Shown here: positions 1-61,957 of the stretch, in pieces
Layout of the letters: each line of letters begins with the position of its first letter
Numbering within the stretch: the stretch's first letter is position 1
NCBI GenBank assembly: GCA_015488215.1
Contig: WFOE01000107.1
Coordinates: forward strand, 1-61,957
Origin: Planctomycetales bacterium
GTDB lineage: Bacteria > Planctomycetota > Planctomycetia > Pirellulales > S012-138
Direction of reading: 5' to 3'
DNA length: 61,957 nt
The notes under the pieces: generated by a model
Told to the model about the DNA's origin: nothing
Seen by the model: the letters and a program-made list of their open reading frames with translations, nothing else
The model's database searches: none
Program-made: the position numbers and the translations under genes

Positions 1-200
1 GCTTGCGACTTGCGCCGTGCGCCTTGCGCGAGGAGCTTCCGCCCCAGCGGAAATCGAAGCGTTCCTGTTCGTACTCGTGCTCGTCCTTGTCATTCGTAAT
101 CGGCAGCTCGTTATCGCTGCTTGAGAATCGGCCCTCGGCGAGCCGGAGGCGTCAACTTCCGGAGAAACGCGACGAGCAAGCGTTTCCCGTTGTCAAGACA
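1..200. repeat. Mosaic repeat island, copy A
   Basis: This is one copy of the composite intergenic repeat found throughout the window. It runs, in order, through period-7 units (GCTTGCG, ACTTGCG, CCGTGCG, CCTTGCG) at 1-30, a small imperfect hairpin GGAGC-TTCC-GCCCC at 32-45, a degenerate CTCGTN hexamer tract at about 61-115, and the boundary word GGCGAGCC at 137-144, followed by an imperfect palindrome ending in TTCCGGAG. The same order recurs at 26.0, 38.1 and 50.0 kb and inverted at 61.8 kb. The window edge may cut the element. No gene is seen from 1 to 350. Confidence 0.75.
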
Positions 201-350
201 ACGCCCCTAAGTACTCAGCCAATACTCTTTGAGCATACTCGGAGACGATTCTACTCGCCGGGGGATCACCCCTTCCGCATCTGCTCAAAAACGAATTGGT
301 AGCCACAGTGTTTCGAGCAAAAAGTCTCCCGGGCGCCACAAGTGGGTTTT

Positions 351-1202
351 TTATTCCTCTTCCAGCTTTTTCAACAGGCGGCCTAGGTATTCATGGGCTT
401 CCGCGGCGGCCCGGTCCGGCTGGTCGATATAGGGGTAAAGCTCCACGGTCAGCCAGCCCTGGTATCCGCTGTCGCGAATGGCCCGGAGCGTGGCTTCAAA
501 GTCAATGGCCCCGTGCCCGGGAATCAAATGCTGGTGGACCCGCGTGGCAGCGATGTCTTCCAGGTGATAGTGCTTCGTGTGCGCAGCCATTCGGGCCACC
601 CAGTCCTGCGGGTCCTGGCCCACGCAGTAGGCGTGTCCTATATCGAAGTTCAAGCCCACCCAGGGCGAATCGATTCGGGCAACAAACTCCTCGTATTGCT
701 CGAAGCGTTCGATGAGCAGTCCCGGCTCCGGCTCGATGAGCAGCAGCACCTGGACTTCTTCGGCCACTTCGACACAGGGCATCAGTTCGTCGTAGAACGT
801 GCGGGCGGCGTCGGCCCAGCTTTGCCCCGGCTCCAGCGGCCCGCCCGGCTCGGTGGTGATGTTCGGCGCACCCAGTTCCCGCGCCAGCCGCAGCGCCCGT
901 TTCGTATGCTCGCGGCGGATGGCCCGATAGTGCGGATGCTCAATCCAGGATGGGTGCCAGTACGGCTGCCGCGGATCGGCCACGGCGTTCATCATAAAGG
1001 CGTTGATATTGGAAATCTCAAGCCGGTGTTCTTCCAACGCGCGGCGGATTCGCTCCTTTTGCTCGGGCAGCAGTCCGGCGGGCCAAGCGTGGGGTACGTC
1101 GGCCAGCAGCTCGATTCCCTCGTAGCCGGCCTGGACAATGCGGCGGATGGTTTCCTCAATAGAAAAATTGAGATACGCGTTAGAACTGAAAGCCAGCTTC
1201 AT
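351..1202 (-). CDS. Sugar phosphate isomerase/epimerase family protein (TIM barrel)
   Basis: This 283-residue protein belongs to the AP-endonuclease-2-like TIM-barrel family, whose members isomerise or epimerise sugars using a divalent metal. The usual metal-ligand set is visible as E157 (in LLLIEPEPG), D187 and H190 (FDIGH), H213 (HYHLED) and E254 (LTVELYPY). There is no signal peptide, so it should be cytosolic. The ATG is preceded by GAGGT at a good distance. It lies 76 bases downstream of serC on the same strand and may be co-transcribed with it. The family is large and the substrate cannot be read from the sequence; hydroxypyruvate isomerase- or inosose-type activities are alternatives. 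Confidence 0.85.
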   Translation of the reverse strand: MKLAFSSNAYLNFSIEETIRRIVQAGYEGIELLADVPHAWPAGLLPEQKERIRRALEEHRLEISNINAFMMNAVADPRQPYWHPSWIEHPHYRAIRREHTKRALRLARELGAPNITTEPGGPLEPGQSWADAARTFYDELMPCVEVAEEVQVLLLIEPEPGLLIERFEQYEEFVARIDSPWVGLNFDIGHAYCVGQDPQDWVARMAAHTKHYHLEDIAATRVHQHLIPGHGAIDFEATLRAIRDSGYQGWLTVELYPYIDQPDRAAAEAHEYLGRLLKKLEEE

Positions 1203-1278
1203 AAAATACCTCGACCGGCAGGCGCAACGGCGGATTGAAAACGGCGATTTTAGACGTTTGTTAGACGTTCATCAGAAA

Positions 1279-2379
1279 CTACCGTGAAACGGCGGCTCGT
1301 TTGACAAACTGAAGCATGAACTCGCGCAGCTTCTCCACGCCTTCGACCGGCATGGCATTGTAGATCGAAGCGCGAATCCCGCCCACGGAACGGTGTCCTT
1401 TGAGTTCCTTCAGACCCTGGGCGTCCGCTTCGGCCAGGAACGCCCGAGTCTGTTCCTCCGAAGGAAGGCGGAACGTCACGTTCATCAGCGAACGGCTTTC
1501 CGGGTCGGCGTGGCCGATGTAGAAGTCCGGGTACTGGTCCAGCACTTCGTAAAGCAACTGGGCCTTGGCCCGATTCCGCTGTTCCATCGCTTCCAGCGAG
1601 CCGACCTCTTCCAGCAGCCACCGGGTCACTAGCAGCACCACCCAGCAGGCGAACACCGGGGCGGTGTTCAGCAGCGAGCCGGCTTGAGCGTGCTGCCGGT
1701 AGTCGAGCATGGAGTGCAATCCCTCGGGCACCCGGTCCAGCAGCTCGTTGCGGATGATGACTACGGTTACCCCGGCCGGACCGGCGTTTTTCTGGGCGCA
1801 GGCGTAGATCAGCCCGAACCGGTCCACCTCGATGGGCCGGGAAAGAAAATCCGACGAGGCGTCGCACACCAGTGGGCCGCCACCGGGTGGGGGCTCGCGA
1901 AACTGTACGCCCTGGATCGTCTCGTTGGAGGTGAAGTGGACGTAGGCCGCCTCGGGCGAAAGCTCCAGCTCGTCCGGCTGCGGCACGCGACGGTAGTTGT
2001 GCTCCTTGCCGTCGTAGGCCACGTGGACCGTCCCCTCGCGGCGCGCCTCGACCACCGCCTTGTTGCCCCAGGAACCGGTGAGGATGTAGTCGGCCGGCAG
2101 TTTGCTTCCCCGCAGCAGGTTCATCGGCACCATGGAAAACTGAAGCCGGGAGCCGCCCTGGAGATAGAGCACCGTGTAGTCTTCGCCGAAGCGAAGCAGG
2201 CGGCGAAGATTGGCTGTCGTCTCTTCCAGCACCTGGGCGAACCACTCCGAACGGTGGCTCATCTCCAACGGAGAGATTCCAATCCCCTCCAGGGCCACTA
2301 GTTCCCGTTGGGCCTGTTGCAAAACCGGCAGGGGCAATACCGCCGGGCCGGGCGAAAACGTGTAAACGCCTTGGGCCAT
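1279..2379 (-). CDS. serC: Phosphoserine aminotransferase
   Basis: This 366-residue PLP enzyme interconverts 3-phosphohydroxypyruvate and phosphoserine in serine biosynthesis, and can also act on the vitamin B6 precursor in some bacteria. The N-terminal YTFSPGPAVLP, the HRSEWF segment (phosphate-contact arginine) and the PLP-lysine motif ACAQKNAGPAG with K197 are all typical of SerC. The reading frame stays open upstream to 2547, but the ATG at 2379 follows AAGGAA and matches the family N-terminus, so I chose it. A plausible promoter lies about 80 bases upstream. The neighbouring sugar isomerase-like gene is downstream. Confidence 0.95.
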   Translation of the reverse strand: MAQGVYTFSPGPAVLPLPVLQQAQRELVALEGIGISPLEMSHRSEWFAQVLEETTANLRRLLRFGEDYTVLYLQGGSRLQFSMVPMNLLRGSKLPADYILTGSWGNKAVVEARREGTVHVAYDGKEHNYRRVPQPDELELSPEAAYVHFTSNETIQGVQFREPPPGGGPLVCDASSDFLSRPIEVDRFGLIYACAQKNAGPAGVTVVIIRNELLDRVPEGLHSMLDYRQHAQAGSLLNTAPVFACWVVLLVTRWLLEEVGSLEAMEQRNRAKAQLLYEVLDQYPDFYIGHADPESRSLMNVTFRLPSEEQTRAFLAEADAQGLKELKGHRSVGGIRASIYNAMPVEGVEKLREFMLQFVKRAAVSR

Positions 2380-2463
2380 GGTTTGTTCCTTGGGCGTGAA
2401 GTTGCGGTGCCGGAACGGGGCGCCGCAGAGAAACTTCCCTGGTCGGCCGTCCACAATGCCCGA

Positions 2464-2492
2464 ATTGTAAGCCGCCGCCTGCTGGCTGAAAA
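2464..2492 (-). promoter_or_regulatory. Putative sigma-70 promoter for serC
   Basis: Read on the minus strand, TTTTCA at 2492-2487 and TACAAT at 2469-2464 are separated by 17 bases. The -10 matches the consensus at five of six positions and the -35 at four of six. The predicted start would give a leader of about 78 bases before the serC ATG. The rest of 2380-2684, between serC and the next gene, shows no convincing gene. Confidence 0.4.
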
Positions 2493-2684
2493 GCGGCTGT
2501 CCTGTGTGGGCGAACAGGGCGTTTGAACCCAGAACACCGGCGGCCAAACCCGAAGGCTACCGCCACCAGGCGATGGCCCGGCCACACCGAACGACGAGCT
2601 CTGTGAAGAAGCAAGCCGTCGAACCAACCGGCCGGAAGCCAGCGAAAACTCCGCTGGTCCGTCTTGGGAACGGCTGGGGAAATG

Positions 2685-4517
2685 TTATTCCCGCTCGATA
2701 GTCAGCACGACACTGCCGGAGTTGTCGCCCAATTGGGACCAGGCGTCGCGGCAACGAACGAACAGTTGGCCGGAGGCCGGAGCCGTCCAGGTGCCTTCGG
2801 CCCCCAGCTCGAACGGCTCGGAAAGCTGGAAGTTCTGAAACAACACGCCCACCAGGCGTCCTTGGCCGTCGGGACGCCCGTCGGCTGTGACCGCTTCCAG
2901 CGAGTCGATTTTCCAGGTGCCTGCGGCCCGATAGCGGTATCCTTCCCCAGCCTGGACCTTGACGCCGGTGGCTTGCCAGCCGGCTTTGGCCTTGACGGTC
3001 ACGGTGCGCCGGGCACCGATGCGCAAAGGACGGAACCGCGTTTTCCAGTCCCAGGCGACCAGGTCGGCCCGAAACCCATTGTCCACGTGTTTGACAAAGA
3101 AGTCGTATTCGAAAGAAATCTGCCGGGCCACGGGACCGTAGACGCTCTGGAAGCTCACGCCCGGCCGTCTGCTCATCAGCCCGATGCCCAGGGCGCGGAA
3201 ACGCGGGGCGTAGTTCGGGTTGTGCATCAGCAAGTAGCACAGCGCCCAACGCCAAGCGTAGGCTTGCCAGGAATCGCCGGTAATCTGCCCGGGGGCGACG
3301 ATTTCGGCAAGCGTTTTAGGCCGCGAGGTTTTTAGATAGGTAATCACCACCGGCGGCACGTCCACGGCCAGTTGGTTGGGTTTCCAATAGTGGCCCAATT
3401 CCGCAATTCCTTCGGCATACCAGGTGGGGCCCGTGGAACCGAAAGTCAACGCACAAAAGGCGTGTACGGCTTCGTGCTGGACCACTTCCGGATTGTCGCA
3501 GGAATAGACAATTGCCTGCACCTGGCTTCCCAGGGTGCGGTGGATGGTTACCCCTTCGCGGTTTCTGATTTTCAGAAAAGCCTCGGGCGGGAAGGTGTCC
3601 GCGGGCCATTGGGCAAGGTCGCGGACGACAAAGCAGCGAATCGGCTGCCGCGGGCGACGGCCGAAGTACTTGGCCAGCAGCCTGTACATGGTTTCCAGCC
3701 TATCCAGCAGGATGCGGACCTTTCGTTCCGAGATGTCGGTATGCAACAGGAAATGGGCCGAACGCACGTCGCGGGGCTTGCGCGGCGCGTCGGAATACCG
3801 GGCGTAACGGTCTTCGGCCTTGGTTCGTCCAGGAGCGGTGTCGCCGTCCTGGGGGGCCAGTTGCACATGGATGGACTTGACGACCCAATCCCCCGTGTCG
3901 AACTTCCACAACAGGGCTTGCAGCACGCGGTCTCCGGGCTTGACTCGCTCCAGGTCGGTCGCTTCCAGGTTGACGTGGGCGTCGCGTGCCAAACGAAACT
4001 TTAGTTGCCGCTTCCGGAACCAGGGATTGCGCGGCACTTGCAGCGTCAGCCCGGAACGCGTGTTGCGAACCACCGCGCCGGTGATGCGGTAGCGGTGGGT
4101 CTTCGTGTCTGCTACCGCTTCCAGACGTTTGACTTCCGGGGTGAGTTTCGGCTTCCAGGTGATTTGCCGCAGCGGCTGCCGGGGCGTTCCCGACCGGCTC
4201 AGCACCGCTTCGACGGTAACGACCATCCCGGGCCGAAGTTGCCGGGGAGCAATTTGTCCTGTGACGCGCACCTGGGATTCAAAGGCGATGACCCCGGCCG
4301 CAAGCGCCACCCCCCGGCGAGCGTCGGTTCCCACATGGCAGACGAACGTGTTGCCTTGGGCGTCGGCCAGTGTGATCCGGGTGGGACTGACAGCTCGCAC
4401 CACTCCGCCGTCCAACCGCGTCTGCTGGACGACGCGTACTGCGCGCTGGGCCGCGGCTGTTGCCAGCAGCGGCCCCAACAGAAGTACCACCACCTGCAAC
4501 CCCAATTTCCCATTCAT
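2685..4517 (-). CDS. Secreted HExxH metalloprotease-like protein (DUF1570-type)
   Basis: This 610-residue protein begins with a signal peptide (MNGKLGLQ followed by a VVVLLLGPLLATAAA core). Residues 30-220 look like beta-rich domains with no family I recognise. Residues 250-450 carry H348-E-A-V-H352 and, 17 residues later, E369 in WYAEGIAE, the arrangement of gluzincin-type zinc peptidases and of planctomycete DUF1570 proteins. The last 110 residues resemble a beta-sandwich carbohydrate-binding domain (VTVKAKAGWQATGVKV through GSVVLTIERE). It is probably periplasmic or exported. It lies between serC and the large PQQ/TPR gene on the same strand, with gaps too long to assume an operon. The substrate is unknown. 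Confidence 0.7.
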   Translation of the reverse strand: MNGKLGLQVVVLLLGPLLATAAAQRAVRVVQQTRLDGGVVRAVSPTRITLADAQGNTFVCHVGTDARRGVALAAGVIAFESQVRVTGQIAPRQLRPGMVVTVEAVLSRSGTPRQPLRQITWKPKLTPEVKRLEAVADTKTHRYRITGAVVRNTRSGLTLQVPRNPWFRKRQLKFRLARDAHVNLEATDLERVKPGDRVLQALLWKFDTGDWVVKSIHVQLAPQDGDTAPGRTKAEDRYARYSDAPRKPRDVRSAHFLLHTDISERKVRILLDRLETMYRLLAKYFGRRPRQPIRCFVVRDLAQWPADTFPPEAFLKIRNREGVTIHRTLGSQVQAIVYSCDNPEVVQHEAVHAFCALTFGSTGPTWYAEGIAELGHYWKPNQLAVDVPPVVITYLKTSRPKTLAEIVAPGQITGDSWQAYAWRWALCYLLMHNPNYAPRFRALGIGLMSRRPGVSFQSVYGPVARQISFEYDFFVKHVDNGFRADLVAWDWKTRFRPLRIGARRTVTVKAKAGWQATGVKVQAGEGYRYRAAGTWKIDSLEAVTADGRPDGQGRLVGVLFQNFQLSEPFELGAEGTWTAPASGQLFVRCRDAWSQLGDNSGSVVLTIERE

Positions 4518-4691
4518 GGCGGTTCCTCCCTATCTTCCGGCCACCTTGCCCAGGGCAAGAAGCGGCAAGCTGCCACCGCGGGAGTTCCGGAATCTCTGCT
4601 GTTGACAGGTACAAGGCGCCGTCTGGATGGGAAAGGCACATTGCCCACCTTATTTCCACTGCGCGGCGGCGTTTGTCCCGCTGCTTGCCTG

Positions 4692-7600
4692 CTACTTGGC
4701 CCTTGGTTCCGGCGCCACCAACGGTTTGGATTCGCGAGAGGCCGCCGGAACCTCGGTCTGGATTGGCTGTGGAGTAAACACAATCCGGCGGCTGGCGGTT
4801 ACGGTGACGGTTCCATTATGCACATCGCCGAAAGCCTGGTAGCTGCTGACCGAACCGTCGAACTCCTGCTCGAAGACGAACTTCCCGGTGCGCCGGTCGA
4901 TGCAGGCCAGAGCGTGATAGGTGCTTCCGCGGCCCTGGCGCCGCCGGTAAATATGGCTGGCCAGCACCACCATCGGCATGGCCCACGGCTGATCCAGCAT
5001 CAGGCTATGGTTCTGCACCAGCGTGGACCAGAGGTGCTGTCCGGTGGTTCGCGAAAAACAGTGCAAGTATCCGTTAATCCGCACGCAGCGGCTCCCTCCG
5101 GGAATCGGGCTCACATAGCCGATCTCCTGGTTGTTCCGCATGCGGGAGTTGGCTACCACGAGCAACTGGTCTCCCTGCACCACGGCGTGCAGCTCCATCA
5201 GGGCACCGTGGAGCTCCACTTTCTGGTTAATGAACACTTCTCCCTGGGGGAGCTTGAGCACCTGAAGCTGACCGTTGGGAGCCAGCAGTGCCAAAAGCGA
5301 CTCGGTGAACTGAACCGCCTTGGTTCCGTTGGGCACGGTCCGTTTCCACAGGGTTTTGCCTTCGCGGGGGTCCAGCATTTCCAGGTCGATTTTGCCGGTG
5401 CGGTACTTCCACAGCACCAGTTGCGACCCGTGCGAAGCGACAATCCCCTGGAACCGATGGGGGAGCCTTACCCGCTTGATCAGCTTGCCGGTGGCCGTCT
5501 CCAGCAGCAGGGATTGTCCGCCCCCGGGCGGAATGACCACCAGGGTGCGGGCGTCGCCCAGCACGACGCTTCCGGCCGGGATGTGTTCGCGTTTCCAGAT
5601 CACTTTGCCGGTCAGAGGCTCCAGGGCCTGGAGCTCGCCGCCCACCTGGACGTGGACCTGATTGGGCAGCACAGGCCCCAGCAGCCCGACGGGACGCCCC
5701 AGGTTGTCGGTGGCGTAGCTGAACCGCTCGCCCCAAGGCGTGCCAATCATCTGGGTGCGGATGCCAAAGGGACGCACTTCGGATTGCGTGCGGAGGTCTT
5801 TTTTCCACAACAGCCGCCCGTTGCCCGTGATGCCGTCCACGGCGTAAAGCTGGTAACCCATCGAAAAGAGCACCAGATTGCCCAGAGCCCGAGCGCGCAT
5901 AATGGCCGGAGAGACGTATCCGGTGTTGGGCTGGCTGACCAGGGAGACTTTCCAGAGCGTGCGTCCGACTCCGTCCAAGCCGGTCAGCGTCCGGCGCTGG
6001 TGGTCGAACATCAGCACTCTGCCGGGCGAGGAATCGGAAAGCATCCGCACCGGAATGGCATAGAGCCGTTCAGTTACGGGGCGAGCCGCTCCCACGGCGG
6101 GCTTCCACCGCACGGGTTGGGGCGGTTCATCCGCGGCAATCCGGGCAGCCAACGGCGGAAGCGAAAACCGCCGCACCGCTTCCTCGACCGTCGTCCCGTC
6201 CTTGAGCGTTACCCCGGCGTATTCCCGCCGCAACCTGCGCAACTGCCAGGCGCATTGCAGCGGACGGCCGGCCTGGTGGAACAGTTGGGCCAGTTCCAGC
6301 AGGGCCTGGGCGGCCGTTGCCCTATCGGCCGATTGGGCCAGTTGGTGCAACAGCAGCTCGCGTTCCAGCGTGGCGCCCTGGTCTTGCAACTGCTTCAGCA
6401 GGGCGTCGCGGGCCCGGTCGGCCAAGGGGTGGAAGGCATACAGGGTCAAGAAGCGGGCCAGGGCCTCGTGATTCTCTTCGGCCAGAAAGCGTTGGAGCTG
6501 CTGCTGGACCTTGGCGTCCAGTTGCTGGCGTTGTTCCTCGGCGGCCTTCTGATACACGGCGGCCAGCCGCCAAGCCAGCCAGCGCTGTTGCCGCACCAGA
6601 GTGCCGTCGTTGGTGGGAATCAGCCCGTCCAGTCCCTCGCCCACCCGGGCCAGACGGTGGTACGTGTCGAACGCTTCGCTCCACTGTCCGACGTTTTCGT
6701 GGGCCGAAGCCAGCGTGAGCAGGAAACGCACTTTTTCTTCGGGAAAGACGAGCAACTGGCGGATCTGGTCGGTCAGCGACGCATACTTGCGGTAATCTTG
6801 CTCCAGCAGCTTCAGGCTGCTTTCCAGCAGCAGTTGCCGCACCAGCGGACTGGGTTCCTGCTTGTAAGCCCGGGCCAGTTCTTTTCTTGCCTGAGCCAGC
6901 TTTCCCTGGTCGATTAGCAGGGAGCCTTTCCAGGCCAAGGCTGCCGGGTCCTGGGGATGCTGCTGCAATCGACGCTGGACCCACTGCTGAAGCCATCGCT
7001 GCTGGTAGTAACAGTCCACAAACGCCGAGCCGACCGAAACGATGCTCCCGCGATAGGAAACCAGGTTGCCCAACCCCTGGCCGTGACGCAGCGTGTGCTG
7101 CATGGCGATCCGGCCTTCGGCCAGGTCCAGCACCAGCAACATTCCCCGGGAAAGAGGCAGCAGGTACCGCGTGCCGTCCAGAAGGCCGCGTCCAGAGGGG
7201 GAGTGGCCTTCCGGGTAGTTGATCGAGCGGAGCTGTTTGCCTTCGCGCAGCTCGAGCAGTCGGGCCGATTTGCTACCCACCACCAGCACGTGCTGGCCGT
7301 TCACGCCGCCCAGGTACAGCCCGTCCCCCCGGGGAGCTTTCCAACGCACTTTTCCTGAAAGAAGGTCCAAAGCCACCAGCTCATTGCTCTCCGGCGGGGT
7401 AAGCAGGACCAGGTCGCCGGCTACGATGGGCGTGGCGTCCAGCCAGCGGTCGCCCCGGTTGCCGTTGCGGTTCTGAATGACCTGGAACCCAAAGGGACGA
7501 CGGCGCAAGGTGCTGGGGCGCTGGTACACAAAGCCCCAGCGGAGGGAGCGGGTGGGCAGATCGATGGCCACCACAGCTCCGGCCGCCGTGGGACAGACGA

Positions 7601-9251
7601 GCACCCCGTCGGCATACGTAGGCGAAACCCCAGCGGTGCGCCGAATCAGGTCCAGGTTCAGGTCCTGTTCCACAACCACGAGGTGCTGGGACCAGAGCTT
7701 CTGCCCGCTGGCCGCATCCAGGGCAAACAGGCGGATTTCTCCCTTTTGTTCGCCAATGACGAACAGCGTTCCGTCAAGCGGTAGCGGCGGTCCCAGAAAA
7801 AACGTGCCGGCCAGAGGGAGGGCGTCCTGGTTTTCCGGCCCCCCGACTTCCCAGACCAGCTTGCCTTCCTGGGCCAGACTGCGAGCCTGCAACAGATTGT
7901 GGCTCGAACTGCCCGCGGCCATGGGACGACCGTTGGGAAGAAGAAAACGCGTCGTGTTGGCGAAATTGATTTGCGGCAAGGGGAGGTTCTGCACCAGATA
8001 GACCCGGCGCCCGTCGCTACTGAGCGTCCCGTAGTTCAAATCCTCGGATAACCGTCGCTGCAAGGCGGTCAACTGGGTGCCGGAGACGGCGTTGGAAGAA
8101 ACCAGCGCTCCGTTGGGCAGGCGCACCAGTCCTTCCATGGGACCGGCCTGGCCGGGAGCCGCTTGGGCTGTTTCTTCGGCCACTTGCCAGATGCGCTTGC
8201 CGGTCTGGAAGTCCACGGCCACCAGCCCTTCGGCCGTGCGGACCAGCACCTGGTCATCGACCACCAGCGCCTGCACCGCCGGGACGGTGGGCGTTTCCTG
8301 GGAAGGGTAGGGAGGCCGGTCGAGTTTTTCCAGCAATTCCGGGTCCGTGGTCAGCGGCACCCGCCAGCGAACGTCCGAAACCGGAATGTCCGCCGGGCTT
8401 TGGGCGTTGCGGGTCGGGTTGCCCCGGACCATCAGCCAGGAGTCCGGATGGCTGATCTCGGCCAAGGGAGTCTGCCCCTTGGGCAACAGCCGGGCAAACA
8501 GCTTTTCCGGATCACTGGGCAACGGTCGGGGGGCTTCTCCAGCCGAGGAGAGAACCAGCCGGTCGTACTCCTGCTGCAGGCGGTTGACCACCGCCACGGC
8601 ACGCTGCCGGTAGCCCAAGCGATACCAACACAAGGCCATCTGCAGTGACAGATCCGGCTCGAACTGGCTTCGGGCCGGACTTTGTTCCAAGCGGAGAAAC
8701 TGCACCAGGGCGGCGAGAGCCTGCCCTCGGGCTAGGTGCCACCGGCCCAACAGATAGGTGGCCCGATAGCCGGCCAGCGTGTGAAAGTAACGTCTGGAGG
8801 CTTCTTCCAGGGCCTCGATCCGGTTTTCGGCCAAGCCTTGTTGCAGCAGCCTCCGGGCGCTGGCCTCGAACTGGAGCCGATAGGCCTCCAGCCCTTCGCG
8901 GGGCAGGCGGCCGATGAGTTCCTGGGCCTCGCGTTTGAAGCTGGTCAGAGTCTGGCTTCCCCGGGCCGGCTGGAAGGAATCATCCGGGTGGTCCAGCACC
9001 TTCTGCAAGAACTGAATCGCTTCGGCGTAGCGTTTTTCTTCGAGCAGGTTTCGGGCCGTACGCATCCACTGCCGCAACGAGCGATCGGGCGGCACGAACA
9101 AGTGGTGTCCGGCCACTTCCGGGGCCAGGAACTTTTGCCTCTGCCCTTGCACGACTGCCTGATGCGGAGCCAGCGAGCCGCACAACAGGGCCGCCAGACC
9201 GAAAGCCAGCCACAGCGGCCGGCACGTCCAACCCAAGCGGTGGCAATTCAT
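4692..9251 (-). CDS. Large secreted TPR and PQQ-like beta-propeller protein
   Basis: This protein of about 1519 residues starts at the ATG at 9251, preceded by AGGAG; an open frame continues upstream but looks non-coding. A signal peptide (WLAFGLAALLCGSLA) follows the start. The N-terminal 250 residues are helical TPR-like repeats (RNLLEEKRYAEAIQFLQKVL). Next comes a first PQQ-type propeller with blades such as LVVDDQVLVRTAEGLVAVDFQTGKR. A long alpha-helical TPR stretch follows, then a second propeller (LYAVDGITGNGRLLWKKDLRTQ, LGDARTLVVIPPGG). No residues point to a PQQ cofactor or enzyme activity, so it is more likely a scaffold or binding protein. Such oversized TPR/propeller proteins are common in planctomycetes. 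No operon partner is evident. Confidence 0.8.
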   Translation of the reverse strand: MNCHRLGWTCRPLWLAFGLAALLCGSLAPHQAVVQGQRQKFLAPEVAGHHLFVPPDRSLRQWMRTARNLLEEKRYAEAIQFLQKVLDHPDDSFQPARGSQTLTSFKREAQELIGRLPREGLEAYRLQFEASARRLLQQGLAENRIEALEEASRRYFHTLAGYRATYLLGRWHLARGQALAALVQFLRLEQSPARSQFEPDLSLQMALCWYRLGYRQRAVAVVNRLQQEYDRLVLSSAGEAPRPLPSDPEKLFARLLPKGQTPLAEISHPDSWLMVRGNPTRNAQSPADIPVSDVRWRVPLTTDPELLEKLDRPPYPSQETPTVPAVQALVVDDQVLVRTAEGLVAVDFQTGKRIWQVAEETAQAAPGQAGPMEGLVRLPNGALVSSNAVSGTQLTALQRRLSEDLNYGTLSSDGRRVYLVQNLPLPQINFANTTRFLLPNGRPMAAGSSSHNLLQARSLAQEGKLVWEVGGPENQDALPLAGTFFLGPPLPLDGTLFVIGEQKGEIRLFALDAASGQKLWSQHLVVVEQDLNLDLIRRTAGVSPTYADGVLVCPTAAGAVVAIDLPTRSLRWGFVYQRPSTLRRRPFGFQVIQNRNGNRGDRWLDATPIVAGDLVLLTPPESNELVALDLLSGKVRWKAPRGDGLYLGGVNGQHVLVVGSKSARLLELREGKQLRSINYPEGHSPSGRGLLDGTRYLLPLSRGMLLVLDLAEGRIAMQHTLRHGQGLGNLVSYRGSIVSVGSAFVDCYYQQRWLQQWVQRRLQQHPQDPAALAWKGSLLIDQGKLAQARKELARAYKQEPSPLVRQLLLESSLKLLEQDYRKYASLTDQIRQLLVFPEEKVRFLLTLASAHENVGQWSEAFDTYHRLARVGEGLDGLIPTNDGTLVRQQRWLAWRLAAVYQKAAEEQRQQLDAKVQQQLQRFLAEENHEALARFLTLYAFHPLADRARDALLKQLQDQGATLERELLLHQLAQSADRATAAQALLELAQLFHQAGRPLQCAWQLRRLRREYAGVTLKDGTTVEEAVRRFSLPPLAARIAADEPPQPVRWKPAVGAARPVTERLYAIPVRMLSDSSPGRVLMFDHQRRTLTGLDGVGRTLWKVSLVSQPNTGYVSPAIMRARALGNLVLFSMGYQLYAVDGITGNGRLLWKKDLRTQSEVRPFGIRTQMIGTPWGERFSYATDNLGRPVGLLGPVLPNQVHVQVGGELQALEPLTGKVIWKREHIPAGSVVLGDARTLVVIPPGGGQSLLLETATGKLIKRVRLPHRFQGIVASHGSQLVLWKYRTGKIDLEMLDPREGKTLWKRTVPNGTKAVQFTESLLALLAPNGQLQVLKLPQGEVFINQKVELHGALMELHAVVQGDQLLVVANSRMRNNQEIGYVSPIPGGSRCVRINGYLHCFSRTTGQHLWSTLVQNHSLMLDQPWAMPMVVLASHIYRRRQGRGSTYHALACIDRRTGKFVFEQEFDGSVSSYQAFGDVHNGTVTVTASRRIVFTPQPIQTEVPAASRESKPLVAPEPRAK

Positions 9252-9643
9252 ACACTTGCTCCTGTCAAACCGACTCCCATGCCCCGGCGGTCCACTCGGC
9301 ACCCGAAAGATGTTCTGAAATCCACGGGGCTGTTCCCGCGCCCCGTGGCGAGGGTTCCTCGGACGCAACCTCGCCCGGCCCGGACTGGAGAAGACCCTGG
9401 TGAGCGAAAAGGACGATACCACACCACTTTTTGCATCCTAAGACAACGCTCGGCCCGGCACAAGCGAAACCGGAAACCGCCGTATTCTTGGTGGTAGCAG
9501 CCGGGAAAAAGTTCATTGTCTCCGTGTAAGTGTAGGTTTTGCCGCTTTTGCCTATACCCCAGCAGAGGGGGAGCTTGCGAAAAAGGAGGGGGCAAGTACC
9601 TGAAATGCGGCTTACCCCGAACGGGCAAACGAAAAACAGAGGG
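9252..9643. other. Gene-free intergenic stretch upstream of the PQQ/TPR gene
   Basis: This stretch separates the minus-strand PQQ/TPR gene from the small plus-strand gene. Both strands have short open frames, but none has a ribosome-binding site or recognisable product. It probably holds the promoter of the minus-strand gene; I cannot place it with confidence. Confidence 0.5.
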
Positions 9644-9672
9644 TTGACGCGGGAGACGGAAGGTGATAGATT
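9644..9672 (+). promoter_or_regulatory. Putative sigma-70 promoter for the small exported protein
   Basis: TTGACG at 9644-9649 and TAGATT at 9667-9672 are separated by 17 bases; the -35 matches five of six consensus positions and the -10 four of six. Transcription would start near 9679. The in-frame ATG at 9605 would then lie upstream of the transcript, which argues for a start at 9683 or later. Confidence 0.45.
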
Positions 9673-9682
9673 TCAGTGGAAA

Positions 9683-10039
9683 TTGAGAATCAGTATCAAT
9701 ATCGCTGGGTGGATGCTGCTCGCCATGGCCAGTGAAACCTTGCTTGCCGTCCTGCCTGCTGAAGTTCCCACGGAACGGGTCACGCTCGTGCTTGTCCAAG
9801 AGGTAGCCGGTCCCTCCCAAGTGGTGCTTCGGCAAGAAAGCTGGTGCGAGAAGTTGGGCTGGTGCGTGCAAAAGACGATTCAAATGACCCCGCAGCAGGT
9901 TGGAGCCCTGCGAGTCGCCTTGGGCCAGGTGCCCACACGGCCGCAGACGGTGGCACGTGCGTTGGCCGGCCGAGCTGAGCCTTCTTCTCCCGCGACGATT
10001 CCCTTCCCGGGAGCGGCGGCACGGGCAGAAACCGCCTGA
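9683..10039 (+). CDS. Small putative exported protein of unknown function
   Basis: I do not recognise this protein. From a TTG at 9683 it would be 118 residues, beginning MRISINIAGWMLLAM, which resembles a short signal peptide. ATG codons at 9713 and 9725 are alternative starts, and no start has a strong ribosome-binding site. The middle (VTLVLVQEV through KLGWCVQKTIQMTPQQVGALRVAL) looks coding by codon choice, contains two Cys residues in a WCEKLGWC segment, and the C-terminus is rich in Ala and Pro. A good promoter-like sequence lies just upstream. An antisense frame covers the region but has an improbable composition. Confidence 0.45.
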   Translation: MRISINIAGWMLLAMASETLLAVLPAEVPTERVTLVLVQEVAGPSQVVLRQESWCEKLGWCVQKTIQMTPQQVGALRVALGQVPTRPQTVARALAGRAEPSSPATIPFPGAAARAETA

Positions 10040-10664
10040 TTGTTGGGACCGCATCCGAGGTCCGGGTCTTTATTCTGTTTGCCAGGTTCTTCTGCCTGCC
10101 ACGGCTGGGAACGGTATGCGCCGTCCGGCCACCGGGGCACGGGCAAGCTCGGGGCGTGGAAGCTTCTAACAGCGTGTCACCAAACCTCCCGGCATCACTC
10201 CAGTCCTCGGGCGTGGCGATTCGCCCGGAAGTTTTGTGACTGCCATGAGGAAGGAGCTTCGGCTCCGAGGCGGGAATCCACGCCGATTCTTGCAAGGGGA
10301 GAGCCGTCTTTTTGCAACGGGAGAGCCGTCGCACTTTTCCCCCATCAGTCGCCCGAAGCAGCGGGCCCCAGCCCGTGGAACCGGCAAGTGGAAGCTGTTG
10401 CTTTCCGCCGGGCCTTCCGGCACGCCTGGCTTCCCTTGCTGCTGAGGCAAACTTGTGAAACGGTAAAAACTGCAATACCATGAAGGGGGCATTAGGACAG
10501 GGGCGAGGCCTTTCCCGAAAAGCCGCCAGCGGCGGGCATGCTCCCGCAAATCGGGTCAGGGAGCCGTTCTGGTGCCGTTTCGGGAACTGCCACAAGGGGC
10601 TGTCTCAAACGAAAAACCAAAAAACAACGCACCGATCCAAAGCTAGTCGAAAAAGGATGTGCCA
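10040..10664. other. Intergenic region with a fragment of the repeat mosaic
   Basis: No gene is seen in these 625 bases. A perfect small hairpin, GGAGC-TTCG-GCTCC, lies at 10253-10266 and belongs to the hairpin class of the repeat islands; the phrases GAGAGCCGTC and CGATTCTTGCA around it also recur there. The last 60 bases are A-rich and probably carry the MoxR gene's control signals, but I find no clear promoter. Confidence 0.5.
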
Positions 10665-11630
10665 ATGGCGGATCGTCCTTTGGCCTCGGTCACCGAGGAG
10701 CTGACCGGCTGGGCCTCGGCTCTGGAAAACAACATCGCCACTGTGGTCTGCGGCAAACGGGACGTCATCCGCAAATGTCTTGTCGCCTTGTTGGCGGGTG
10801 AGCACGTGCTTCTGGAAGACGTGCCGGGAGTGGGAAAAACGCTGCTGGCCCAATCTCTGGCCCGGAGCATCCACGCCCAGTTCAGTCGGATTCAGTTCAC
10901 GCCCGACCTGCTTCCCAGCGACATTGTGGGCAGCAGCGTTTTCAACCGGCAGACCAGCGAGTTTGTCTATTCGCCCGGCCCGGTGTTTGCCCACATCGTG
11001 CTGGCCGACGAGATCAATCGGGCTCCGCCCCGGACGCAAAGCGCCCTGTTGGAAGCGATGAACGAACAGCAGGTGACCGTGGACGGAATTACCCGTCCGC
11101 TTCCGCGCCCCTTTATGGTCATCGCCACGCAGAACCCGTTCGAGTTCGAAGGGACCTATCCTCTGCCGGAAAGCCAGTTGGACCGGTTTCTTTTGCGCAC
11201 CGAGATGGGGTACCCGGCCCGGGAAGACGAACGGCAAATCTTGCAGCGGCACCGGCAAGGGCCTCCCATCGAGCAACTGAAACCGGTGCTGGACTGCGAC
11301 CAGGTGGTCCGGCTTCAGCAGGCGGTGCGGGAAGTGAAAGTGGACGAGGGGATCTACGACTACTTGTTGGACATCGCCGCAGCCACCAGGAACTGCGAGG
11401 AGCTGCACGCCGGCGTCAGCCCACGCGGCGTGCTGGCCCTGTACCGCGCTGCGCAAGCCTTGGCGTTTCTGAACCACCGCGACTACGTGATTCCCGACGA
11501 CGTGAAGCAGTTGGCCGTGTCGGTGCTGGCCCATCGCGTCATTCCGCGTTCCTTCGGCGCGGAGGCGAGCCGAAAAATGGTCGAAGAGCTGATTCAACGA
11601 ATCCTGGAGGAGGTGCCCAGTCCCACTTGA
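10665..11630 (+). CDS. MoxR-family AAA+ ATPase
   Basis: This 321-residue MoxR ATPase is a chaperone-like AAA+ protein that usually works with a DUF58 and/or von Willebrand-type partner to mature or assemble other proteins. Walker A is GVGKT at 55-59, Walker B/DEXX is LADEINR at 113-119, and the sensor segment FMVIATQNPFEFEGTYPLPESQLDRF is typical. I chose the ATG at 10665, eight bases after AAAGG, rather than a GTG six bases earlier. A DUF58 gene follows after 70 bases and a transglutaminase gene after that, the well-known MoxR cassette. No separate vWA-domain gene is visible. Confidence 0.93.
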   Translation: MADRPLASVTEELTGWASALENNIATVVCGKRDVIRKCLVALLAGEHVLLEDVPGVGKTLLAQSLARSIHAQFSRIQFTPDLLPSDIVGSSVFNRQTSEFVYSPGPVFAHIVLADEINRAPPRTQSALLEAMNEQQVTVDGITRPLPRPFMVIATQNPFEFEGTYPLPESQLDRFLLRTEMGYPAREDERQILQRHRQGPPIEQLKPVLDCDQVVRLQQAVREVKVDEGIYDYLLDIAAATRNCEELHAGVSPRGVLALYRAAQALAFLNHRDYVIPDDVKQLAVSVLAHRVIPRSFGAEASRKMVEELIQRILEEVPSPT

Positions 11631-11700
11631 CAGAGTGAGCGCTTGCGACTGGGCAGGTGGCAAAGCGGACCGCAACGGTCGAAACCTTGAGGGAAGTTCC

Positions 11701-12951
11701 ATGTCAGCGCCCCGTTCACACCTTACGCCGATCGGCTGGTACTACTTGGTGTTGCTGTTGTGCATTCTGGCCGGGGCGATCTTGCAGCAGTTGAACCTGC
11801 TGATGCTGTTGTTTTCCTGCATGGTGTTTCCGTTGTTCTGGAACTGGCGGGTGAGTCGGCGTTCGGTGGCGGGGATTCGTGCTCAAAGGGACGTTCCCCA
11901 CCGCCTCGACGCCGGCACGACGTGTCGGACCAGCGTGCGGCTGCACAATTCCCGCCGCAGGGGAAGATGTTGGTCGATTCTGGTGCGCAACCGTCTGGTG
12001 CGGTTGGCACCGCGGCCAGCCGAACAGGTGGCCGTGGCTTGGGCTCCGCAGGTGCCCCCCCAGGAGGCCGTGAGAGCTTCCTCCCCTCCCTGGCGGTTGC
12101 CCCGCGGAATCTACCAGTGGCAGACGCTCCAGGTGGAAAGCTCTTTTCCGCTGGGGCTGGTTTCCAGCACGGTCAGTTACGAAGTCCATGAGCCGATGGT
12201 GGTGTTTCCGGCCCTGGGCCAGTTGACCCAGGCCTGGCGCACGCGGGGGGGACAGCAAGCTCGGCACGCCGGCGGTTCTCGGCGGTGGCAGAGTCCGCTG
12301 GAGGGAGAGTTTTTCGCGTTGCGGGATTTCCGGCCGGGAGACAATCGCCGCTGGATCCACTGGCGCAGCTCGGCCCGTCGGCAGGAGTTCGTCGTCCGGC
12401 AGTTCGAAGCGGCCGCTGCCCGAGGACTGTGTCTCGTGGTGGACTTGTGGACCCCGGAACCTGCGCCGCCGGACGGCTCCCCGGCGTGGGAACAAACGCT
12501 GGAGGACCTGCTCAGTTTTGCAGCCACGGTGCTGGAAGATCAGCATCGGCGGAGCGGCTCCGGGCTGCGGATGATTCTGGCTGCCGGCAAGCTGCAGCAA
12601 GCGGCCGGCCCGGCCCGGTCCGAAACGCTCTGGCAAGCCCTGGAGCTGCTGGCCGGAGCCTGGCCTTCGGCGGGAGACCCGCTGCGGCGAGCCACCTTGC
12701 CGGAAATCCGCAGCGCAAATGGCCACGAGGAACTGGTGGTCGTTTCCCTGGCTCCAGCCCGGATGCGCCGAAGCATGCTGCCCTGGCTAAGCCAGGGGGG
12801 AGGGGGTCCCTTGTGGGTGGACCCTGAAACGTTGCCTCGATTTTTCCAGTCGCCTCGGGAGATTCGGGAACCATCCCCCGAGTCGATTCCCTCCGCCGAG
12901 CAAAAGACAGCGCTTGTTCCGGCCATTTCATCCGGAGACGGAGCAGCATGA
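11701..12951 (+). CDS. DUF58 domain-containing membrane protein
   Basis: This 416-residue protein is the usual MoxR partner. Residues 10-45 contain one or two membrane segments (GWYYLVLLLCILAGAIL). The DUF58 signature LRDFRPGDNRRWIHW is at 207-221, followed by SARRQEFVVRQFE and a vWA-like C-terminal half (GLCLVVDLW). The ATG at 11701 follows AGGGAA; a longer in-frame start at 11635 lacks a good site. Its stop overlaps the next gene's start (ATGA at 12948), implying coupled translation with the transglutaminase. Confidence 0.9.
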   Translation: MSAPRSHLTPIGWYYLVLLLCILAGAILQQLNLLMLLFSCMVFPLFWNWRVSRRSVAGIRAQRDVPHRLDAGTTCRTSVRLHNSRRRGRCWSILVRNRLVRLAPRPAEQVAVAWAPQVPPQEAVRASSPPWRLPRGIYQWQTLQVESSFPLGLVSSTVSYEVHEPMVVFPALGQLTQAWRTRGGQQARHAGGSRRWQSPLEGEFFALRDFRPGDNRRWIHWRSSARRQEFVVRQFEAAAARGLCLVVDLWTPEPAPPDGSPAWEQTLEDLLSFAATVLEDQHRRSGSGLRMILAAGKLQQAAGPARSETLWQALELLAGAWPSAGDPLRRATLPEIRSANGHEELVVVSLAPARMRRSMLPWLSQGGGGPLWVDPETLPRFFQSPREIREPSPESIPSAEQKTALVPAISSGDGAA

Positions 12952-15194
12952 ACCTGCTTTTTGCGTTCCGCCTGGGTGTAGCCCTGATGGCCTGCCTGGG
13001 AGCACTGGCCCTGGGTACCGGCGAAAGCCCGTCTCGAGCGGTTCTGGTCACCATTCCCGTGTGCTTGGCCTCACTTTACCTTTGCGATGCGAAGCGGTAC
13101 CTGGTACTCGGCACAGGGGTGGCCAACGTGCTGGGCGTAGTGGCCATGTTTGCCGTTCTGAGGAACTTTCATCGGCTGGATCAGGACTTGCAACTCGTCG
13201 CTCTGGCCTACTTGTTAGTGGCCTTGCAGTGCATCTTGTTCTACCGTCCCAAAACACGCCGGCTGTACTGGATGCTGATCCTACTCAGTCTGGTGGAGTT
13301 TCAGGTTGCTTCCATCGTTCATGAGTCGATGCTGTTCGGCGGGCTGATTGTGGCCTACCTGGGCGTGGGGGTTGCGGTGCTGTGCATGTTTCACCTGATC
13401 GGCTGCCAGCAAGAAGCCGGATGGATGCCGGCGAGGTTCTGGCCTGCCTCGGCCCCTCAAGCCCCCCAGCAGGGTCGCTCTCCGGAATGTCGAACCAACC
13501 TGACTTGCCGACGAATCTTTCCCGCAACGATCCCGCATTTGCTGGGACTGGTTCTGGCAAGCCTGGCGACGGCTCCCCTGGTGTTTCTGCTGATGCCTCG
13601 CCACGATCTAAATCCCGTCTCGTGGCGTCCTGAGCGCACTCCTATGGGAGTTCCCGTCACCGGGTTCGGAGCCCAAGTTCGTTTGGGCGAGATCGGCCAG
13701 ATCATCCAGAACTCGCGGGAAGTGGCACGTATTCGTTTTGTCAATGCTACGACAGGACAACTCTATGAGTTGTCCGAGCCACCGTTACTGCAAGGGGTGA
13801 CCCTGTGGAACTATTACCGGGGAAACTGGTCGGCCCCGGGAATCTCGCCCACCCGTTCCAGGCAGGTGCCACCGCTAACAGGGACTTCCCGCGATGTGGT
13901 GCTGGTACAGATCCATCTCGAGCCGATGGTCAACTCGACCGTCGTCTTTTCTCCCCAACCGGCTTTCTGGGCGCCGGGCAACAAAGAACAGGTTTTCTAC
14001 GATCCGCTGCGAGGAGCCCTATTCCGGCGTGTGGAGGACGCGGACCGGGAGTTTCAGTGCCGGTTGTTCACCACGGCGTTTCGCCAAGGAAAGCTGCGAC
14101 GTTGTATTCCAGCCCACCCCCTCTCCCTGGGCCAGATGCGACGCTTGCTGCAACTGCCCCCGGGGAACAACTCCCTGGCCGGCGTGAAGCAGCTTGTTGC
14201 CCAGATTACCGAGCCGTTCGACGCGGAAGATTGGGTCGGGCGGGCGCGCGCCCTGGAAGCGTTCCTGAAAGACTCCGGCCGTTTCGCCTACACGCTCCAC
14301 CCGCCTGCACGGAATCCGGCCGTGGACCCAATCGAAGACTTTCTCTTGCGGCAACGGGCCGGACACTGCGAGTATTTCGCTTCGGCACTGGTATTGATGC
14401 TCCGGGCTGGCGGCATTCCGGCTCGCCTGGTCGTTGGGTTCAAGCCTTCGGAGTTCAACTCCGTGGGCGGCTACTACATCGTCCGGCAACAAGATGCCCA
14501 CACCTGGGTGCAAGCCTACATTCCCGGCGAGAAATTGCCCCGCGATATGGCCGCCGAGCTTCCGCCGGGTGCCTCGGGCGGCTGGCTCGTTCTGGATCCC
14601 ACGCCCGCCAGCGGGGAACAGCAGGTCGCCAACTCGTTCAATTGGAGTTCGCTGCTCAGCTTTGTACGCATGGCCTGGAACCAGTACATCGTCCGGATGG
14701 ACGCCAAACGGCAGCAGAATTTTCTGCTGGACCTGTTCGTCCACCGGGAAATTACCCCGGAAGGAACGAAATTTCGCCCCACGGTGGTTTCCCTTGTTCT
14801 GATGGGATTGGTTCTGTTCGGCGTGGTGTTCCGACTGGCTGGCCGGTGGAGAATCATCGGCAAGTTTGCTTCTGCATGGGGGTCGGTCCGGTCGAAACGG
14901 AGCCAACGTTCCACCCCGTCGTTTTATGAACGCCTGGAGCGTGTGCTGGCCCGGCGGCTGCAACTGCGGCGGGAAACGTCGCAGACTCCCCGTGAGTTTG
15001 CCCAACAAGCGGCCAGGCAGCTTCGCCAGGTGTTTCCGCAAAACGGCCTGGCCGACGTTCCCCGGCTGGTGGTCGAGCGTTACTATCAGGTCCGCTTCGG
15101 CCACCGTCCGTTGAGCGACCAGGAAAATCAACGCATGGAAGAACTCGTCTCCCGGCTGGACCTGGCGCTGCAAAACGGCAACGGAAACGCGTGA
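12948..15194 (+). CDS. TgpA-type transmembrane transglutaminase-like protein
   Basis: This 748-residue protein has five or six membrane helices in the first 210 residues, a periplasmic domain, the transglutaminase-like core, one further membrane helix near 605-630 (VVSLVLMGLVLFGVVF) and a cytosolic DUF4129-like tail. The papain-like triad is intact: C474 in GHCEYFASALVLMLRAGG, H518 in DAHTWVQAY and D550 in LDPTPA. Family members act on envelope or surface proteins and occur next to MoxR and DUF58 genes, as here. Translation is coupled to the DUF58 gene by ATGA. The target is unknown. Confidence 0.92.
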   Translation: MNLLFAFRLGVALMACLGALALGTGESPSRAVLVTIPVCLASLYLCDAKRYLVLGTGVANVLGVVAMFAVLRNFHRLDQDLQLVALAYLLVALQCILFYRPKTRRLYWMLILLSLVEFQVASIVHESMLFGGLIVAYLGVGVAVLCMFHLIGCQQEAGWMPARFWPASAPQAPQQGRSPECRTNLTCRRIFPATIPHLLGLVLASLATAPLVFLLMPRHDLNPVSWRPERTPMGVPVTGFGAQVRLGEIGQIIQNSREVARIRFVNATTGQLYELSEPPLLQGVTLWNYYRGNWSAPGISPTRSRQVPPLTGTSRDVVLVQIHLEPMVNSTVVFSPQPAFWAPGNKEQVFYDPLRGALFRRVEDADREFQCRLFTTAFRQGKLRRCIPAHPLSLGQMRRLLQLPPGNNSLAGVKQLVAQITEPFDAEDWVGRARALEAFLKDSGRFAYTLHPPARNPAVDPIEDFLLRQRAGHCEYFASALVLMLRAGGIPARLVVGFKPSEFNSVGGYYIVRQQDAHTWVQAYIPGEKLPRDMAAELPPGASGGWLVLDPTPASGEQQVANSFNWSSLLSFVRMAWNQYIVRMDAKRQQNFLLDLFVHREITPEGTKFRPTVVSLVLMGLVLFGVVFRLAGRWRIIGKFASAWGSVRSKRSQRSTPSFYERLERVLARRLQLRRETSQTPREFAQQAARQLRQVFPQNGLADVPRLVVERYYQVRFGHRPLSDQENQRMEELVSRLDLALQNGNGNA

Positions 15195-15260
15195 TGCGGT
15201 TTCCGCTGTTTGTGAGGGTGGCTGCTTGGAGCACGGGGCCAGTGTTTCTCCGTCCGGCGT

Positions 15261-15698
15261 TCAATCCTCCGGCGGGCCTGCCGGACGGATGGGCACGGGC
15301 CGCCGCGGCCAGGATTCCAGATCGACGGCCACGTAGGTGATTTGGGCCTGGGTTACCACGAGCGTTTTCCCCTCCCGTTCCGTTTCGACGCTCACGCGAA
15401 CCGTAATCGAGGTTCTGCCCACGCGGATCACGTTCGTCCAGAAACTGACCACGTCGCCTACTAGCACCGCGTGGTGGAACTCCACCTGGTTCATGGCCAC
15501 GGTAACCAGCGGGGGAACCGGCCAGCCAGCTTGGGCCAGGGCGTGGGCTGCCCCGATCACGCCCGCCTGGTCGATATGGCTCAGCAGCACTCCGCCGAAG
15601 ATTGTTCCGTGAACGTTGGTGTCCTTGGGCATCATCATCACCCGCAGCGCCAGGTGCCGTTGGGCCATGGTTTCCGGCAACCGAGTAGTTTGACTCAT
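15261..15698 (-). CDS. Acyl-CoA thioesterase, YciA-like hotdog fold
   Basis: This 145-residue cytosolic protein hydrolyses acyl-CoA esters, judged by family. The hotdog helix segment NVHGTIFGGVLLSHIDQAG contains the expected catalytic Asp (D43), and the strand MNQVEFHHAVLVGDVVSFW is typical. The frame is open further upstream to 15863, but the ATG at 15698 gives the usual family N-terminus and is preceded by GGAG. It converges with the transglutaminase gene across 66 bases. Chain-length preference cannot be inferred. Confidence 0.9.
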   Translation of the reverse strand: MSQTTRLPETMAQRHLALRVMMMPKDTNVHGTIFGGVLLSHIDQAGVIGAAHALAQAGWPVPPLVTVAMNQVEFHHAVLVGDVVSFWTNVIRVGRTSITVRVSVETEREGKTLVVTQAQITYVAVDLESWPRRPVPIRPAGPPED

Positions 15699-15998
15699 GG
15701 CAAGCGCTCCGCGGAGAGTTGCTGGATGAACGAGAAATAGAGAAATAGACCGCCGCTCCCTTTGTACCACACCCAATCGACCAGGGAGGAGGACCTTTGC
15801 CGGGAAAGAAAAGAGGGGCTCGCTCCAGCAGCGAGGGTCAGATTCGCAAACGTCGATGCCCATCGAGCTGCGCGGACGCAGCCTCCCAGCGCTGCTTTAA
15901 CTTCCCGCTGCGTTTGGTTCTGGGGACAGCTCGGGCGCGTGCGTTCCGCTGCAGGAACAAACGCCGCATCGGGCGCGCAAGCCCCCGCCCACAAGCGG
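15699..15998. other. Intergenic stretch between thioesterase and M28 peptidase genes
   Basis: Both flanking genes are on the minus strand. I see no supported gene, strong terminator or promoter here; the open frames that cross it are extensions or shadows of the neighbours. Confidence 0.45.
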
Positions 15999-17027
15999 CT
16001 AGGATTGCACGTCCTGGGGGCGAATACCGGCCAGGTCCTCGATTACTTTCTGCAACCCGAAGACCACACGAGCCAGCCGGTCCAGGTCCACTTTGTCGAT
16101 GGTGTCCTGGGGCGTGTGATAGTACGGGTAACGGAACGGAGCCGTGTCGGTAACCATCAGCGCCGGATAGCCGTGCTGCCAGAAAGACCAGTGATCGGAC
16201 CAGCCCACCCCGGAGATTGCTTCCGGAAGCGCCGCCGCTTCGGACGGGATGCGCCCATAGCGGCGGAACGTGCCCACGACCCGGGCCACCAGACTGCGGG
16301 AGCGCAGATTGCCCACAAAGCCGATGAAATTGCCTCGGGAAGGATAAAACAAGCTGAACGGCGGCGGATACTGCTGCGTGCCGGGTTCGTCCCGGTAGTA
16401 GCCCATCGTTTCCAGACTGAGCATGGCCACGATGTTCTCCTGGCGCTGGCGGCAGCGGCGGGCATAGCGGAACGAACCCATCGCTTCGGTGGAAAAATAC
16501 GGGGGTTCCTCGTTCACAAACAGAACGAACCGCAGCGTGCGGGCCGGCCGGGCTCGCCGGAACTGCTCGGCCAGAGCCAGCAGGGCGACCACGCCGGTGC
16601 CGTTGTCGTTGGCCGCCGGACAGCCAGGAACGGAATCATAATGGGCCCCCACCACCACGATCTGGTCCGGCTCATCGGTGCCGGGCAGCTCCACTTCCAG
16701 ATTTCGGCAGGCGACCCCGTCCACCTGGAACTCCTGCGGCTGCACCCGGTAGCCCATCTGTTCCAATTGCTGTTGGAGATACCCCGCCTGTTCCAAGGTT
16801 TCCGGTTCCTGGGTGCTGCGAGGGCCAATCTGCTCGGCCAGCACCTTCAGATGGCGTTCCATCCGCTGCCGGTAGCGGAGCTCCTGCTCGTTCAGCGGCG
16901 GCAACGGTCCTTGGAAGCTTTTGCCCGGAAAAAACATGGTGTACCACCCGCAACCGAACACCAGCAGGACAAGCGACCCGTACACGGCCAGCCGGAGGCG
17001 CCATCGCCGAGGTTTTCTGGGGGCCAA
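15999..17027 (-). CDS. Membrane-anchored M28-family zinc aminopeptidase
   Basis: This protein of about 342 residues has one N-terminal membrane anchor (residues 12-32) with the catalytic domain outside. The M28 set of metal and catalytic residues is visible: H129 in GAHYDSVPG, D141 in NDNGTG, E173-E174 in VNEEPP, E206 in LSLETMGY and a C-terminal His in YYHTPQDTIDKVD. I assign a TTG start at 17027: AGGGAA lies a normal distance upstream, and it begins two bases after the permease stop codon, so the two genes form an operon. The open frame continues upstream only as a shadow of the permease. Peptide specificity is not readable. Confidence 0.85.
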   Translation of the reverse strand: MAPRKPRRWRLRLAVYGSLVLLVFGCGWYTMFFPGKSFQGPLPPLNEQELRYRQRMERHLKVLAEQIGPRSTQEPETLEQAGYLQQQLEQMGYRVQPQEFQVDGVACRNLEVELPGTDEPDQIVVVGAHYDSVPGCPAANDNGTGVVALLALAEQFRRARPARTLRFVLFVNEEPPYFSTEAMGSFRYARRCRQRQENIVAMLSLETMGYYRDEPGTQQYPPPFSLFYPSRGNFIGFVGNLRSRSLVARVVGTFRRYGRIPSEAAALPEAISGVGWSDHWSFWQHGYPALMVTDTAPFRYPYYHTPQDTIDKVDLDRLARVVFGLQKVIEDLAGIRPQDVQS

Positions 17028-17029
17028 GG

Positions 17030-18199
17030 TTACGATTCCCTGGAGGCAGCCGAACGGGGTTGCGTTCCTCCGCCACCGAGCAGAATGGCGGCCCAGCGCG
17101 TCTCGGGAAACTCGTACAGGTAGGTTTTCAGGATCGTGGTCAACGGCACCGAAAGCAACATCCCCACTGGGCCCAGCACCCAGCCCCAGAACACCAGCGA
17201 CAGAAACACCACCAGGGGGGAAAGTTCGAGCTTGTCGCCCAACAGCTTCGGTTCCACGGCGTAGCCAATCACTCCGTTGATGACCACGTAGCCAATCGCG
17301 GCATACAGGGCCACCTGGGGCCCCGGGTCGATAAGCGCCAGAGCCAACGCCGGCACCGCCGCCAGCACCGAGCCGATGTTGGGCACAAAATTGAACAAAA
17401 AGGCCAGGATGCCCCAGAGCAACGGATAATCCACATCCAGCACCCAGAGCCACAGCCAGACCAGCAGGCCGGTGGCCAGACTCAACAGGGTTTTGGTCGA
17501 AATGTAGCCTCGGATGTCTTGGCTCACCTTTTGCAACGCCTGCAGGCTTTTTTCCTGCCCGTGGGCGATTTGCAGGAGCTTGTCGGGAAAAGTGGAGGCT
17601 TCCAGCAGCATGAAGACTAGAATCACCAGCACCAGCAGCGTGTTGCTCAGCACACTGCCCAGGCTGGCAAGCATTCCGGCCAGCAGTTGCAGCCATCGCT
17701 GGGGCTGGACGGCTTGTTGGGCAAAGTTGTCGGGAAGGTTCACGTGGTGTTCTTCCAGCCAGGCGAAGAGCTGCTGTTTGTATTCGGCCAGCCGGTCCAG
17801 GTAGCCGCCGGGACGCTGCATGTTCCGGACGAAATGGTCGATGGAACTGGTGGCTACGGTGACCAGGAAAACCAGCACGCCGGTTACGATGACCACCACC
17901 AGCAGCAGCGCCAGCCAGGCAGGCAGGCCGCGTTCCTGCAACCAGTGCAGCGGCGGCGTGCACAAGATGGCCAGGAAGGCGGCAAACAGAAACGGGGCCA
18001 GGATTCCCTGCGCGTGTTGCAGCCCGGCCACCAACACCACCACGGCGGCCGCCCCGAGCAGAAAATGCAACACCCGGGGAGTGGAGTCGGCCCGAGCCGG
18101 ATCGGCCGCCCCCTGGCCGATGGGGGAGCCTTCCGGAACAGGGGACGAGGAACTTGTCGCCTCGGGCGTAGGTGCCGATTGCGAGTCGCCGCTTCCCAT
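17030..18199 (-). CDS. AI-2E family (PerM-like) membrane permease
   Basis: This 389-residue protein has the layout of the AI-2E/PerM family: a hydrophilic Ser/Pro-rich N-terminus (1-45), a pair of helices (55-100), a soluble loop (105-170), then a helical bundle with the typical LFNFVPNIGSVLAAVPALALALI and GYAVEPKLLGDKLELSPLVVFLSL segments. Family members export small molecules or ions; only a few have a known substrate, so none is assigned. The ATG at 18199 follows GGAGG. The M28 peptidase gene starts two bases after its stop. Confidence 0.9.
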   Translation of the reverse strand: MGSGDSQSAPTPEATSSSSPVPEGSPIGQGAADPARADSTPRVLHFLLGAAAVVVLVAGLQHAQGILAPFLFAAFLAILCTPPLHWLQERGLPAWLALLLVVVIVTGVLVFLVTVATSSIDHFVRNMQRPGGYLDRLAEYKQQLFAWLEEHHVNLPDNFAQQAVQPQRWLQLLAGMLASLGSVLSNTLLVLVILVFMLLEASTFPDKLLQIAHGQEKSLQALQKVSQDIRGYISTKTLLSLATGLLVWLWLWVLDVDYPLLWGILAFLFNFVPNIGSVLAAVPALALALIDPGPQVALYAAIGYVVINGVIGYAVEPKLLGDKLELSPLVVFLSLVFWGWVLGPVGMLLSVPLTTILKTYLYEFPETRWAAILLGGGGTQPRSAASRES

Positions 18200-18519
18200 G
18201 GCATCCTCCGCAAGCGTTCGCCCCAAGAGTCGTTCTGTTTTCTAGCGAAAAGCGGTGCCGCTGGCAAATCGCACCGGGCCGAACGGTTGCCGGTTTCGCC
18301 TTTGCCGGCCAAAAGCGGCAAGAGCCGTTTTCCGCCCCGGCGGCGAGCCAGTGTCTGCATGTGGCACCGAAGCCGTTGCTTGACAACCCCCAGGGTGGCT
18401 TTCAGCATGAACCCAACCGGTTGCCGTTTTCTGCGGCGTTCGGCTGCTTGGCTTGCTCGGGCTTTTCCGGCCGCGGGCAGGTTCGTTTCCCCGCCCGTTT
18501 TACCACAAGGAACGCTTCG
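18200..18519. promoter_or_regulatory. Divergent intergenic region with a candidate promoter
   Basis: This region separates the minus-strand permease gene from the plus-strand hydrolase fusion. A perfect -35 box TTGACA lies at 18380-18385, but the hexamer 17 bases further (CAGCAT at 18403-18408) matches only three positions of a -10, so a promoter for the plus-strand gene is only possible. No gene is seen. Confidence 0.3.
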
Positions 18520-20733
18520 ATGACGCATCGCGTTTGCTCCCCTGGGAACTTTCCGCGGCGATGGATGTTGGTGGTTTGGGTTCTTTTGCTCGTGGGACTT
18601 GGCCCCGGGGGGCTTGCTTCGCGACCGGTCCTGGCCCAGCCGAAGCTGGAGTTTCCCGTCACCGCCCGGCGGGTGCTGTTCCTGGGTGATTCGATTACCC
18701 ATGCCAGCCTGTACGTGGCCTGGATCGACATGCAGTTGCGGCTCCAGGGGGCGGACCCGCTGCCGGAAGTGATTTCGCTGGGACTGAGCAGCGAAACCTG
18801 CTGCGGGCTGAGCGAGCCGGGCCACCCTTTCCCCCGGCCCAACGTGCACGAACGACTGGAACGAGCCCTGCGGCTCATCCGGCCCGACGTCGTGGTGGCC
18901 TGCTACGGGATGAACGACGGCATCTATCACCCGTTTTCGCCCAAGCGGTTTGCCGCCTACCAGCGGGGAATTCGCCAGTTGGTGGAAAAGGTCCACCAGA
19001 GTGGCGCCAAGGTGGTGCTGCTGACTCCTCCGCCGTTTGATCCCCAGCCGCTGCGGGCCAAGGGAGTGCTCAAGTCCGGCAAGGCCGGACCGCACGGCTA
19101 CCGGGGCATCTATGCCGACTACGACCAGGTGCTGGCCCGGTACGCCCGCTGGATTCTCCGCGGCGACCACGGAGCCGATTTGGTGGTGGATCTGCGCACG
19201 CCCTTGCTGGAGGAAGTCCGCCAGCAACGGAAAAAGAACCCGCAGTTCACCCTCTCGCCGGATGGGATTCATCCCAACGAGCAGGGACACCGCATCATGG
19301 CCGGGGCGGTGCTACGGGCCTGGGGCGTGGCCACCGAAATGGAACCCCCGCCGGGGCTCTGGCCCCTGGTGAAACAACGCACGCGGATGCTTCATGCCGC
19401 CTATTTGAGCGCCGTGGGACACAAACACCCGAGAATCAAGCCGGGGCTGCCGCTTGAAGAAGCCCTGGCCCGAGCCCGAAAACTGGACGAGCAAATCGCC
19501 CGACTCGTGGCCCAGGCCCGGCAAGTGCAAACCGGCAGCCGCCGCAGCTACGAAGGAACCATCTACCAGGTGCATTACCCGCCCACGCTTCGCCCGGGCC
19601 ACTTGCGTCTGGCGGTGGACTATTACGTGTGGATTCCCGACGGGGTGAAGCGCCTGCGTGGCGTGGTGGTGCACCAGCACGGATGCGGCCCGGGAGCGTC
19701 GCTGGGCGGACGCACGGCGGCCGACGACCTGCACTGGCAGGCCCTGGCCCGGCGTTGGGACTGTGCTCTCATGGGTTCCAGCTACGAGCCGCGCCGAGGG
19801 CTGAACTGCCGCCTGTGGTGCGACCCGCGGCAAGGCTCGGCCCGGCGGTTCCTCCAGGCCCTGGAAGACCTGGCCCGACAAAGCAAACACCCAGAACTGG
19901 CCCAGGTGCCCTGGTGTCTTTGGGGGCACTCGGGCGGGGCGTTCTGGTCCAGCTTGATGCAAACGCTTTACCCGCGGCGGATCGTGGCCATCTGGTTCCG
20001 GTCCGGCTCGGCGTATCTGGCCTGGGAAAAGGGGCAGATTCCCCGGCCCACGATCACCCCGGAGGCCCTAGCCGTGCCGATGATGGCCAACCCCGGAGCC
20101 AAGGAAAAAGACCACCGCCGGTTCCGCGGTGCCTGGGAAGGGCTTCGGGCCATGCGGGAGGAGTATTTGAAACGGGGAGCGGCGTTTTTCGGCTGGGCCC
20201 CCGACCCCCATTCGGCCCACGAATGCGGCGATTCCCGCTATCTGGCCATTCCGTATTTCGATTTCTGGCTCGCGCGGCGATTGCCCCGGCAGGAGGGCCA
20301 ACCGCTGCAAAAGGTAACGGCCGAGCACCTGCAACAATGGCAACGGCTGGTGGAACCCAAGCGGCAACAGTACGTCAAAGACGCCCGTGTGGCCGACGAC
20401 ACCCCACCACCAGCCCCGCTGTGGGTCAAGGCGAGACGCACGGCCGACGGGTCCGTGAAAATCACCTGGCTGGCCCGGGCCGACCTGGAAAGCGGATTGC
20501 GGCAGTTCGTCGTCCTGCGCGACGGCAAGCCTGTGGCCCGCGTGCCCGAAAAACCCCGCAATCGCTACGGGAGGCCGGTCTTCCAGGGGCTTTCCTATCA
20601 CGATACGCCCGAGCCGCCTTGGCCTCCGATGCAGTATGTGGACACCGATGCCCCGGCCGGGAAGATGCCCCGCTACGGCGTGCAGACGGTCAACACGCTA
20701 GGAGCGGTCTCGCCGGTGCGGGAGGCTCGTTGA
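18520..20733 (+). CDS. Secreted fusion of GDSL/SGNH esterase and alpha/beta-hydrolase domains
   Basis: This 737-residue protein has a signal peptide (residues 15-40). Residues 50-265 form an SGNH/GDSL hydrolase: block I LFLGDSITHAS, block III-like YGMNDG and the catalytic Asp/His block SPDGIHPNEQGHRIM. Residues 350-620 form an alpha/beta-hydrolase-like domain with the nucleophile elbow WGHSGGAFW. The C-terminal 120 residues (PPPAPLWVKARRTADGSVKITW) resemble a fibronectin-III-like beta domain. The ATG follows AAGGA. Family knowledge suggests ester cleavage, for example of acetylated polysaccharide; the substrate is inferred, not shown. It is isolated from its neighbours. Confidence 0.75.
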   Translation: MTHRVCSPGNFPRRWMLVVWVLLLVGLGPGGLASRPVLAQPKLEFPVTARRVLFLGDSITHASLYVAWIDMQLRLQGADPLPEVISLGLSSETCCGLSEPGHPFPRPNVHERLERALRLIRPDVVVACYGMNDGIYHPFSPKRFAAYQRGIRQLVEKVHQSGAKVVLLTPPPFDPQPLRAKGVLKSGKAGPHGYRGIYADYDQVLARYARWILRGDHGADLVVDLRTPLLEEVRQQRKKNPQFTLSPDGIHPNEQGHRIMAGAVLRAWGVATEMEPPPGLWPLVKQRTRMLHAAYLSAVGHKHPRIKPGLPLEEALARARKLDEQIARLVAQARQVQTGSRRSYEGTIYQVHYPPTLRPGHLRLAVDYYVWIPDGVKRLRGVVVHQHGCGPGASLGGRTAADDLHWQALARRWDCALMGSSYEPRRGLNCRLWCDPRQGSARRFLQALEDLARQSKHPELAQVPWCLWGHSGGAFWSSLMQTLYPRRIVAIWFRSGSAYLAWEKGQIPRPTITPEALAVPMMANPGAKEKDHRRFRGAWEGLRAMREEYLKRGAAFFGWAPDPHSAHECGDSRYLAIPYFDFWLARRLPRQEGQPLQKVTAEHLQQWQRLVEPKRQQYVKDARVADDTPPPAPLWVKARRTADGSVKITWLARADLESGLRQFVVLRDGKPVARVPEKPRNRYGRPVFQGLSYHDTPEPPWPPMQYVDTDAPAGKMPRYGVQTVNTLGAVSPVREAR

Positions 20734-20963
20734 CGCGTCGGCCACATTTGGCCTCCAGCGTGCGGCGAAACCTGCCGCCCACTTGGATAAACGCCGCCGG
20801 TCGGTCACACTGAAGGCAAACGCCACCGCCGCGGTTCCAGATGGCAGGGGGGAGCACCCGGTTGGGCCTGGGCTACTGAATCTCGGATGCCCCGGCCCGT
20901 TCCAAGCCCGTCGGCGACCGGCCTCCGGACTGGTCCGACTTCAGCAAACCAGGAGCCCCAGCC

Positions 20964-23453
20964 ATGCCGCGCGATCCGGTCTGTGGGATGGAAGTTTCGG
21001 AAGACTCGCCCCACCGGCTCACCCGGGATGGGGAGACGTTCTACTTCTGCTGCTCCGGTTGCCTGGAAAAGTTCCAGCAGCAGGGCGAGCCGCAGTTGGT
21101 TTCCCTCGGGGGGGCTGCTCCTGCCGCCCAGCAGTCCTCTGCGGCCAAAGAGGGTTCCTGTTGCTGCGGCCACGGCGGCTCGGCTGCGGCGGTTCCGCGC
21201 ACCGGGCCGGCGGGTTCTTCGGCGGCGTACATCTGCCCCATGTGCCCGGGCGTCGAGTCGGACGAACCGGGCCCCTGCTCCGTGTGTGGGATGCCGCTTG
21301 AGCCGGTGCCGCAGATGCCGCTGCCGGAGACGATTTACACCTGTCCCATGCACCCGGAGGTGCAACAGCCCGGCCCGGGCACTTGCCCCAAGTGCGGCAT
21401 GGCTCTGGAACCGAAAGTCGTCGTCCCCCAGGAAACCGAAGACCCGCAGGTGGCCGACTTCCGCCGGCGGTTTTGGGTGGCGGTGGCCCTGGGAGTGCCG
21501 GTGCTGCTGGCGGCCATGCTGCCCATGGTGGGCGTTCCGTTTCCGGCCTGGTGGGAACGGGTCAATCCGTGGTTCCAACTGCTGCTTTCCACTCCGGTGG
21601 TGTTTTGGGCCGCCTGGCCCTTCTGGCAACGGACCTGGCAGGCGTTGCGCCTGGGCCAGGCCAACATGTTCACGCTCATCACCCTGGGCACTGCGGCGGC
21701 TTACTTTTACAGCGCTTGGGCCACGCTGCTTCCCCACTGGGTGCCTGAAGGGTTCTTGCACAACGGGCAGGTACCGATTTTCTTCGAAGCGGCTGTGACC
21801 ATCGTGGCCTTGGTGCTGCTGGGCCAACTGATGGAACACAAGGCCCGGCACGAAACCAGCGCAGCCATCCGCGAGCTGCTGGCTCTGGCCCCGCCCACGG
21901 CGCGGAAAATCGTCGACGGCCAGGAGCACGAAGTCCCCTTGAGCCAGGTGCAGCAAGGCGACCGCTTGCGCGTGCGCCCCGGCGACAAAGTGCCCGTGGA
22001 CGGCGTGGTGCTGGAGGGGCGCAGCCTGGTCGAAGAGTCGATGATTACCGGCGAGCCGCTGCCGGTGGAAAAAGGCCCCGGCGATCCGGTCATCGGCGGC
22101 ACGGTCAACCAGACCGGCACGTTTGTCATGGAAGCCCAGCGGGTGGGGCCGGAAACGATGCTGGCCCAGATCGTCCGCCTGGTGGCCGAAGCCCAACGGA
22201 GCCGCGCCCCCATCCAGCAACTGGCCGACCGGGTGGCCCAATTCTTCGTGCCGGCCGTGGTGGCCGTGGCGGTGGCGACGTTTGTGATTTGGGCCGCCGT
22301 GGGGCCGGACCCGGGCCGCCTGGGACTGGGGCTCATCTGCGCCGTTTCGGTGCTGATTATCGCCTGCCCCTGCGCCCTGGGGCTGGCCACGCCGGTGTCG
22401 CTCACCGTAGGGCTGGGCGTCGGCGCCCAGAACGGGGTGCTGATCCGCAATGCCGAAGTGCTCCAGCGGATGCGCCAGTTGGACACGCTGGTAATCGACA
22501 AAACCGGCACCATCACCGAAGGCAAACCTCGCCTGGTGGGAGTGCATCCCGCCGAAGGCATTTCCGAGGAAGAACTGCTCCGCCTGGCCGCTTCGGCCGA
22601 ACGGCACAGCGAACACCCGCTGGCCCAGGCCGTGGTGCAAGCCGCCCAAGAAAAACAGCTCCGGCTGGAAGAACCGCAGGAGTTCCAGGCCGTGGTGGGC
22701 CAGGGCGTGACGGCCCAGGTGGCCGGCCAGCAGCTCGTGGTGGGCAAGCCGGAATTGTTGCAATCCCGCGGCGTTCCGGTGCCCGAGCCCTGGCAGGAAA
22801 AAGCCCTCCAGTTGCAAAAGCAGGCCCAGACGGTCATCTACGCTGCCCGAGGTGAGCAGTTCCTGGGACTGCTTGCCGTAGCCGACCCGATCAAGCCGGG
22901 GGCCAAGGCGGCCATCGAACACCTGCACGCCCTGGGTTTTACCGTGGTGATGCTCACCGGAGACAATCCCCACACGGCCCAGGTGGTCGCCGGCCAGGTG
23001 GGAATCGACGAGTTCCACGCCGGTCTTTCGCCTGAAGACAAACTGCACCACGTGCGGCGGCTCAAAAGCCAAGGGCGCCGCGTGGCGATGGCCGGGGACG
23101 GGATTAACGACGCCCCGGCCCTGGCCGAAGCCGACGTGGGGATTGCCATGGGCACCGGCACCGACGTGGCTATCCAGGCGGCCGATGTGACGCTCATCAA
23201 GGGGGATCTGCGCGGGATTGTCCGCGCGGTGGCCTTGGCCGGGGCCATGATGCGCAACATCTACCAGAACCTGGTGCTGGCCTTCGCCTACAACGTGCTG
23301 GCCATCCCGCTGGCCGCCGGGGCGTTGTATCCGGTCTGGGGTGTGTTGCTGCGTCCCGAGGTAGCCGCCGCAGCCATGAGCATGAGTTCGCTCTCCGTGG
23401 TAGGCAACGCCCTGCGATTGCGCTGGGTCCGCCTGCCCCGGATTGAAGCATGA
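20964..23453 (+). CDS. copA: Copper-type P1B ATPase with YHS and two metal-binding domains
   Basis: This 829-residue pump is predicted to export copper or silver. Residues 1-45 are a YHS domain ([20 protein letters not shown]), followed by a Cys/His cluster (SCCCGHGG) and two heavy-metal-binding modules: CPMCPGV with CSVCGM, and CPMHPEV with CPKCGM. The transport site CPC is C468-P-C470, the phosphorylated Asp is D512 in DKTGT, and the hinge is [24 protein letters not shown]. No GMxCxxC HMA domain is present. The ATG follows AGGAG. No CopZ or CueR partner gene is nearby. A related heavy-metal specificity is possible. Confidence 0.92.
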
Positions 23454-23835
23454 GCCGGGCAAACGCGGAACCGGAAAGCACAGCCGAAAGGGGGGTGGGC
23501 GCACCGGAGAGAAACATCCGGGACCAAAAAACCGTTATGACTGTGCCATCCGAACCTGGGGGCGTGCGATTTTCCAAAACCCCCTGCCCCTTATTTTGGG
23601 GGAGGCGGTCAGGGCCGGCATCTTAAGCTACATCTTTAATGTTCCCCGATAGGGCGATTACCCCTTTTGCCCGCCCACACCCAAGCGCTGCGGTGTGTTT
23701 CCCGCAGAGCCGTTTTGTGTGTTGGTGCGTAGCTCCAGGAGTACGGCCACGGGGATCGCAGCACCGTTCGGGGCGTTGTGGCACGGACCTGTTGCCCGCG
23801 TGCGGTCAAGAGCGTGCACCAGGGAGACGGCATCC
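23454..23835. other. Intergenic region upstream of the hybrid kinase
   Basis: These 382 bases follow the ATPase gene. A short GC stem around CCCC-TTATTTT-GGGG near 23588-23602 could end the upstream transcript but is weak. Open frames from 23695 run into the kinase frame without a ribosome-binding site. I see no separate gene. Confidence 0.4.
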
Positions 23836-25893
23836 ATGAACCGCGCGGCAAAAGATATTCGTACGGAATCACCATCGGAACCGAAAGGTGCCGAATCTTG
23901 CTCGGCCACCCCGGCGACCGTGACGCCGGAGGTACCGCAGTCTCTGGCCGAATCACCTCCGGGGCAATTCTTGCGGCAGTTGCTGGAGGGCGTTTCTTCC
24001 TTGGTTCCACTTCGGGATGGCGCCGGCGGGGCGCAGGTGTGTCCGAAGGCCCTCAGCGCAGTGGACCGGATCAGCCCCCAAGCTGACGCCTGGCAGGTTC
24101 ATCGTTCGCAACAAGGTTCCCGATGCGAATGCATGGTGCTAGTGGCTCCGGAGAATCCCACCCTGACGCGCTGGGAACACGGTCAAACGCGGGTGCTGGA
24201 GCGGATCGCCCTGGGAGTGCCGCTGAGCGAGGTGCTGAGCGTACTGGTCGAAGAAGTGGAACGGCTCATCCCCCACTCCCACGCGGCGGTGCTGCTGCTG
24301 GACGAAACGGGCAAACAGTTCCGCCGTGGGGCGGCTCCCAGCCTGCCGGACCCGCTGGGCAAGTTGTTCGACGGGCTGAAAGTGGCTCCCGGCAACGGTT
24401 GCTGCGCTGCGGCGGCCACCAGCGGCGAGCGGGTGGTGGTACCGGACCTGGATTCCCATTCCTGTTGGACCCAACTGCGCCCGTTGGCACAGCAATTCGG
24501 CTTTTGTGCCAGTTGGTCTGAGCCGGTTTATTCCTCCACCGGCAAGTTCCTGGGCACGCTCACGGTGCTCCTGCGCCAGTCGGGTGTCGTGGAGCAACTG
24601 AATCGCCACTGGTTGGCCACGGCGGCCCACCTGGCCGGAATCGCCATCGAACGCGACCGCTCAGCCAAGGAGCTGATTCGAGCCAAGGAAGAGGCCGAAG
24701 CCTCCAGCCGGGCCAAGGCTCAGTTCCTGGCCAACATGAGCCATGAGATCCGCACGCCGATGACGGCTATCTTGGGATTTGCCGATCTGCTGCGGGAACA
24801 AGCGGCCGGAACGGCCCAGGCGGAACTGGCCGATACCATCTACCGCAACGCCAGCTACCTGCTGAAGATCATCAACGACATCCTTGATCTTTCCAAAATC
24901 GAAGCGGGCAAGATGCAACTGGACGTGCAGCAGGTGTGCCCGTTCCAGTTGCTGGAAGACGTCAAGGAGATGATGGCTCCTTCGGCCCGGGAAAAAGGCT
25001 TGGAGCTGAAACTCCAATTCCACACCCCCTTGCCGCCTGCCATTCGCACCGACCCTTACCGGCTGCGGCAGATTTTAATCAATCTGGTGGGCAACGCGAT
25101 CAAGTTCACCACTCGGGGATCGGTCCGGATGGCAGTGCAGTTGCTGAAAACCCCGTCCCGGCCCATGCTTGCCGTGGACGTCATCGACACGGGAGTAGGC
25201 ATCCCGGCCGATAAACTCCAGGCCATTTTTCAACCTTTCGTCCAGGCCGATTCCTCGACCACGCGGCGTTTCGGCGGCACGGGACTGGGGCTTTCCATCA
25301 GCTTGCACCTGGCCCATCTGCTGGGCGGAACAATCACTGTGGAAAGCACTCCCGGCCAGGGAAGTCGCTTCCGGCTGGAAGTGCCCCTCGGCCCGGTGGA
25401 CCTCGACCGTCTTGTCTGGTCTCCCCAGGCTCGTTCTGCCAAACAAAACAGCCCCGCTCACTCCGATGCACACGCCCCGTCGCAAATCCCCCGGCTGCAA
25501 GGTCATGTGCTTTTGGTAGAAGACGGGCCGGACAACCGCCGCCTGGTGGCCCACATCCTGACCAAGTACGGGATGCAAGTGACCACGGCCACACACGGAC
25601 AAGAAGCCCTGGAGCTGTTCGACCGCTACTGGCAACGGGACCAAACGCCCCCGTTCGACCTGGTGCTACTGGATATGCAGATGCCGGTGATGGACGGCTA
25701 CACCACGGCCGCGGAGCTTCGGCGGCGCGGGTGGGCCGGGCCGGTGGTGGCCCTGACCGCGTTTGCCATGGCCCAAGACCGCCAAAAGTGCCTCCAGGCC
25801 GGCTGCGATGAATATCTGACCAAGCCGATTGACAAGGAAAAACTGCTGGCCACACTGACCCGATTTCTGCAGCCGGCCACTAGCCAAAGCTAA
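23836..25893 (+). CDS. Hybrid sensor histidine kinase/response regulator with GAF domain
   Basis: This 685-residue cytosolic signalling protein has a poorly conserved N-terminus (1-90), a GAF sensor domain (about 105-280), a HisKA domain with H303 in NMSHEIRTPMTAILGFADLL, an HATPase_c domain with GTGLGLSISLHLAHLLGG, and a C-terminal receiver domain with D613 in LVLLDMQMPVMDG and the conserved YLTKPID. It should autophosphorylate on H303 and relay to D613. There are no membrane helices. The ATG at 23836 follows AGGGAGA. No output regulator is adjacent; a single-domain response regulator lies about 2.2 kb downstream and might interact (inference). Confidence 0.93.
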   Translation: MNRAAKDIRTESPSEPKGAESCSATPATVTPEVPQSLAESPPGQFLRQLLEGVSSLVPLRDGAGGAQVCPKALSAVDRISPQADAWQVHRSQQGSRCECMVLVAPENPTLTRWEHGQTRVLERIALGVPLSEVLSVLVEEVERLIPHSHAAVLLLDETGKQFRRGAAPSLPDPLGKLFDGLKVAPGNGCCAAAATSGERVVVPDLDSHSCWTQLRPLAQQFGFCASWSEPVYSSTGKFLGTLTVLLRQSGVVEQLNRHWLATAAHLAGIAIERDRSAKELIRAKEEAEASSRAKAQFLANMSHEIRTPMTAILGFADLLREQAAGTAQAELADTIYRNASYLLKIINDILDLSKIEAGKMQLDVQQVCPFQLLEDVKEMMAPSAREKGLELKLQFHTPLPPAIRTDPYRLRQILINLVGNAIKFTTRGSVRMAVQLLKTPSRPMLAVDVIDTGVGIPADKLQAIFQPFVQADSSTTRRFGGTGLGLSISLHLAHLLGGTITVESTPGQGSRFRLEVPLGPVDLDRLVWSPQARSAKQNSPAHSDAHAPSQIPRLQGHVLLVEDGPDNRRLVAHILTKYGMQVTTATHGQEALELFDRYWQRDQTPPFDLVLLDMQMPVMDGYTTAAELRRRGWAGPVVALTAFAMAQDRQKCLQAGCDEYLTKPIDKEKLLATLTRFLQPATSQS

Positions 25894-25954
25894 GCGGGTA
25901 ACAATTGCCCTTTGAGCAAGCCCAGGTGGCGGAGCTCGGGACATCGGACAAACC

Positions 25955-26330
25955 GCCGGCTTGAGGGCGTGGGGGCTTGGGGGGATGAGGCGCTGCTCCA
26001 GCACCGGGCGGGAAGGGGCTTGCGGCTTGCGCCGTGCGCCTTGCGCGAGGAGCTTCCGTTCCAGCGGGAAAGCACGCGTTCGTGCTCCTAATCGTACTCG
26101 TACTCGGAAGCGCGAGCTTGATCTTGTCGCTAATCGCGAATCGGCGAGCCGGGAGCTTTAAACGAAGGGGGGAGGCGTCGAGGCTTGGAAGCGTGGGGGG
26201 ACGGGGGCAGGAGCTTCCGCTCCGATGCAAGAGTAAACGCTGGATTCTCGCACTCGGCGAGCCGCCAGCTTTAGCTGGCGGAGGAGAAACACCAGTAAGC
26301 GATTTTCACCGGCTCCTCCCTTTTGGCGCC
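25955..26330. repeat. Mosaic repeat island, copy B
   Basis: In order, this island carries GGCTTGGGG-like units (about 25970-25990), the heptamer tract (26018-26046), hairpin GGAGC-TTCC-GTTCC (26049-26062), the CTCGTN hexamer tract (about 26073-26112), GGCGAGCC (26143-26150), hairpin GGAGC-TTCC-GCTCC (26210-26223), a second GGCGAGCC (26256-26263) and directly after it the larger hairpin GCCAGC-TTTA-GCTGGC (26264-26279). It fills the space between the converging kinase and DUF1080 genes. Confidence 0.8.
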
Positions 26331-26380
26331 CTTCGGCGCGAAAGCACCGGCGTTTGCCGCAAGCCGCCACCACTCGGGCA

Positions 26381-26412
26381 AAACAAAAGTCCCTGCGCAG
26401 CAGCGCAGGGAC
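26381..26412 (-). terminator. Rho-independent terminator of the DUF1080 gene
   Basis: On the minus strand, 28 bases after the DUF1080 stop codon, a perfect 10-bp stem (26412-26403 pairing with 26398-26389, sequence GTCCCTGCGC with its complement) closes a four-base loop and is followed by TTTTGTTT. This is a textbook intrinsic terminator. Confidence 0.9.
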
Positions 26413-26440
26413 CGGGATTGCTCGTGTCGAAAGCGGCCGT

Positions 26441-27811
26441 CTAGTCGAGTTCTTTGATGTAAATGTTGGCGAACTCAATCGGGTCGCCGTGGTGTTGCAA
26501 GGCGATTGGCCCCTTGGGCTTCACGCCGGGCAGTCGGGCGCCGTCCAGCACCTTCTTGCCGTTCAGGATGACGGTGAGCCGGTCGCCTTTCATGGTGATG
26601 ATGAAGCGGTTCCACTGTCCCGGCGGGTTGTCGGCCTTCACCTTGGGGGTGACTCCGGCCCGCACTTCCGGCGGCATCCGCCGGTCCATGCGGTAGCCAT
26701 ACACCTCACCGGACCCGATGGGCCAGCACCAGATGTTCACCTGGCTCTTGGAACTGCCGCGCAGGTAAATGCCGCTGTCGCCGTAGTCGTCGATCTCGAT
26801 GCGGATTTCCTTGCCGTTTTTGTCCTTGGCGTGGGTACCATCGGGCAGCACCTTGGGCACCAGACGCTTATGGGGCTTCTTGCGGACAAAGCGCCAATCG
26901 ACCACCAGCGTGAAGTCCTTGTATTCCTTCTCGCTCCACAGGTTCTTGTCTTTGGCCGTGCTCTTGCCGTCGTAGTGGAGCACGTGGTCCCGGGGTTGCC
27001 AGTGGCCCAGGTGGCCCGGGTCCTGCTTCCAGCCGCTCAGGTCGCGGCGATTGTAAAGGGGAACAAACCCGGTGGCGTCGAAAGCCACTTGCTCCGGTTT
27101 GGGATTGGTGGAAGGCAGTTCCTTGATGCGGATGTTGCGGAAGTGGACTTCCGAACCCTCGGCTTCCAAGCAGATGTAGCCTTTGCGCGGAGTGCAGTTG
27201 TAGCCGCCGGAGACGACCTTGCCGTTTACCGCAAGCGTGACCCGGCCGTCCTTACACACCAGGCGATAGTGGTTCCAGTGGCCGGCCCCTTTGCAGCGAT
27301 TTTCGCTGGGCAGGCAACGCATCCATCCAGCCGGGTGGGGGCGGTCCGGTGTCATCGATGCTCCCTGGATGGCGAATACGTCGCCCTGGCTGGTATAGAC
27401 CACCGTCTCCTTGCCGTTAATTTTCTGCTTGCCGGTGCGGCCCACCATCACCTGAACTTCAATCGAACGCGGATACACCCGCCCGGGAGCCGGCAGCCCG
27501 TCGGCCCAGATGAACAGCCCGGCGTTCCCCTTCGGGTCCAGGTGTTTCCATTCCAGTTCCAGGATGAAGTTTTCGTACATCTTTTCGGTGCGGATGAACC
27601 CGCTGGGCTTGCCGGTGCAGACGATTACGCCGTCGCGAACCTGGAAGGTGTCCGGGTAGCAGTTGACGTTGACCCAGCCGGAAAGGTCTTTGCCGTTGAA
27701 CAGAGGGACGAACCCTTCCTCGCCCCGGGCGGTCTGCTGGTGGGCATGCAACCACACCGTGGCGGCGACAAACACAAGCCATCCGGCCAAATAGACGAAG
27801 GCACGCTTCAT
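26441..27811 (-). CDS. Secreted protein with two DUF1080 (3-keto-disaccharide hydrolase-like) domains
   Basis: This 456-residue protein has a signal peptide (MKRAFVYLAGWLVFVAATVWLHA) and two tandem DUF1080 jelly-roll domains. Each opens with a near-identical phrase, GFVPLFNGKDLSGW (about residue 33) and GFVPLYNRRDLSGW (about 255), and each ends with a strand such as VHFRNIRIKEL or IEFANIYIKEL. DUF1080 domains are concanavalin-like, abundant in planctomycetes, and some members act on 3-keto-glycosides. The ATG at 27811 is preceded by AGGA. A clean intrinsic terminator follows the gene. Substrate and catalysis are not proven. Confidence 0.88.
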   Translation of the reverse strand: MKRAFVYLAGWLVFVAATVWLHAHQQTARGEEGFVPLFNGKDLSGWVNVNCYPDTFQVRDGVIVCTGKPSGFIRTEKMYENFILELEWKHLDPKGNAGLFIWADGLPAPGRVYPRSIEVQVMVGRTGKQKINGKETVVYTSQGDVFAIQGASMTPDRPHPAGWMRCLPSENRCKGAGHWNHYRLVCKDGRVTLAVNGKVVSGGYNCTPRKGYICLEAEGSEVHFRNIRIKELPSTNPKPEQVAFDATGFVPLYNRRDLSGWKQDPGHLGHWQPRDHVLHYDGKSTAKDKNLWSEKEYKDFTLVVDWRFVRKKPHKRLVPKVLPDGTHAKDKNGKEIRIEIDDYGDSGIYLRGSSKSQVNIWCWPIGSGEVYGYRMDRRMPPEVRAGVTPKVKADNPPGQWNRFIITMKGDRLTVILNGKKVLDGARLPGVKPKGPIALQHHGDPIEFANIYIKELD

Positions 27812-28055
27812 GGCAGGGGAATCCTCGCAAGCAGGTGGTTCCGTTGGTTTCCTTGGCTTTCCTCCGGGGAGGAGAAAAACCACTTCCCGGCTATGCTCTC
27901 TACTTTGAGCGGACCGCGCTGCGATTGCAAGCGCCGGGACACATCGGGTCCGAGCGGCTTGCCGGAGGGGCACTTCGGTTTTCCCGAAAGCGCGGCCCCC
28001 CTATAATCGACGGCGCCTGGAAGTTCCACTTCCCCCGTCCTCGGATGTCCCAGCC

Positions 28056-28520
28056 ATGACCGAACGCAAGCCGCGCATTCTGATTGCCGACGACAACGCC
28101 ACCAACGTCGAGTTGCTGGAAGCCTATCTGGCCGAGCTGGATTGCGAGATCGAAGTGGCCGTCGATGGCCGCGACACGCTGGCCAAAGTGCAGCAGTTCC
28201 AGCCCGACTTGATCCTGCTGGATATCATGATGCCCAAGCTTAGCGGCTTTGAGGTCTGCCAGCAGATCAAACAGGACCCCAACACCAAGAACATCATGGT
28301 GCTGATGGTAACCGCGCTCAACGAGCTGGGCGACATCGAACGGGCCGTGGCCGCCGGGACCGACGACTTCCTGAGCAAGCCGGTCAACAAAGTGGAGCTG
28401 CTCAAACGCGTGGAAAACATGCTCCGGCTGCGCCACGTGACCGACGAGCTGGAACGCCTGCGCCGCTATATCCAGGCCATGGAAGAACAAGCCGGCCCCC
28501 TGCCCGGCCGGAGCGGATAA
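28056..28520 (+). CDS. Single-domain response regulator
   Basis: This 154-residue CheY-like receiver has the acidic pair D12-D13, phosphorylatable D56 in LILLDIMMP, T86 and K108 in FLSKPV. About 30 extra residues form a helix at the C-terminus (RHVTDELERLRRYIQAMEEQ), with no DNA-binding or enzymatic output domain, so it probably signals by protein contact or phosphotransfer. A TATAAT hexamer at 28002-28007 lies 48 bases upstream, although no good -35 accompanies it. The nearest kinase gene is the hybrid kinase at 23.8-25.9 kb. Confidence 0.93.
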   Translation: MTERKPRILIADDNATNVELLEAYLAELDCEIEVAVDGRDTLAKVQQFQPDLILLDIMMPKLSGFEVCQQIKQDPNTKNIMVLMVTALNELGDIERAVAAGTDDFLSKPVNKVELLKRVENMLRLRHVTDELERLRRYIQAMEEQAGPLPGRSG

Positions 28521-28743
28521 CCCAAGCTACGAACCGCAAACGCCGGCGGAAAGCCTACAAGGGGGAAGAACGCCCGAGTGCGCCCGCCTGCCACACCCGA
28601 GGGCAGGCTGGGCCGAAGTTTCCCAAACCGGCCCGCCGGGGACTGCGCGGCTTTGGCGGCAGACCAGCCGCTCAGGCGCACGTGCCGTCCCGGCGGCGAA
28701 TCCGGGGCAGGTGAATCCCTTCAACCGGAACAGGAGTCGCACC

Positions 28744-29859
28744 GTGATTGTTGGCGTTCCCATGGAAATCAAGACCGACGAGTACCGCGTGGCCATTCTG
28801 CCCGTGGGCGTGGAAGAGCTGGTGCGGGCGGGCCACCAGGTCATCATCCAGGCCGGGGCGGGACTCGGCTCGGGGATTGCCGATCACGAGTACTTGGAAC
28901 ACGGGGCCAAACTGGTCGCTTCCGGTGAGGACATCTACGCCCAGGCCGACTTGGTGCTCAAAGTCAAGGAGCCGCTGCCGCAGGAGTATCCGCTCATCCG
29001 GCCCGGCCAGGTGATCTTCACCTACCTGCACCTGGCCGCCGACCGCCAGTTGACCGAAGCGCTGTTGCAAAGCGGCTGCGTGGCCCTGGCCTACGAGACC
29101 TTGCAGGACGACCAGGGGCACCTGCCGCTGCTTACGCCCATGAGCGAAGTGGCCGGGCGAATGAGCGTCCAGGAAGGCGCCAAATACCTGGAACGGCCTC
29201 AGATGGGCCGTGGCATCCTGCTGGGCGGCGTGCCCGGCGTGGCTCCGGCCCACATTACAATCCTGGGCGGCGGCGTGGTCGGGGCCAACGCAGCGAAGGT
29301 GGCCGCGGGCTTCGGGGCCGACATCTGCGTGCTGGACATCAACATGGAACGGCTCCGCTATCTAGACGACGTGATGCCGGCCAACGTGAACGTGCTTTAC
29401 AGCGACCGGCACACCATCCGCGAGCAGCTTCGCTTGGCCGATCTGGTCATCGGCGCGGTGCTCATCCCCGGGGCCAAAGCCCCCAAGCTCATTCGGCGAC
29501 AGGACCTGCGGCTGATGAAGCCGGGAAGCGTCATCATCGACGTGGCCATCGACCAGGGCGGCTGCGTGGAAACCAGTCGGCCCACCACCCACAGCAATCC
29601 CACCTACATCGTGGATCAGGTGCTGCACTACTGCGTGACGAACATGCCCGGCGCGGTGGGCCGCACCAGCACCTACGCCCTGTGCAACGTCACGCTCCCC
29701 TGGGTGATGGAACTGGTACGCCGCGGCGTGGAAGAAGCGATTCGCCAGGTCCGGCCACTGGCTCGGGCGGTGAACGTTTACAAGGGAGAACTGACCAACC
29801 GGGCCGTGGCCCAGGCCCTGGGACTCCCCTACAGCCCTACGCTGGAAGCCTACCAATAA
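28744..29859 (+). CDS. ald: Alanine dehydrogenase
   Basis: This 371-residue enzyme, exactly the usual length, catalyses NAD-dependent oxidative deamination of L-alanine to pyruvate and ammonium. Expected active-site residues are present: R15 in YRVAILP, K75 in KVKEPLP, H96 in YLHLAAD and D270 in DVAIDQGG. The dinucleotide-binding glycine motif is [15 protein letters not shown] (about 173-187). I assign a GTG start at 28744, preceded by AGGAG at normal spacing. It converges on glnE, another nitrogen-metabolism gene, across 64 bases. Confidence 0.96.
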
Positions 29860-29923
29860 ACCTTGGCGGCAAGCCTCTGGCCGGGCGGCTCTTTCCTGGC
29901 AGTGCCCCATTCCCACCGCGGCG

Positions 29924-32900
29924 CTACTCCAGTGCCGCGGCTTGTTGCTGGAACAGGCGGTCGAACCGTCGGCGGACCTCGGCGGTGCATTCATGCACCT
30001 GCCGGCGGAATTGCTCCGGCTCTTTGTAACCCAGCAGCGAAGCGACCCGGCGGAGCTGCTCTTCGGCCTGCGGCAACTGGTCGTGCGAGGCCAGATTGAG
30101 CAGTTGCAGCCGCGATTCCACGCGCCGCAGCAGCAGATAGCTTTCCCGCCAGAAGCGGGCGTCTTCTTCCGCCATCAGGCCCAACTCGTGCAGCCGTTGC
30201 AACGCTTCCAGCGTGTTGGCAACGCGCAGCTCGGGATACTGCGCCATGTGGCACAGTTGCAGCATCTGCACGGCGAACTCCACGTCAACGATTCCGCCCG
30301 GCCCGCGCTTGATGTTTTCGGCCGAAGCGGTCTGTTGCAGCTTCATCCGCATCTGGTAGATGCTCTCCACGTCCTGCCGTCCCAGCGGCTTGACGGTCAT
30401 CGCTTCCAGCACGGCCTGTTCGGCCGCCTGGGCGGCTCGTTCGTCGGGCGAAAGCACCCGGGCCTTGCAAAGCGCCTGGCGTTCCCAAAGCTGCCCTTCG
30501 CCTCGCTGGAAGTAGCGGCGGAACTCGGCAAGCGAGGTGGCCAGTGCGCCGCTGCGTCCGGTAGGCCGCAGTCGGGCGTCCACTTCGTACAGCCGGCCGT
30601 AGGGCCCCAGGTAGGTCATCGTCTTGATGACCCGCGAACCCAGCTCGCTGAAAAAGTGCTGGTTGGTCGTGGAGCCGCCGCCGCGAGTGGCCGCCTGGGT
30701 GTGGCCTTCGCCGGCGTAGAGGAACACCAGGTCCACGTCGCTGTGGTAGTTCATTTCCCGCCCGCCGAACTTGCCCATGGCCAGCACCACCCAGGGGCAC
30801 GGCCCTCCCGCGTGCTGAGGCACGCCCAGCCGAGGCACCAACTGCTGCCAGCAATGGTGGATCACTTGCTCCAGACAGACCTGGGCCACGTCGCTCAAGC
30901 AGGCTGTTACCCGGGGCAGGCTCTCCTTGTCCATCACGTCCCGCACGCCCACTTGCAGGTGCTTGGCGTTTTTGAAGCTGTGCAGGATGGGGTCCAGGTC
31001 TTCGGCCCCCCGGGTCAGTTCGGCCAGCTCGTGCCGCATCCCTTCCAACTCCGGCAGCCGGTCCAGCAGCAGGCTGTCCAGCAGCTCGTCGATCATGCCC
31101 GGGTTGCTGATCAGGATGCTGCACAGGTAGGGGCTGGAAGCGCAGAGCTTCACATACAGTTGCAAGCTGGGTGGGTTGAAGCTGAACAGCTCCCACAGCA
31201 CGCCCTTGCCCCCCAGCGAATCGCTCACCTGCTCAAGCGTAATCAGCGTGGCGTCCGGGTCGGGCGTTTGCGAAATGGCCTTGAGCAACTGTGGGGCAAT
31301 CGAAGCCAGAAAATGCCGGCAGCGGCGCGTGGAGAGGAACGGAATCCGCTCCGTGGCCAGGCCCATCAGGTGGTGGTACGCCTGCTGGGGGTCCTTGAAC
31401 CCGTAAGGGCCCAGCACCTGCTGGATGGTTTCCCGGCTGGGCTCGGGGTCCAGTACCAGGTCCACCTCGGGAGTGCTTTCCCGGTCGTCGGCAAAGGCGT
31501 CGTGCAGCAGGTGGTTGAGTATCTTCCGGTTCAGTTCCGTGGCCTGGGCGTACATCCGCCGGAAGGCATCCAGGGCCGATTCCCGGGGCGTGTCCTCGAA
31601 TCCCACCCGCAGGGCCAGTTTGCGCAGCTCTTGTTCGTCCTGGGGCAGTTCGTGGGTTTGTAGATCGAACATGATTTGCAAGCGGTGCTCGATCTTGCGC
31701 AGGAAACGGTAATTGGTTTCCAGCACGGTGCGTTCCTGGTGGGTCAGGCAGCCCACGTGCTCCAGGCGGTCGATGGCCGTCAGGGTGTTGGTGGTGCGCA
31801 GCTCGGGCAGGTCGCCTCCGTTGAGCAACTGGAGAAACTGGATGACGAACTCGATGTCCCGAATCCCGCCCACGCCCGTCTTGACGTTCGAAGCGTCCTT
31901 GCCCCGGGCGGCCGTGTGGCGTTCGATCCGCCGCTTCAGGGCCTTGATGTCGGCAATGTCGGCAATGCCCAGGTAGCGCCGATAGACCCACGGCTCCAGC
32001 TCCTGAAGGTACTGGGCCCCGAAGTCCAGATCGCCCGCTACGGCCCGGGCCTTCACGTAAGCCTGGCGTTCCCAGGTGCGGCCTTTCACGTCGTAGTAGT
32101 GCCGGGCGTGGTCCCAACTGACCACCAGCGGGCCCTGGTTTCCCTCGGGCCGCAGCCGCATATCGACCCGGTAGGCCTGGCCCAGTTCGGTGCGGGTGGT
32201 GAGCAGTTCCAGCAGCCAGCGGCCCAATCGGTTGAAAAACTCCTGGTTGGACCAGGGGCGCGGGCCGTCGGTTTTGCCCTCCCCTTCGTAAACGAAGATA
32301 AGGTCGATGTCGCTGGAATAGTTCAGCTCCACCCCGCCCAGTTTGCCCATGCCCAGCACGACGAATCGGGCCGGGCGCCCGTTGGGCAGCCGGGGCACGC
32401 CTCGGGCGGCCTGAAGCTGTCCCCGGGCCCAGGCCACGGCCGCCTCCAGAATCGCGTCGGCCACGTAGGAAATCTGCGCCGTGACCGTCTCCAGCGGCTG
32501 TTCCTGGATGATCTCCCCGTAGGCAATCCGCAGCGTCTCCCGTTGCTTGAACCGCCGCAGAGCCCGCATCACCAGTTGCTGGTCCTGCAGGGCCAGCACT
32601 TCGGCCGTCAGTTCGTCCACCAGGCTCTGGCGGCTCACCGGGCGCCCTTGGGTCATCCGCAGCAGGTCGAACGCCTCGGGGTCCAGCACCAGGATGTCGC
32701 TCAGGTACTGGCTGACCGAAAAAATCTGCAGCAGCGGAGGGAACGAATCCGGATCCCGTTCCAGCAGGGCCACCAGTCCCAGCGGGTTGCGGCTGTTGGA
32801 AATGAAGCGTTCCAGGTTGTTCAGAGCCATGTCCGGGTCGCTGAGCCGCGGCAGATGCTTTTCCAGCTCGGTGGCCAGGTAGGCCAGCAGGTCCAGCGGC

Positions 32901-33133
32901 ACCCCGGCGTGGGCTATGCCCAACAGGTTGGCTTGGGCTCGGGCCGGCTCCTTCAAGCCCCAGCGGCGCAGGGGTTCGGCGGCCTGTTCGGGCTGCTGGA
33001 GCCAGCGGTGGATCTGTTGGGGAGAGATTGCCACGGGAATGCCAAACGCGCAGGCAAGCGACAGCGGGAAAACCGGCGATCCATCCGGCGGCCCTTGGGG
33101 CCGGCGGGACTCTTGCCAGTTTGAAGCCGCCAT
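29924..33133 (-). CDS. glnE: Bifunctional glutamine synthetase adenylyltransferase/deadenylylase
   Basis: This protein of about 1069 residues controls glutamine synthetase by adding and removing AMP. The duplicated architecture is clear: a first nucleotidyltransferase domain with GMGKLGGVELNYSSDIDLIF near residue 260 and a second with AMGKFGGREMNYHSDVDLVF near 780, each followed by a helical domain (GPGGIVDVEFAVQMLQL in the second). By family knowledge the N-terminal half deadenylylates and the C-terminal half adenylylates. The ATG at 33133 is chosen; the frame continues to a GTG at 33211 with unlikely sequence. It is divergent from the membrane protein gene upstream. Confidence 0.95.
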   Translation of the reverse strand: MAASNWQESRRPQGPPDGSPVFPLSLACAFGIPVAISPQQIHRWLQQPEQAAEPLRRWGLKEPARAQANLLGIAHAGVPLDLLAYLATELEKHLPRLSDPDMALNNLERFISNSRNPLGLVALLERDPDSFPPLLQIFSVSQYLSDILVLDPEAFDLLRMTQGRPVSRQSLVDELTAEVLALQDQQLVMRALRRFKQRETLRIAYGEIIQEQPLETVTAQISYVADAILEAAVAWARGQLQAARGVPRLPNGRPARFVVLGMGKLGGVELNYSSDIDLIFVYEGEGKTDGPRPWSNQEFFNRLGRWLLELLTTRTELGQAYRVDMRLRPEGNQGPLVVSWDHARHYYDVKGRTWERQAYVKARAVAGDLDFGAQYLQELEPWVYRRYLGIADIADIKALKRRIERHTAARGKDASNVKTGVGGIRDIEFVIQFLQLLNGGDLPELRTTNTLTAIDRLEHVGCLTHQERTVLETNYRFLRKIEHRLQIMFDLQTHELPQDEQELRKLALRVGFEDTPRESALDAFRRMYAQATELNRKILNHLLHDAFADDRESTPEVDLVLDPEPSRETIQQVLGPYGFKDPQQAYHHLMGLATERIPFLSTRRCRHFLASIAPQLLKAISQTPDPDATLITLEQVSDSLGGKGVLWELFSFNPPSLQLYVKLCASSPYLCSILISNPGMIDELLDSLLLDRLPELEGMRHELAELTRGAEDLDPILHSFKNAKHLQVGVRDVMDKESLPRVTACLSDVAQVCLEQVIHHCWQQLVPRLGVPQHAGGPCPWVVLAMGKFGGREMNYHSDVDLVFLYAGEGHTQAATRGGGSTTNQHFFSELGSRVIKTMTYLGPYGRLYEVDARLRPTGRSGALATSLAEFRRYFQRGEGQLWERQALCKARVLSPDERAAQAAEQAVLEAMTVKPLGRQDVESIYQMRMKLQQTASAENIKRGPGGIVDVEFAVQMLQLCHMAQYPELRVANTLEALQRLHELGLMAEEDARFWRESYLLLRRVESRLQLLNLASHDQLPQAEEQLRRVASLLGYKEPEQFRRQVHECTAEVRRRFDRLFQQQAAALE

Positions 33134-33250
33134 ACCGGCCTGGCAAGTCCCGCCGCGGCCCGCCCACGCGGCGGATTGGAGACCGCCGTGCCGGTTGATA
33201 CACTGGGACACTGCCCTCCCTGCTGGTTCCCTCCTGGAGATAACAACACG

Positions 33251-34297
33251 ATGCGAGGTTTACCGCTGGTTCTGAGCTTCGTTTTGCTGACCGTTCTGAG
33301 CTGGGGCGTTTACGGCCCCGTGTTGCACCACGGGCAGATGGCCATGGGCCTGCCCGACCCGGCCACCGGAAAACTGGTGCCCAGCCGCTGGCTCCCGTTC
33401 ATCTGCGTGGGGCTGGCCTACTTCCTGATTGCCGTGGTCGTGCCCTGGGTGAAGCTGATGGTCTGGGGAGAACGCGGCCGCTGGTCCGCCCGCGGCGCCA
33501 CCTACAGTCTGATCGCCGGCGCGGTCGGGGCACTGGGCGCGTTGGGCGTGATTCTGGCTTTCAACTTCGGCGGCAGCCCGCTCTACGTGATGCCGCTCAT
33601 CTTCGGCGGAGCCCCGGTGGTCAACACCGTCTTCAGCATGGTCCTGAGTAAAACATACCGCCGGGTTCGCTTGCCGTTTCTCGTGGGGCTGACCCTGGTG
33701 GTAGTAGGAGCGGCGCTGGTGCTCATCTATAAGCCCACCGGCGGCGGACCCGCAGGGCGCCAGGCCCAGTTCTGGCCGGTAGCCCTTTCGGTGCTGATGA
33801 CGATGGTCTGCTGGGGAGCTTACGGTCCGGTGCTGCACATCGGCCAGGCGGCCATGCAGGGGAGCCGCATGCGGCCGTTTATGTGCGTGGGTTTGGCTTA
33901 CTTTCTGATTGCGGTGCTCATTCCCCTGGGGATTCTTCAGCTTCAGGGCCAGCCCGATGGGCGGTGGACCGCCGACGGCACAGCCTGGTCGCTGGCGGCC
34001 GGGGCGGCCGGAGCCCTGGGCGCCTTGGGCGTGATTCTGGCTTTCGATTTCGGCGGCAAGCCGGTTTACGTCATGCCGTTGGTCTTCGGCGGGGCGCCGG
34101 TGGTCAACACGCTCACCGGCACGGTGGAAGCGGCCCTGGGTGGCAAGCCGCTTCAGTTCCAGGCGTTGTTCCTGGCCGGTCTGGCGGCGGTAATCGCCGG
34201 GGCGGTGATGGTGCTGGTGTTTGCCCCTCGCCCCGCGCCGCACAAGACGGCCGAGGAGGTCGCCCCCGAGGGAAGCCCGCAACCGGCCTCCGGCTAA
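33251..34297 (+). CDS. Internally duplicated polytopic membrane protein, DMT-transporter-like
   Basis: This 348-residue protein has about ten membrane helices in two very similar halves of five. Matching segments include [15 protein letters not shown] with [26 protein letters not shown] in both, [12 protein letters not shown] in both, and [15 protein letters not shown] with [15 protein letters not shown]. The 5+5 layout and Gly/Ala-rich helices suggest a drug/metabolite-transporter-like fold, but I do not recognise a family and assign no substrate. The ATG follows GGAG. It is divergent from glnE, and the helical-protein gene follows after 53 bases. Confidence 0.75.
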
Positions 34298-34350
34298 GCC
34301 CTCCCGAGGGCCGCAGGCTGACGCGGCACGTTTGCGAAAGGGTCGGACGC

Positions 34351-34728
34351 ATGGACCTGCCCGAGCTGATGCAACGGTTCGACGACCAGTTGAGCCACGT
34401 GTGGATGGTGCGCACGTTCCTCAAACACAGCGACGAAGCCGAAGAAGACGAGGACGTGCAGCAGGTGTACCGCACGCTTTACGACTTCATGCACGCCCTG
34501 GGCCCCGCGTTGCAGGCGGGGGATGCCCGGCGGTATTTTCACCTGGCGGGCAAGAAGTTCGGCAAGTTGACGCAGGCGGTGGAACTGTTCCTGGAGGTGC
34601 AGCCGGAAGTTTCCGCCCACATGAACTTCCAGATGGCCGCCCGCAGCCTCGCGCTTGCCCACCGGGAACTGAAACGGTTGCTGGAACAAGCTCAGGAAAT
34701 CCTTGCCGTCAAAGGACAGGCCCAATGA
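34351..34728 (+). CDS. Small helical protein of unknown function upstream of queF
   Basis: This 125-residue protein is predicted to be almost wholly alpha-helical, with acidic and heptad-like stretches ([34 protein letters not shown]) and neither signal peptide nor membrane segment. I do not recognise a family. The ATG follows AAAGGG. Its stop codon overlaps the queF start (ATGA at 34725), so translation is probably coupled, but a role in queuosine synthesis is not evident. Confidence 0.7.
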
Positions 34729-35093
34729 ACTCTCCGGCAAAAGATTTCGCTTCGGTGCTGGAAACCTTTCCCAACCCGGCCCCGCAGCGCGACTACCAGA
34801 TTCGCATCGTCTGCCCGGAGTTCACCTCCGTCTGCCCGCGCACCGGCCAACCGGACTTCGGTACGCTCGTGTTCACCTACGTGCCGGACCAACTCTGCGT
34901 AGAATTGAAGAGTTTGAAACTGTACTTACAACAGTTTCGCAACGAGGGGATTTTCTACGAGGCGGTGACCAATCGGATTCTGGACGACCTGGTCGGCGTG
35001 CTGCACCCGCGGTGGATGAAGCTGCTGGCCCGGTTCCGCCCTCGCGGCGGAATTACCACCAGCGTGCTGGCCTGCTATCCACGAGAAAAATAG
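34725..35093 (+). CDS. queF: NADPH-dependent 7-cyano-7-deazaguanine reductase
   Basis: This 122-residue enzyme of the short QueF type reduces preQ0 to preQ1 in queuosine biosynthesis. The catalytic Cys is C37 in [11 protein letters not shown], with the partner Asp D44, and the QueF signature [20 protein letters not shown] lies at 60-79. The C-terminal [17 protein letters not shown] is typical. Translation is coupled to the preceding helical-protein gene. No queC, queD or queE is in the window. Confidence 0.95.
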
Positions 35094-35199
35094 CCTGTCG
35101 GAGTTCCGCCCTGATAGCAGGATTTGCCAAGGGGGGAATGCGGTGGGAACATGCCGGCCAGGAAAACTCTGCCCGGGTGGCAGAAACACTCAAGAAAGA

Positions 35200-35227
35200 T
35201 TGACCCGATTGGCCGAAACTTTATAAT
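35200..35227 (+). promoter_or_regulatory. Near-consensus sigma-70 promoter for ispE-spoVG
   Basis: TTGACC at 35200-35205 and a perfect TATAAT at 35222-35227 are separated by 16 bases. This is the clearest promoter in the window. Transcription would start near 35234, leaving a leader of about 160 bases before the ispE ATG. The leader holds a 23-codon open frame (35271-35342, beginning MTLGIKTK) with no obvious ribosome-binding site. Confidence 0.75.
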
Positions 35228-35393
35228 CGGGACCGTGCTCTTAACGAACACGTCTCTCTTGTTCTTTTCCATGACACTGGGCATCAAAACCAAGGCGGCC
35301 GGCGCTGCCAAGGTTTTCTCCCTCTGCAGTCCGTTCTTGTAGTGGTGCCTTTGTCCCCTCTGGCACGAAACGGCTCGGGTTCGGGATGTCTCG

Positions 35394-36305
35394 ATGAAAC
35401 GAGTAAAACTCTTGGAAAAAGTCGTTGTTCATACTCCGGCGAAACTGAATCTGTACCTGCGAGTGCTCGGAAAACGCAGCGACGGTTTCCATGAAATAGA
35501 AACCTTGATTTGCCCCGTGTCCCTGTTCGATACCCTGGTCGTTCAGTCTGGCCGCACGGAAGACCGGCTTTCGGTCGCTTGGGCGGCCGGTGGCACGATT
35601 GAGGAAAAGGACAAGCTCGTTATTTCGACCTGGAATCCAAACAATCTGATTGTTCGCGCCGTGGAATTGTTCCGCGCGCAAACGGGTGTCAGCCGGCCGG
35701 TGGAAATCCGTTTGATCAAGCGGGTACCGGCTCGGGCCGGCTTGGGCGGCGGTTCTAGCGACGCCGCCGCAGTGCTTCGGGCACTGAACCAGTTATATGA
35801 ACTCCGCCTGCCTACGGCACAGTTGGCCGATTGGGCGGCGAAACTGGGCAGCGACGTGCCGGGTTTTCTTTACACGGGGCTTTGCCTGTGTCGTGGCCGC
35901 GGCGAGCTTGTTCAGCCACTGGGCTGGACGCCCCGGCTCGATGCGGTCGTGGTGTTTCCTCACTGTGGACTCGCAACTGCGGAGGTCTATCGTCACTGGC
36001 AGGAGTCGGAGCAAGGGGAGGGGCCCGAGGTTCGGGAAGCTGTCCGCGCCTGGGGCCGAGCGAGCGCCGCAGCCTGGGTCCGAGGGTTGTTCAATTCCCT
36101 GGAACCGGCGGCCTTGCGCCTCTGTCCCCGATTGCAACGCTTGAAATCGCACCTGGAGAGCCGGGGGTTACGGGCAGGACAGCTCAGCGGGAGCGGCTCG
36201 GCTTACTTCGTCCTGTGTGCAAATCGTCTTCAGGCACGACGCCTGGCCCGGCGATTGGCTGCCGAAGGATGGGGAAGCTGCTGGGCCGTCAGCACCACGG
36301 TCTAA
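35394..36305 (+). CDS. ispE: 4-diphosphocytidyl-2-C-methyl-D-erythritol kinase
   Basis: This 303-residue GHMP kinase phosphorylates CDP-ME in the MEP isoprenoid pathway. The substrate-binding PAKLNLYL (15-22), the GHMP ATP-binding motif [16 protein letters not shown] (111-126) and the C-terminal LSGSGSAYF are typical. The ribosome-binding site is weak (GGGATG upstream of the ATG at 35394). A strong promoter lies about 160 bases upstream. The spoVG gene follows after 31 bases, the same neighbour relation as in Bacillus, where ispE precedes spoVG within a few genes. Confidence 0.95.
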
Positions 36306-36336
36306 GCTGCGCTGGAAGGGAAAGGGAGGTGACACC

Positions 36337-36867
36337 GTGCGCATCACCGAAGTGCGAATCAAGCTCATGGAAGACCCCAGCGAACGATTAATGGCCTTCT
36401 GTAGCATCACGCTGGACGACTGCTTCGTGGTGCGGGACTTGAAAATCATCCAGGGACAATCCGGCCCCTTTGTGGCCATGCCTAGCCGCAAGATCATGGC
36501 CCATTGCCCCAGCTGCGGTTGCAAAAACCATCTCAGAGCCAACTACTGCAACCAATGCGGCCGGAGGCTCCCCCAGGAAACCGTCCCGCAGGACGAACAG
36601 GGCCGAGTGCGGCTCTATGCCGACATCGCCCATCCGATCAATTCCGCCTGCCGGGAACAAATCCAGCAGGCGGTTATCCAAGCCTACGAGCAAGAGCTGA
36701 AAAAAGCCCAACAGCCGGGATACGTCTCCAGCTACGAAGACATGGACCTGCCGGCTCCGGGACCGCACATCGCCCCGGGACGCAAGCCCTCCTCTTCGAC
36801 AGCTCAGCCGCGGACTTCGCTCAATACGACCGACTCCCCAGCCGAAGAAGGCCCCCCAGCCGGCTAG
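36337..36867 (+). CDS. spoVG: SpoVG-family regulator with inserted zinc ribbon
   Basis: This 176-residue protein starts at GTG behind a strong GGGAGGTGA site. Residues 1-52 match the SpoVG core ([41 protein letters not shown]). Residues 55-78 are an inserted four-Cys zinc ribbon (C57, C60, C71, C74; HCPSCGCK then YCNQCGRR). The SpoVG fold resumes at about 87 ([30 protein letters not shown]), and a Pro/Ser-rich tail follows. Usual SpoVG is about 90-100 residues with no such insert. Family members bind nucleic acid and regulate gene expression; the ribbon could alter target choice (inference). It is co-transcribed with ispE. Confidence 0.92.
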
Positions 36868-36954
36868 TTCCCGTTCCGACGCTTTCCCTGGCGCCAGCGG
36901 CGCGTTTCAATAGGGGCGTTCCCTAATGGCGTGTCGTGTGTGGAACGTCCCGAC

Positions 36955-37377
36955 ATGAACAACATGAACTATCAGGAACACGAACAGCCCATCGCCGTGG
37001 CCGTGGTGGTGCAAGGGGACCGGGTGCTGGTGGGCCGGCGAGGCGACCGGGGACCGCTTCCCGGTCGGGCGGAGTTCCCCGGCGGAAAAATCCGTCCCGG
37101 CGAATCGCCCGAGCAGGCCGCCCAGCGCGAATGTCTGGAAGAAACCGGCCTCCAGGTGCAGGTGCTGCGCACGCTTCAGGTGCTCCGGCACCGCTATCCG
37201 CACGGCCTGCTCCGGCTCCACTTTCTGCTGGCCCGAACGCTTCCCGGCCAAGGGGCTCCCCGAGGAGGATTCTCCTGGGTACCTTGCGAGCAGTTGCCCG
37301 GGCTCGACTTTCCCGAAGCCAACGCCGCCGTGGTCCAGTGGCTGGTGCAACACATGGCCACGTGCCCTGAATGGTGA
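36955..37377 (+). CDS. Nudix hydrolase, MutT-like
   Basis: This 140-residue protein carries an intact Nudix box at about 41-63 (GGKIRPGESPEQAAQ followed by RECLEETGL), which binds Mg and cleaves nucleoside diphosphate-linked substrates. Its length and the following VLRHRYPHGLLRLHFLLA segment resemble MutT/8-oxo-dGTP diphosphatases, but substrate is inferred. Start choice lies between ATG codons at 36955 and 36961-36964; GGAACG precedes the first. The YpsA-like gene begins nine bases after its stop, suggesting an operon. Confidence 0.88.
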   Translation: MNNMNYQEHEQPIAVAVVVQGDRVLVGRRGDRGPLPGRAEFPGGKIRPGESPEQAAQRECLEETGLQVQVLRTLQVLRHRYPHGLLRLHFLLARTLPGQGAPRGGFSWVPCEQLPGLDFPEANAAVVQWLVQHMATCPEW

Positions 37378-37386
37378 AAGCCGACC

Positions 37387-37884
37387 GTGCCCCCAGGTGA
37401 ATCATCCGAACTGAAAGTCATCTCTGGCGGGCAGACCGGCGTGGACCGAGCCGCGTTGGACGCGGCCCTCCAAGCTGGTTTGGCCATCGGCGGCTGGTGT
37501 CCGCGAGGGCGCCGGGCTGAAGACGGCTCCGTGCCGGCCCGGTATCCGTTGCAGGAAACCCCCTCGTTCGGCTACGAGCAGCGCACGCGGCGCAATGTGC
37601 AGCAGGCCGACGCCACGCTCATCCTGGCCCGAGGCCCTCTGAGCGGCGGCACGCTGCAAACCCTGCACTTCGCCCAGCGGGAAGAAAAGCCGGTGCGGGT
37701 GGTGCAGTTGCCCCGTTCGGCAGGCTGGGACGAAACGCTCCAGTGGCTGCTGCAACACCAGGTGCACGTGCTCAACGTGGCCGGTCCCCGGGAAAGCAAC
37801 GCCCCGGGCATCGGCCGCCAGGCCCGGGAGTGGCTGTTTCCCCTGTTCTTGCTCTGGAAAGAACGAGCCGCAGCCCGGGAATAG
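37387..37884 (+). CDS. YpsA-like putative molybdenum-carrier / Rossmann protein
   Basis: This 165-residue protein matches the family annotated as putative molybdenum carrier: N-terminal VISGGQTGVDRAALDAAL with WCPRGRRAEDG, then TRRNVQQADATLILARG and SGGTLQT, and the C-terminal VLNVAGPRESNAPGIGRQA. The fold is a Rossmann-like nucleotide-binding domain, and the molybdenum role in the family name rests on thin evidence. It starts with GTG at 37387, nine bases after the Nudix gene, with a weak ribosome-binding site. A molybdopterin gene (mog) is about 11 kb away, not adjacent. Confidence 0.82.
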   Translation: MPPGESSELKVISGGQTGVDRAALDAALQAGLAIGGWCPRGRRAEDGSVPARYPLQETPSFGYEQRTRRNVQQADATLILARGPLSGGTLQTLHFAQREEKPVRVVQLPRSAGWDETLQWLLQHQVHVLNVAGPRESNAPGIGRQAREWLFPLFLLWKERAAARE

Positions 37885-37925
37885 ACTTCCGTTGTCCCGT
37901 ATTCCATGGCACGGCTACAGCCACG

Positions 37926-38330
37926 GGGAGCTGCCGTTCCCGGAAGTCTTGGGTCTTGCGTTCTGGGGCCTGAGCAGGAGCTACCGCTCCGCAGGTCTTG
38001 CGTCTTGCGTCCTGGGTCTTGAGCAAGGTGCTTCCGCACCAGGCAGGAATTGCGCTGATACTTGCAACCGGCGTGGAGCTTCCGCTCCAGCGGAAAAACA
38101 AGCGTTCGTACTCCTAATCGTACTCGTGCTCGTGCTCGTGCTCGGAAACGCCATCTTGATCTTGTGGCTAATCGCGAATCGACAACCGGCGAGCCGCTGA
38201 CTTCCGTCGGCGGAGGTGACTCCCACCACAGCCACAGGTTGCTCCCGCACCGAAGCAAGAACAATCGCCAATTCGTGCAATCAGGCAACCGGCGAGTCCG
38301 AGCTTAGCTCGGGGAGAATGGAAGCCACCC
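37926..38330. repeat. Mosaic repeat island, copy C
   Basis: This island has a dense run of period-7 units of the TCTTGCG/TCTTGGG/TCTTGAG type (about 37947-38025) and three small hairpins: GGAGC-TACC-GCTCC (37977-37990), GGTGC-TTCC-GCACC (38027-38040) and GGAGC-TTCC-GCTCC (38075-38088). It also has the CTCGTN hexamer tract (38101-38145), GGCGAGCC (38188-38195) and the larger hairpin CCGCTGAC-TTCC-GTCGGCGG (38194-38213). A second GGCGAG precedes CCGAGC-TTA-GCTCGG (38298-38312). No gene is seen between 37885 and 38559. Confidence 0.8.
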
Positions 38331-38559
38331 ACTTTCGTCGGCAAGGTCGGTACTGCTTCCCGGGAACAAAAGCACAAACCGGCCGGAGAAACTTCGCCTT
38401 GATCCGGAGTTGCGGGTTCCCTATGATTCGCCCCGGCGCAGTCTCCCGCGCCCGCGTTGCGCGCCGATTGCGCCCGCTGCCGGCACGGGCCGTGCCGGCC
38501 GGACCCAGCCCCGCTGCGTTTGGCAAGGATTGCCCGCTCCCCGACAGGACCCGGCACGG

Positions 38560-41500
38560 ATGCGCACCTTGTGGCGGATGTTCAAATGGCTTCTGGCCCT
38601 GGGGCTTACCGCCCTGGTGGTGGGGCTGGTGCTCTGGCACACGATGGCCGACCAGAAGCTCCGCGCCTGGGTCCAACAGCGGCTGCAACGGGCCTACCCG
38701 GAGCTGGCGGTCCAGATCGGCTCGGTCCGGTTGGAACGCCGGCGGCTGGTCATCTCGGAACTGAAGCTGTCGCTGCCGCAGCAGCAAGAAGCGGCGCCGG
38801 TGCTGGCAATCGAGGAGTTGGAGCTACGGACCGACTTGACCTGGCAACAACTGCTGCGGGGCGACGTAACCGTGCAGGAGGTGGTGATTCGCGGTCCGCG
38901 GCTGCGAGCCGTCCGTCTGGCCGACGGAAGCTGGTCCATCCAGCGGCTGTGGCCCCTTCCCCGATTCTCCAAGAAACAACGCACGCTCCGAGGCCGCATC
39001 GAATCCGGACGGTTGGAGCTGGTGGACCCCAGTGCCCCGGGCACGGCACGGTTTCGGGTGCTTGATTTTCAAGGGGAGTTTGTGCGCCGGGTGCCCGAGC
39101 AGGGACCGCCGCAGTTTACGCTCACCGGCACGGCCCTGGCCGAGCATGTGCGACAGGTGCGGTTCGCCGTGGCCGTGGTCCCACAACAGAAAAGCTGGTC
39201 GCTTCAGGCCCGGGTGCAGCGGCTGGAAGTCACGCCGGAGCTGCTCGCCGCCCTGCCCCGGGAATTGCAACAGCAGTTGGGCCAGGTGCCGGTGATTCGT
39301 TTCCTGGCCGAAGCGCAGTTGCGGGCCGATTATCACCCGCGGCGGGCCGAACCGCTTCAGTTCCAACTGCAAGGGAGCTTTTCCCGCGGCATGCTCGATC
39401 ATCCCCGCCTGCCCTTCCCACTGCGAGAGATTGCCGGCCGTTTCGAGTGCACTCAGCGGCAACTCGTGCTGCGGCAGGTAGAGGCCCGAAGTCGCGACAC
39501 CCGCTTGAAGCTCGACGTGGTGCTGCACGGGCTCCAGCCCGGAGCCCCCGCGGAAGTTACTCTGCAAGCGGAAAACCTGCCGGTGGACCGGCAATTGCTC
39601 CAGGGAGCCCCCGGCCCCCTGGCGGGACTGTGGCCGCGTTTCCGCCCTCAGGGGCCGGTCAATCTCCAGGCCACGCTCAGCTACCGCCAGGGGCAATGGC
39701 GGGCCGAACAGGCCGACGTGCAGTGCCTAGGCCTGCGGTTCGTCTATCATCGGCTGCCGTATCCGGTGGCACAGGCCACCGGCACGATACGCCTCCGCGG
39801 TCGGCGTCTGGAACTGGACCTGCAAGGGCTGGCCGGGGGCGAGCCGGTGCGGATTGTCTCCCAGGTGGAAAACCCCGGACCGGAGTTCGTCGGCTGGGTG
39901 CGGGTGCAAGGGAACCGCATTCCTGTGGACCCGCAGTTGATTGCCGCCTTGCCATCCCGGAGCCGTGAAGTGCTGCAGCGGCTTCGCCCGCGGGGGACTA
40001 TCTCTTTCCAGAGCCGGTTCTACCGGGAGCGAGCCGGAGGTCCCCTGAACCGCCAGACCACCGTAAGCCTGAACCAGTGCTCGATTCGCTTCGATAAGTT
40101 CCCTTACCGCGTGGAGAACATCCGCGGCACGCTCAAACAGCAGGGGCGAAACTGGACCTTTCACAACTTGCAAGGTTCGCACGGACGTTGCCGAATCAGC
40201 GGTCGGGGACAGTTGCAAGTGGCCGATGACCACTCCGCGGTGTTCGAGCTGGAACTGACCGCACTGGCCCTGCCGCTGGATGAGGAGCTGCGCGCGGCCC
40301 TGCCGCCGAAAGTGCAACGGCTGTGGACGCAGCTCCGGCCGCACGGGCTGGTGGACGCCACGGCCCAACTGCGGTTCCACACTCCCGCCAAAAAGCTCGA
40401 TTTGACCGTGGAGCTGGAACCGGTCGGGCGGACTGTTTCCATCGAACCGGTGCCGTTTCCCTACCGGCTGGAATCGCTGGAAGGAAAGCTCGTCTACCGG
40501 AACGGGCATGCCCAATGGCAGGAGCTTCGGGCCGTGCATGGACCGGCGCGCATCCAGACCCAAGGCACGGCCGAAGCACTGCCCGGCGACGGCTGGCGGT
40601 TGCAGTTTTCGCGGTTTGTGGCCGAGCAGGTGACGGTGGATCGCCACCTGCGCGAAGCGCTTCCGCCGGTGCTTCGCCAACTGGCGCTAAAGCTCCGGCC
40701 CAACCGGCCGTTTATCGTCCGGGGCACCTGGTCGCTGGAACACCAGCCCCAGCGGACCGCCCCCTGGAAAAGCACCTGGGACGTGGAGCTGTTCTTGCAG
40801 CAGATGAACCTGCACCTGGGCGTGCTGGTGGAGAACATCCACGGTTCGGTGCGGCTGCAAGGCACCTGGGACGGCACCCGGTTGCACAGCCGCGGCCGGC
40901 TCGACTTGCAAAACGCCGTGTACCAGGGGTGGCAGTTCACCCAGGTGCGCGGCCCGCTGGAGCTGTTCAACGACCGCGTGTTGCTGGGGGCTCCTACGGC
41001 CGCCACCATTCAGCCAGGCAAGCTGCCGCACGTGACAGCCCAGTTCTACGGTGGCACGCTTTGGGGGGACGGCTGGGCCACCTGGGGAGCCGAGCCCCGC
41101 TTCGCTTTGCGCGTGCGAGGTCAGAACGTGCTGCTGGAGCGCCTGGCCCGGGAAGCCTTCCAGGGCAGGCAGCATCTTTCGGGCAAGTGTCACGGGGAGC
41201 TGGAATTGCGGGGCACGGACCGCGGGCTGCCTTCGCTAGTAGGCCGGGGATACATCCAACTGCGCGAAGCCGACGTGTACCAGTTGCCGCTGCTGGTGGC
41301 CATGCTCAAGGTGCTGCAATTGCAACTGCCCAGCACCACGGCGTTCACCACCAGCGACATCCGCTTCCGTCTGCAGGGAAGCCATATTTATCTCGACCGG
41401 ATCGACTTTGCCGGCGATGCCATTTCGCTGGTGGGAGCCGGCGAGATGAACCTGGACAAACAGGTGCGGCTGGTGTTCCGGGCCGAAGTGGGGCGGAGCG

Positions 41501-41739
41501 ATCGCCGCATTCCGCTGGTGGGCGAGCTTATCGGAGCCACCTCGCAACAGATTCTGCGGCTGTACGTGGACGGCCCGTTGGACAATCCCCGCATCCGCTC
41601 CGAGCCGTTCCCGCTGGTGGGCGACACGCTGGAACAGATTCAAGCCGGGCTGGAGCGATTGCCGGGCATGCAGCCGGTCTCACCGGCTCCGCGGGTTCCG
41701 CTTCAGCAAGGAAGCCCGTTTCCTCGCATTCGCTACTGA
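38560..41739 (+). CDS. Large AsmA-like membrane-anchored protein
   Basis: This 1059-residue protein has one N-terminal membrane helix (residues 7-30, WLLALGLTALVVGLVLW) and then over 1000 residues of beta-strand-rich sequence. The opening LQRAYPELAVQIGSVRLERRRLVISELKLSLP and the C-terminal part (YIQLREADVYQLPLLVAMLKVLQLQL, GAGEMNLDKQVRLVFRAEVG, YVDGPLDNPRIR) match AsmA-like and DUF3971-type proteins. Those form long periplasmic lipid-conducting or assembly scaffolds in Gram-negative envelopes. I chose the ATG at 38560, after AGGA. There are no obvious partner genes. Function by fold is an inference. Confidence 0.82.
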   Translation: MRTLWRMFKWLLALGLTALVVGLVLWHTMADQKLRAWVQQRLQRAYPELAVQIGSVRLERRRLVISELKLSLPQQQEAAPVLAIEELELRTDLTWQQLLRGDVTVQEVVIRGPRLRAVRLADGSWSIQRLWPLPRFSKKQRTLRGRIESGRLELVDPSAPGTARFRVLDFQGEFVRRVPEQGPPQFTLTGTALAEHVRQVRFAVAVVPQQKSWSLQARVQRLEVTPELLAALPRELQQQLGQVPVIRFLAEAQLRADYHPRRAEPLQFQLQGSFSRGMLDHPRLPFPLREIAGRFECTQRQLVLRQVEARSRDTRLKLDVVLHGLQPGAPAEVTLQAENLPVDRQLLQGAPGPLAGLWPRFRPQGPVNLQATLSYRQGQWRAEQADVQCLGLRFVYHRLPYPVAQATGTIRLRGRRLELDLQGLAGGEPVRIVSQVENPGPEFVGWVRVQGNRIPVDPQLIAALPSRSREVLQRLRPRGTISFQSRFYRERAGGPLNRQTTVSLNQCSIRFDKFPYRVENIRGTLKQQGRNWTFHNLQGSHGRCRISGRGQLQVADDHSAVFELELTALALPLDEELRAALPPKVQRLWTQLRPHGLVDATAQLRFHTPAKKLDLTVELEPVGRTVSIEPVPFPYRLESLEGKLVYRNGHAQWQELRAVHGPARIQTQGTAEALPGDGWRLQFSRFVAEQVTVDRHLREALPPVLRQLALKLRPNRPFIVRGTWSLEHQPQRTAPWKSTWDVELFLQQMNLHLGVLVENIHGSVRLQGTWDGTRLHSRGRLDLQNAVYQGWQFTQVRGPLELFNDRVLLGAPTAATIQPGKLPHVTAQFYGGTLWGDGWATWGAEPRFALRVRGQNVLLERLAREAFQGRQHLSGKCHGELELRGTDRGLPSLVGRGYIQLREADVYQLPLLVAMLKVLQLQLPSTTAFTTSDIRFRLQGSHIYLDRIDFAGDAISLVGAGEMNLDKQVRLVFRAEVGRSDRRIPLVGELIGATSQQILRLYVDGPLDNPRIRSEPFPLVGDTLEQIQAGLERLPGMQPVSPAPRVPLQQGSPFPRIRY

Positions 41740-41814
41740 ATCGGAGAGGTCGTCTGCGCTGCCGAAAGCACGGGGGGCCGTCGTGCGTTCCAGACCGCAG
41801 TGTTCCTGCGCCGA

Positions 41815-42423
41815 CTACCCGGCCGAAGGCTTCTTCCACCACGTGGGCAGCGACCAGCCGGGCAAGCGGATGCGGAACCAGGAGCGCTTTTCCTCTGCGG
41901 CTCCGGAGGCCCGCACCCAGCTTGGACGACTGCCTCGGAGCACGGGTGCCTGGGGCCGCGCGGCCACCTGCGAAAGCAGCGGCAGCCGGGCAGGGGTTCG
42001 GGCCGTGCCGTCGGCTTGGGCAGGCGGGGGCGGGACCGGCGCTTGCGGCTGGGACTCCTCGACCTGCTCTGGGACGGGCTCTTCCACCTGCTCGGGAATC
42101 GGCGCAAGCGGCACTTCCTGACAGCAGCCTGCATGGCACCGATGCAACTTGGGCAGCCAGCCCAACGTAATGCCGCAGTGAACCTTCTGCCAGAAGCGGC
42201 GCCAGTGAGCGTAATGGGCGGCCCGCTCCGCACAATAGCCGGCCCACAGCCCCGGACTGCGGCACGGATCGCACGCGCAAGCTCCGGGCGTGGCAAACCA
42301 GGGGTCGTGTGCCGCGGGAGCAAAACCGGGCTCGGCCAGGGGCAGTTCCGCGGCCGAGCCACCGCCGGCTGGTGCGGCGGCCCACAACACTCCGGCCAAC
42401 ATTCCGACGATTGCCGCTTTCAT
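41815..42423 (-). CDS. Cys-rich secreted protein of unknown function
   Basis: I do not recognise a family for this 202-residue protein. It has a signal peptide (MKAAIVGMLAGVLWAAAPAGG) and a Cys/Trp/His-rich core at about 45-100 (ACACDPCRS, YCAERAAHYAHWRRFWQKVHC, HRCHAGCC). It ends in a Pro/Glu-rich linker (PIPEQVEEPVPEQVEESQPQ) and a basic C-terminus. The spaced cysteines suggest disulphides or metal or heme binding, but no CxxCH is present. The ATG at 42423 follows AGGAG. It converges with the AsmA-like gene. Confidence 0.65.
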   Translation of the reverse strand: MKAAIVGMLAGVLWAAAPAGGGSAAELPLAEPGFAPAAHDPWFATPGACACDPCRSPGLWAGYCAERAAHYAHWRRFWQKVHCGITLGWLPKLHRCHAGCCQEVPLAPIPEQVEEPVPEQVEESQPQAPVPPPPAQADGTARTPARLPLLSQVAARPQAPVLRGSRPSWVRASGAAEEKRSWFRIRLPGWSLPTWWKKPSAG

Positions 42424-42689
42424 CGTGGGGCTCCTGTACCACTGGCAAGGGGGAAAGCTCAGCACCGCTCCGGCTCGACGGCGGGAGCAAGCTCCGCTGG
42501 GGGAGATTTTGCCCACTCTGGCTAATCAACCATGCCCGCGCTGTTGCCAAAGGCAAACACAATTTGTCGATTTTCGGCAACAGGGTGCGTTTCGCCCGGG
42601 GGAAGAATCCCTACAATCGGCACCACAGTCCTTCGGTTGCTTGTTTGAGACGGTAAAGAACCCTCCTAAGTGGCTACTGAGCAGAAGCG

Positions 42690-42985
42690 GATGGCGTGGT
42701 CCCCGGCGAGCCGCCAGCTTTGCGAGCCGCCAGCTTTAGCTGGCGGAGGGCGGCACGGTGGTCGTCGACTGGGTGCTTCCGCACCGAAGGGCGTGGGGGC
42801 TTGGAGGCTTGGGGGCTTGAGGCGGAGCTTCCGCTCCGATGGGAGAATAAGCGCCAATTCCTGCAACCGGCGAGCCGGGGACTTTAGTTCCCGGAGGCAA
42901 ACAACGCGCAAGCGTTTTTCTCCGGACCTCCCCGGACTGAAGTCCGGGGCTCGCCATGAAGTCCGGGGCTCGCCGAAGCGCCGGC
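42690..42985. repeat. Mosaic repeat island, copy D, with an inverted hairpin pair
   Basis: In order, this island has GGCGAGCC (42705-42712) with a partial copy of the next unit, hairpin GCCAGC-TTTA-GCTGGC (42729-42744), GGTGC-TTCC-GCACC (42772-42785), GGCTTGGGG-like units (about 42795-42820), and GGAGC-TTCC-GCTCC (42824-42837). A symmetrical module follows: GGCGAGCC (42869-42876), hairpin CCGGGGAC-TTTA-GTTCCCGG (42875-42894), spacer, then hairpin CCCCGGAC-TGAA-GTCCGGGG (42930-42949) and GGCTCGCC (42948-42955). The stretch 42424-42689 before it holds only the upstream region of the minus-strand secreted protein. Confidence 0.85.
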
Positions 42986-43032
42986 AGAGCCGTGTGCTGA
43001 TTTGCTCAAAAACTATTGCTCAGGTACTTGGC

Positions 43033-43962
43033 ATGACCTCTTGGGAACCGTTTGCCTGGCTGGCCGTGGCGTTCCTGGCGGCTGCCTGCGGCCTGACGCT
43101 TGCCGCCCGGGGCAAGCTCCGGGACACCACGTTGCTTTGGCCGTGGGTCTGGGCCGTACCGGTTCCGGCCGTTTGGGCCGGGGTGGTGTTGTGGGCCGTA
43201 ACGAACCGCCCTCCGGCCGAAGCCGTCTTGCCCTGGCGCTACGCCGCCGGGGTGTTTTCCCTGGCTCCGGCCATCAGTCTGCTGGGCGTGCGCCGCCCGC
43301 ATCATCGCGCCTGGCAGTGGGTCGTTCTGTCGCTGGTAGGCGTGTTGTTTCTCCCGCTGGGGCACTGGGCCTTGGGAGGCGGCTTTTCAGGGCTGCGGCT
43401 GCACTGGCTCTGGCAGAGTTTTTTGCTGGTGTTGCTGACTCTGGGATGGCTTCACTACGGATGGACGCCCCATGCTCCGGCGGCCCTGCTAGTCGTGGTG
43501 GCGCAAGGGCTGTGGCTGTTTCCGGTGTTGGGTCCGCGGTCCTGGCACGCCGCTGGGTGGTTGGACCACCTGGGCGGGATGGCTCTGGCTTCGCTATTGC
43601 TAGGTGCGGCCGTGGCGTGGAGCTGGCTGCGAACCGGGCGAAGTGCGGGCAGGTCCTGCTCCTCGTCCGGCGTCCCTGGCCTTCTTGGCGGCGTTGAACG
43701 GTTGCTTTGTGATTTTCGCTTGTGGTTTGGCGATTTCTGGTTCCAGCGGTTACGCTGGCAGGTGATGTTGGCCGCTCAACGCGCCGGCTGGCCCGTGACG
43801 ATTACTCCCACGGGCCGTTTGATTGTGGAACGCACGGCGGCCGAGTCGGGGGGATGGGAGCAAGCTTTGCAAACCGGCGTCGAACAGTTCCTCAGGCGGT
43901 TCGTCGGCCGAGAGTGGATCCAGCGACGCGTTTCCCCGCACGAGAACCAGGCGCCCCGATGA
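43033..43962 (+). CDS. Polytopic membrane protein coupled to a PP2C phosphatase gene
   Basis: This 309-residue protein has six or seven hydrophobic segments in its first 215 residues, a short polar stretch (SCSSSGVPG), and a soluble C-terminal domain of about 90 residues (RWQVMLAAQRAGWPVTITPTGRLIVERTAAESGGWEQALQTGVEQFLRRF). I do not recognise a family. The ATG at 43033 is preceded by a short AGGT. The stop overlaps the next start (ATGA at 43959), so it is translationally coupled to the GAF/PP2C phosphatase, which suggests a shared signalling role (inference). Confidence 0.7.
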   Translation: MTSWEPFAWLAVAFLAAACGLTLAARGKLRDTTLLWPWVWAVPVPAVWAGVVLWAVTNRPPAEAVLPWRYAAGVFSLAPAISLLGVRRPHHRAWQWVVLSLVGVLFLPLGHWALGGGFSGLRLHWLWQSFLLVLLTLGWLHYGWTPHAPAALLVVVAQGLWLFPVLGPRSWHAAGWLDHLGGMALASLLLGAAVAWSWLRTGRSAGRSCSSSGVPGLLGGVERLLCDFRLWFGDFWFQRLRWQVMLAAQRAGWPVTITPTGRLIVERTAAESGGWEQALQTGVEQFLRRFVGREWIQRRVSPHENQAPR

Positions 43963-45269
43963 CCCAACCCCAACTGCTTGTCCCCGGCGATCTGGAGCTG
44001 CTGCACCGCCAGCGCCAGGCCCTGCAACGCTTGTTGGAACTGACCGGCACGCTGGCCCACCAGGTCCACCTGGACCAGACGCTGGAGAGCATCACGCAAC
44101 TGGCCTGCCAGGCGCTGGATTGCGAACGGGCCACGCTCTACCAGTACGATCCGGACCGGCAGGAGCTGGTCAGCCGGGCCGCCACGGAGCTGGAAATCCC
44201 GGAAATCCGCCACCGCCTGGGCGAAGGCATCTCCGGCTACGTGGCCCAGACCCGCCAGGTACTGCACGTGCCCGATGTGCATCGCGACCCTCGCTGGAGC
44301 GACCAGGTAGACCGCCGCACCGGGTTTCAGACCCGGTGTGTGCTAGCCGCCCCGATTGTCTCGCCCCGGGGCCAGTTGCTGGGCGTGTTGCAGGTGTTGA
44401 ACAAGCGAGGCTGCTCCTTCGAGCCGTTCGATGAGCAGTTGATTACCGCCTTCTGCCAGCACGCGGCCACGGCGTTAGAGCGGGCCCAGATGATCCAGGA
44501 AATGCGGCGTCAGGAAGCCGTGCAAGCCTCGCTGGAAGTGGCTCGCACGGTGCAGCGCTCGTTCATGCCCAAGCAACTCCCCCGCCTGCCCGGTTACGAG
44601 CTGGTCTATTGGTGGTATCCCCACCAGCACGTGGGCGGTGATTATCTGGACATCATCCCCTTGTCGGAAGAAAAAACGCTGCTGGTCATGGCCGACGTAA
44701 GCGGGCATGGGCTGGGACCGGCCCTGTTGATGGCTTCGGTTCGGGCGGCGCTTCGGGCTCTGGTAACCCAACACCACCGGCCGGACGAGCTGCTTATGCT
44801 ACTGAACCGCTCGCTGGCGGCCGACTTGCAAGATGGTCGTTTCGTCACCATGGTATTGGCCGTGTTGGACGTGCGAACCAACCAGGTGGAGTTTGCCAAC
44901 GCCGGGCACGGACCGGCGCTGCACTACCGGGCTGCCGAAGACCGTTTCGACGTGCTCGAAGCGACCGGATTGCCCCTGGGTGTGATGGAGGACGTCCCCT
45001 ACGAGACAGGTCCCCCGTGCCACATGGCCCCCGGCGACTTGCTGCTGCTTTGTACCGACGGGATCGTCGAAGCCCAAAACACCCAGGGCAAGGAGTTCAA
45101 ACTCGCCGGGCTCAAGCAGCTCATTCGCCAGACGGCTCCCCAGGGCGTCCGGGCCGTGGTGGACCAGATTGCAGAGCGGATGCGGGACTACTTCGTGGAC
45201 GAACAGCCGCAGGACGACCTGACCGTGCTGGCCCTCGGCCGTCTGGCGGATGCGGCTGGTGGGCCGTAG
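43959..45269 (+). CDS. GAF domain plus SpoIIE/PP2C-type serine phosphatase
   Basis: This 436-residue protein has a GAF sensor domain at about 35-175 (TLYQYDPDRQELVSRAA, GEGISGYVAQTRQVLHVPDV) and a SpoIIE/RsbU-type PP2C phosphatase domain at about 195-430. Metal-binding Asp residues are in VGGDYLDI and MADVSGHGLGPALLM, and a third acidic motif is in QPQDDLTVLAL. Family members dephosphorylate anti-sigma-factor antagonists in partner-switching pathways; no RsbV or RsbW homologue is in the window. Translation is coupled to the membrane protein gene before it. Confidence 0.92.
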   Translation: MTQPQLLVPGDLELLHRQRQALQRLLELTGTLAHQVHLDQTLESITQLACQALDCERATLYQYDPDRQELVSRAATELEIPEIRHRLGEGISGYVAQTRQVLHVPDVHRDPRWSDQVDRRTGFQTRCVLAAPIVSPRGQLLGVLQVLNKRGCSFEPFDEQLITAFCQHAATALERAQMIQEMRRQEAVQASLEVARTVQRSFMPKQLPRLPGYELVYWWYPHQHVGGDYLDIIPLSEEKTLLVMADVSGHGLGPALLMASVRAALRALVTQHHRPDELLMLLNRSLAADLQDGRFVTMVLAVLDVRTNQVEFANAGHGPALHYRAAEDRFDVLEATGLPLGVMEDVPYETGPPCHMAPGDLLLLCTDGIVEAQNTQGKEFKLAGLKQLIRQTAPQGVRAVVDQIAERMRDYFVDEQPQDDLTVLALGRLADAAGGP

Positions 45270-45309
45270 CAACCGGCCGGTCCGGCCCTCTGCTGAAGAA
45301 AGACTTGCC

Positions 45310-47043
45310 ATGAACCAATCCAACCGCGTTGACGAAGAACGCCAACTGTTGCTCCAGGCCCAGCAACGCGGCCCGTTGGCCACGCTTGCCGCCTGGGTGC
45401 GTCTTTCCGGCCCGGGGTGGCTGCAAAGCGCGATTACTCTGGGGGGCGGCTCGCTGGCCAGCAGTCTTTACCTGGGCGTGCTGGCCGGCGTGGGCCTGCT
45501 GTGGCTGCAACCGCTGGCGATGGCCTTGGGCATCGTCATGCTGGGGGCCATCGGCTACGTGACGCTCTCCACGGGACAGCGACCGTTCCGGGCCATCAAC
45601 CAATATGTAAACCCGGTGCTGGGCTGGAGCTGGGCCCTGGCCTCCCTGGCGGCCAGCATGGTCTGGTGCCTGCCGCAGTTTTCGCTGGCCACCGGCGTGT
45701 TGCAACAGAACCTGGCCCCAGGGCTGCTGGGACCCGAGGGCCCCCTGGGCGATACGGCCGCCAAGGGACTCATCGCCGCCGTAATCCTGGTGGTGACGGT
45801 GGCCATCACCTGGAGCTACGATTCGGGCCGCTGGGGCATCCGGCTCTACGAGCTGGTGCTCAAGCTGATGGTGGGCCTGATTGTGGTCTGCTTCGTGGGC
45901 GTGGTTTGGGTGCTCCGCAGCCAGTTGGACTGGGGAGAGATTGGGGCCGGGTTTATCCCCGACCTGCGCCGCATCTTCCAACCGGCCCCCGCCTTGCAGC
46001 CTTTGCTGGACCAGATTGCCGAACCGGGCCGAAGCTACTGGGTGCGGCAGATTGTCGCGGCCGGACGCGATACGCTGGTCAGCGCCGCAGCCACGGCCGT
46101 GGGAATCAACATGACGTTTCTGTTCCCTTACTCGCTCCTGCGCCGCGGCTGGACGCGAGAGTTCCGCGGCCTGGCCATCTTCGACCTGGCCACGGGGATG
46201 TTCATCCCCTTTGTGCTGGCCACCAGTTGCGTCATCATTGCCGCGGCCGCCCGATTCCACGGACAGCCGGTCCCAGGACTGGTGGCCGAAGACCGCACCG
46301 CGCCAGGCCGCAAGCCTTCCCCGGCCGAGCAGCGGGAGTATCGCTCGCTGCTGCTGGGCCGCTTGGCCCAGGACCTGCCCGAGGAAGAACTGGCCCGGTT
46401 GAAGCAAAACCCCGCTGCTCTGGAGCAGCGGCTGCGCCAGCTTCCGCTGGCTGAACGCCGCCTGGCCGCCACGCTGGTGAAACGGGACGCCTACGCCCTG
46501 GCCCAATCGCTGGCCGAGCTGGTCGGGCGGCAGGGGGCGCACTGGATTTTCGGGCTGGGGGTGCTGGGGATGACCCTCTCCACGATTACGCTGCTGATGC
46601 TCATCTCCGGGTTTGTCGTCTGCGAGATGTTCGATCTGCCCCAGGGCGGCTGGTCGCACCGGCTCGGCTCGCTGTTGGCGGGCGTGGGTGCGTTGGGGCC
46701 GTTTATCTGGGGCAAGGCGTCGTTTTACCTGGCAGTGCCGACTTCGGTGTTCGGTTTCATCTTGTTGCCGATTGCGTACCTGACGTTTTTCTTTCTGATG
46801 AACCAACCTCGGCTGCTGGGAGACGACATGCCCCGGGGATTCCGCCGCCTGGTGTGGAACCTGCTCATGGGCGTGGCCGCCACGGTAGCCACGGTGGCCA
46901 GCGTAACGATGGTCTGGGTCAAAGCGGGTCGGTGGGGGATTGCGGCCGTGGTGGGGCTGGTCCTGCTGGCCCTGGTGGTGCAGGTGGCCAGGCGAGGCCG
47001 CCCGATTCCGCCCCCTGCGGCCCAGGAAGAAACCTCCTCGTAG
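45310..47043 (+). CDS. Nramp-like divalent metal cation transporter
   Basis: This 577-residue protein has about eleven or twelve membrane helices and resembles Nramp/APC-fold transporters. The N-terminal GPGWLQSAITLGGGSLASSLYLG occupies the place of the conserved DPGN helix, but the metal-binding DPGN itself is not present in that form, so substrate is uncertain. A hydrophilic insert (about 325-395, EDRTAPGRKPSPAEQREY) interrupts the later helices. The ATG at 45310 has a weak AAGAAAG upstream. It follows the phosphatase gene by 40 bases on the same strand. Confidence 0.75.
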   Translation: MNQSNRVDEERQLLLQAQQRGPLATLAAWVRLSGPGWLQSAITLGGGSLASSLYLGVLAGVGLLWLQPLAMALGIVMLGAIGYVTLSTGQRPFRAINQYVNPVLGWSWALASLAASMVWCLPQFSLATGVLQQNLAPGLLGPEGPLGDTAAKGLIAAVILVVTVAITWSYDSGRWGIRLYELVLKLMVGLIVVCFVGVVWVLRSQLDWGEIGAGFIPDLRRIFQPAPALQPLLDQIAEPGRSYWVRQIVAAGRDTLVSAAATAVGINMTFLFPYSLLRRGWTREFRGLAIFDLATGMFIPFVLATSCVIIAAAARFHGQPVPGLVAEDRTAPGRKPSPAEQREYRSLLLGRLAQDLPEEELARLKQNPAALEQRLRQLPLAERRLAATLVKRDAYALAQSLAELVGRQGAHWIFGLGVLGMTLSTITLLMLISGFVVCEMFDLPQGGWSHRLGSLLAGVGALGPFIWGKASFYLAVPTSVFGFILLPIAYLTFFFLMNQPRLLGDDMPRGFRRLVWNLLMGVAATVATVASVTMVWVKAGRWGIAAVVGLVLLALVVQVARRGRPIPPPAAQEETSS

Positions 47044-47077
47044 CCGTTTCCCGTGCCTGGTCGTCGAAGGTGCTGCC

Positions 47078-47878
47078 ATGCAACTTGTTCCCGTGGCCGA
47101 TACGCAACTGGCCGTGCTCCAGCAAGGAGAAGGTCCCCCGGTGCTGCTGGTGCACGGGTTTCCGCTGGACCATTCCATGTGGAAGTACCAAATCGAACAT
47201 CTGGCTCGTACCCATCGGGTCATCGCCCCGGACTTGCGCGGGCTGGGGCAAAGTCCCGTGGCCGGATCGCCCGTGACGATGGAACGCTTTGCCGACGATT
47301 TGGCCTTGCTGCTTGAGGCCCTGGGGGTGCAGCAGCCCGTGCTTTACTTGGGGCTTTCTATGGGCGGCTATATCGCCTGGGAGATGCTGCGCCGCCACCG
47401 GCAGCGACTGCGCGGGCTGGTGCTTTGCGACACCAAAGCCCAGGCCGACACGCCCGAAGCAGCCCAGGCACGCCGCCAGATGGCCGAAACAATCCTCCGC
47501 CAAGGGATGCAGCCGCTAGAGCAAGCGATGCGGCAAAAGCTCTGGGCCCCCCACAGCACCACCCGGCGCGATGAGGACCTGGAACATGTGCAGCAGGTTA
47601 TCGCCCGGACCAATCCCCGAGGAGCCGCCGCGGCCCTGCTGGGCATGGCCCAACGAGCCGACGCCACGGAGTTGCTCCCCCGGATCGACTTGCCGGTGCT
47701 GGTCGTCTGCGGGGAGCAGGACGTGCTTTCCCCGCCGGAACAGATGGAAGCGATGGCCCGGGCCATTCCCGGTGCCCACTTTGCGCTGATTCCTCAGGCT
47801 GGCCACATGGCCCCGCTGGAAAACCCTGCAGAGGTCAACGCCCGGTTGGACCGCTTCGTGCAGTCGCTAGATAACTGA
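47078..47878 (+). CDS. Alpha/beta-fold hydrolase
   Basis: This 266-residue protein has the oxyanion segment LLVHGFPLDHSMW (about 23-35), the nucleophile elbow LGLSMGGYIA with S94, an acid residue in VVCGEQDVLSPPEQM and the catalytic His in PQAGHMAPLENP. It has no signal peptide. The family covers esterases, lactonases and haloperoxidase-like enzymes, and substrate cannot be assigned. The ATG at 47078 follows GAAGG, 34 bases after the transporter gene. Confidence 0.88.
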   Translation: MQLVPVADTQLAVLQQGEGPPVLLVHGFPLDHSMWKYQIEHLARTHRVIAPDLRGLGQSPVAGSPVTMERFADDLALLLEALGVQQPVLYLGLSMGGYIAWEMLRRHRQRLRGLVLCDTKAQADTPEAAQARRQMAETILRQGMQPLEQAMRQKLWAPHSTTRRDEDLEHVQQVIARTNPRGAAAALLGMAQRADATELLPRIDLPVLVVCGEQDVLSPPEQMEAMARAIPGAHFALIPQAGHMAPLENPAEVNARLDRFVQSLDN

Positions 47879-48004
47879 CCGCCGAAATACCACTGCCACA
47901 GAGACAATCCGGTTGGCATCCGGGGGCGGATGGAAAACAATGACTTGCCGGAACCCTTTACCGGCATCGCCGCCAGCCGGACGAACCCGTTTGAAGGAAC
48001 TCCG

Positions 48005-48835
48005 ATGATCCCGCTTTACGACAACATCCCCTCGCGCACTACGCCGTGGGTCAACTACCTGATTGTGGCGCTGACCACCCTGGTGTTCGGCTTGCAATTG
48101 CTGGACCAGTACAACGACAACCGCTGGCAACTGGTCGAACGGTTCGGCATGGTGCCGCAGCGGGTGTTGCACCCGGGCACGACCGTGGTGATGGATGTGC
48201 CGCAAGTGGTCGCCACGCCCCTGGGGCCGCGGGTGGTACGGGTGCAGAAGGTCATCCCGCCAGCGGCGGTGCCGGAGTGGCTGACTCTGCTAACCTGCAT
48301 CTTTTTGCACGGGGGGTGGATGCACTTTCTGGGCAATATGTGGTTTCTCTACATCTTCGGGGACAACGTAGAAGACCGCCTGGGCCACGCTGGGTTTTTG
48401 ATCTTCTACCTGGCAAGCGGCGTGTTGGCCAGCGCGGCCCATCTGGCAGCCAATCCGGATTCGCCGGTACCCACCATCGGCGCCAGCGGAGCAATCGCCG
48501 GGGTGATGGGAGCCTATTTCATCTTTTATCCCAAGGCCCAGGTCGTCGCCCTGATTCCGTTGTTTTTCATCTTCTATTCGGTGGTGCTGCCGGCGCCGGT
48601 GTTTTTGGGCTTTTGGTTCTTCATTCAGTTCTTTCAAGGGATTGGTTCGATTACCGCGGGCCAAAGCGGCGGTGTGGCCTGGTGGGCCCATATTGGCGGG
48701 TTCGTCGTGGGGATGCTGGTGGCCCGCTCGCTCATCCCCACCCGGCTGACTCGTCCGCCGGTAACAGAGCGCCGCCCCGGAACCGAACGCATCGGTATCT
48801 ACCGCTACCGCCCGCGGTATCCCATGGGCCCATAG
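48005..48835 (+). CDS. Rhomboid-family intramembrane serine protease
   Basis: This 276-residue protein has about six membrane helices. The catalytic pair is present: S161 in TIGASGAIAG and H229 in WWAHIGGFVVG. The conserved HGGWMHFLGNMWFLYIFGDNVED, with N111, forms the oxyanion/L1 region. It cleaves membrane proteins within their transmembrane segments, and the substrate is unknown. The 40-residue loop between the first helix and the second resembles that of other environmental rhomboids. The ATG at 48005 follows GAAGGAA and is preferred over an in-frame ATG at 47930. Confidence 0.93.
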   Translation: MIPLYDNIPSRTTPWVNYLIVALTTLVFGLQLLDQYNDNRWQLVERFGMVPQRVLHPGTTVVMDVPQVVATPLGPRVVRVQKVIPPAAVPEWLTLLTCIFLHGGWMHFLGNMWFLYIFGDNVEDRLGHAGFLIFYLASGVLASAAHLAANPDSPVPTIGASGAIAGVMGAYFIFYPKAQVVALIPLFFIFYSVVLPAPVFLGFWFFIQFFQGIGSITAGQSGGVAWWAHIGGFVVGMLVARSLIPTRLTRPPVTERRPGTERIGIYRYRPRYPMGP

Positions 48836-48887
48836 GAAGTCAACCGGTAGAGTCTTTCAGCGCCGGCGGACGCTGATGTTCCGCACC

Positions 48888-49236
48888 TAGCGAGCCCCGG
48901 ACTTCAGTCCGGGGAGAGCCGATTGAAAGAAAAGGCTTTTTCTTGCGGTGGTGCGGAAGCACCAATCGCCGACGGCCGTGCCGTCCTCCGCCAGCTAAAG
49001 CTGGCGGCTCGCCGTTTGCGAAAATCAGCGATTGTTCTCGCATTGGTGCGGAAGCGCCTCGCTCAAGACCCAAGACGCAAGACCCAAGACCTGTAGAGCA
49101 AAAGCTCCCGCGCAACAGCGCACGGCGCAAGCCGCAAGCCGATTCCCGCCCAGCGAGCCCCGGACTTCAGTCCGGGGAGACAAGAAGAAACGCTTTTGGT
49201 AAGTTTTTCTCCGGGAGCTGAAGCTCCCGGCTCGCC
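48888..49236. repeat. Mosaic repeat island, copy E, with two hairpin-pair modules
   Basis: This island holds the clearest hairpin pairs. The first module runs from CGAGC plus hairpin CCCCGGAC-TTCA-GTCCGGGG (48895-48914), through hairpin GGTGC-GGAA-GCACC (48950-48963), to CCGCCAGC-TAAA-GCTGGCGG (48988-49007) plus CTCGCC. The second runs from hairpin CCCCGGAC-TTCA-GTCCGGGG (49158-49177) across about 33 bases to CCGGGAGC-TGAA-GCTCCCGG (49211-49230) plus CTCGCC. Between the modules are GGTGC-GGAA-GCGCC (49045-49058) and inverted heptamer tracts (49063-49098 and 49117-49140). It separates the rhomboid and mog genes. Confidence 0.85.
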
Positions 49237-49276
49237 GGTTTGACACGTCGGGGCGGTCGGTCCCCCGTGACCGAGG

Positions 49277-49825
49277 CTACTTTTTCGGCGGGCGATAGGC
49301 CACGAGGCGCTGGGGGTTGGTTTCCAGCGTGGGTCCCCCGATCAACTCGATGCAGTACGGTATGGCCGGAAACACCGCATCGAGACACTCGGCAATCGCC
49401 CGCGGTTGGCCCGGCAGGTTCACAATCAGTGTGTTGCCTCGGGTGCCGGCCGTCTGGCGGGAGAGGATGGCCGTGGGCACTTTTTCCAGCGAGACTTTGC
49501 GCATCAGCTCGCCGAAGCCCGGCAACAGCTTTTCGCAAACCGCTTCGGTCGCCTCGGGCGTGATGTCCCGGGGAGCAGGTCCCGTGCCGCCCGTGGTAAC
49601 CACCAGCGCACAGCGGTGCTGGTCGCACAGTTCCACCAGCGTTTGTTCCAGCACAGGCCGCTCGTCGGGGACGATTCGCCGCAGGGGTTCCCAGGGGGTG
49701 AGCAGCACCTGTTGCAGGTACTCCACGATGGCCGGGCCGCTGCGGTCTTCGTACTGGCCCTCGCTGGCCCGATCCGAAGCGGTCACAATCCCAATCCGTA
49801 CCGTGGTGGAACTATCCTGGTTCAT
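49277..49825 (-). CDS. mog: Molybdopterin adenylyltransferase
   Basis: This 182-residue MogA/MoaB-type protein adenylylates molybdopterin during molybdenum cofactor synthesis. The signature TTGGTGPAPRDITPEAT, the N-terminal GIVTASDRASEGQYEDRSGP and LSRQTAGTRGNTLIVNLPG are diagnostic. It is cytosolic. The ATG at 49825 has no strong ribosome-binding site. The gene stands alone between two repeat islands, with no moa or moe gene nearby; MoaB-like naming is an alternative. Confidence 0.93.
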   Translation of the reverse strand: MNQDSSTTVRIGIVTASDRASEGQYEDRSGPAIVEYLQQVLLTPWEPLRRIVPDERPVLEQTLVELCDQHRCALVVTTGGTGPAPRDITPEATEAVCEKLLPGFGELMRKVSLEKVPTAILSRQTAGTRGNTLIVNLPGQPRAIAECLDAVFPAIPYCIELIGGPTLETNPQRLVAYRPPKK

Positions 49826-49921
49826 CTAGGGCCGTCCGAAACACGAGAGGGAACCACGATTCTCTGAAACCCATCTCTGAAACCCACGCTGCTCATTGTG
49901 TCCCTGTCGGGGCAAAGCAAC

Positions 49922-50270
49922 AAGCCTGCAGCGGAGAAAGGGCTTGGGGGAGTAAGGGGATGAAGCCGTGGGGACGTGGAGGGGGTGCTTCCGCTCCGGG
50001 GCGAGAATCGGCTTGCGGCTTGCGCCGTGCGCCTTGCGCGGTGCTTCCGCACCAGCGGGAAAAACGCTCGCACTCGTGCTCGTACTCGTAATCGTAATCG
50101 GCAGCTCGTTAACGGCAATCGCGAATCGGCAACCGGCGAGCCGCCGACTTGGAGAGGTCTTGCGTCTTGGGTCGTGTGTCTTGAGCAGGTGCTTCCGCAC
50201 CGATGCGAGAAGAAAGAATCGCCGATTCTTGCACTCGGCGAGCCGGAAGTTTCACTGCCCAGAGATAGGG
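49922..50270. repeat. Mosaic repeat island, copy F
   Basis: In order, this island has the heptamer tract (50011-50039), hairpin GGTGC-TTCC-GCACC (50040-50053), the CTCGTN/TAATCG hexamer tract (about 50065-50110), and GGCGAGCC (50135-50142) with a truncated larger hairpin. TCTTGCG-type heptamers follow (about 50157-50186), then a second GGTGC-TTCC-GCACC (50188-50201) and GGCGAGCC (50237-50244). Just before it, the phrase TCTCTGAAACCCA occurs twice in tandem near 49860-49888. Confidence 0.8.
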
Positions 50271-50278
50271 GAGAGCCG

Positions 50279-51220
50279 TCAACTGCCCGAGGCGGTGCGG
50301 CTCGAATGCGGATGGGCCGCCTGGTAGGCGCGGAGCAACTGGGCCGTGGAGACGTGCGTATAAATCTGTGTGGTGGCCAGGCTCTTGTGGCCCAGCAGTT
50401 CCTGCACGCTGCGGATGTCCGCTCCGGCATCCAGCAGATGCGTAGCGAAGCTGTGCCGCAGCGTATGGGGCGAGGTACGCCGGTCCAGTCCGGTGATTTT
50501 GAGGTACTTTTCCAGCATCCGGGCCACGCTGCGGGTGGTGAGCCGCCGGCCAAAGCGATTGACAAACACCGGGGCAGCGGGTCCCTGGGGCACGTCCGGG
50601 GCCAGCGTGCGCACCTTCAGGTAATCCCGCAGGGCCTGCTGGGCGTAGGAACCCAAAGGAGCCAAGCGTTCGCGGCGTCCCTTGCCGCGCACGCGAAGCA
50701 ACGAACCGGCGAAGTCCAGGTCGCCGTCGTTCAGTCCGACCACTTCGCTCACGCGCAAGCCCGCCGAATACATCACTTCCAGGATGGCCCGATCCCGGAG
50801 TCCCAGCGGCGTGTCGGTCGGAGGAGCTTCCAGCAGTCGGGCCACCTCCTCGGTGGAGAGGAAGTGGGGCAGTTTGCGCTGCGGCCGGGGATTGCGCAGC
50901 GCCTTGGCCGGGTTCGTGCGGCACCAGCCTTGCAGAATCGCGTAGCGGAAGAAGCTACGCACCGCGGCCAATCGCCGGGCGATGGTCGAGCGAGCGTAGT
51001 GTTGCTCGTGCAACTGGCCCAGGTAGCCGCGCAAGTCCACCGCCGTAATCTGATCCACCGCGGGCTCCTGACCGAATTGCTGGGTAAGGTAGTCCAGCAG
51101 ATGGGTCAGGTCTTCGCGATAGCTTTTCACCGTCAATTGGGAAGCGTTCCGCTGGGCGGCCAGAAACTGCAAAAACCGCCCTGTGGCTTCTTGCAGCGCA
51201 GGGGCACTTGCCGTGGACAT
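50279..51220 (-). CDS. xerC: Tyrosine recombinase XerC-like
   Basis: This 313-residue enzyme has the core-binding domain (1-110) and a complete catalytic set: R156 (SAGLRVSE), K180 (RGKGRRER), H252 and R255 (PHTLRHSFA), H278 (LLGHKSLATT) and Y287 (TQIYTHV). Length and motifs match XerC/XerD, which resolve chromosome dimers at dif. No dif-like site or mobile-element cargo is seen beside it, so a housekeeping role is more likely than an integron or phage integrase. The ATG is at 51220. A small GTG-start gene lies 31 bases upstream on the same strand. Confidence 0.92.
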   Translation of the reverse strand: MSTASAPALQEATGRFLQFLAAQRNASQLTVKSYREDLTHLLDYLTQQFGQEPAVDQITAVDLRGYLGQLHEQHYARSTIARRLAAVRSFFRYAILQGWCRTNPAKALRNPRPQRKLPHFLSTEEVARLLEAPPTDTPLGLRDRAILEVMYSAGLRVSEVVGLNDGDLDFAGSLLRVRGKGRRERLAPLGSYAQQALRDYLKVRTLAPDVPQGPAAPVFVNRFGRRLTTRSVARMLEKYLKITGLDRRTSPHTLRHSFATHLLDAGADIRSVQELLGHKSLATTQIYTHVSTAQLLRAYQAAHPHSSRTASGS

Positions 51221-51251
51221 GGCCCGGACTCCCCAGGGGGCACGGGCCCGC

Positions 51252-51497
51252 TTAGAGCAGCTCGTCTTCGGGCGGGAGCACGGCCTTGATGCGCGAAGGG
51301 GGCGCAGCGGGCTTGGGCTCGCTGCGGCGAATCTTCTGGCTCAGCACCGCGGCGTCGTACCAGGTGAGACTCAGTTCCGGGTTGGACGCATAGCGGCCCA
51401 GCACCCGCAGCACTTCCCGGCGGTTCTCGTCGTTGTAGAGAAAGATGTAGCGTTCCTTCCCTTTGACCAGGGCCAGGACGTTGATGTCTTGTTGCAC
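51252..51497 (-). CDS. Small conserved-looking protein upstream of xerC
   Basis: This 81-residue protein starts at GTG (51497) behind a strong GGAGG. The first 50 residues (QQDINVLALVKGKERYIFLYNDENRREVLRVLGRYASNPELSLTWYDAAVLSQKI) look like a compact alpha/beta domain; the tail is Pro/Lys-rich. I recognise no named family, though the composition looks like a real, conserved gene. It probably forms an operon with xerC (31-base gap). Confidence 0.72.
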   Translation of the reverse strand: MQQDINVLALVKGKERYIFLYNDENRREVLRVLGRYASNPELSLTWYDAAVLSQKIRRSEPKPAAPPSRIKAVLPPEDELL

Positions 51498-51590
51498 CGT
51501 GGGAATCCTCCATCCTGGAAAACCGGCACCTGCTTGGCAGCGGACGGGCCGTGTCGCTTCCTTGCGCCGGCCGGGCCGCCCTATGGGTGC

Positions 51591-52685
51591 TTATCGGTCC
51601 CCGGGCCACTGCCACACCACTTGAGTTTTGCCTGCTCCGCCGCGAGCGGTGAGCATTTCGTAAATGTGCAACCGACAGCAGAAACGAATGAAATCATCGC
51701 TACGTTGCAAATAACCCATCCAATCGCCAAAGCGGGCCTCTTTTCGCAGGGCGTAGTAGTTCTTCAGCGCCTGGACCACGCGGGGATCGTTCCCCTGATA
51801 GACGGCCACGTGCTTGAGCACCGGTTCGGTGCTGGGCACGCAGGGGCCGCTTGCTCCCCGGGGAGGGCAACCGGGGCCGGGACACCCCGGGCCGGACTGC
51901 GCAGTCGGGAAGGCACTGGTAGCAGCCGCCGCCTGCCGCGTGGCGGCAAAGGCACCGGTCTGCTTGGTTTGGTTCGCACCAGGCGAGGGCGGCGTTTGCG
52001 TTTTCGAGCCTTGCGGTTCGGGGGCCGGAAGAGCCGCCGCCGGGGCGGACTTTTCCCCGGTGGCAGCTTGCGGCTCGGGTAGCGGTTCTGGTGGTGGGAC
52101 GCGCGGGCCCTGGGGCGTTTGCCGGTTCATCGCTTTCCGGGCCTGGGCGAAGGCGGCTTCGTAGCGTAGCCGCTTGGGGATGTGTTCCGCTTGCGGCGTT
52201 CCCCAGGGCAGGCCGTAGCCGGGCGGGATGGGCTGAAAACATTCGTTGGCCGCGTACCATTCCACCACCAGCCCGCAACGCGGCGGGTAATACGGAGAAA
52301 AGTCCGTCACGGCTCCCACCACCACGGCGTCCACTTCCAGCAGTTGGGCCAGCCGCCGGGCGTCCTCGGGTCGGGCCAGCGAGAGCCGATGTTCCCGGAT
52401 CATGCGTTCCACTACGCCGATGGGAACCACCTCGTAGCCGGGCACGGATTGCAGCTCGTGATAGTAGGCCAGGGCGAACTGGCGGCCATCGACCCACGGC
52501 TCGGTGGTCAGGTTGAAAAACGGGGCCACGGCCACTTTGTGGATTTGCGGAAAGGGATTGAACACCTGCGGCTGATGAACCGGCTGGGGCAGAACCTCGC
52601 AACCGGCTCCGGCAAGCGAAAGCACCGTCGCCAGCAGGGCGGCCACCGCGGGGAATTCAGGCTTGGGGAATCGAGGCGGCGTCAT
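51591..52685 (-). CDS. Putative lipoprotein with CsgG/GNA1162-like domain and low-complexity insert
   Basis: This 364-residue protein has a signal sequence ending at a loose lipobox (LAGAGC, C29). Residues 45-160 (IHKVAVAPFFNLTTEPWVDGRQFALAYYHELQSVPGYEVVPI, LLEVDAVVVGAVTDF) resemble the CsgG/GNA1162-like lipoprotein fold. Residues about 190-290 are a Pro/Ala/Gly/Cys-rich insert (SGPGCPGPGCPPRG), after which ordered sequence resumes (HVAVYQGNDPRVVQALKNYYALRKEARFGDWMGYLQRSDDFIRFCCRLHIYEML). It is probably anchored to a membrane and acts in the envelope. The start at 52685 lacks a clear ribosome-binding site. Confidence 0.68.
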   Translation of the reverse strand: MTPPRFPKPEFPAVAALLATVLSLAGAGCEVLPQPVHQPQVFNPFPQIHKVAVAPFFNLTTEPWVDGRQFALAYYHELQSVPGYEVVPIGVVERMIREHRLSLARPEDARRLAQLLEVDAVVVGAVTDFSPYYPPRCGLVVEWYAANECFQPIPPGYGLPWGTPQAEHIPKRLRYEAAFAQARKAMNRQTPQGPRVPPPEPLPEPQAATGEKSAPAAALPAPEPQGSKTQTPPSPGANQTKQTGAFAATRQAAAATSAFPTAQSGPGCPGPGCPPRGASGPCVPSTEPVLKHVAVYQGNDPRVVQALKNYYALRKEARFGDWMGYLQRSDDFIRFCCRLHIYEMLTARGGAGKTQVVWQWPGDR

Positions 52686-53108
52686 CGGGCAACTCGGACC
52701 GCCGACAATAGGGGACAGTTGGCATCACACCCCGGGCCGTTTCCGCCGCCTGGGCGCAAGACGGCGGCGAGGGCACTCCGGCCCGATGGGCAAAATCGGC
52801 ACAATCGCCGCAGGCGGTAAAGTTTTTCCGGTCGAAAAAGTTTGCCGAGTCGTTGGCGGCGGAAAGGGGAGCTTTTTCCAGGGACAAGTTCACCGGCCCG
52901 AAAGTGCCTGTTATCCAGCAAAATGGCAAAAAAACTTGCCTCCCGCATAACCGGCATCCGAAATGAAACACAGATGCTTTGCCGTAATCGCGGGGAGGCA
53001 CGCTGCAGCCGGATCGGACCTGCCCTGGGAATCCGGCCCGGCGGGTGGAATCGCCTTCCTCGCCTCGCCGAACTCCGACCTGAAAACCAGAATCCAGGGA
53101 GGGAACCC
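52686..53108. other. Intergenic region between divergent lipoprotein and BON genes
   Basis: No gene is supported in these 423 bases. Several weak promoter-like pairs can be drawn, for example TTGCCT and CGAAAT around 52936-52964, but none is convincing. A strong ribosome-binding site (GGGAGGGAA) ends the region ahead of the BON gene. Confidence 0.4.
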
Positions 53109-53801
53109 ATGCGACGCTTGATCTTGGCCGTTGCCCTTGTGGCCCTCGCCGCCGTCCAGGCGGTCGCCGGTCCGCGCGATCAGCAGATCGCCGAACAACT
53201 GGCCCAGAGCCTCAAGAACTCCGGCACCCTCAAAGGCTATGCCATCGCGGTCAAGTATCGCGACGGCACCGCCCGGCTGGACGGCTGGGTGCGCAACCGC
53301 CAGCAGATGGAAGAGGCGGTGCGCATCATCCAGCGGTCGCCGCAAGTGGAACGAGTCATCAACCGCCTGGCGATTCGGGAAAACCCGGGCACGCCGCCGG
53401 CGGCGCTGAAGACCCAAGGGACCCAGGCTGCGCCGCGCCCGCTGCTGCGGCAAGTCGGCTATCCGCGGACCCGAAGTGCGGTGCATCGCACCGGCGCCTA
53501 TCAGCAGCAGGCTCAGGGGATGCCCGTGCCGGAATACCGCCCGGTGGGAACGGGACCGGCCCCGGCGATTTACGATCATCCGAACCTGCCTCCGTACGCC
53601 TGGCCCACCTACGCCGCGTATCCCAACTATGCGGCCCTGACCTACCCGAAGCAGTACAGCCCGACGGCCTGGCCCTACATCGGCCCGTTCTACCCCTACC
53701 CGCAGGTGCCGCTGGGCTGGCGGAAAGTGACGCTGGAATGGGACGACGGTTGGTGGTTCCTGGACTTTTCCGACGACCGGCGCCACGTGCTGCCGCGGTG
53801 A
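53109..53801 (+). CDS. Secreted BON-domain protein with Pro/Tyr-rich tail
   Basis: This 230-residue protein has a signal peptide (MRRLILAVALVALAAVQAVAG) and a BON-like domain at about 22-90 (QQIAEQLAQSLKNSG, AVKYRDGTARLDGWVRNRQQMEEAVRIIQRSPQVERVINRL). BON domains typically bind membrane lipids. A long Pro/Tyr-rich stretch (PNLPPYAWPTYAAYPNYAALTYP) and a short beta-like end (WRKVTLEWDDGWWFLDFSDD) follow. The ATG at 53109 follows GGGAGGGAA. An intrinsic terminator lies 22 bases after the stop. It probably acts in the envelope. Confidence 0.82.
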   Translation: MRRLILAVALVALAAVQAVAGPRDQQIAEQLAQSLKNSGTLKGYAIAVKYRDGTARLDGWVRNRQQMEEAVRIIQRSPQVERVINRLAIRENPGTPPAALKTQGTQAAPRPLLRQVGYPRTRSAVHRTGAYQQQAQGMPVPEYRPVGTGPAPAIYDHPNLPPYAWPTYAAYPNYAALTYPKQYSPTAWPYIGPFYPYPQVPLGWRKVTLEWDDGWWFLDFSDDRRHVLPR

Positions 53802-53823
53802 GCATGGGTTCGAGCTGACAAAG

Positions 53824-53866
53824 CTCCCTCGCATCTTCCCGAAGCGGATGCGAGGGAGTTTTCTTT
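53824..53866 (+). terminator. Rho-independent terminator of the BON gene
   Basis: A perfect 12-bp stem (CTCCCTCGCATC at 53824-53835 with its complement at 53847-53858) closes an 11-base loop and is followed by TTTTCTTT. It ends the BON-gene transcript; 53867-54071 shows nothing further except the ribosome-binding site of the next gene. Confidence 0.92.
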
Positions 53867-54071
53867 ACCCCCTGGCCGGCCGCTGCTACCGCTAGCACCC
53901 GCCCAGGGGAAGTTTCTTTCCCAGGAGAAAATCGCCGAACAACCGGAAAAACCTGCAAGATCGTCGCCACCGGAGGCGATATGAAAGGTAGTCCCGCCGC
54001 CGGAGGGCAGCGGGACGTGGTCCGAAACCAAGAAGCTTCTCCAGTCCGTACCCCAGACTGAGGAACGGCAC

Positions 54072-54650
54072 ATGTCGGTCAAGTCCACCCTGTGGAGCGG
54101 ATTGCTGCTGGCGGCTCTGGTCGCCGGAAGCGGGTGCCAGGTAGCGTATGGTCCGGGACAATTGCAGGGACTCCATACGATCCCCATCCCGCTGTCCCCC
54201 TACTTCCAAAAGCTCCAGGAAAACCGCTTCTGGGAAAAGGAGCGGTACAACCGCGTAGCCATTCTGGGGCCGATCACTTCCGGCGGACCGCCCCGGGCGC
54301 TGGACCCGCCCAGTTGGGACGAGATCGTCCGGGCGTTGCCCTCGGTCGAAGGGGGCATCCCCTTCCTGCACGAAGTGCAGCGGAACAACGTCCGGATCGT
54401 CATCGAGCCGATCGGCGAATCGGTCGATCCGCCTCGCTTCTATCCGATGATTGGCTGGGCCCAACTGCACCACGCCCACTACAAGTGCACCGTCTACTAC
54501 ACCGAAGTGACCCGGGTGGGCTGGCCGATCCCTTATACCACGCGGGACGAAGACGCTTCGGAAGTCATCTATATCGACCACGACCACTTCCACCTGGTGG
54601 GCAACGTGGATGGCGGACCCACTTCGCACTATCAGCAGCACCCGCACTAG
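54072..54650 (+). CDS. Putative lipoprotein of unknown function
   Basis: This 192-residue protein has a signal sequence with a loose lipobox (LVAGSGC, C22) and a mature part rich in aromatic and His residues (GWAQLHHAHYKCTVYYTEVTRVGWPIPYTT, VIYIDHDHFHLVGN). I do not recognise a family. The ATG follows GAGGAA. It ends just before the TPR/ExbBD operon and may be linked to it. A GC hairpin (54673-54696) shortly after the stop could act as a weak terminator. Confidence 0.72.
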   Translation: MSVKSTLWSGLLLAALVAGSGCQVAYGPGQLQGLHTIPIPLSPYFQKLQENRFWEKERYNRVAILGPITSGGPPRALDPPSWDEIVRALPSVEGGIPFLHEVQRNNVRIVIEPIGESVDPPRFYPMIGWAQLHHAHYKCTVYYTEVTRVGWPIPYTTRDEDASEVIYIDHDHFHLVGNVDGGPTSHYQQHPH

Positions 54651-57600
54651 TCAGGCGACAAAGCCTGCCCCGCGCCGCACCGAACCCGGTGCGGCGTTCG
54701 GCTTTGCGCCGGCAAACACCCGGGGGTGGGTATCCTCGCCCCGAGCAACAGGCTGGCTGGCCGTGTTAGTGCTTGTGGGGCTTGTTCTGTTGGCCGGGCC
54801 CCTGAAGGCCGAAACGCCTCGGGAGGAAGCGACGCTGGCCGCCGAGGACACCTGGCGGGCGGCCGTGGCCCATTACCGTCACGGTCGCTGGCAACTGGCC
54901 GTGGTCGAACTGCAAGAGCTGGTGGAAAAACACCCGCGGTGGCCCGGTGTGGCCCAGGCCCAGTTCCTGCTGGGCGAAGCCCAAACCCAACTGCGACAGT
55001 ACGCCCTGGCCGAGCAAGCCTTTCGCCGCTGCTTGCAGCAGCCGGGGCTGCCCGACCGCTGGCGACGCCGCTGCACGTTCCGCTTGGGCGAGCTGGCTTT
55101 CTTCCAGGGCAAATGGGAACCTGCCCGAAAACTCCTCGCCCAGTTCGTTCAGGAAGCCAAGGACGATCCGTGGCTGGCGCAAGCCCACTGGCTGCTTGCC
55201 CAACTGGAGCAGCAACAGGGCCGGCTGGCCCGGGCCCAAGAGCATTTGCAGCGGTTGATCGAACAGTTTCCGCAAAGCCCGCTTCAGGACAGGGCCCGTG
55301 TGGCCCTGGCTGAAATCCTCCTCCGGCAAGGTCAGGAAGAAAAAGCCCTCCGCTACCTGGAAGCCGTAGCGGACAAACCTCGCAGCGAGGCGAAGTACCG
55401 GGCGCGGTTCCTGCTGGGGCGGCAACATTTTCTCCGCGGGCGGTACGAGGATGCCACGGCCCAGTTCCGCACCCTGCTTGCCCAGAAAGACCTGCCCCCA
55501 GGTTGGAAAAACGCCGCCCGGCTGGCCCTGGCCCGCTCGCTGCTTGCCGCCGGACGGCTCGACCCGGCCGCCGAGCTGCTAAAGGACCTGAGCAAAGAAG
55601 AACCTCCCCTGGGCTGGGAAGCCCGTTACTGGACAACCCATCTGCTGCGCAAGCACAGCAAGCTGCTCGAAGCGCAACGCCTGCTGGTTCAACTGGCCCG
55701 AGAACTGCAACAGGCCCGCAACACCGCTCGGGAAACCCATCGGGAGAACCGCGACCCTTCTCCGGACCGTAGCGAGTCGGACCCGGGAGCCGAGCCGCTT
55801 TCTATCTCCCCAGCCCGATGCTGGTACGAAGCCGCCGTGCTGGCCCACAAGACCGACCGCCGCCGCCAGGCCCGGGCGTGGTATCAGCAAGCAGCCGCCT
55901 CAGCCGGGGCGGACGAGCCTTGGGCGGCCCAAGCCTACTGGGGACTCTTGCGCCTGGCCACCGCCGAGCAGGACCAGCAAGCAGCCACCGCCGCTTGGAA
56001 GAAGCTGCTGGCCGAGCACAAACACCATGCGGACCTCCTGCGCCGGGCGCTGTGGCACCTGGGGCGTTTTCTGCTCCAGCAGCGGCAGTACCAGCAAACG
56101 TTGCGGCTGGTTGCCGAAGCCGAAAAATCGCTCGGGACGCAGTTGACCTGGCAGGCAGAGGCTCTGCGGGGGTTGGCCCTTTGCGGGCTGGGGCGTTACG
56201 CCGAGTCGGCTGCCCAGTTGCAAAAGCTGGTGGCGAAGCAGCCTGGCGCGAAGGCCGGTTCTTCCCCGGATGGCGTCTCCCAGGAGCAGATTCCAACGGA
56301 GATCCAGGCCGAGCTGTGGTACACCCTCGGCGTGTGTCATCTGGAACAGGGACGCTGGTCCCAGGCGACCGAAGCGTTCGCTCGGGCCATCGAGCTTGCT
56401 CCCTTGGCTCCGGTGGCCGCCCAGGCGCTGGCCGCCCAGGCGCTCGCGCAGACCCATCGGGGACAAGAGGAAGCAAGCCGCCGGTTGGTCGAACAACTGC
56501 TGGCCCAATTCCCCCAAGCTACGGAAGCGCTGCCTTGGATTCTGCGGCTTGCGCATCGGTACTACGAAACCCGGCGCTGGCCGGAAGCCGCTCGGTGCTA
56601 CCGCCTGGCACTTCGTTCCCCGCAGCCTGAAGAACAACTGGCTGCCCGATCCGGTCTGGCTTGGTCGCTTTGGGAACAAGGGGAGCTGGAACGCGCCTTG
56701 GACCAGTTCCTGCTGGTAGCCAAAGGTAAGCAGGTGGATTCCGCCCTGGCGGCCGAAGCGCTTTACATGGCCGGGCTCATCTGTCATCGCACCGAACGGT
56801 CCCAGCAAGCCCTCCGGCACTGGCAGCGTCTGATACAGGAGTTTCCCGGCTCGGAACACGCCCCCCAGGCGTTACTTGCCGCCGGGGAGGTGCTGGAACG
56901 GCTGGGCCGACCGAAACAGGCTTTAGAACACTACCAGAAACTGCTCGAGCAATACCCCAAGGCTCCCCAGCGCCCCGCGGCCCTGTTCAACGCCGCCTGG
57001 GTGGCTTGGGAACAAAACCGGCCCTGGCAAGCCCTGGAACTGATGGAACAGTTGGCCCGACGGTGGCCCGACCACTTGCTCTGGCCCCAGGCCGCCTTGC
57101 AACTGGCCTACTGGTTCCACACCCAAGGGCAGCGGGAAAAGGGGGCCGCTTGGGCTTCGCGGCTGGTGCGGCGTCCCGAGTGTCCCGACCGATACCGCGC
57201 CCAGGCCGCTTATCTGCTGGGCCGCATCGCCATCGAGCAGGAGAACTGGGCCGAAGTCCACCGCTGGATGGAAGCGGCCGCCCGAATGGCACCGGAAGAA
57301 AAAACCCGTCGCCAGGCCCGGTTCTGGGTCTGCGAAGCACTTTACCGCCAGGGACACTACGGCCGGGCCGCCGAGCAGATTGAACAGCTCCTCGGCCAAC
57401 TGCACCAGAAGGAGCTGCCCTGGATTGCCACGCTGCGGCTGCGGCAGGCCCAATGCCTGCTGCGGCAAAAGAAGTGGCGTCAGGCTCTCCGGACGGCCCA
57501 AGCCGCACTGGAACAACACCCGCAGTTTCCCCAGGCTTACGAGCTGCACTACGTCCGCGGCCGGGCACTGATGGCCCTGGCCGAGTTTGACCAGGCCCGA

Positions 57601-57936
57601 GCTGCTTTCCTCCGCGTGATCCATTCCGCCGGGGCCGCCGGCACGCAACGGGCAGCCGCCGCCCAGTGGATGATTGGGGAAACCTACTTCCACCAGCGCA
57701 ACTACCGCGAAGCCCTCCGGCACTATCTGCGGGTGGATGTCCTCTATCCCCACTGCCAAAGCTGGCAAGCTGCGGCACTTTTGCAGGCTGGGAAATGCTA
57801 CGAGAAGCTGGGGCAACCAGACAAGGCCTCGGAACTCTATTTGCGCATCGTGCGGTTGCCGGACGATTCTCCTTACAAGGACCAGGCTGCCCAACAGCTT
57901 CGGGCTCTGCGCAACCAGGAAACGGCCGTTCGCTAA
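54610..57936 (+). CDS. Secreted TPR protein leading an ExbB/ExbD operon
   Basis: This protein of about 1108 residues has an N-terminal hydrophobic segment (WLAVLVLVGLVLLAGPLKA, about 49-67), likely a signal peptide or anchor, then TPR and Sel1-like helical repeats to the C-terminus (for example YRHGRWQLAVVELQELVEKHP, YALAEQAFRRCL, LYLRIVRLPDDSPYKDQAAQQLRAL). The only ATG before the signal is at 54610, which overlaps the previous gene by 41 bases and gives an unusually long pre-signal; a later non-ATG start is possible. By analogy with TPR proteins near Tol/Exb genes, it may scaffold the complex encoded downstream (inference). Confidence 0.75.
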   Translation: MADPLRTISSTRTSQATKPAPRRTEPGAAFGFAPANTRGWVSSPRATGWLAVLVLVGLVLLAGPLKAETPREEATLAAEDTWRAAVAHYRHGRWQLAVVELQELVEKHPRWPGVAQAQFLLGEAQTQLRQYALAEQAFRRCLQQPGLPDRWRRRCTFRLGELAFFQGKWEPARKLLAQFVQEAKDDPWLAQAHWLLAQLEQQQGRLARAQEHLQRLIEQFPQSPLQDRARVALAEILLRQGQEEKALRYLEAVADKPRSEAKYRARFLLGRQHFLRGRYEDATAQFRTLLAQKDLPPGWKNAARLALARSLLAAGRLDPAAELLKDLSKEEPPLGWEARYWTTHLLRKHSKLLEAQRLLVQLARELQQARNTARETHRENRDPSPDRSESDPGAEPLSISPARCWYEAAVLAHKTDRRRQARAWYQQAAASAGADEPWAAQAYWGLLRLATAEQDQQAATAAWKKLLAEHKHHADLLRRALWHLGRFLLQQRQYQQTLRLVAEAEKSLGTQLTWQAEALRGLALCGLGRYAESAAQLQKLVAKQPGAKAGSSPDGVSQEQIPTEIQAELWYTLGVCHLEQGRWSQATEAFARAIELAPLAPVAAQALAAQALAQTHRGQEEASRRLVEQLLAQFPQATEALPWILRLAHRYYETRRWPEAARCYRLALRSPQPEEQLAARSGLAWSLWEQGELERALDQFLLVAKGKQVDSALAAEALYMAGLICHRTERSQQALRHWQRLIQEFPGSEHAPQALLAAGEVLERLGRPKQALEHYQKLLEQYPKAPQRPAALFNAAWVAWEQNRPWQALELMEQLARRWPDHLLWPQAALQLAYWFHTQGQREKGAAWASRLVRRPECPDRYRAQAAYLLGRIAIEQENWAEVHRWMEAAARMAPEEKTRRQARFWVCEALYRQGHYGRAAEQIEQLLGQLHQKELPWIATLRLRQAQCLLRQKKWRQALRTAQAALEQHPQFPQAYELHYVRGRALMALAEFDQARAAFLRVIHSAGAAGTQRAAAAQWMIGETYFHQRNYREALRHYLRVDVLYPHCQSWQAAALLQAGKCYEKLGQPDKASELYLRIVRLPDDSPYKDQAAQQLRALRNQETAVR
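54673..54696 (+). repeat. GC-rich hairpin at the lipoprotein / TPR gene boundary
   Basis: CGCCGCACC (54673-54681) pairs perfectly with GGTGCGGCG (54688-54696) around a six-base loop. It is followed by TTCGGCTTTG rather than a T-run, so it is at best a weak terminator. It sits inside the 5' part of the TPR frame as annotated, which adds doubt to that start. Confidence 0.5.
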
Positions 57937-57998
57937 ACGGGCCGGTGCAGCCTGGGCACACTTCCCCGAACGGTTCCCCAACTCCCAAGAGGGCCACG

Positions 57999-58850
57999 AT
58001 GCACCCGTTGGACGCTCTCCGGCCAAATCGAGGCCTTGCCGCCCAAGCGCCATTGCTGCTGGTTCTGCTCGCCTGGGCCGTGCTGAGCCTGGGGCAGCAA
58101 GCAGCCGCCCAAGAAACTGCGGCTGCCGCCGACCAGCCCCCGGCCAGCGCCGCTGGTACCCAGACGTTGATCCCTCAGGAGCGCAGCCTGCTGGAAGTAA
58201 TTCGCAGCGGCGGCGTGCTGATGGTGCCGATTCTGGCCTGTTCGGTGCTGACGCTGGTGTTCGTATTGGAACGGCTGGTGAGCCTGCGGCGAGGGAATGT
58301 CATCCCCCGCCCGTTTGTGAAACGGTTCCTGCTTCAGTTGGAACAGGGCCAGCTCGACCCGGAGCAGGCCCTGGAACTTTGCCAGCAGAATCGCAGTCCC
58401 GTGGCGGAACTGTTCGCCGCGGCGGTGCGTAAATGGGGCCGTCCCTCGGTCGAGGTGGAACAGGCCCTGATCGACGCCGGGGAACGGATTACCAACCACC
58501 TGCGCAAATATCTGCGCGTGCTTAACGCCGTGGCCACCGTCTGCCCGCTGTTGGGATTGCTGGGCACGGTGATGGGCATGATCGAAGCCTTCCAGTCCAT
58601 CGCCACCAACATGGCCCTGGGCCGGCCCGAGCTGCTGGCCGAAGGAATTAGCAAAGCCCTGGTCACCACGGCCGCGGGGCTTTCGGTGGCCATTCCGGCC
58701 CTGATTGCCTACCTGTACTTCGTCAGCCGCGTGGATCGCCTGGTGATGGAAATGGACGCCCTGGGCCAGGAAGTGGTGGAACTGGTGGCCGGAGACGCCC
58801 CGCGCCAGCCGGCCCGTTCCACGGCCAAACGCAAAGCCCGAGCCGCCTGA
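57999..58850 (+). CDS. exbB: ExbB/TolQ-family proton-channel protein
   Basis: This 283-residue protein has an N-terminal hydrophobic/signal region (20-42), a membrane helix (about 72-90, VLMVPILACSVLTLVFVLERL) and the conserved MotA/TolQ/ExbB domain with LNAVATVCPLLGLLGTVMGMIEAFQSIA and LVTTAAGLSVAIPALIAYLYF. With ExbD it forms a proton-driven motor powering envelope work. The ATG follows AGAGGG. It starts 62 bases after the TPR gene and is followed by exbD after 23 bases. The extended N-terminus is common in planctomycete ExbB proteins. TolQ naming is an alternative. Confidence 0.9.
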   Translation: MHPLDALRPNRGLAAQAPLLLVLLAWAVLSLGQQAAAQETAAAADQPPASAAGTQTLIPQERSLLEVIRSGGVLMVPILACSVLTLVFVLERLVSLRRGNVIPRPFVKRFLLQLEQGQLDPEQALELCQQNRSPVAELFAAAVRKWGRPSVEVEQALIDAGERITNHLRKYLRVLNAVATVCPLLGLLGTVMGMIEAFQSIATNMALGRPELLAEGISKALVTTAAGLSVAIPALIAYLYFVSRVDRLVMEMDALGQEVVELVAGDAPRQPARSTAKRKARAA

Positions 58851-58873
58851 CCCGCTCAAAAAACCGAACTGCC

Positions 58874-59293
58874 ATGCCGCTGAAAACGCATCGGGACGAA
58901 CTCCCTTCGCTGAACCTGACGCCGATGATCGATATCGTGTTCCTGCTGATCATTTTTTTCATGGTCAGCACTTCGTTTTCGCAGATGGAACGCGACATCC
59001 GGCTCCAGGTTCCGCGGGTGAAAAGCACCGGCCCGCTCACCCCCGCCCCGGAAAAAAAAGTCATCAACGTCTATCGCGACGGGCGGATTACCCTCGACGG
59101 ACAACCCGTCACCCTGGAAGAACTCCAGCGGCGGCTGCGCCACGCCCGAAAACTCTACCCCGACCAGGGCGTGGTAATCCGCGGCGACGGGCAAGGCACT
59201 TTCCAGCGCGTGGCCGAGGTGCTGGATAGCTGCCGCCAGGCGGGCCTAAAGGAACTGGCCGTCTCCGTGCAACCCATCCGCATAAGGAAGTAA
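58874..59293 (+). CDS. exbD: ExbD/TolR-family protein
   Basis: This 139-residue protein is the usual partner of ExbB. One membrane helix (about 17-35) carries the proton-coupling Asp of the family in LNLTPMIDIVFLLIIFFMV; a periplasmic domain follows (ERDIRLQVPRVKS, GVVIRGDGQGTFQRVAEVLDSCRQAGLKELAVSVQP). The ribosome-binding site is weak. It lies between exbB and the toroid-protein gene, with a gap of only 7 bases to the latter. Confidence 0.92.
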   Translation: MPLKTHRDELPSLNLTPMIDIVFLLIIFFMVSTSFSQMERDIRLQVPRVKSTGPLTPAPEKKVINVYRDGRITLDGQPVTLEELQRRLRHARKLYPDQGVVIRGDGQGTFQRVAEVLDSCRQAGLKELAVSVQPIRIRK

Positions 59294-59300
59294 CCCGGCA

Positions 59301-61442
59301 ATGCTCGTCGCCGTAGCTGTTCCGGCTTCGGTGCCCCTGTGGCTGTGGGTCATCTGGGCCCTATTGGGCCTGGTGAGCCTGGCGTTGCTGGTCGTGTTGC
59401 TTACTCCCTGGGGGCGTTCGCGGCCGCTGCGCAAATGCGTGCTAATTTCGCTGATGGTCCACGCGCTGCTGCTGACCTATGCGGCCACGGTGAAGATTCT
59501 GAGCGGCTACCGCGGCGTCCCGCAGGAAGAGATGGCCATTCGCATCGTGGACATTTCGACCGAACCGGAACCAGAATCCGCTCGGCAACCAGGCGAGCCG
59601 CAGCCCTGGGAACAGATGGACGAACCCCCGCCGCAGTTGCCCGCGGACATGCCCCGGCGCGAAGTGCCCCCGGCCGCAGAACCCGGTGCACCGGAGCGTC
59701 GGGCCGCGGAGCGGCAAGGCGCTAAGAGAACTCCCGTTCCGCCAGCTCCGGCGGCGAAGGAAACTTCCCCGGAAGAACCTCCTCCGCCGAAGGAATTGCC
59801 GCTGGCCGAACCCGTGCCGAAGCGCCCCGTCGCCTCGGCCCCCGCCCAGGCCACTCAGGCGCCGCAAGTGTCGGAGCCCAAGCGGCCGGCTCAGCCACCG
59901 GAGCTTCAGACGCCCAAGGAAGCCTTGCCCGGGCCGCCGCCCCACCGGGCCCGGCTGGAACCTTCCCCCGGCCAAGCCGCCGTGGTGCAACAGCACCCCG
60001 GGCCGGTGCTACCGGAGCTGAAGACTTCTCCGGAAGCGGAGCTGCTCCAGGGGCAGCTTCCCGCCGGCGGAAGCGAGTTGCCCGTTCCCCGATTCGACGC
60101 CCCGGGACCGCAGGCCCCCAGCGCTGCCGAACTGGTGCAGCAACACCGGCCGGAACGCTCCCCCCCAGCGACACCTCGACTCATCCGGCGCCGCAAGCCA
60201 GCGGCGATTGCCCAGGGAGAACCGGAGCCTGAACCCTCGGCCGATGAGCTCAAGCCGCTTCGGCCACTTGTGCCGGTACGGCTGGAACGCCCCGAGCAGG
60301 AGCCGCTCGCTGGGAAAGCCTCCCCGCTGGATGCTTCGCTTGCCCTGCGGACCGACCCCCAGCGGATGCAGCGCGTGCTGGAACAAGGCGGCAACGAAAA
60401 GACCGAGCAGGCGATTCAGTTGGCCCTGGCCTGGCTGGCCGCCCAACAGCAGCCCGACGGAAGCTGGTCTGCCACCGCTCATGGCGGAGGGCGCGATTTG
60501 CGCACGCTGGGCCAGGCTCGGCCCAAGGCCGGCACCCGAGCCGAAACGGGCATCACCGGGCTGGTGTTGCTGGCGTTTCTGGGAGCCGGACACACGCACG
60601 CTCGCGGGCCTTACAAGCAGAACATCGCCCGAGGGTTGGACTACTTGCTTGCTCAGCAGGACCGCAGCAGCGGCTCGCTCTCGGGCCGCGCCACGCTTTA
60701 CGCGGCCATGTATTGCCACGGCATGGCCACGCTGGCCCTGGCCGAAAGCTACCTGATGACCGGCGATCCCCGGTTGAAAGAACCGCTGCGGCGGGCCGTC
60801 GGCTACACGCTGAAAGCCCAACACCCCTACACCGGCGGTTGGCGCTACCGGGTCGGCGACGCCCTGGGGGACACCAGCCAGTTGGGCTGGCAGTTGATGG
60901 TGCTGCACTGTGGTCGCATGGCCCGAGTGCAGGATAGCCCCCTGGCGTGGCAGCGGGCCGGGTGGTTTCTGCGCTCGGTTTCTTCCGGCCGCCGCGGAGG
61001 GCTGGCCGCTTACCAGGTGGGCCATCGCCCCTCCCCGACGATGACCGCCGAGGCCCTCTTTTGCCGCGTGCTGCTGGGCACTCCGGCCGACGACCCGGCC
61101 TTGCAAGAAGCGGCCGACTATCTCATGGACCACCTGCCCCGACAAACCGAGCCGAACTTCTACTACTGGTACTACGGCACGCTAGGGCTGTATCACTTGC
61201 AGGACGAACACTGGCGGCGGTGGAACCAGACGCTGGTGCGGACCCTGCTGGCCCTGCAAGAACAGCACGGTCCCCAGCGTGGGAGCTGGACTGCCCGTTC
61301 GGCCTGGGGAGGCTACGGCGGTCGGGCCTTTACGACCGCGCTGGCCGTCATGTCGCTGGAAGTCTATTACCGCTACGTGCCGGCTTATGCTCAGGCCCCG
61401 GGCAAACGGGCCGCCCGAGGGCCCGGCCTGCTGCGGCGCTAG
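59301..61442 (+). CDS. Membrane-anchored proline-rich protein with prenyltransferase-like toroid domain
   Basis: This 713-residue protein has two N-terminal membrane helices (about 10-33 and 45-65), a Pro/Glu/Ala-rich region (about 75-350) resembling a TonB-type periplasm-spanning linker, and a C-terminal alpha/alpha-toroid (about 365-690) of the squalene-cyclase/prenyltransferase-repeat type. The toroid has QQQPDGSW, TGGWRYR and GSWTARSAWGGYGGRAFTTALAVMSLEVYYRY. The cyclase acid motif DxDD is absent, so a binding role is more likely than terpene cyclisation. The ATG follows AAGGAAG. It ends the TPR-exbB-exbD operon and is a candidate for the load moved by the ExbBD motor (inference). Confidence 0.78.
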   Translation: MLVAVAVPASVPLWLWVIWALLGLVSLALLVVLLTPWGRSRPLRKCVLISLMVHALLLTYAATVKILSGYRGVPQEEMAIRIVDISTEPEPESARQPGEPQPWEQMDEPPPQLPADMPRREVPPAAEPGAPERRAAERQGAKRTPVPPAPAAKETSPEEPPPPKELPLAEPVPKRPVASAPAQATQAPQVSEPKRPAQPPELQTPKEALPGPPPHRARLEPSPGQAAVVQQHPGPVLPELKTSPEAELLQGQLPAGGSELPVPRFDAPGPQAPSAAELVQQHRPERSPPATPRLIRRRKPAAIAQGEPEPEPSADELKPLRPLVPVRLERPEQEPLAGKASPLDASLALRTDPQRMQRVLEQGGNEKTEQAIQLALAWLAAQQQPDGSWSATAHGGGRDLRTLGQARPKAGTRAETGITGLVLLAFLGAGHTHARGPYKQNIARGLDYLLAQQDRSSGSLSGRATLYAAMYCHGMATLALAESYLMTGDPRLKEPLRRAVGYTLKAQHPYTGGWRYRVGDALGDTSQLGWQLMVLHCGRMARVQDSPLAWQRAGWFLRSVSSGRRGGLAAYQVGHRPSPTMTAEALFCRVLLGTPADDPALQEAADYLMDHLPRQTEPNFYYWYYGTLGLYHLQDEHWRRWNQTLVRTLLALQEQHGPQRGSWTARSAWGGYGGRAFTTALAVMSLEVYYRYVPAYAQAPGKRAARGPGLLRR

Positions 61443-61613
61443 CACGTGCCGGAGAAGAGGCTCCCCTTCGGCAACGTCGGGACTGAGCTTCCTGCTTGTG
61501 TACCGTAAAGCCCGGGTAAAGTATCCAGCCAGGGGGCTTTGCGTACATGGGCAGATGATTCGCCCGGTGATTCGACTTCCCGTTAGTGTGTGTTCGGTTT
61601 GTTTTTGCCACTG
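61443..61613. other. Intergenic stretch after the ExbBD operon
   Basis: No gene is seen. A loose 7-bp pairing of AAAGCCC with GGGCTTT (about 61507-61541) has a long loop and no T-run, so I do not call a terminator. The repeat island begins immediately afterwards. Confidence 0.4.
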
Positions 61614-61957
61614 GCAAGCCCCGGACTTCGGTTCGGGGAGATGAGAGGAAACGGTCTTTTGTGACTTTTCTCCGGGAGCTAACACTCACGGCTCGCCGAG
61701 TGCCGATTGCGACTCTACACGCTCGTTTATTCTTGCCTCGGAGCGGAAGCTCCCAGTGGTCACGGCCCGGCCGCCTCCGCCGACTGAAGTCGGCGGCTCG
61801 CTGAGTGCGATGAGCGATAACGAGCTGCCGATTCCGAATCGAGTACGAGCACGAGCGTTTGTTTTCCGCTGGTGCGGGAGCACCCGCGCAAGGCGCACGG
61901 CGCAAGCCGCAAGCCTATCCTCGCCCGGAGCGGAAGCTCCCCTCCAAGCCCCCACAC
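61614..61957. repeat. Mosaic repeat island, copy G (mostly inverted)
   Basis: A degraded hairpin-pair module comes first: AGCCCCGGAC-TTCGGTTCGGGGAG, spacer, then CTCCGGGAGC plus CGGCTCGCC at 61689-61697. It is followed by hairpin GGAGC-GGAA-GCTCC (61740-61753), the larger hairpin CCGCCGAC-TGAA-GTCGGCGG (61777-61796) followed by CTCGC, an inverted hexamer tract (about 61815-61860), hairpin GGTGC-GGGA-GCACC (61871-61884), an inverted heptamer tract (61887-61915) and GGAGC-GGAA-GCTCC (61927-61940). The order is the reverse complement of copies A, B and F. The window ends within it. Confidence 0.8.

Follow-up and report, generated by a model that had tools for sequence, protein, structure and literature searches.

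Planctomycete hairpins with two different ends are a probable new form of bacterial REP repeat

What are the small hairpins that crowd two intergenic islands of this planctomycete contig, and how have their stems stayed paired while changing in sequence? The window, by which we mean the whole 61,957-nucleotide stretch that was analysed, belongs to a genome of 4.29 Mb, here called G000. An initial annotation of positions 42690-49236 had described hairpins beside a fixed boundary word and had likened them to REP/BIME or miniature transposable elements, possible substrates of a mobilizing enzyme. The family is real. This interval holds seven intact hairpins, scoring 40-47 bits with a family model, and two half copies, all confined to intergenic islands at 42.70-42.98 kb and 48.88-49.24 kb, and the remainder of the 6.5 kb is mostly ordinary genes. 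Over the whole window the model finds 13 copies at E <= 0.003. The features are as follows.

137..165, + strand: element with a GTCA loop, 36.6 bits
26256..26284, + strand: intact, beyond the annotated interval, 46.8 bits
38188..38216, + strand: decayed element, 31.9 bits
42705..42720, + strand: half copy (GGCGAGCCGCCAGCTT) immediately 5' of the 42721 element, read from the sequence
42721..42749, + strand: intact, B-type stem CCGCCAGC, loop TTTA, 40.2 bits
42869..42897, + strand: intact, B-type stem CCGGGGAC (one G-T pair), loop TTTA, 42.5 bits
42870-42954: inverted doublet; left half the 42869 element, right half the 42927 element
42927..42955, - strand: intact, A-type stem CCCCGGAC, loop TTCA, 46.7 bits
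42957..42974, - strand: half copy (tag and half stem), read from the sequence
48889..48917, + strand: intact, A-type stem CCCCGGAC, loop TTCA, 45.0 bits
48890-49012: long-spacer doublet; left half the 48889 element
48985..49013, - strand: intact, B-type stem CCGCCAGC, loop TTTA, 46.8 bits
49152..49180, + strand: intact, A-type stem CCCCGGAC, loop TTCA, 45.0 bits
49153-49235: short-spacer doublet; left half the 49152 element
49208..49236, - strand: intact, B-type stem CCGGGAGC, loop TTCA, 46.5 bits
61613..61641, + strand: decayed element, 25.4 bits
61669..61697, - strand: partly decayed element, 36.4 bits
61774..61802, - strand: intact, beyond the annotated interval, 46.1 bits
1-50, 26006-26047, 37944-38025, 49044-49151, 49999-50040 and 61884-61926: short-period repeats or runs

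The half hairpins at 42705-42720 and 42957-42974 lie against or very near intact copies, a pattern expected from slippage or template switching. Much of the island sequence consists of short-period repeats (GGCTTGCGGCTTGCGCC; GGTCTTGCGTCTTG) and TCGTACTCG runs, and distant islands are linked by inverted copies of 30-71 nt. The same islands carry a second covarying hairpin module, GGnGCTTCCGCnCC, at 26210-26223, 42824-42837, 48950-48963 and 61740-61753 of the window, among others; it occurs 77 times in a 413-kb sample of G000 (control 1) and 143 times in a sample of a sister species, G051 (control 0).

The consensus of the hairpin is a 29-nt unit, GGCGAG-CC[N5]C-KTNA-G[N5]GG-AGR. The boundary word GGCGAGCC is made up of two parts, the 6-nt unpaired tag GGCGAG and the initial two stem bases, CC. 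It appears 23 times in the window compared with 8.2 expected, several of these being chance matches inside genes. The tag is 94-99% conserved and the inner AG 96-100%, while the stems vary. The annotation held that the stems differ completely yet stay paired. Pairing is kept, but CC/GG at the outer end of the stem and C/G at the inner end are nearly constant, and it is the five middle pairs that vary, in a few recurring classes. We distinguish class A (CCCCGGAC and relatives) from class B (CCGCCGAC, CCGCCAGC, CCGGGAGC and CCGGGGAC). The reported loops TTYA and TGAA are one and the same, TGAA/TAAA being TTYA seen from the other strand. More generally the loop is KTNA, in two classes, TTNA (tail AG) and GTNA (tail TT or AG).

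G000 was studied through about 413 kb sampled by region and through pattern searches of the genome, and was compared with G051 (MAG JALSGI) and G027, sister species of the same genus; these genomes are fragmented MAGs. In the 413 kb, tag and loop occur together at 76 places, and 51 of these have a perfect 8-bp stem, compared with 12.3 when the 3' arms are random. The equivalent figure for G051 is 157 of 206 places, against 23.0. Conversely, when stem and loop are fixed and the tag is left free, GCGAG is found in 51/55 cases in G000 and in 157/162 in G051. In a set of 74 distinct copies, pairing holds in 95.8% of stem cells, compared with 73.6% after shuffling and 31-42% when the structure is slid. 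Double changes occupy 132 cells, compared with 42.8 after shuffling, and none of 500 shuffles reached the observed level. The 74-copy figures lean towards structure because these copies were preselected by the KTNA loop and at least five pairs; the random-arm test uses no pairing filter. The paired stem changes proposed at the outset are thus borne out.

A strict pattern, with GCGAG and the CTTYAG loop fixed and seven bases per arm free, finds 417 copies in G000 and 3 when the pattern is reversed as a control; a GCTAG control finds none. A chance origin is ruled out by these numbers, and so is the suggestion that copies might occur only in this window. Strict copies number 824 in G051 and 38 in G027 (control 14). 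Across 297 genomes of the order these three stand out, and nearly all others are at or below the control. One genome, G169, has a modest excess (26 compared with 9) but no covariance-model match. At E <= 0.01 the family model finds five copies in one genome of the same family and none in eight genomes from other families. An order-wide family is therefore ruled out; the family is genus-specific, clear enrichment being found in the genus only. As to viral carriage, just one of the viral contigs in the collection matched.

The copies form inverted doublets of about 80-85 nt with the tags outside. Neighbouring copies in G000 are arranged with tags outside in 24 cases, with tags inside in 4 and as direct repeats in 14, so that the inverted pair is the commonest arrangement, as in REPINs. 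The spacer is usually 28-43 nt, with a mode of about 31-36 nt in both G000 and G051. Loop classes pair alike, T with T and G with G, and the two stems never match: identical stems occur in 0/91 doublets, where 4.4/22 and 6.0/69 would be expected (P = 0.0005 and 0.0015). Among T-loop doublets 56/60 join an A stem to a B stem (P = 4.5e-13 against one half). The A end is extended in G051 by AGAGCC, with at least 95% conservation per position, and the B end has no such extension. When folded with DNA energies, 55 of the 91 doublets form two separate hairpins. Artificial doublets with the same stem on both sides do so in 0/182 cases, and their mean energy shifts from about -28 to about -46 kcal/mol, as for one long hairpin. 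The family thus departs from the symmetry of REPINs, in which symmetric ends give one long hairpin.

These doublets bear on another account of the covariation, in which quasi-palindrome correction, with template switching that matches one arm to the other, produces paired changes without selection for the fold. Most copies are near-perfect palindromes, and half copies lie beside intact ones in the window, as such a process would leave. Against it stand a tag and tail that lie outside the palindrome and are equally conserved, the recurrence of a few stem classes in two species, and A and B stems that stay distinct within a doublet, and we consider it very improbable.

The sites occupied differ between species. 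The gene pair around 42.62-43.23 kb is separated by 611 nt with three elements in G000 and by 245 nt with none in G051; this is the one clean filled/empty pair, and its flanks have diverged. At a second junction (contig C49, 54.71 kb) a T-loop doublet in G000 is replaced by a G-loop doublet in G051. Two further junctions among the four syntenic ones that were flagged (L087 and L130) were left out as unclean comparisons.

A search for a REP-associated tyrosine transposase (RAYT) had been suggested. This search succeeded in G051 and failed in G000: neither the Pfam model nor tblastn with a sister RAYT found a Y1 transposase in G000, nor did Pfam or tblastn find one in G027, which has copies. Four RAYT-like genes, all from a single subfamily, occur in G051 along with a further, weak Y1 match. 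All four genes are bounded by outward-facing hairpins, one side being visible at L170.

L172: A hairpin GCGAG-CCCCCGGC-TTTA overlapping the 3' end of the gene; B hairpin GCGAG-CCGCCGAC-TTTA 23 nt before the start
L167: gene between GTCA-loop hairpins with a TTG tail, as in G-loop doublets
L170: GTCA hairpin 38 nt past the 3' end; the opposite side is off the contig
L165: AAGAG-tagged hairpins on both sides

The L172 gene is therefore flanked by the same A/B pair as the doublets. Among 249 ordinary G051 genes, an approximate set from a simple codon-based predictor, 3 have an element facing outward at their stop, 15 have one at their start and none has both. A third hairpin family, with an AAGAG tag and the form CCCCGCAC-GTTA-GTGCGGGG-AGA, makes short tandem arrays flanking the RAYT gene within the stretch 1152-2213 of L165.

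Elsewhere in the phylum we found 13 relatives of these genes, in 10 of 392 genomes. Relatives from other families and classes carry GCGAG hairpins on both sides (L202, L208 and L209) or on one (L199), and L207 has GGAG on both sides; the same search found no bounding hairpins at the other eight. The feet of the flanking hairpins are mostly GCGA(G), with TGGA(G) or AAGA(G) in others. The HUH (HxH), W and Y residues of the proteins are invariant, and GS and Y/Q residues are also shared. WT/WA and an N-terminal TWTTYG are conserved, with Y----Q in L201, L206, L207 and L211 and Y---Q in the rest. The proteins score above the Pfam Y1_Tnp cut-off; the NCBIfam RAYT model is their best match, yet at 38-51 bits it lies under its cut-off of 80. 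A phmmer search against solved structures gave nothing useful and we therefore used a structure model. The predicted RAYT structure (pLDDT 86.8) matches ISDra2 TnpA and the E. coli RAYT 4er8 (E of about 2e-5), and also IS200.

That RAYTs are the only genes seen between such ends also speaks against taking the doublets for MITEs derived from a DDE transposon with GGCGAG at the start of its terminal inverted repeats. Inverted ends of about 28 nt, a total length of 80-85 nt and a high copy number would suit such elements, but we regard this as the least probable of the alternatives considered here.

The position of the copies relative to genes must also be weighed. They are intergenic in 82 of 87 cases and scarce in divergent gaps (2/51 compared with 27/177, P = 0.03). 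At 29 nt, with hundreds of extragenic copies, the hairpin has the size, number and location of REPs, which are 20-40-nt palindromes of high copy number. Copies lying between tandem and convergent genes would also be expected if the hairpins were RNA elements, 3'-end stabilizers or terminators kept by the host, with mobility incidental or absent. The retained stem pairing agrees with that idea, as does the listing of a similar hairpin, Acido-Lenti-1, as an sRNA in Rfam. However, no full element stem falls on any of the region's terminator-like sites, and a stabilizer would need neither a conserved unpaired tag nor obligate two-ended doublets. The difference in occupancy between the sister species and the RAYT genes that bear the same ends also count against it. 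We judge it unlikely, though less so than the other two alternatives.

Acido-Lenti-1 (RF01687) is a candidate RNA described in 2010 (PMC2864571). At gathering thresholds Rfam has no match in the window, and a weak HgcC match (19 bits) was dismissed as chance. Read on the opposite strand, RF01687 has the same hairpin plan, AG-CC...C-KTNA-G...GG; it differs in its tag, (N)TAG, and in a second C/G-rich hairpin. Copies from the genus score 21-29 bits (21.1 in the window, on the opposite strand, and at best 29.1 in G051), below the gathering threshold of 37 bits. Four other genomes (G042, G401, G559 and G012) have matches above it. No copy lies near any listed Y1 gene in G012; in the remaining three the neighbour is the best-scoring Y1/RAYT gene.

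G042 (L163), C135:3407-4209: RF01687 copies at 3407, 4074 and 4164 surround the Y1 gene 3630-3959
G401, C1:536119-537160: 4 of 17 RF01687 copies within about 510 nt of the Y1 gene 536628-536978
G559, C2:132045-132593: one RF01687 copy 160 nt from the Y1 gene at C2:132249

These three planctomycete genomes suggest that RF01687 is a REP-like element, which may be mobile DNA, rather than an sRNA.

As a whole, these results describe a family of structured, tagged hairpins that form doublets and whose sites of occupancy are lineage-specific; in a close relative, RAYT genes have the same ends. We conclude, with a probability of about 0.85, that the hairpins are non-autonomous elements of the REP/REPIN type with a REP/RAYT origin. 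The REP-like reading of the initial annotation gains support from the spread, covariation, doublets and intergenic sites, and from the lineage-specific occupancy and the RAYT genes of the sister species. Because that species keeps transposase genes that most likely copy the hairpins around, the family is a new form of the known REP repeats and no new kind of element.

Comparison with known systems locates it further. Like REPs with GTAG or CGTC tags (Di Nocera 2013, PMC3733652; Nunvar 2010, PMC2817692), its members are short, numerous intergenic palindromes that have a conserved unpaired tag on one side, change their stems in a complementary way and form inverted doublets. Those REPs have a RAYT between inverted copies; in the present family this arrangement is seen in G051, and no RAYT was found in G000. 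The tag differs, being GGCGAG instead of GT(A/G)G or CGTC. With REPINs (Bertels and Rainey 2011, PMC3116915) it shares a basic unit, an inverted pair of REPs with a set length, although here the stems of a pair never match. TnpAY1 class 3 (Quentin 2018, PMC6006769) is the closest system described in print; it comprises mostly planctomycete and acidobacterial Y1 proteins whose genes are flanked by "atypical secondary structures", numerous at times (about 600 in Solibacter), with the foot CnGA. We read the associated RAYT as resembling this class: the extended conserved N-terminus and W[TA] motif agree and Y----Q is present in some members, whereas most G051 proteins have Y---Q and the foot is GCGA(G). 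The ends of IS200/IS605 elements (IS608, ISDra2) are alike in having a guide 5' to the hairpin, different left and right ends and an HUH/Y1 enzyme, and these elements are the closest fold matches of the RAYT structure model. The ends of IS200 lie on the same strand. Here the hairpins are inverted, and most units lack a transposase gene.

Earlier RAYT/REP work (PMC2817692, PMC8266576, PMC3116915) is the basis for a mechanism in which tag and loop would be recognized and the doublet moved. A Y1/HUH transposase of the RAYT kind would bind the folded hairpin on single-stranded DNA, recognizing it by the unpaired 5' guide GGCGAG, cut beside the guide, and copy or move the doublet to other intergenic sites. 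The stems could covary because such an enzyme would depend on the fold, the tag and the loop and not on which bases form the stem, and a difference between the A and B stems would leave each of the two hairpins able to fold. The A/B doublets probably descend from a RAYT gene and the hairpins on either side of it, the gene itself having been lost. G000 may have lost its RAYT after the spread, or the gene may lie in the 3.5% that is missing or where a contig breaks off, so that the copies there would now be relics or be kept for host use.

The usual description of REP elements includes a GTAG tag and doublets that are symmetric. This family has a different tag, which is conserved at the sides of RAYT relatives in several planctomycete families, together with an obligate two-ended doublet. 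A more specific proposal, which we offer tentatively and consider less likely than not, is that the A/B doublets are two-ended REPs whose stems are held different for separate folding, as are the two ends, left and right, in IS200/IS605 elements. Such doublets would then bridge those ends and the symmetric REPINs, would be moved in trans by a class-3-like RAYT, and would share a group of mobile DNA hairpins with Acido-Lenti-1. With this tag and the obligate two-ended doublet, the proposal that REPs descend from the ends of IS200/IS605 elements becomes testable, and one or more of the "sRNA" families in Rfam may be mobile DNA rather than RNA.
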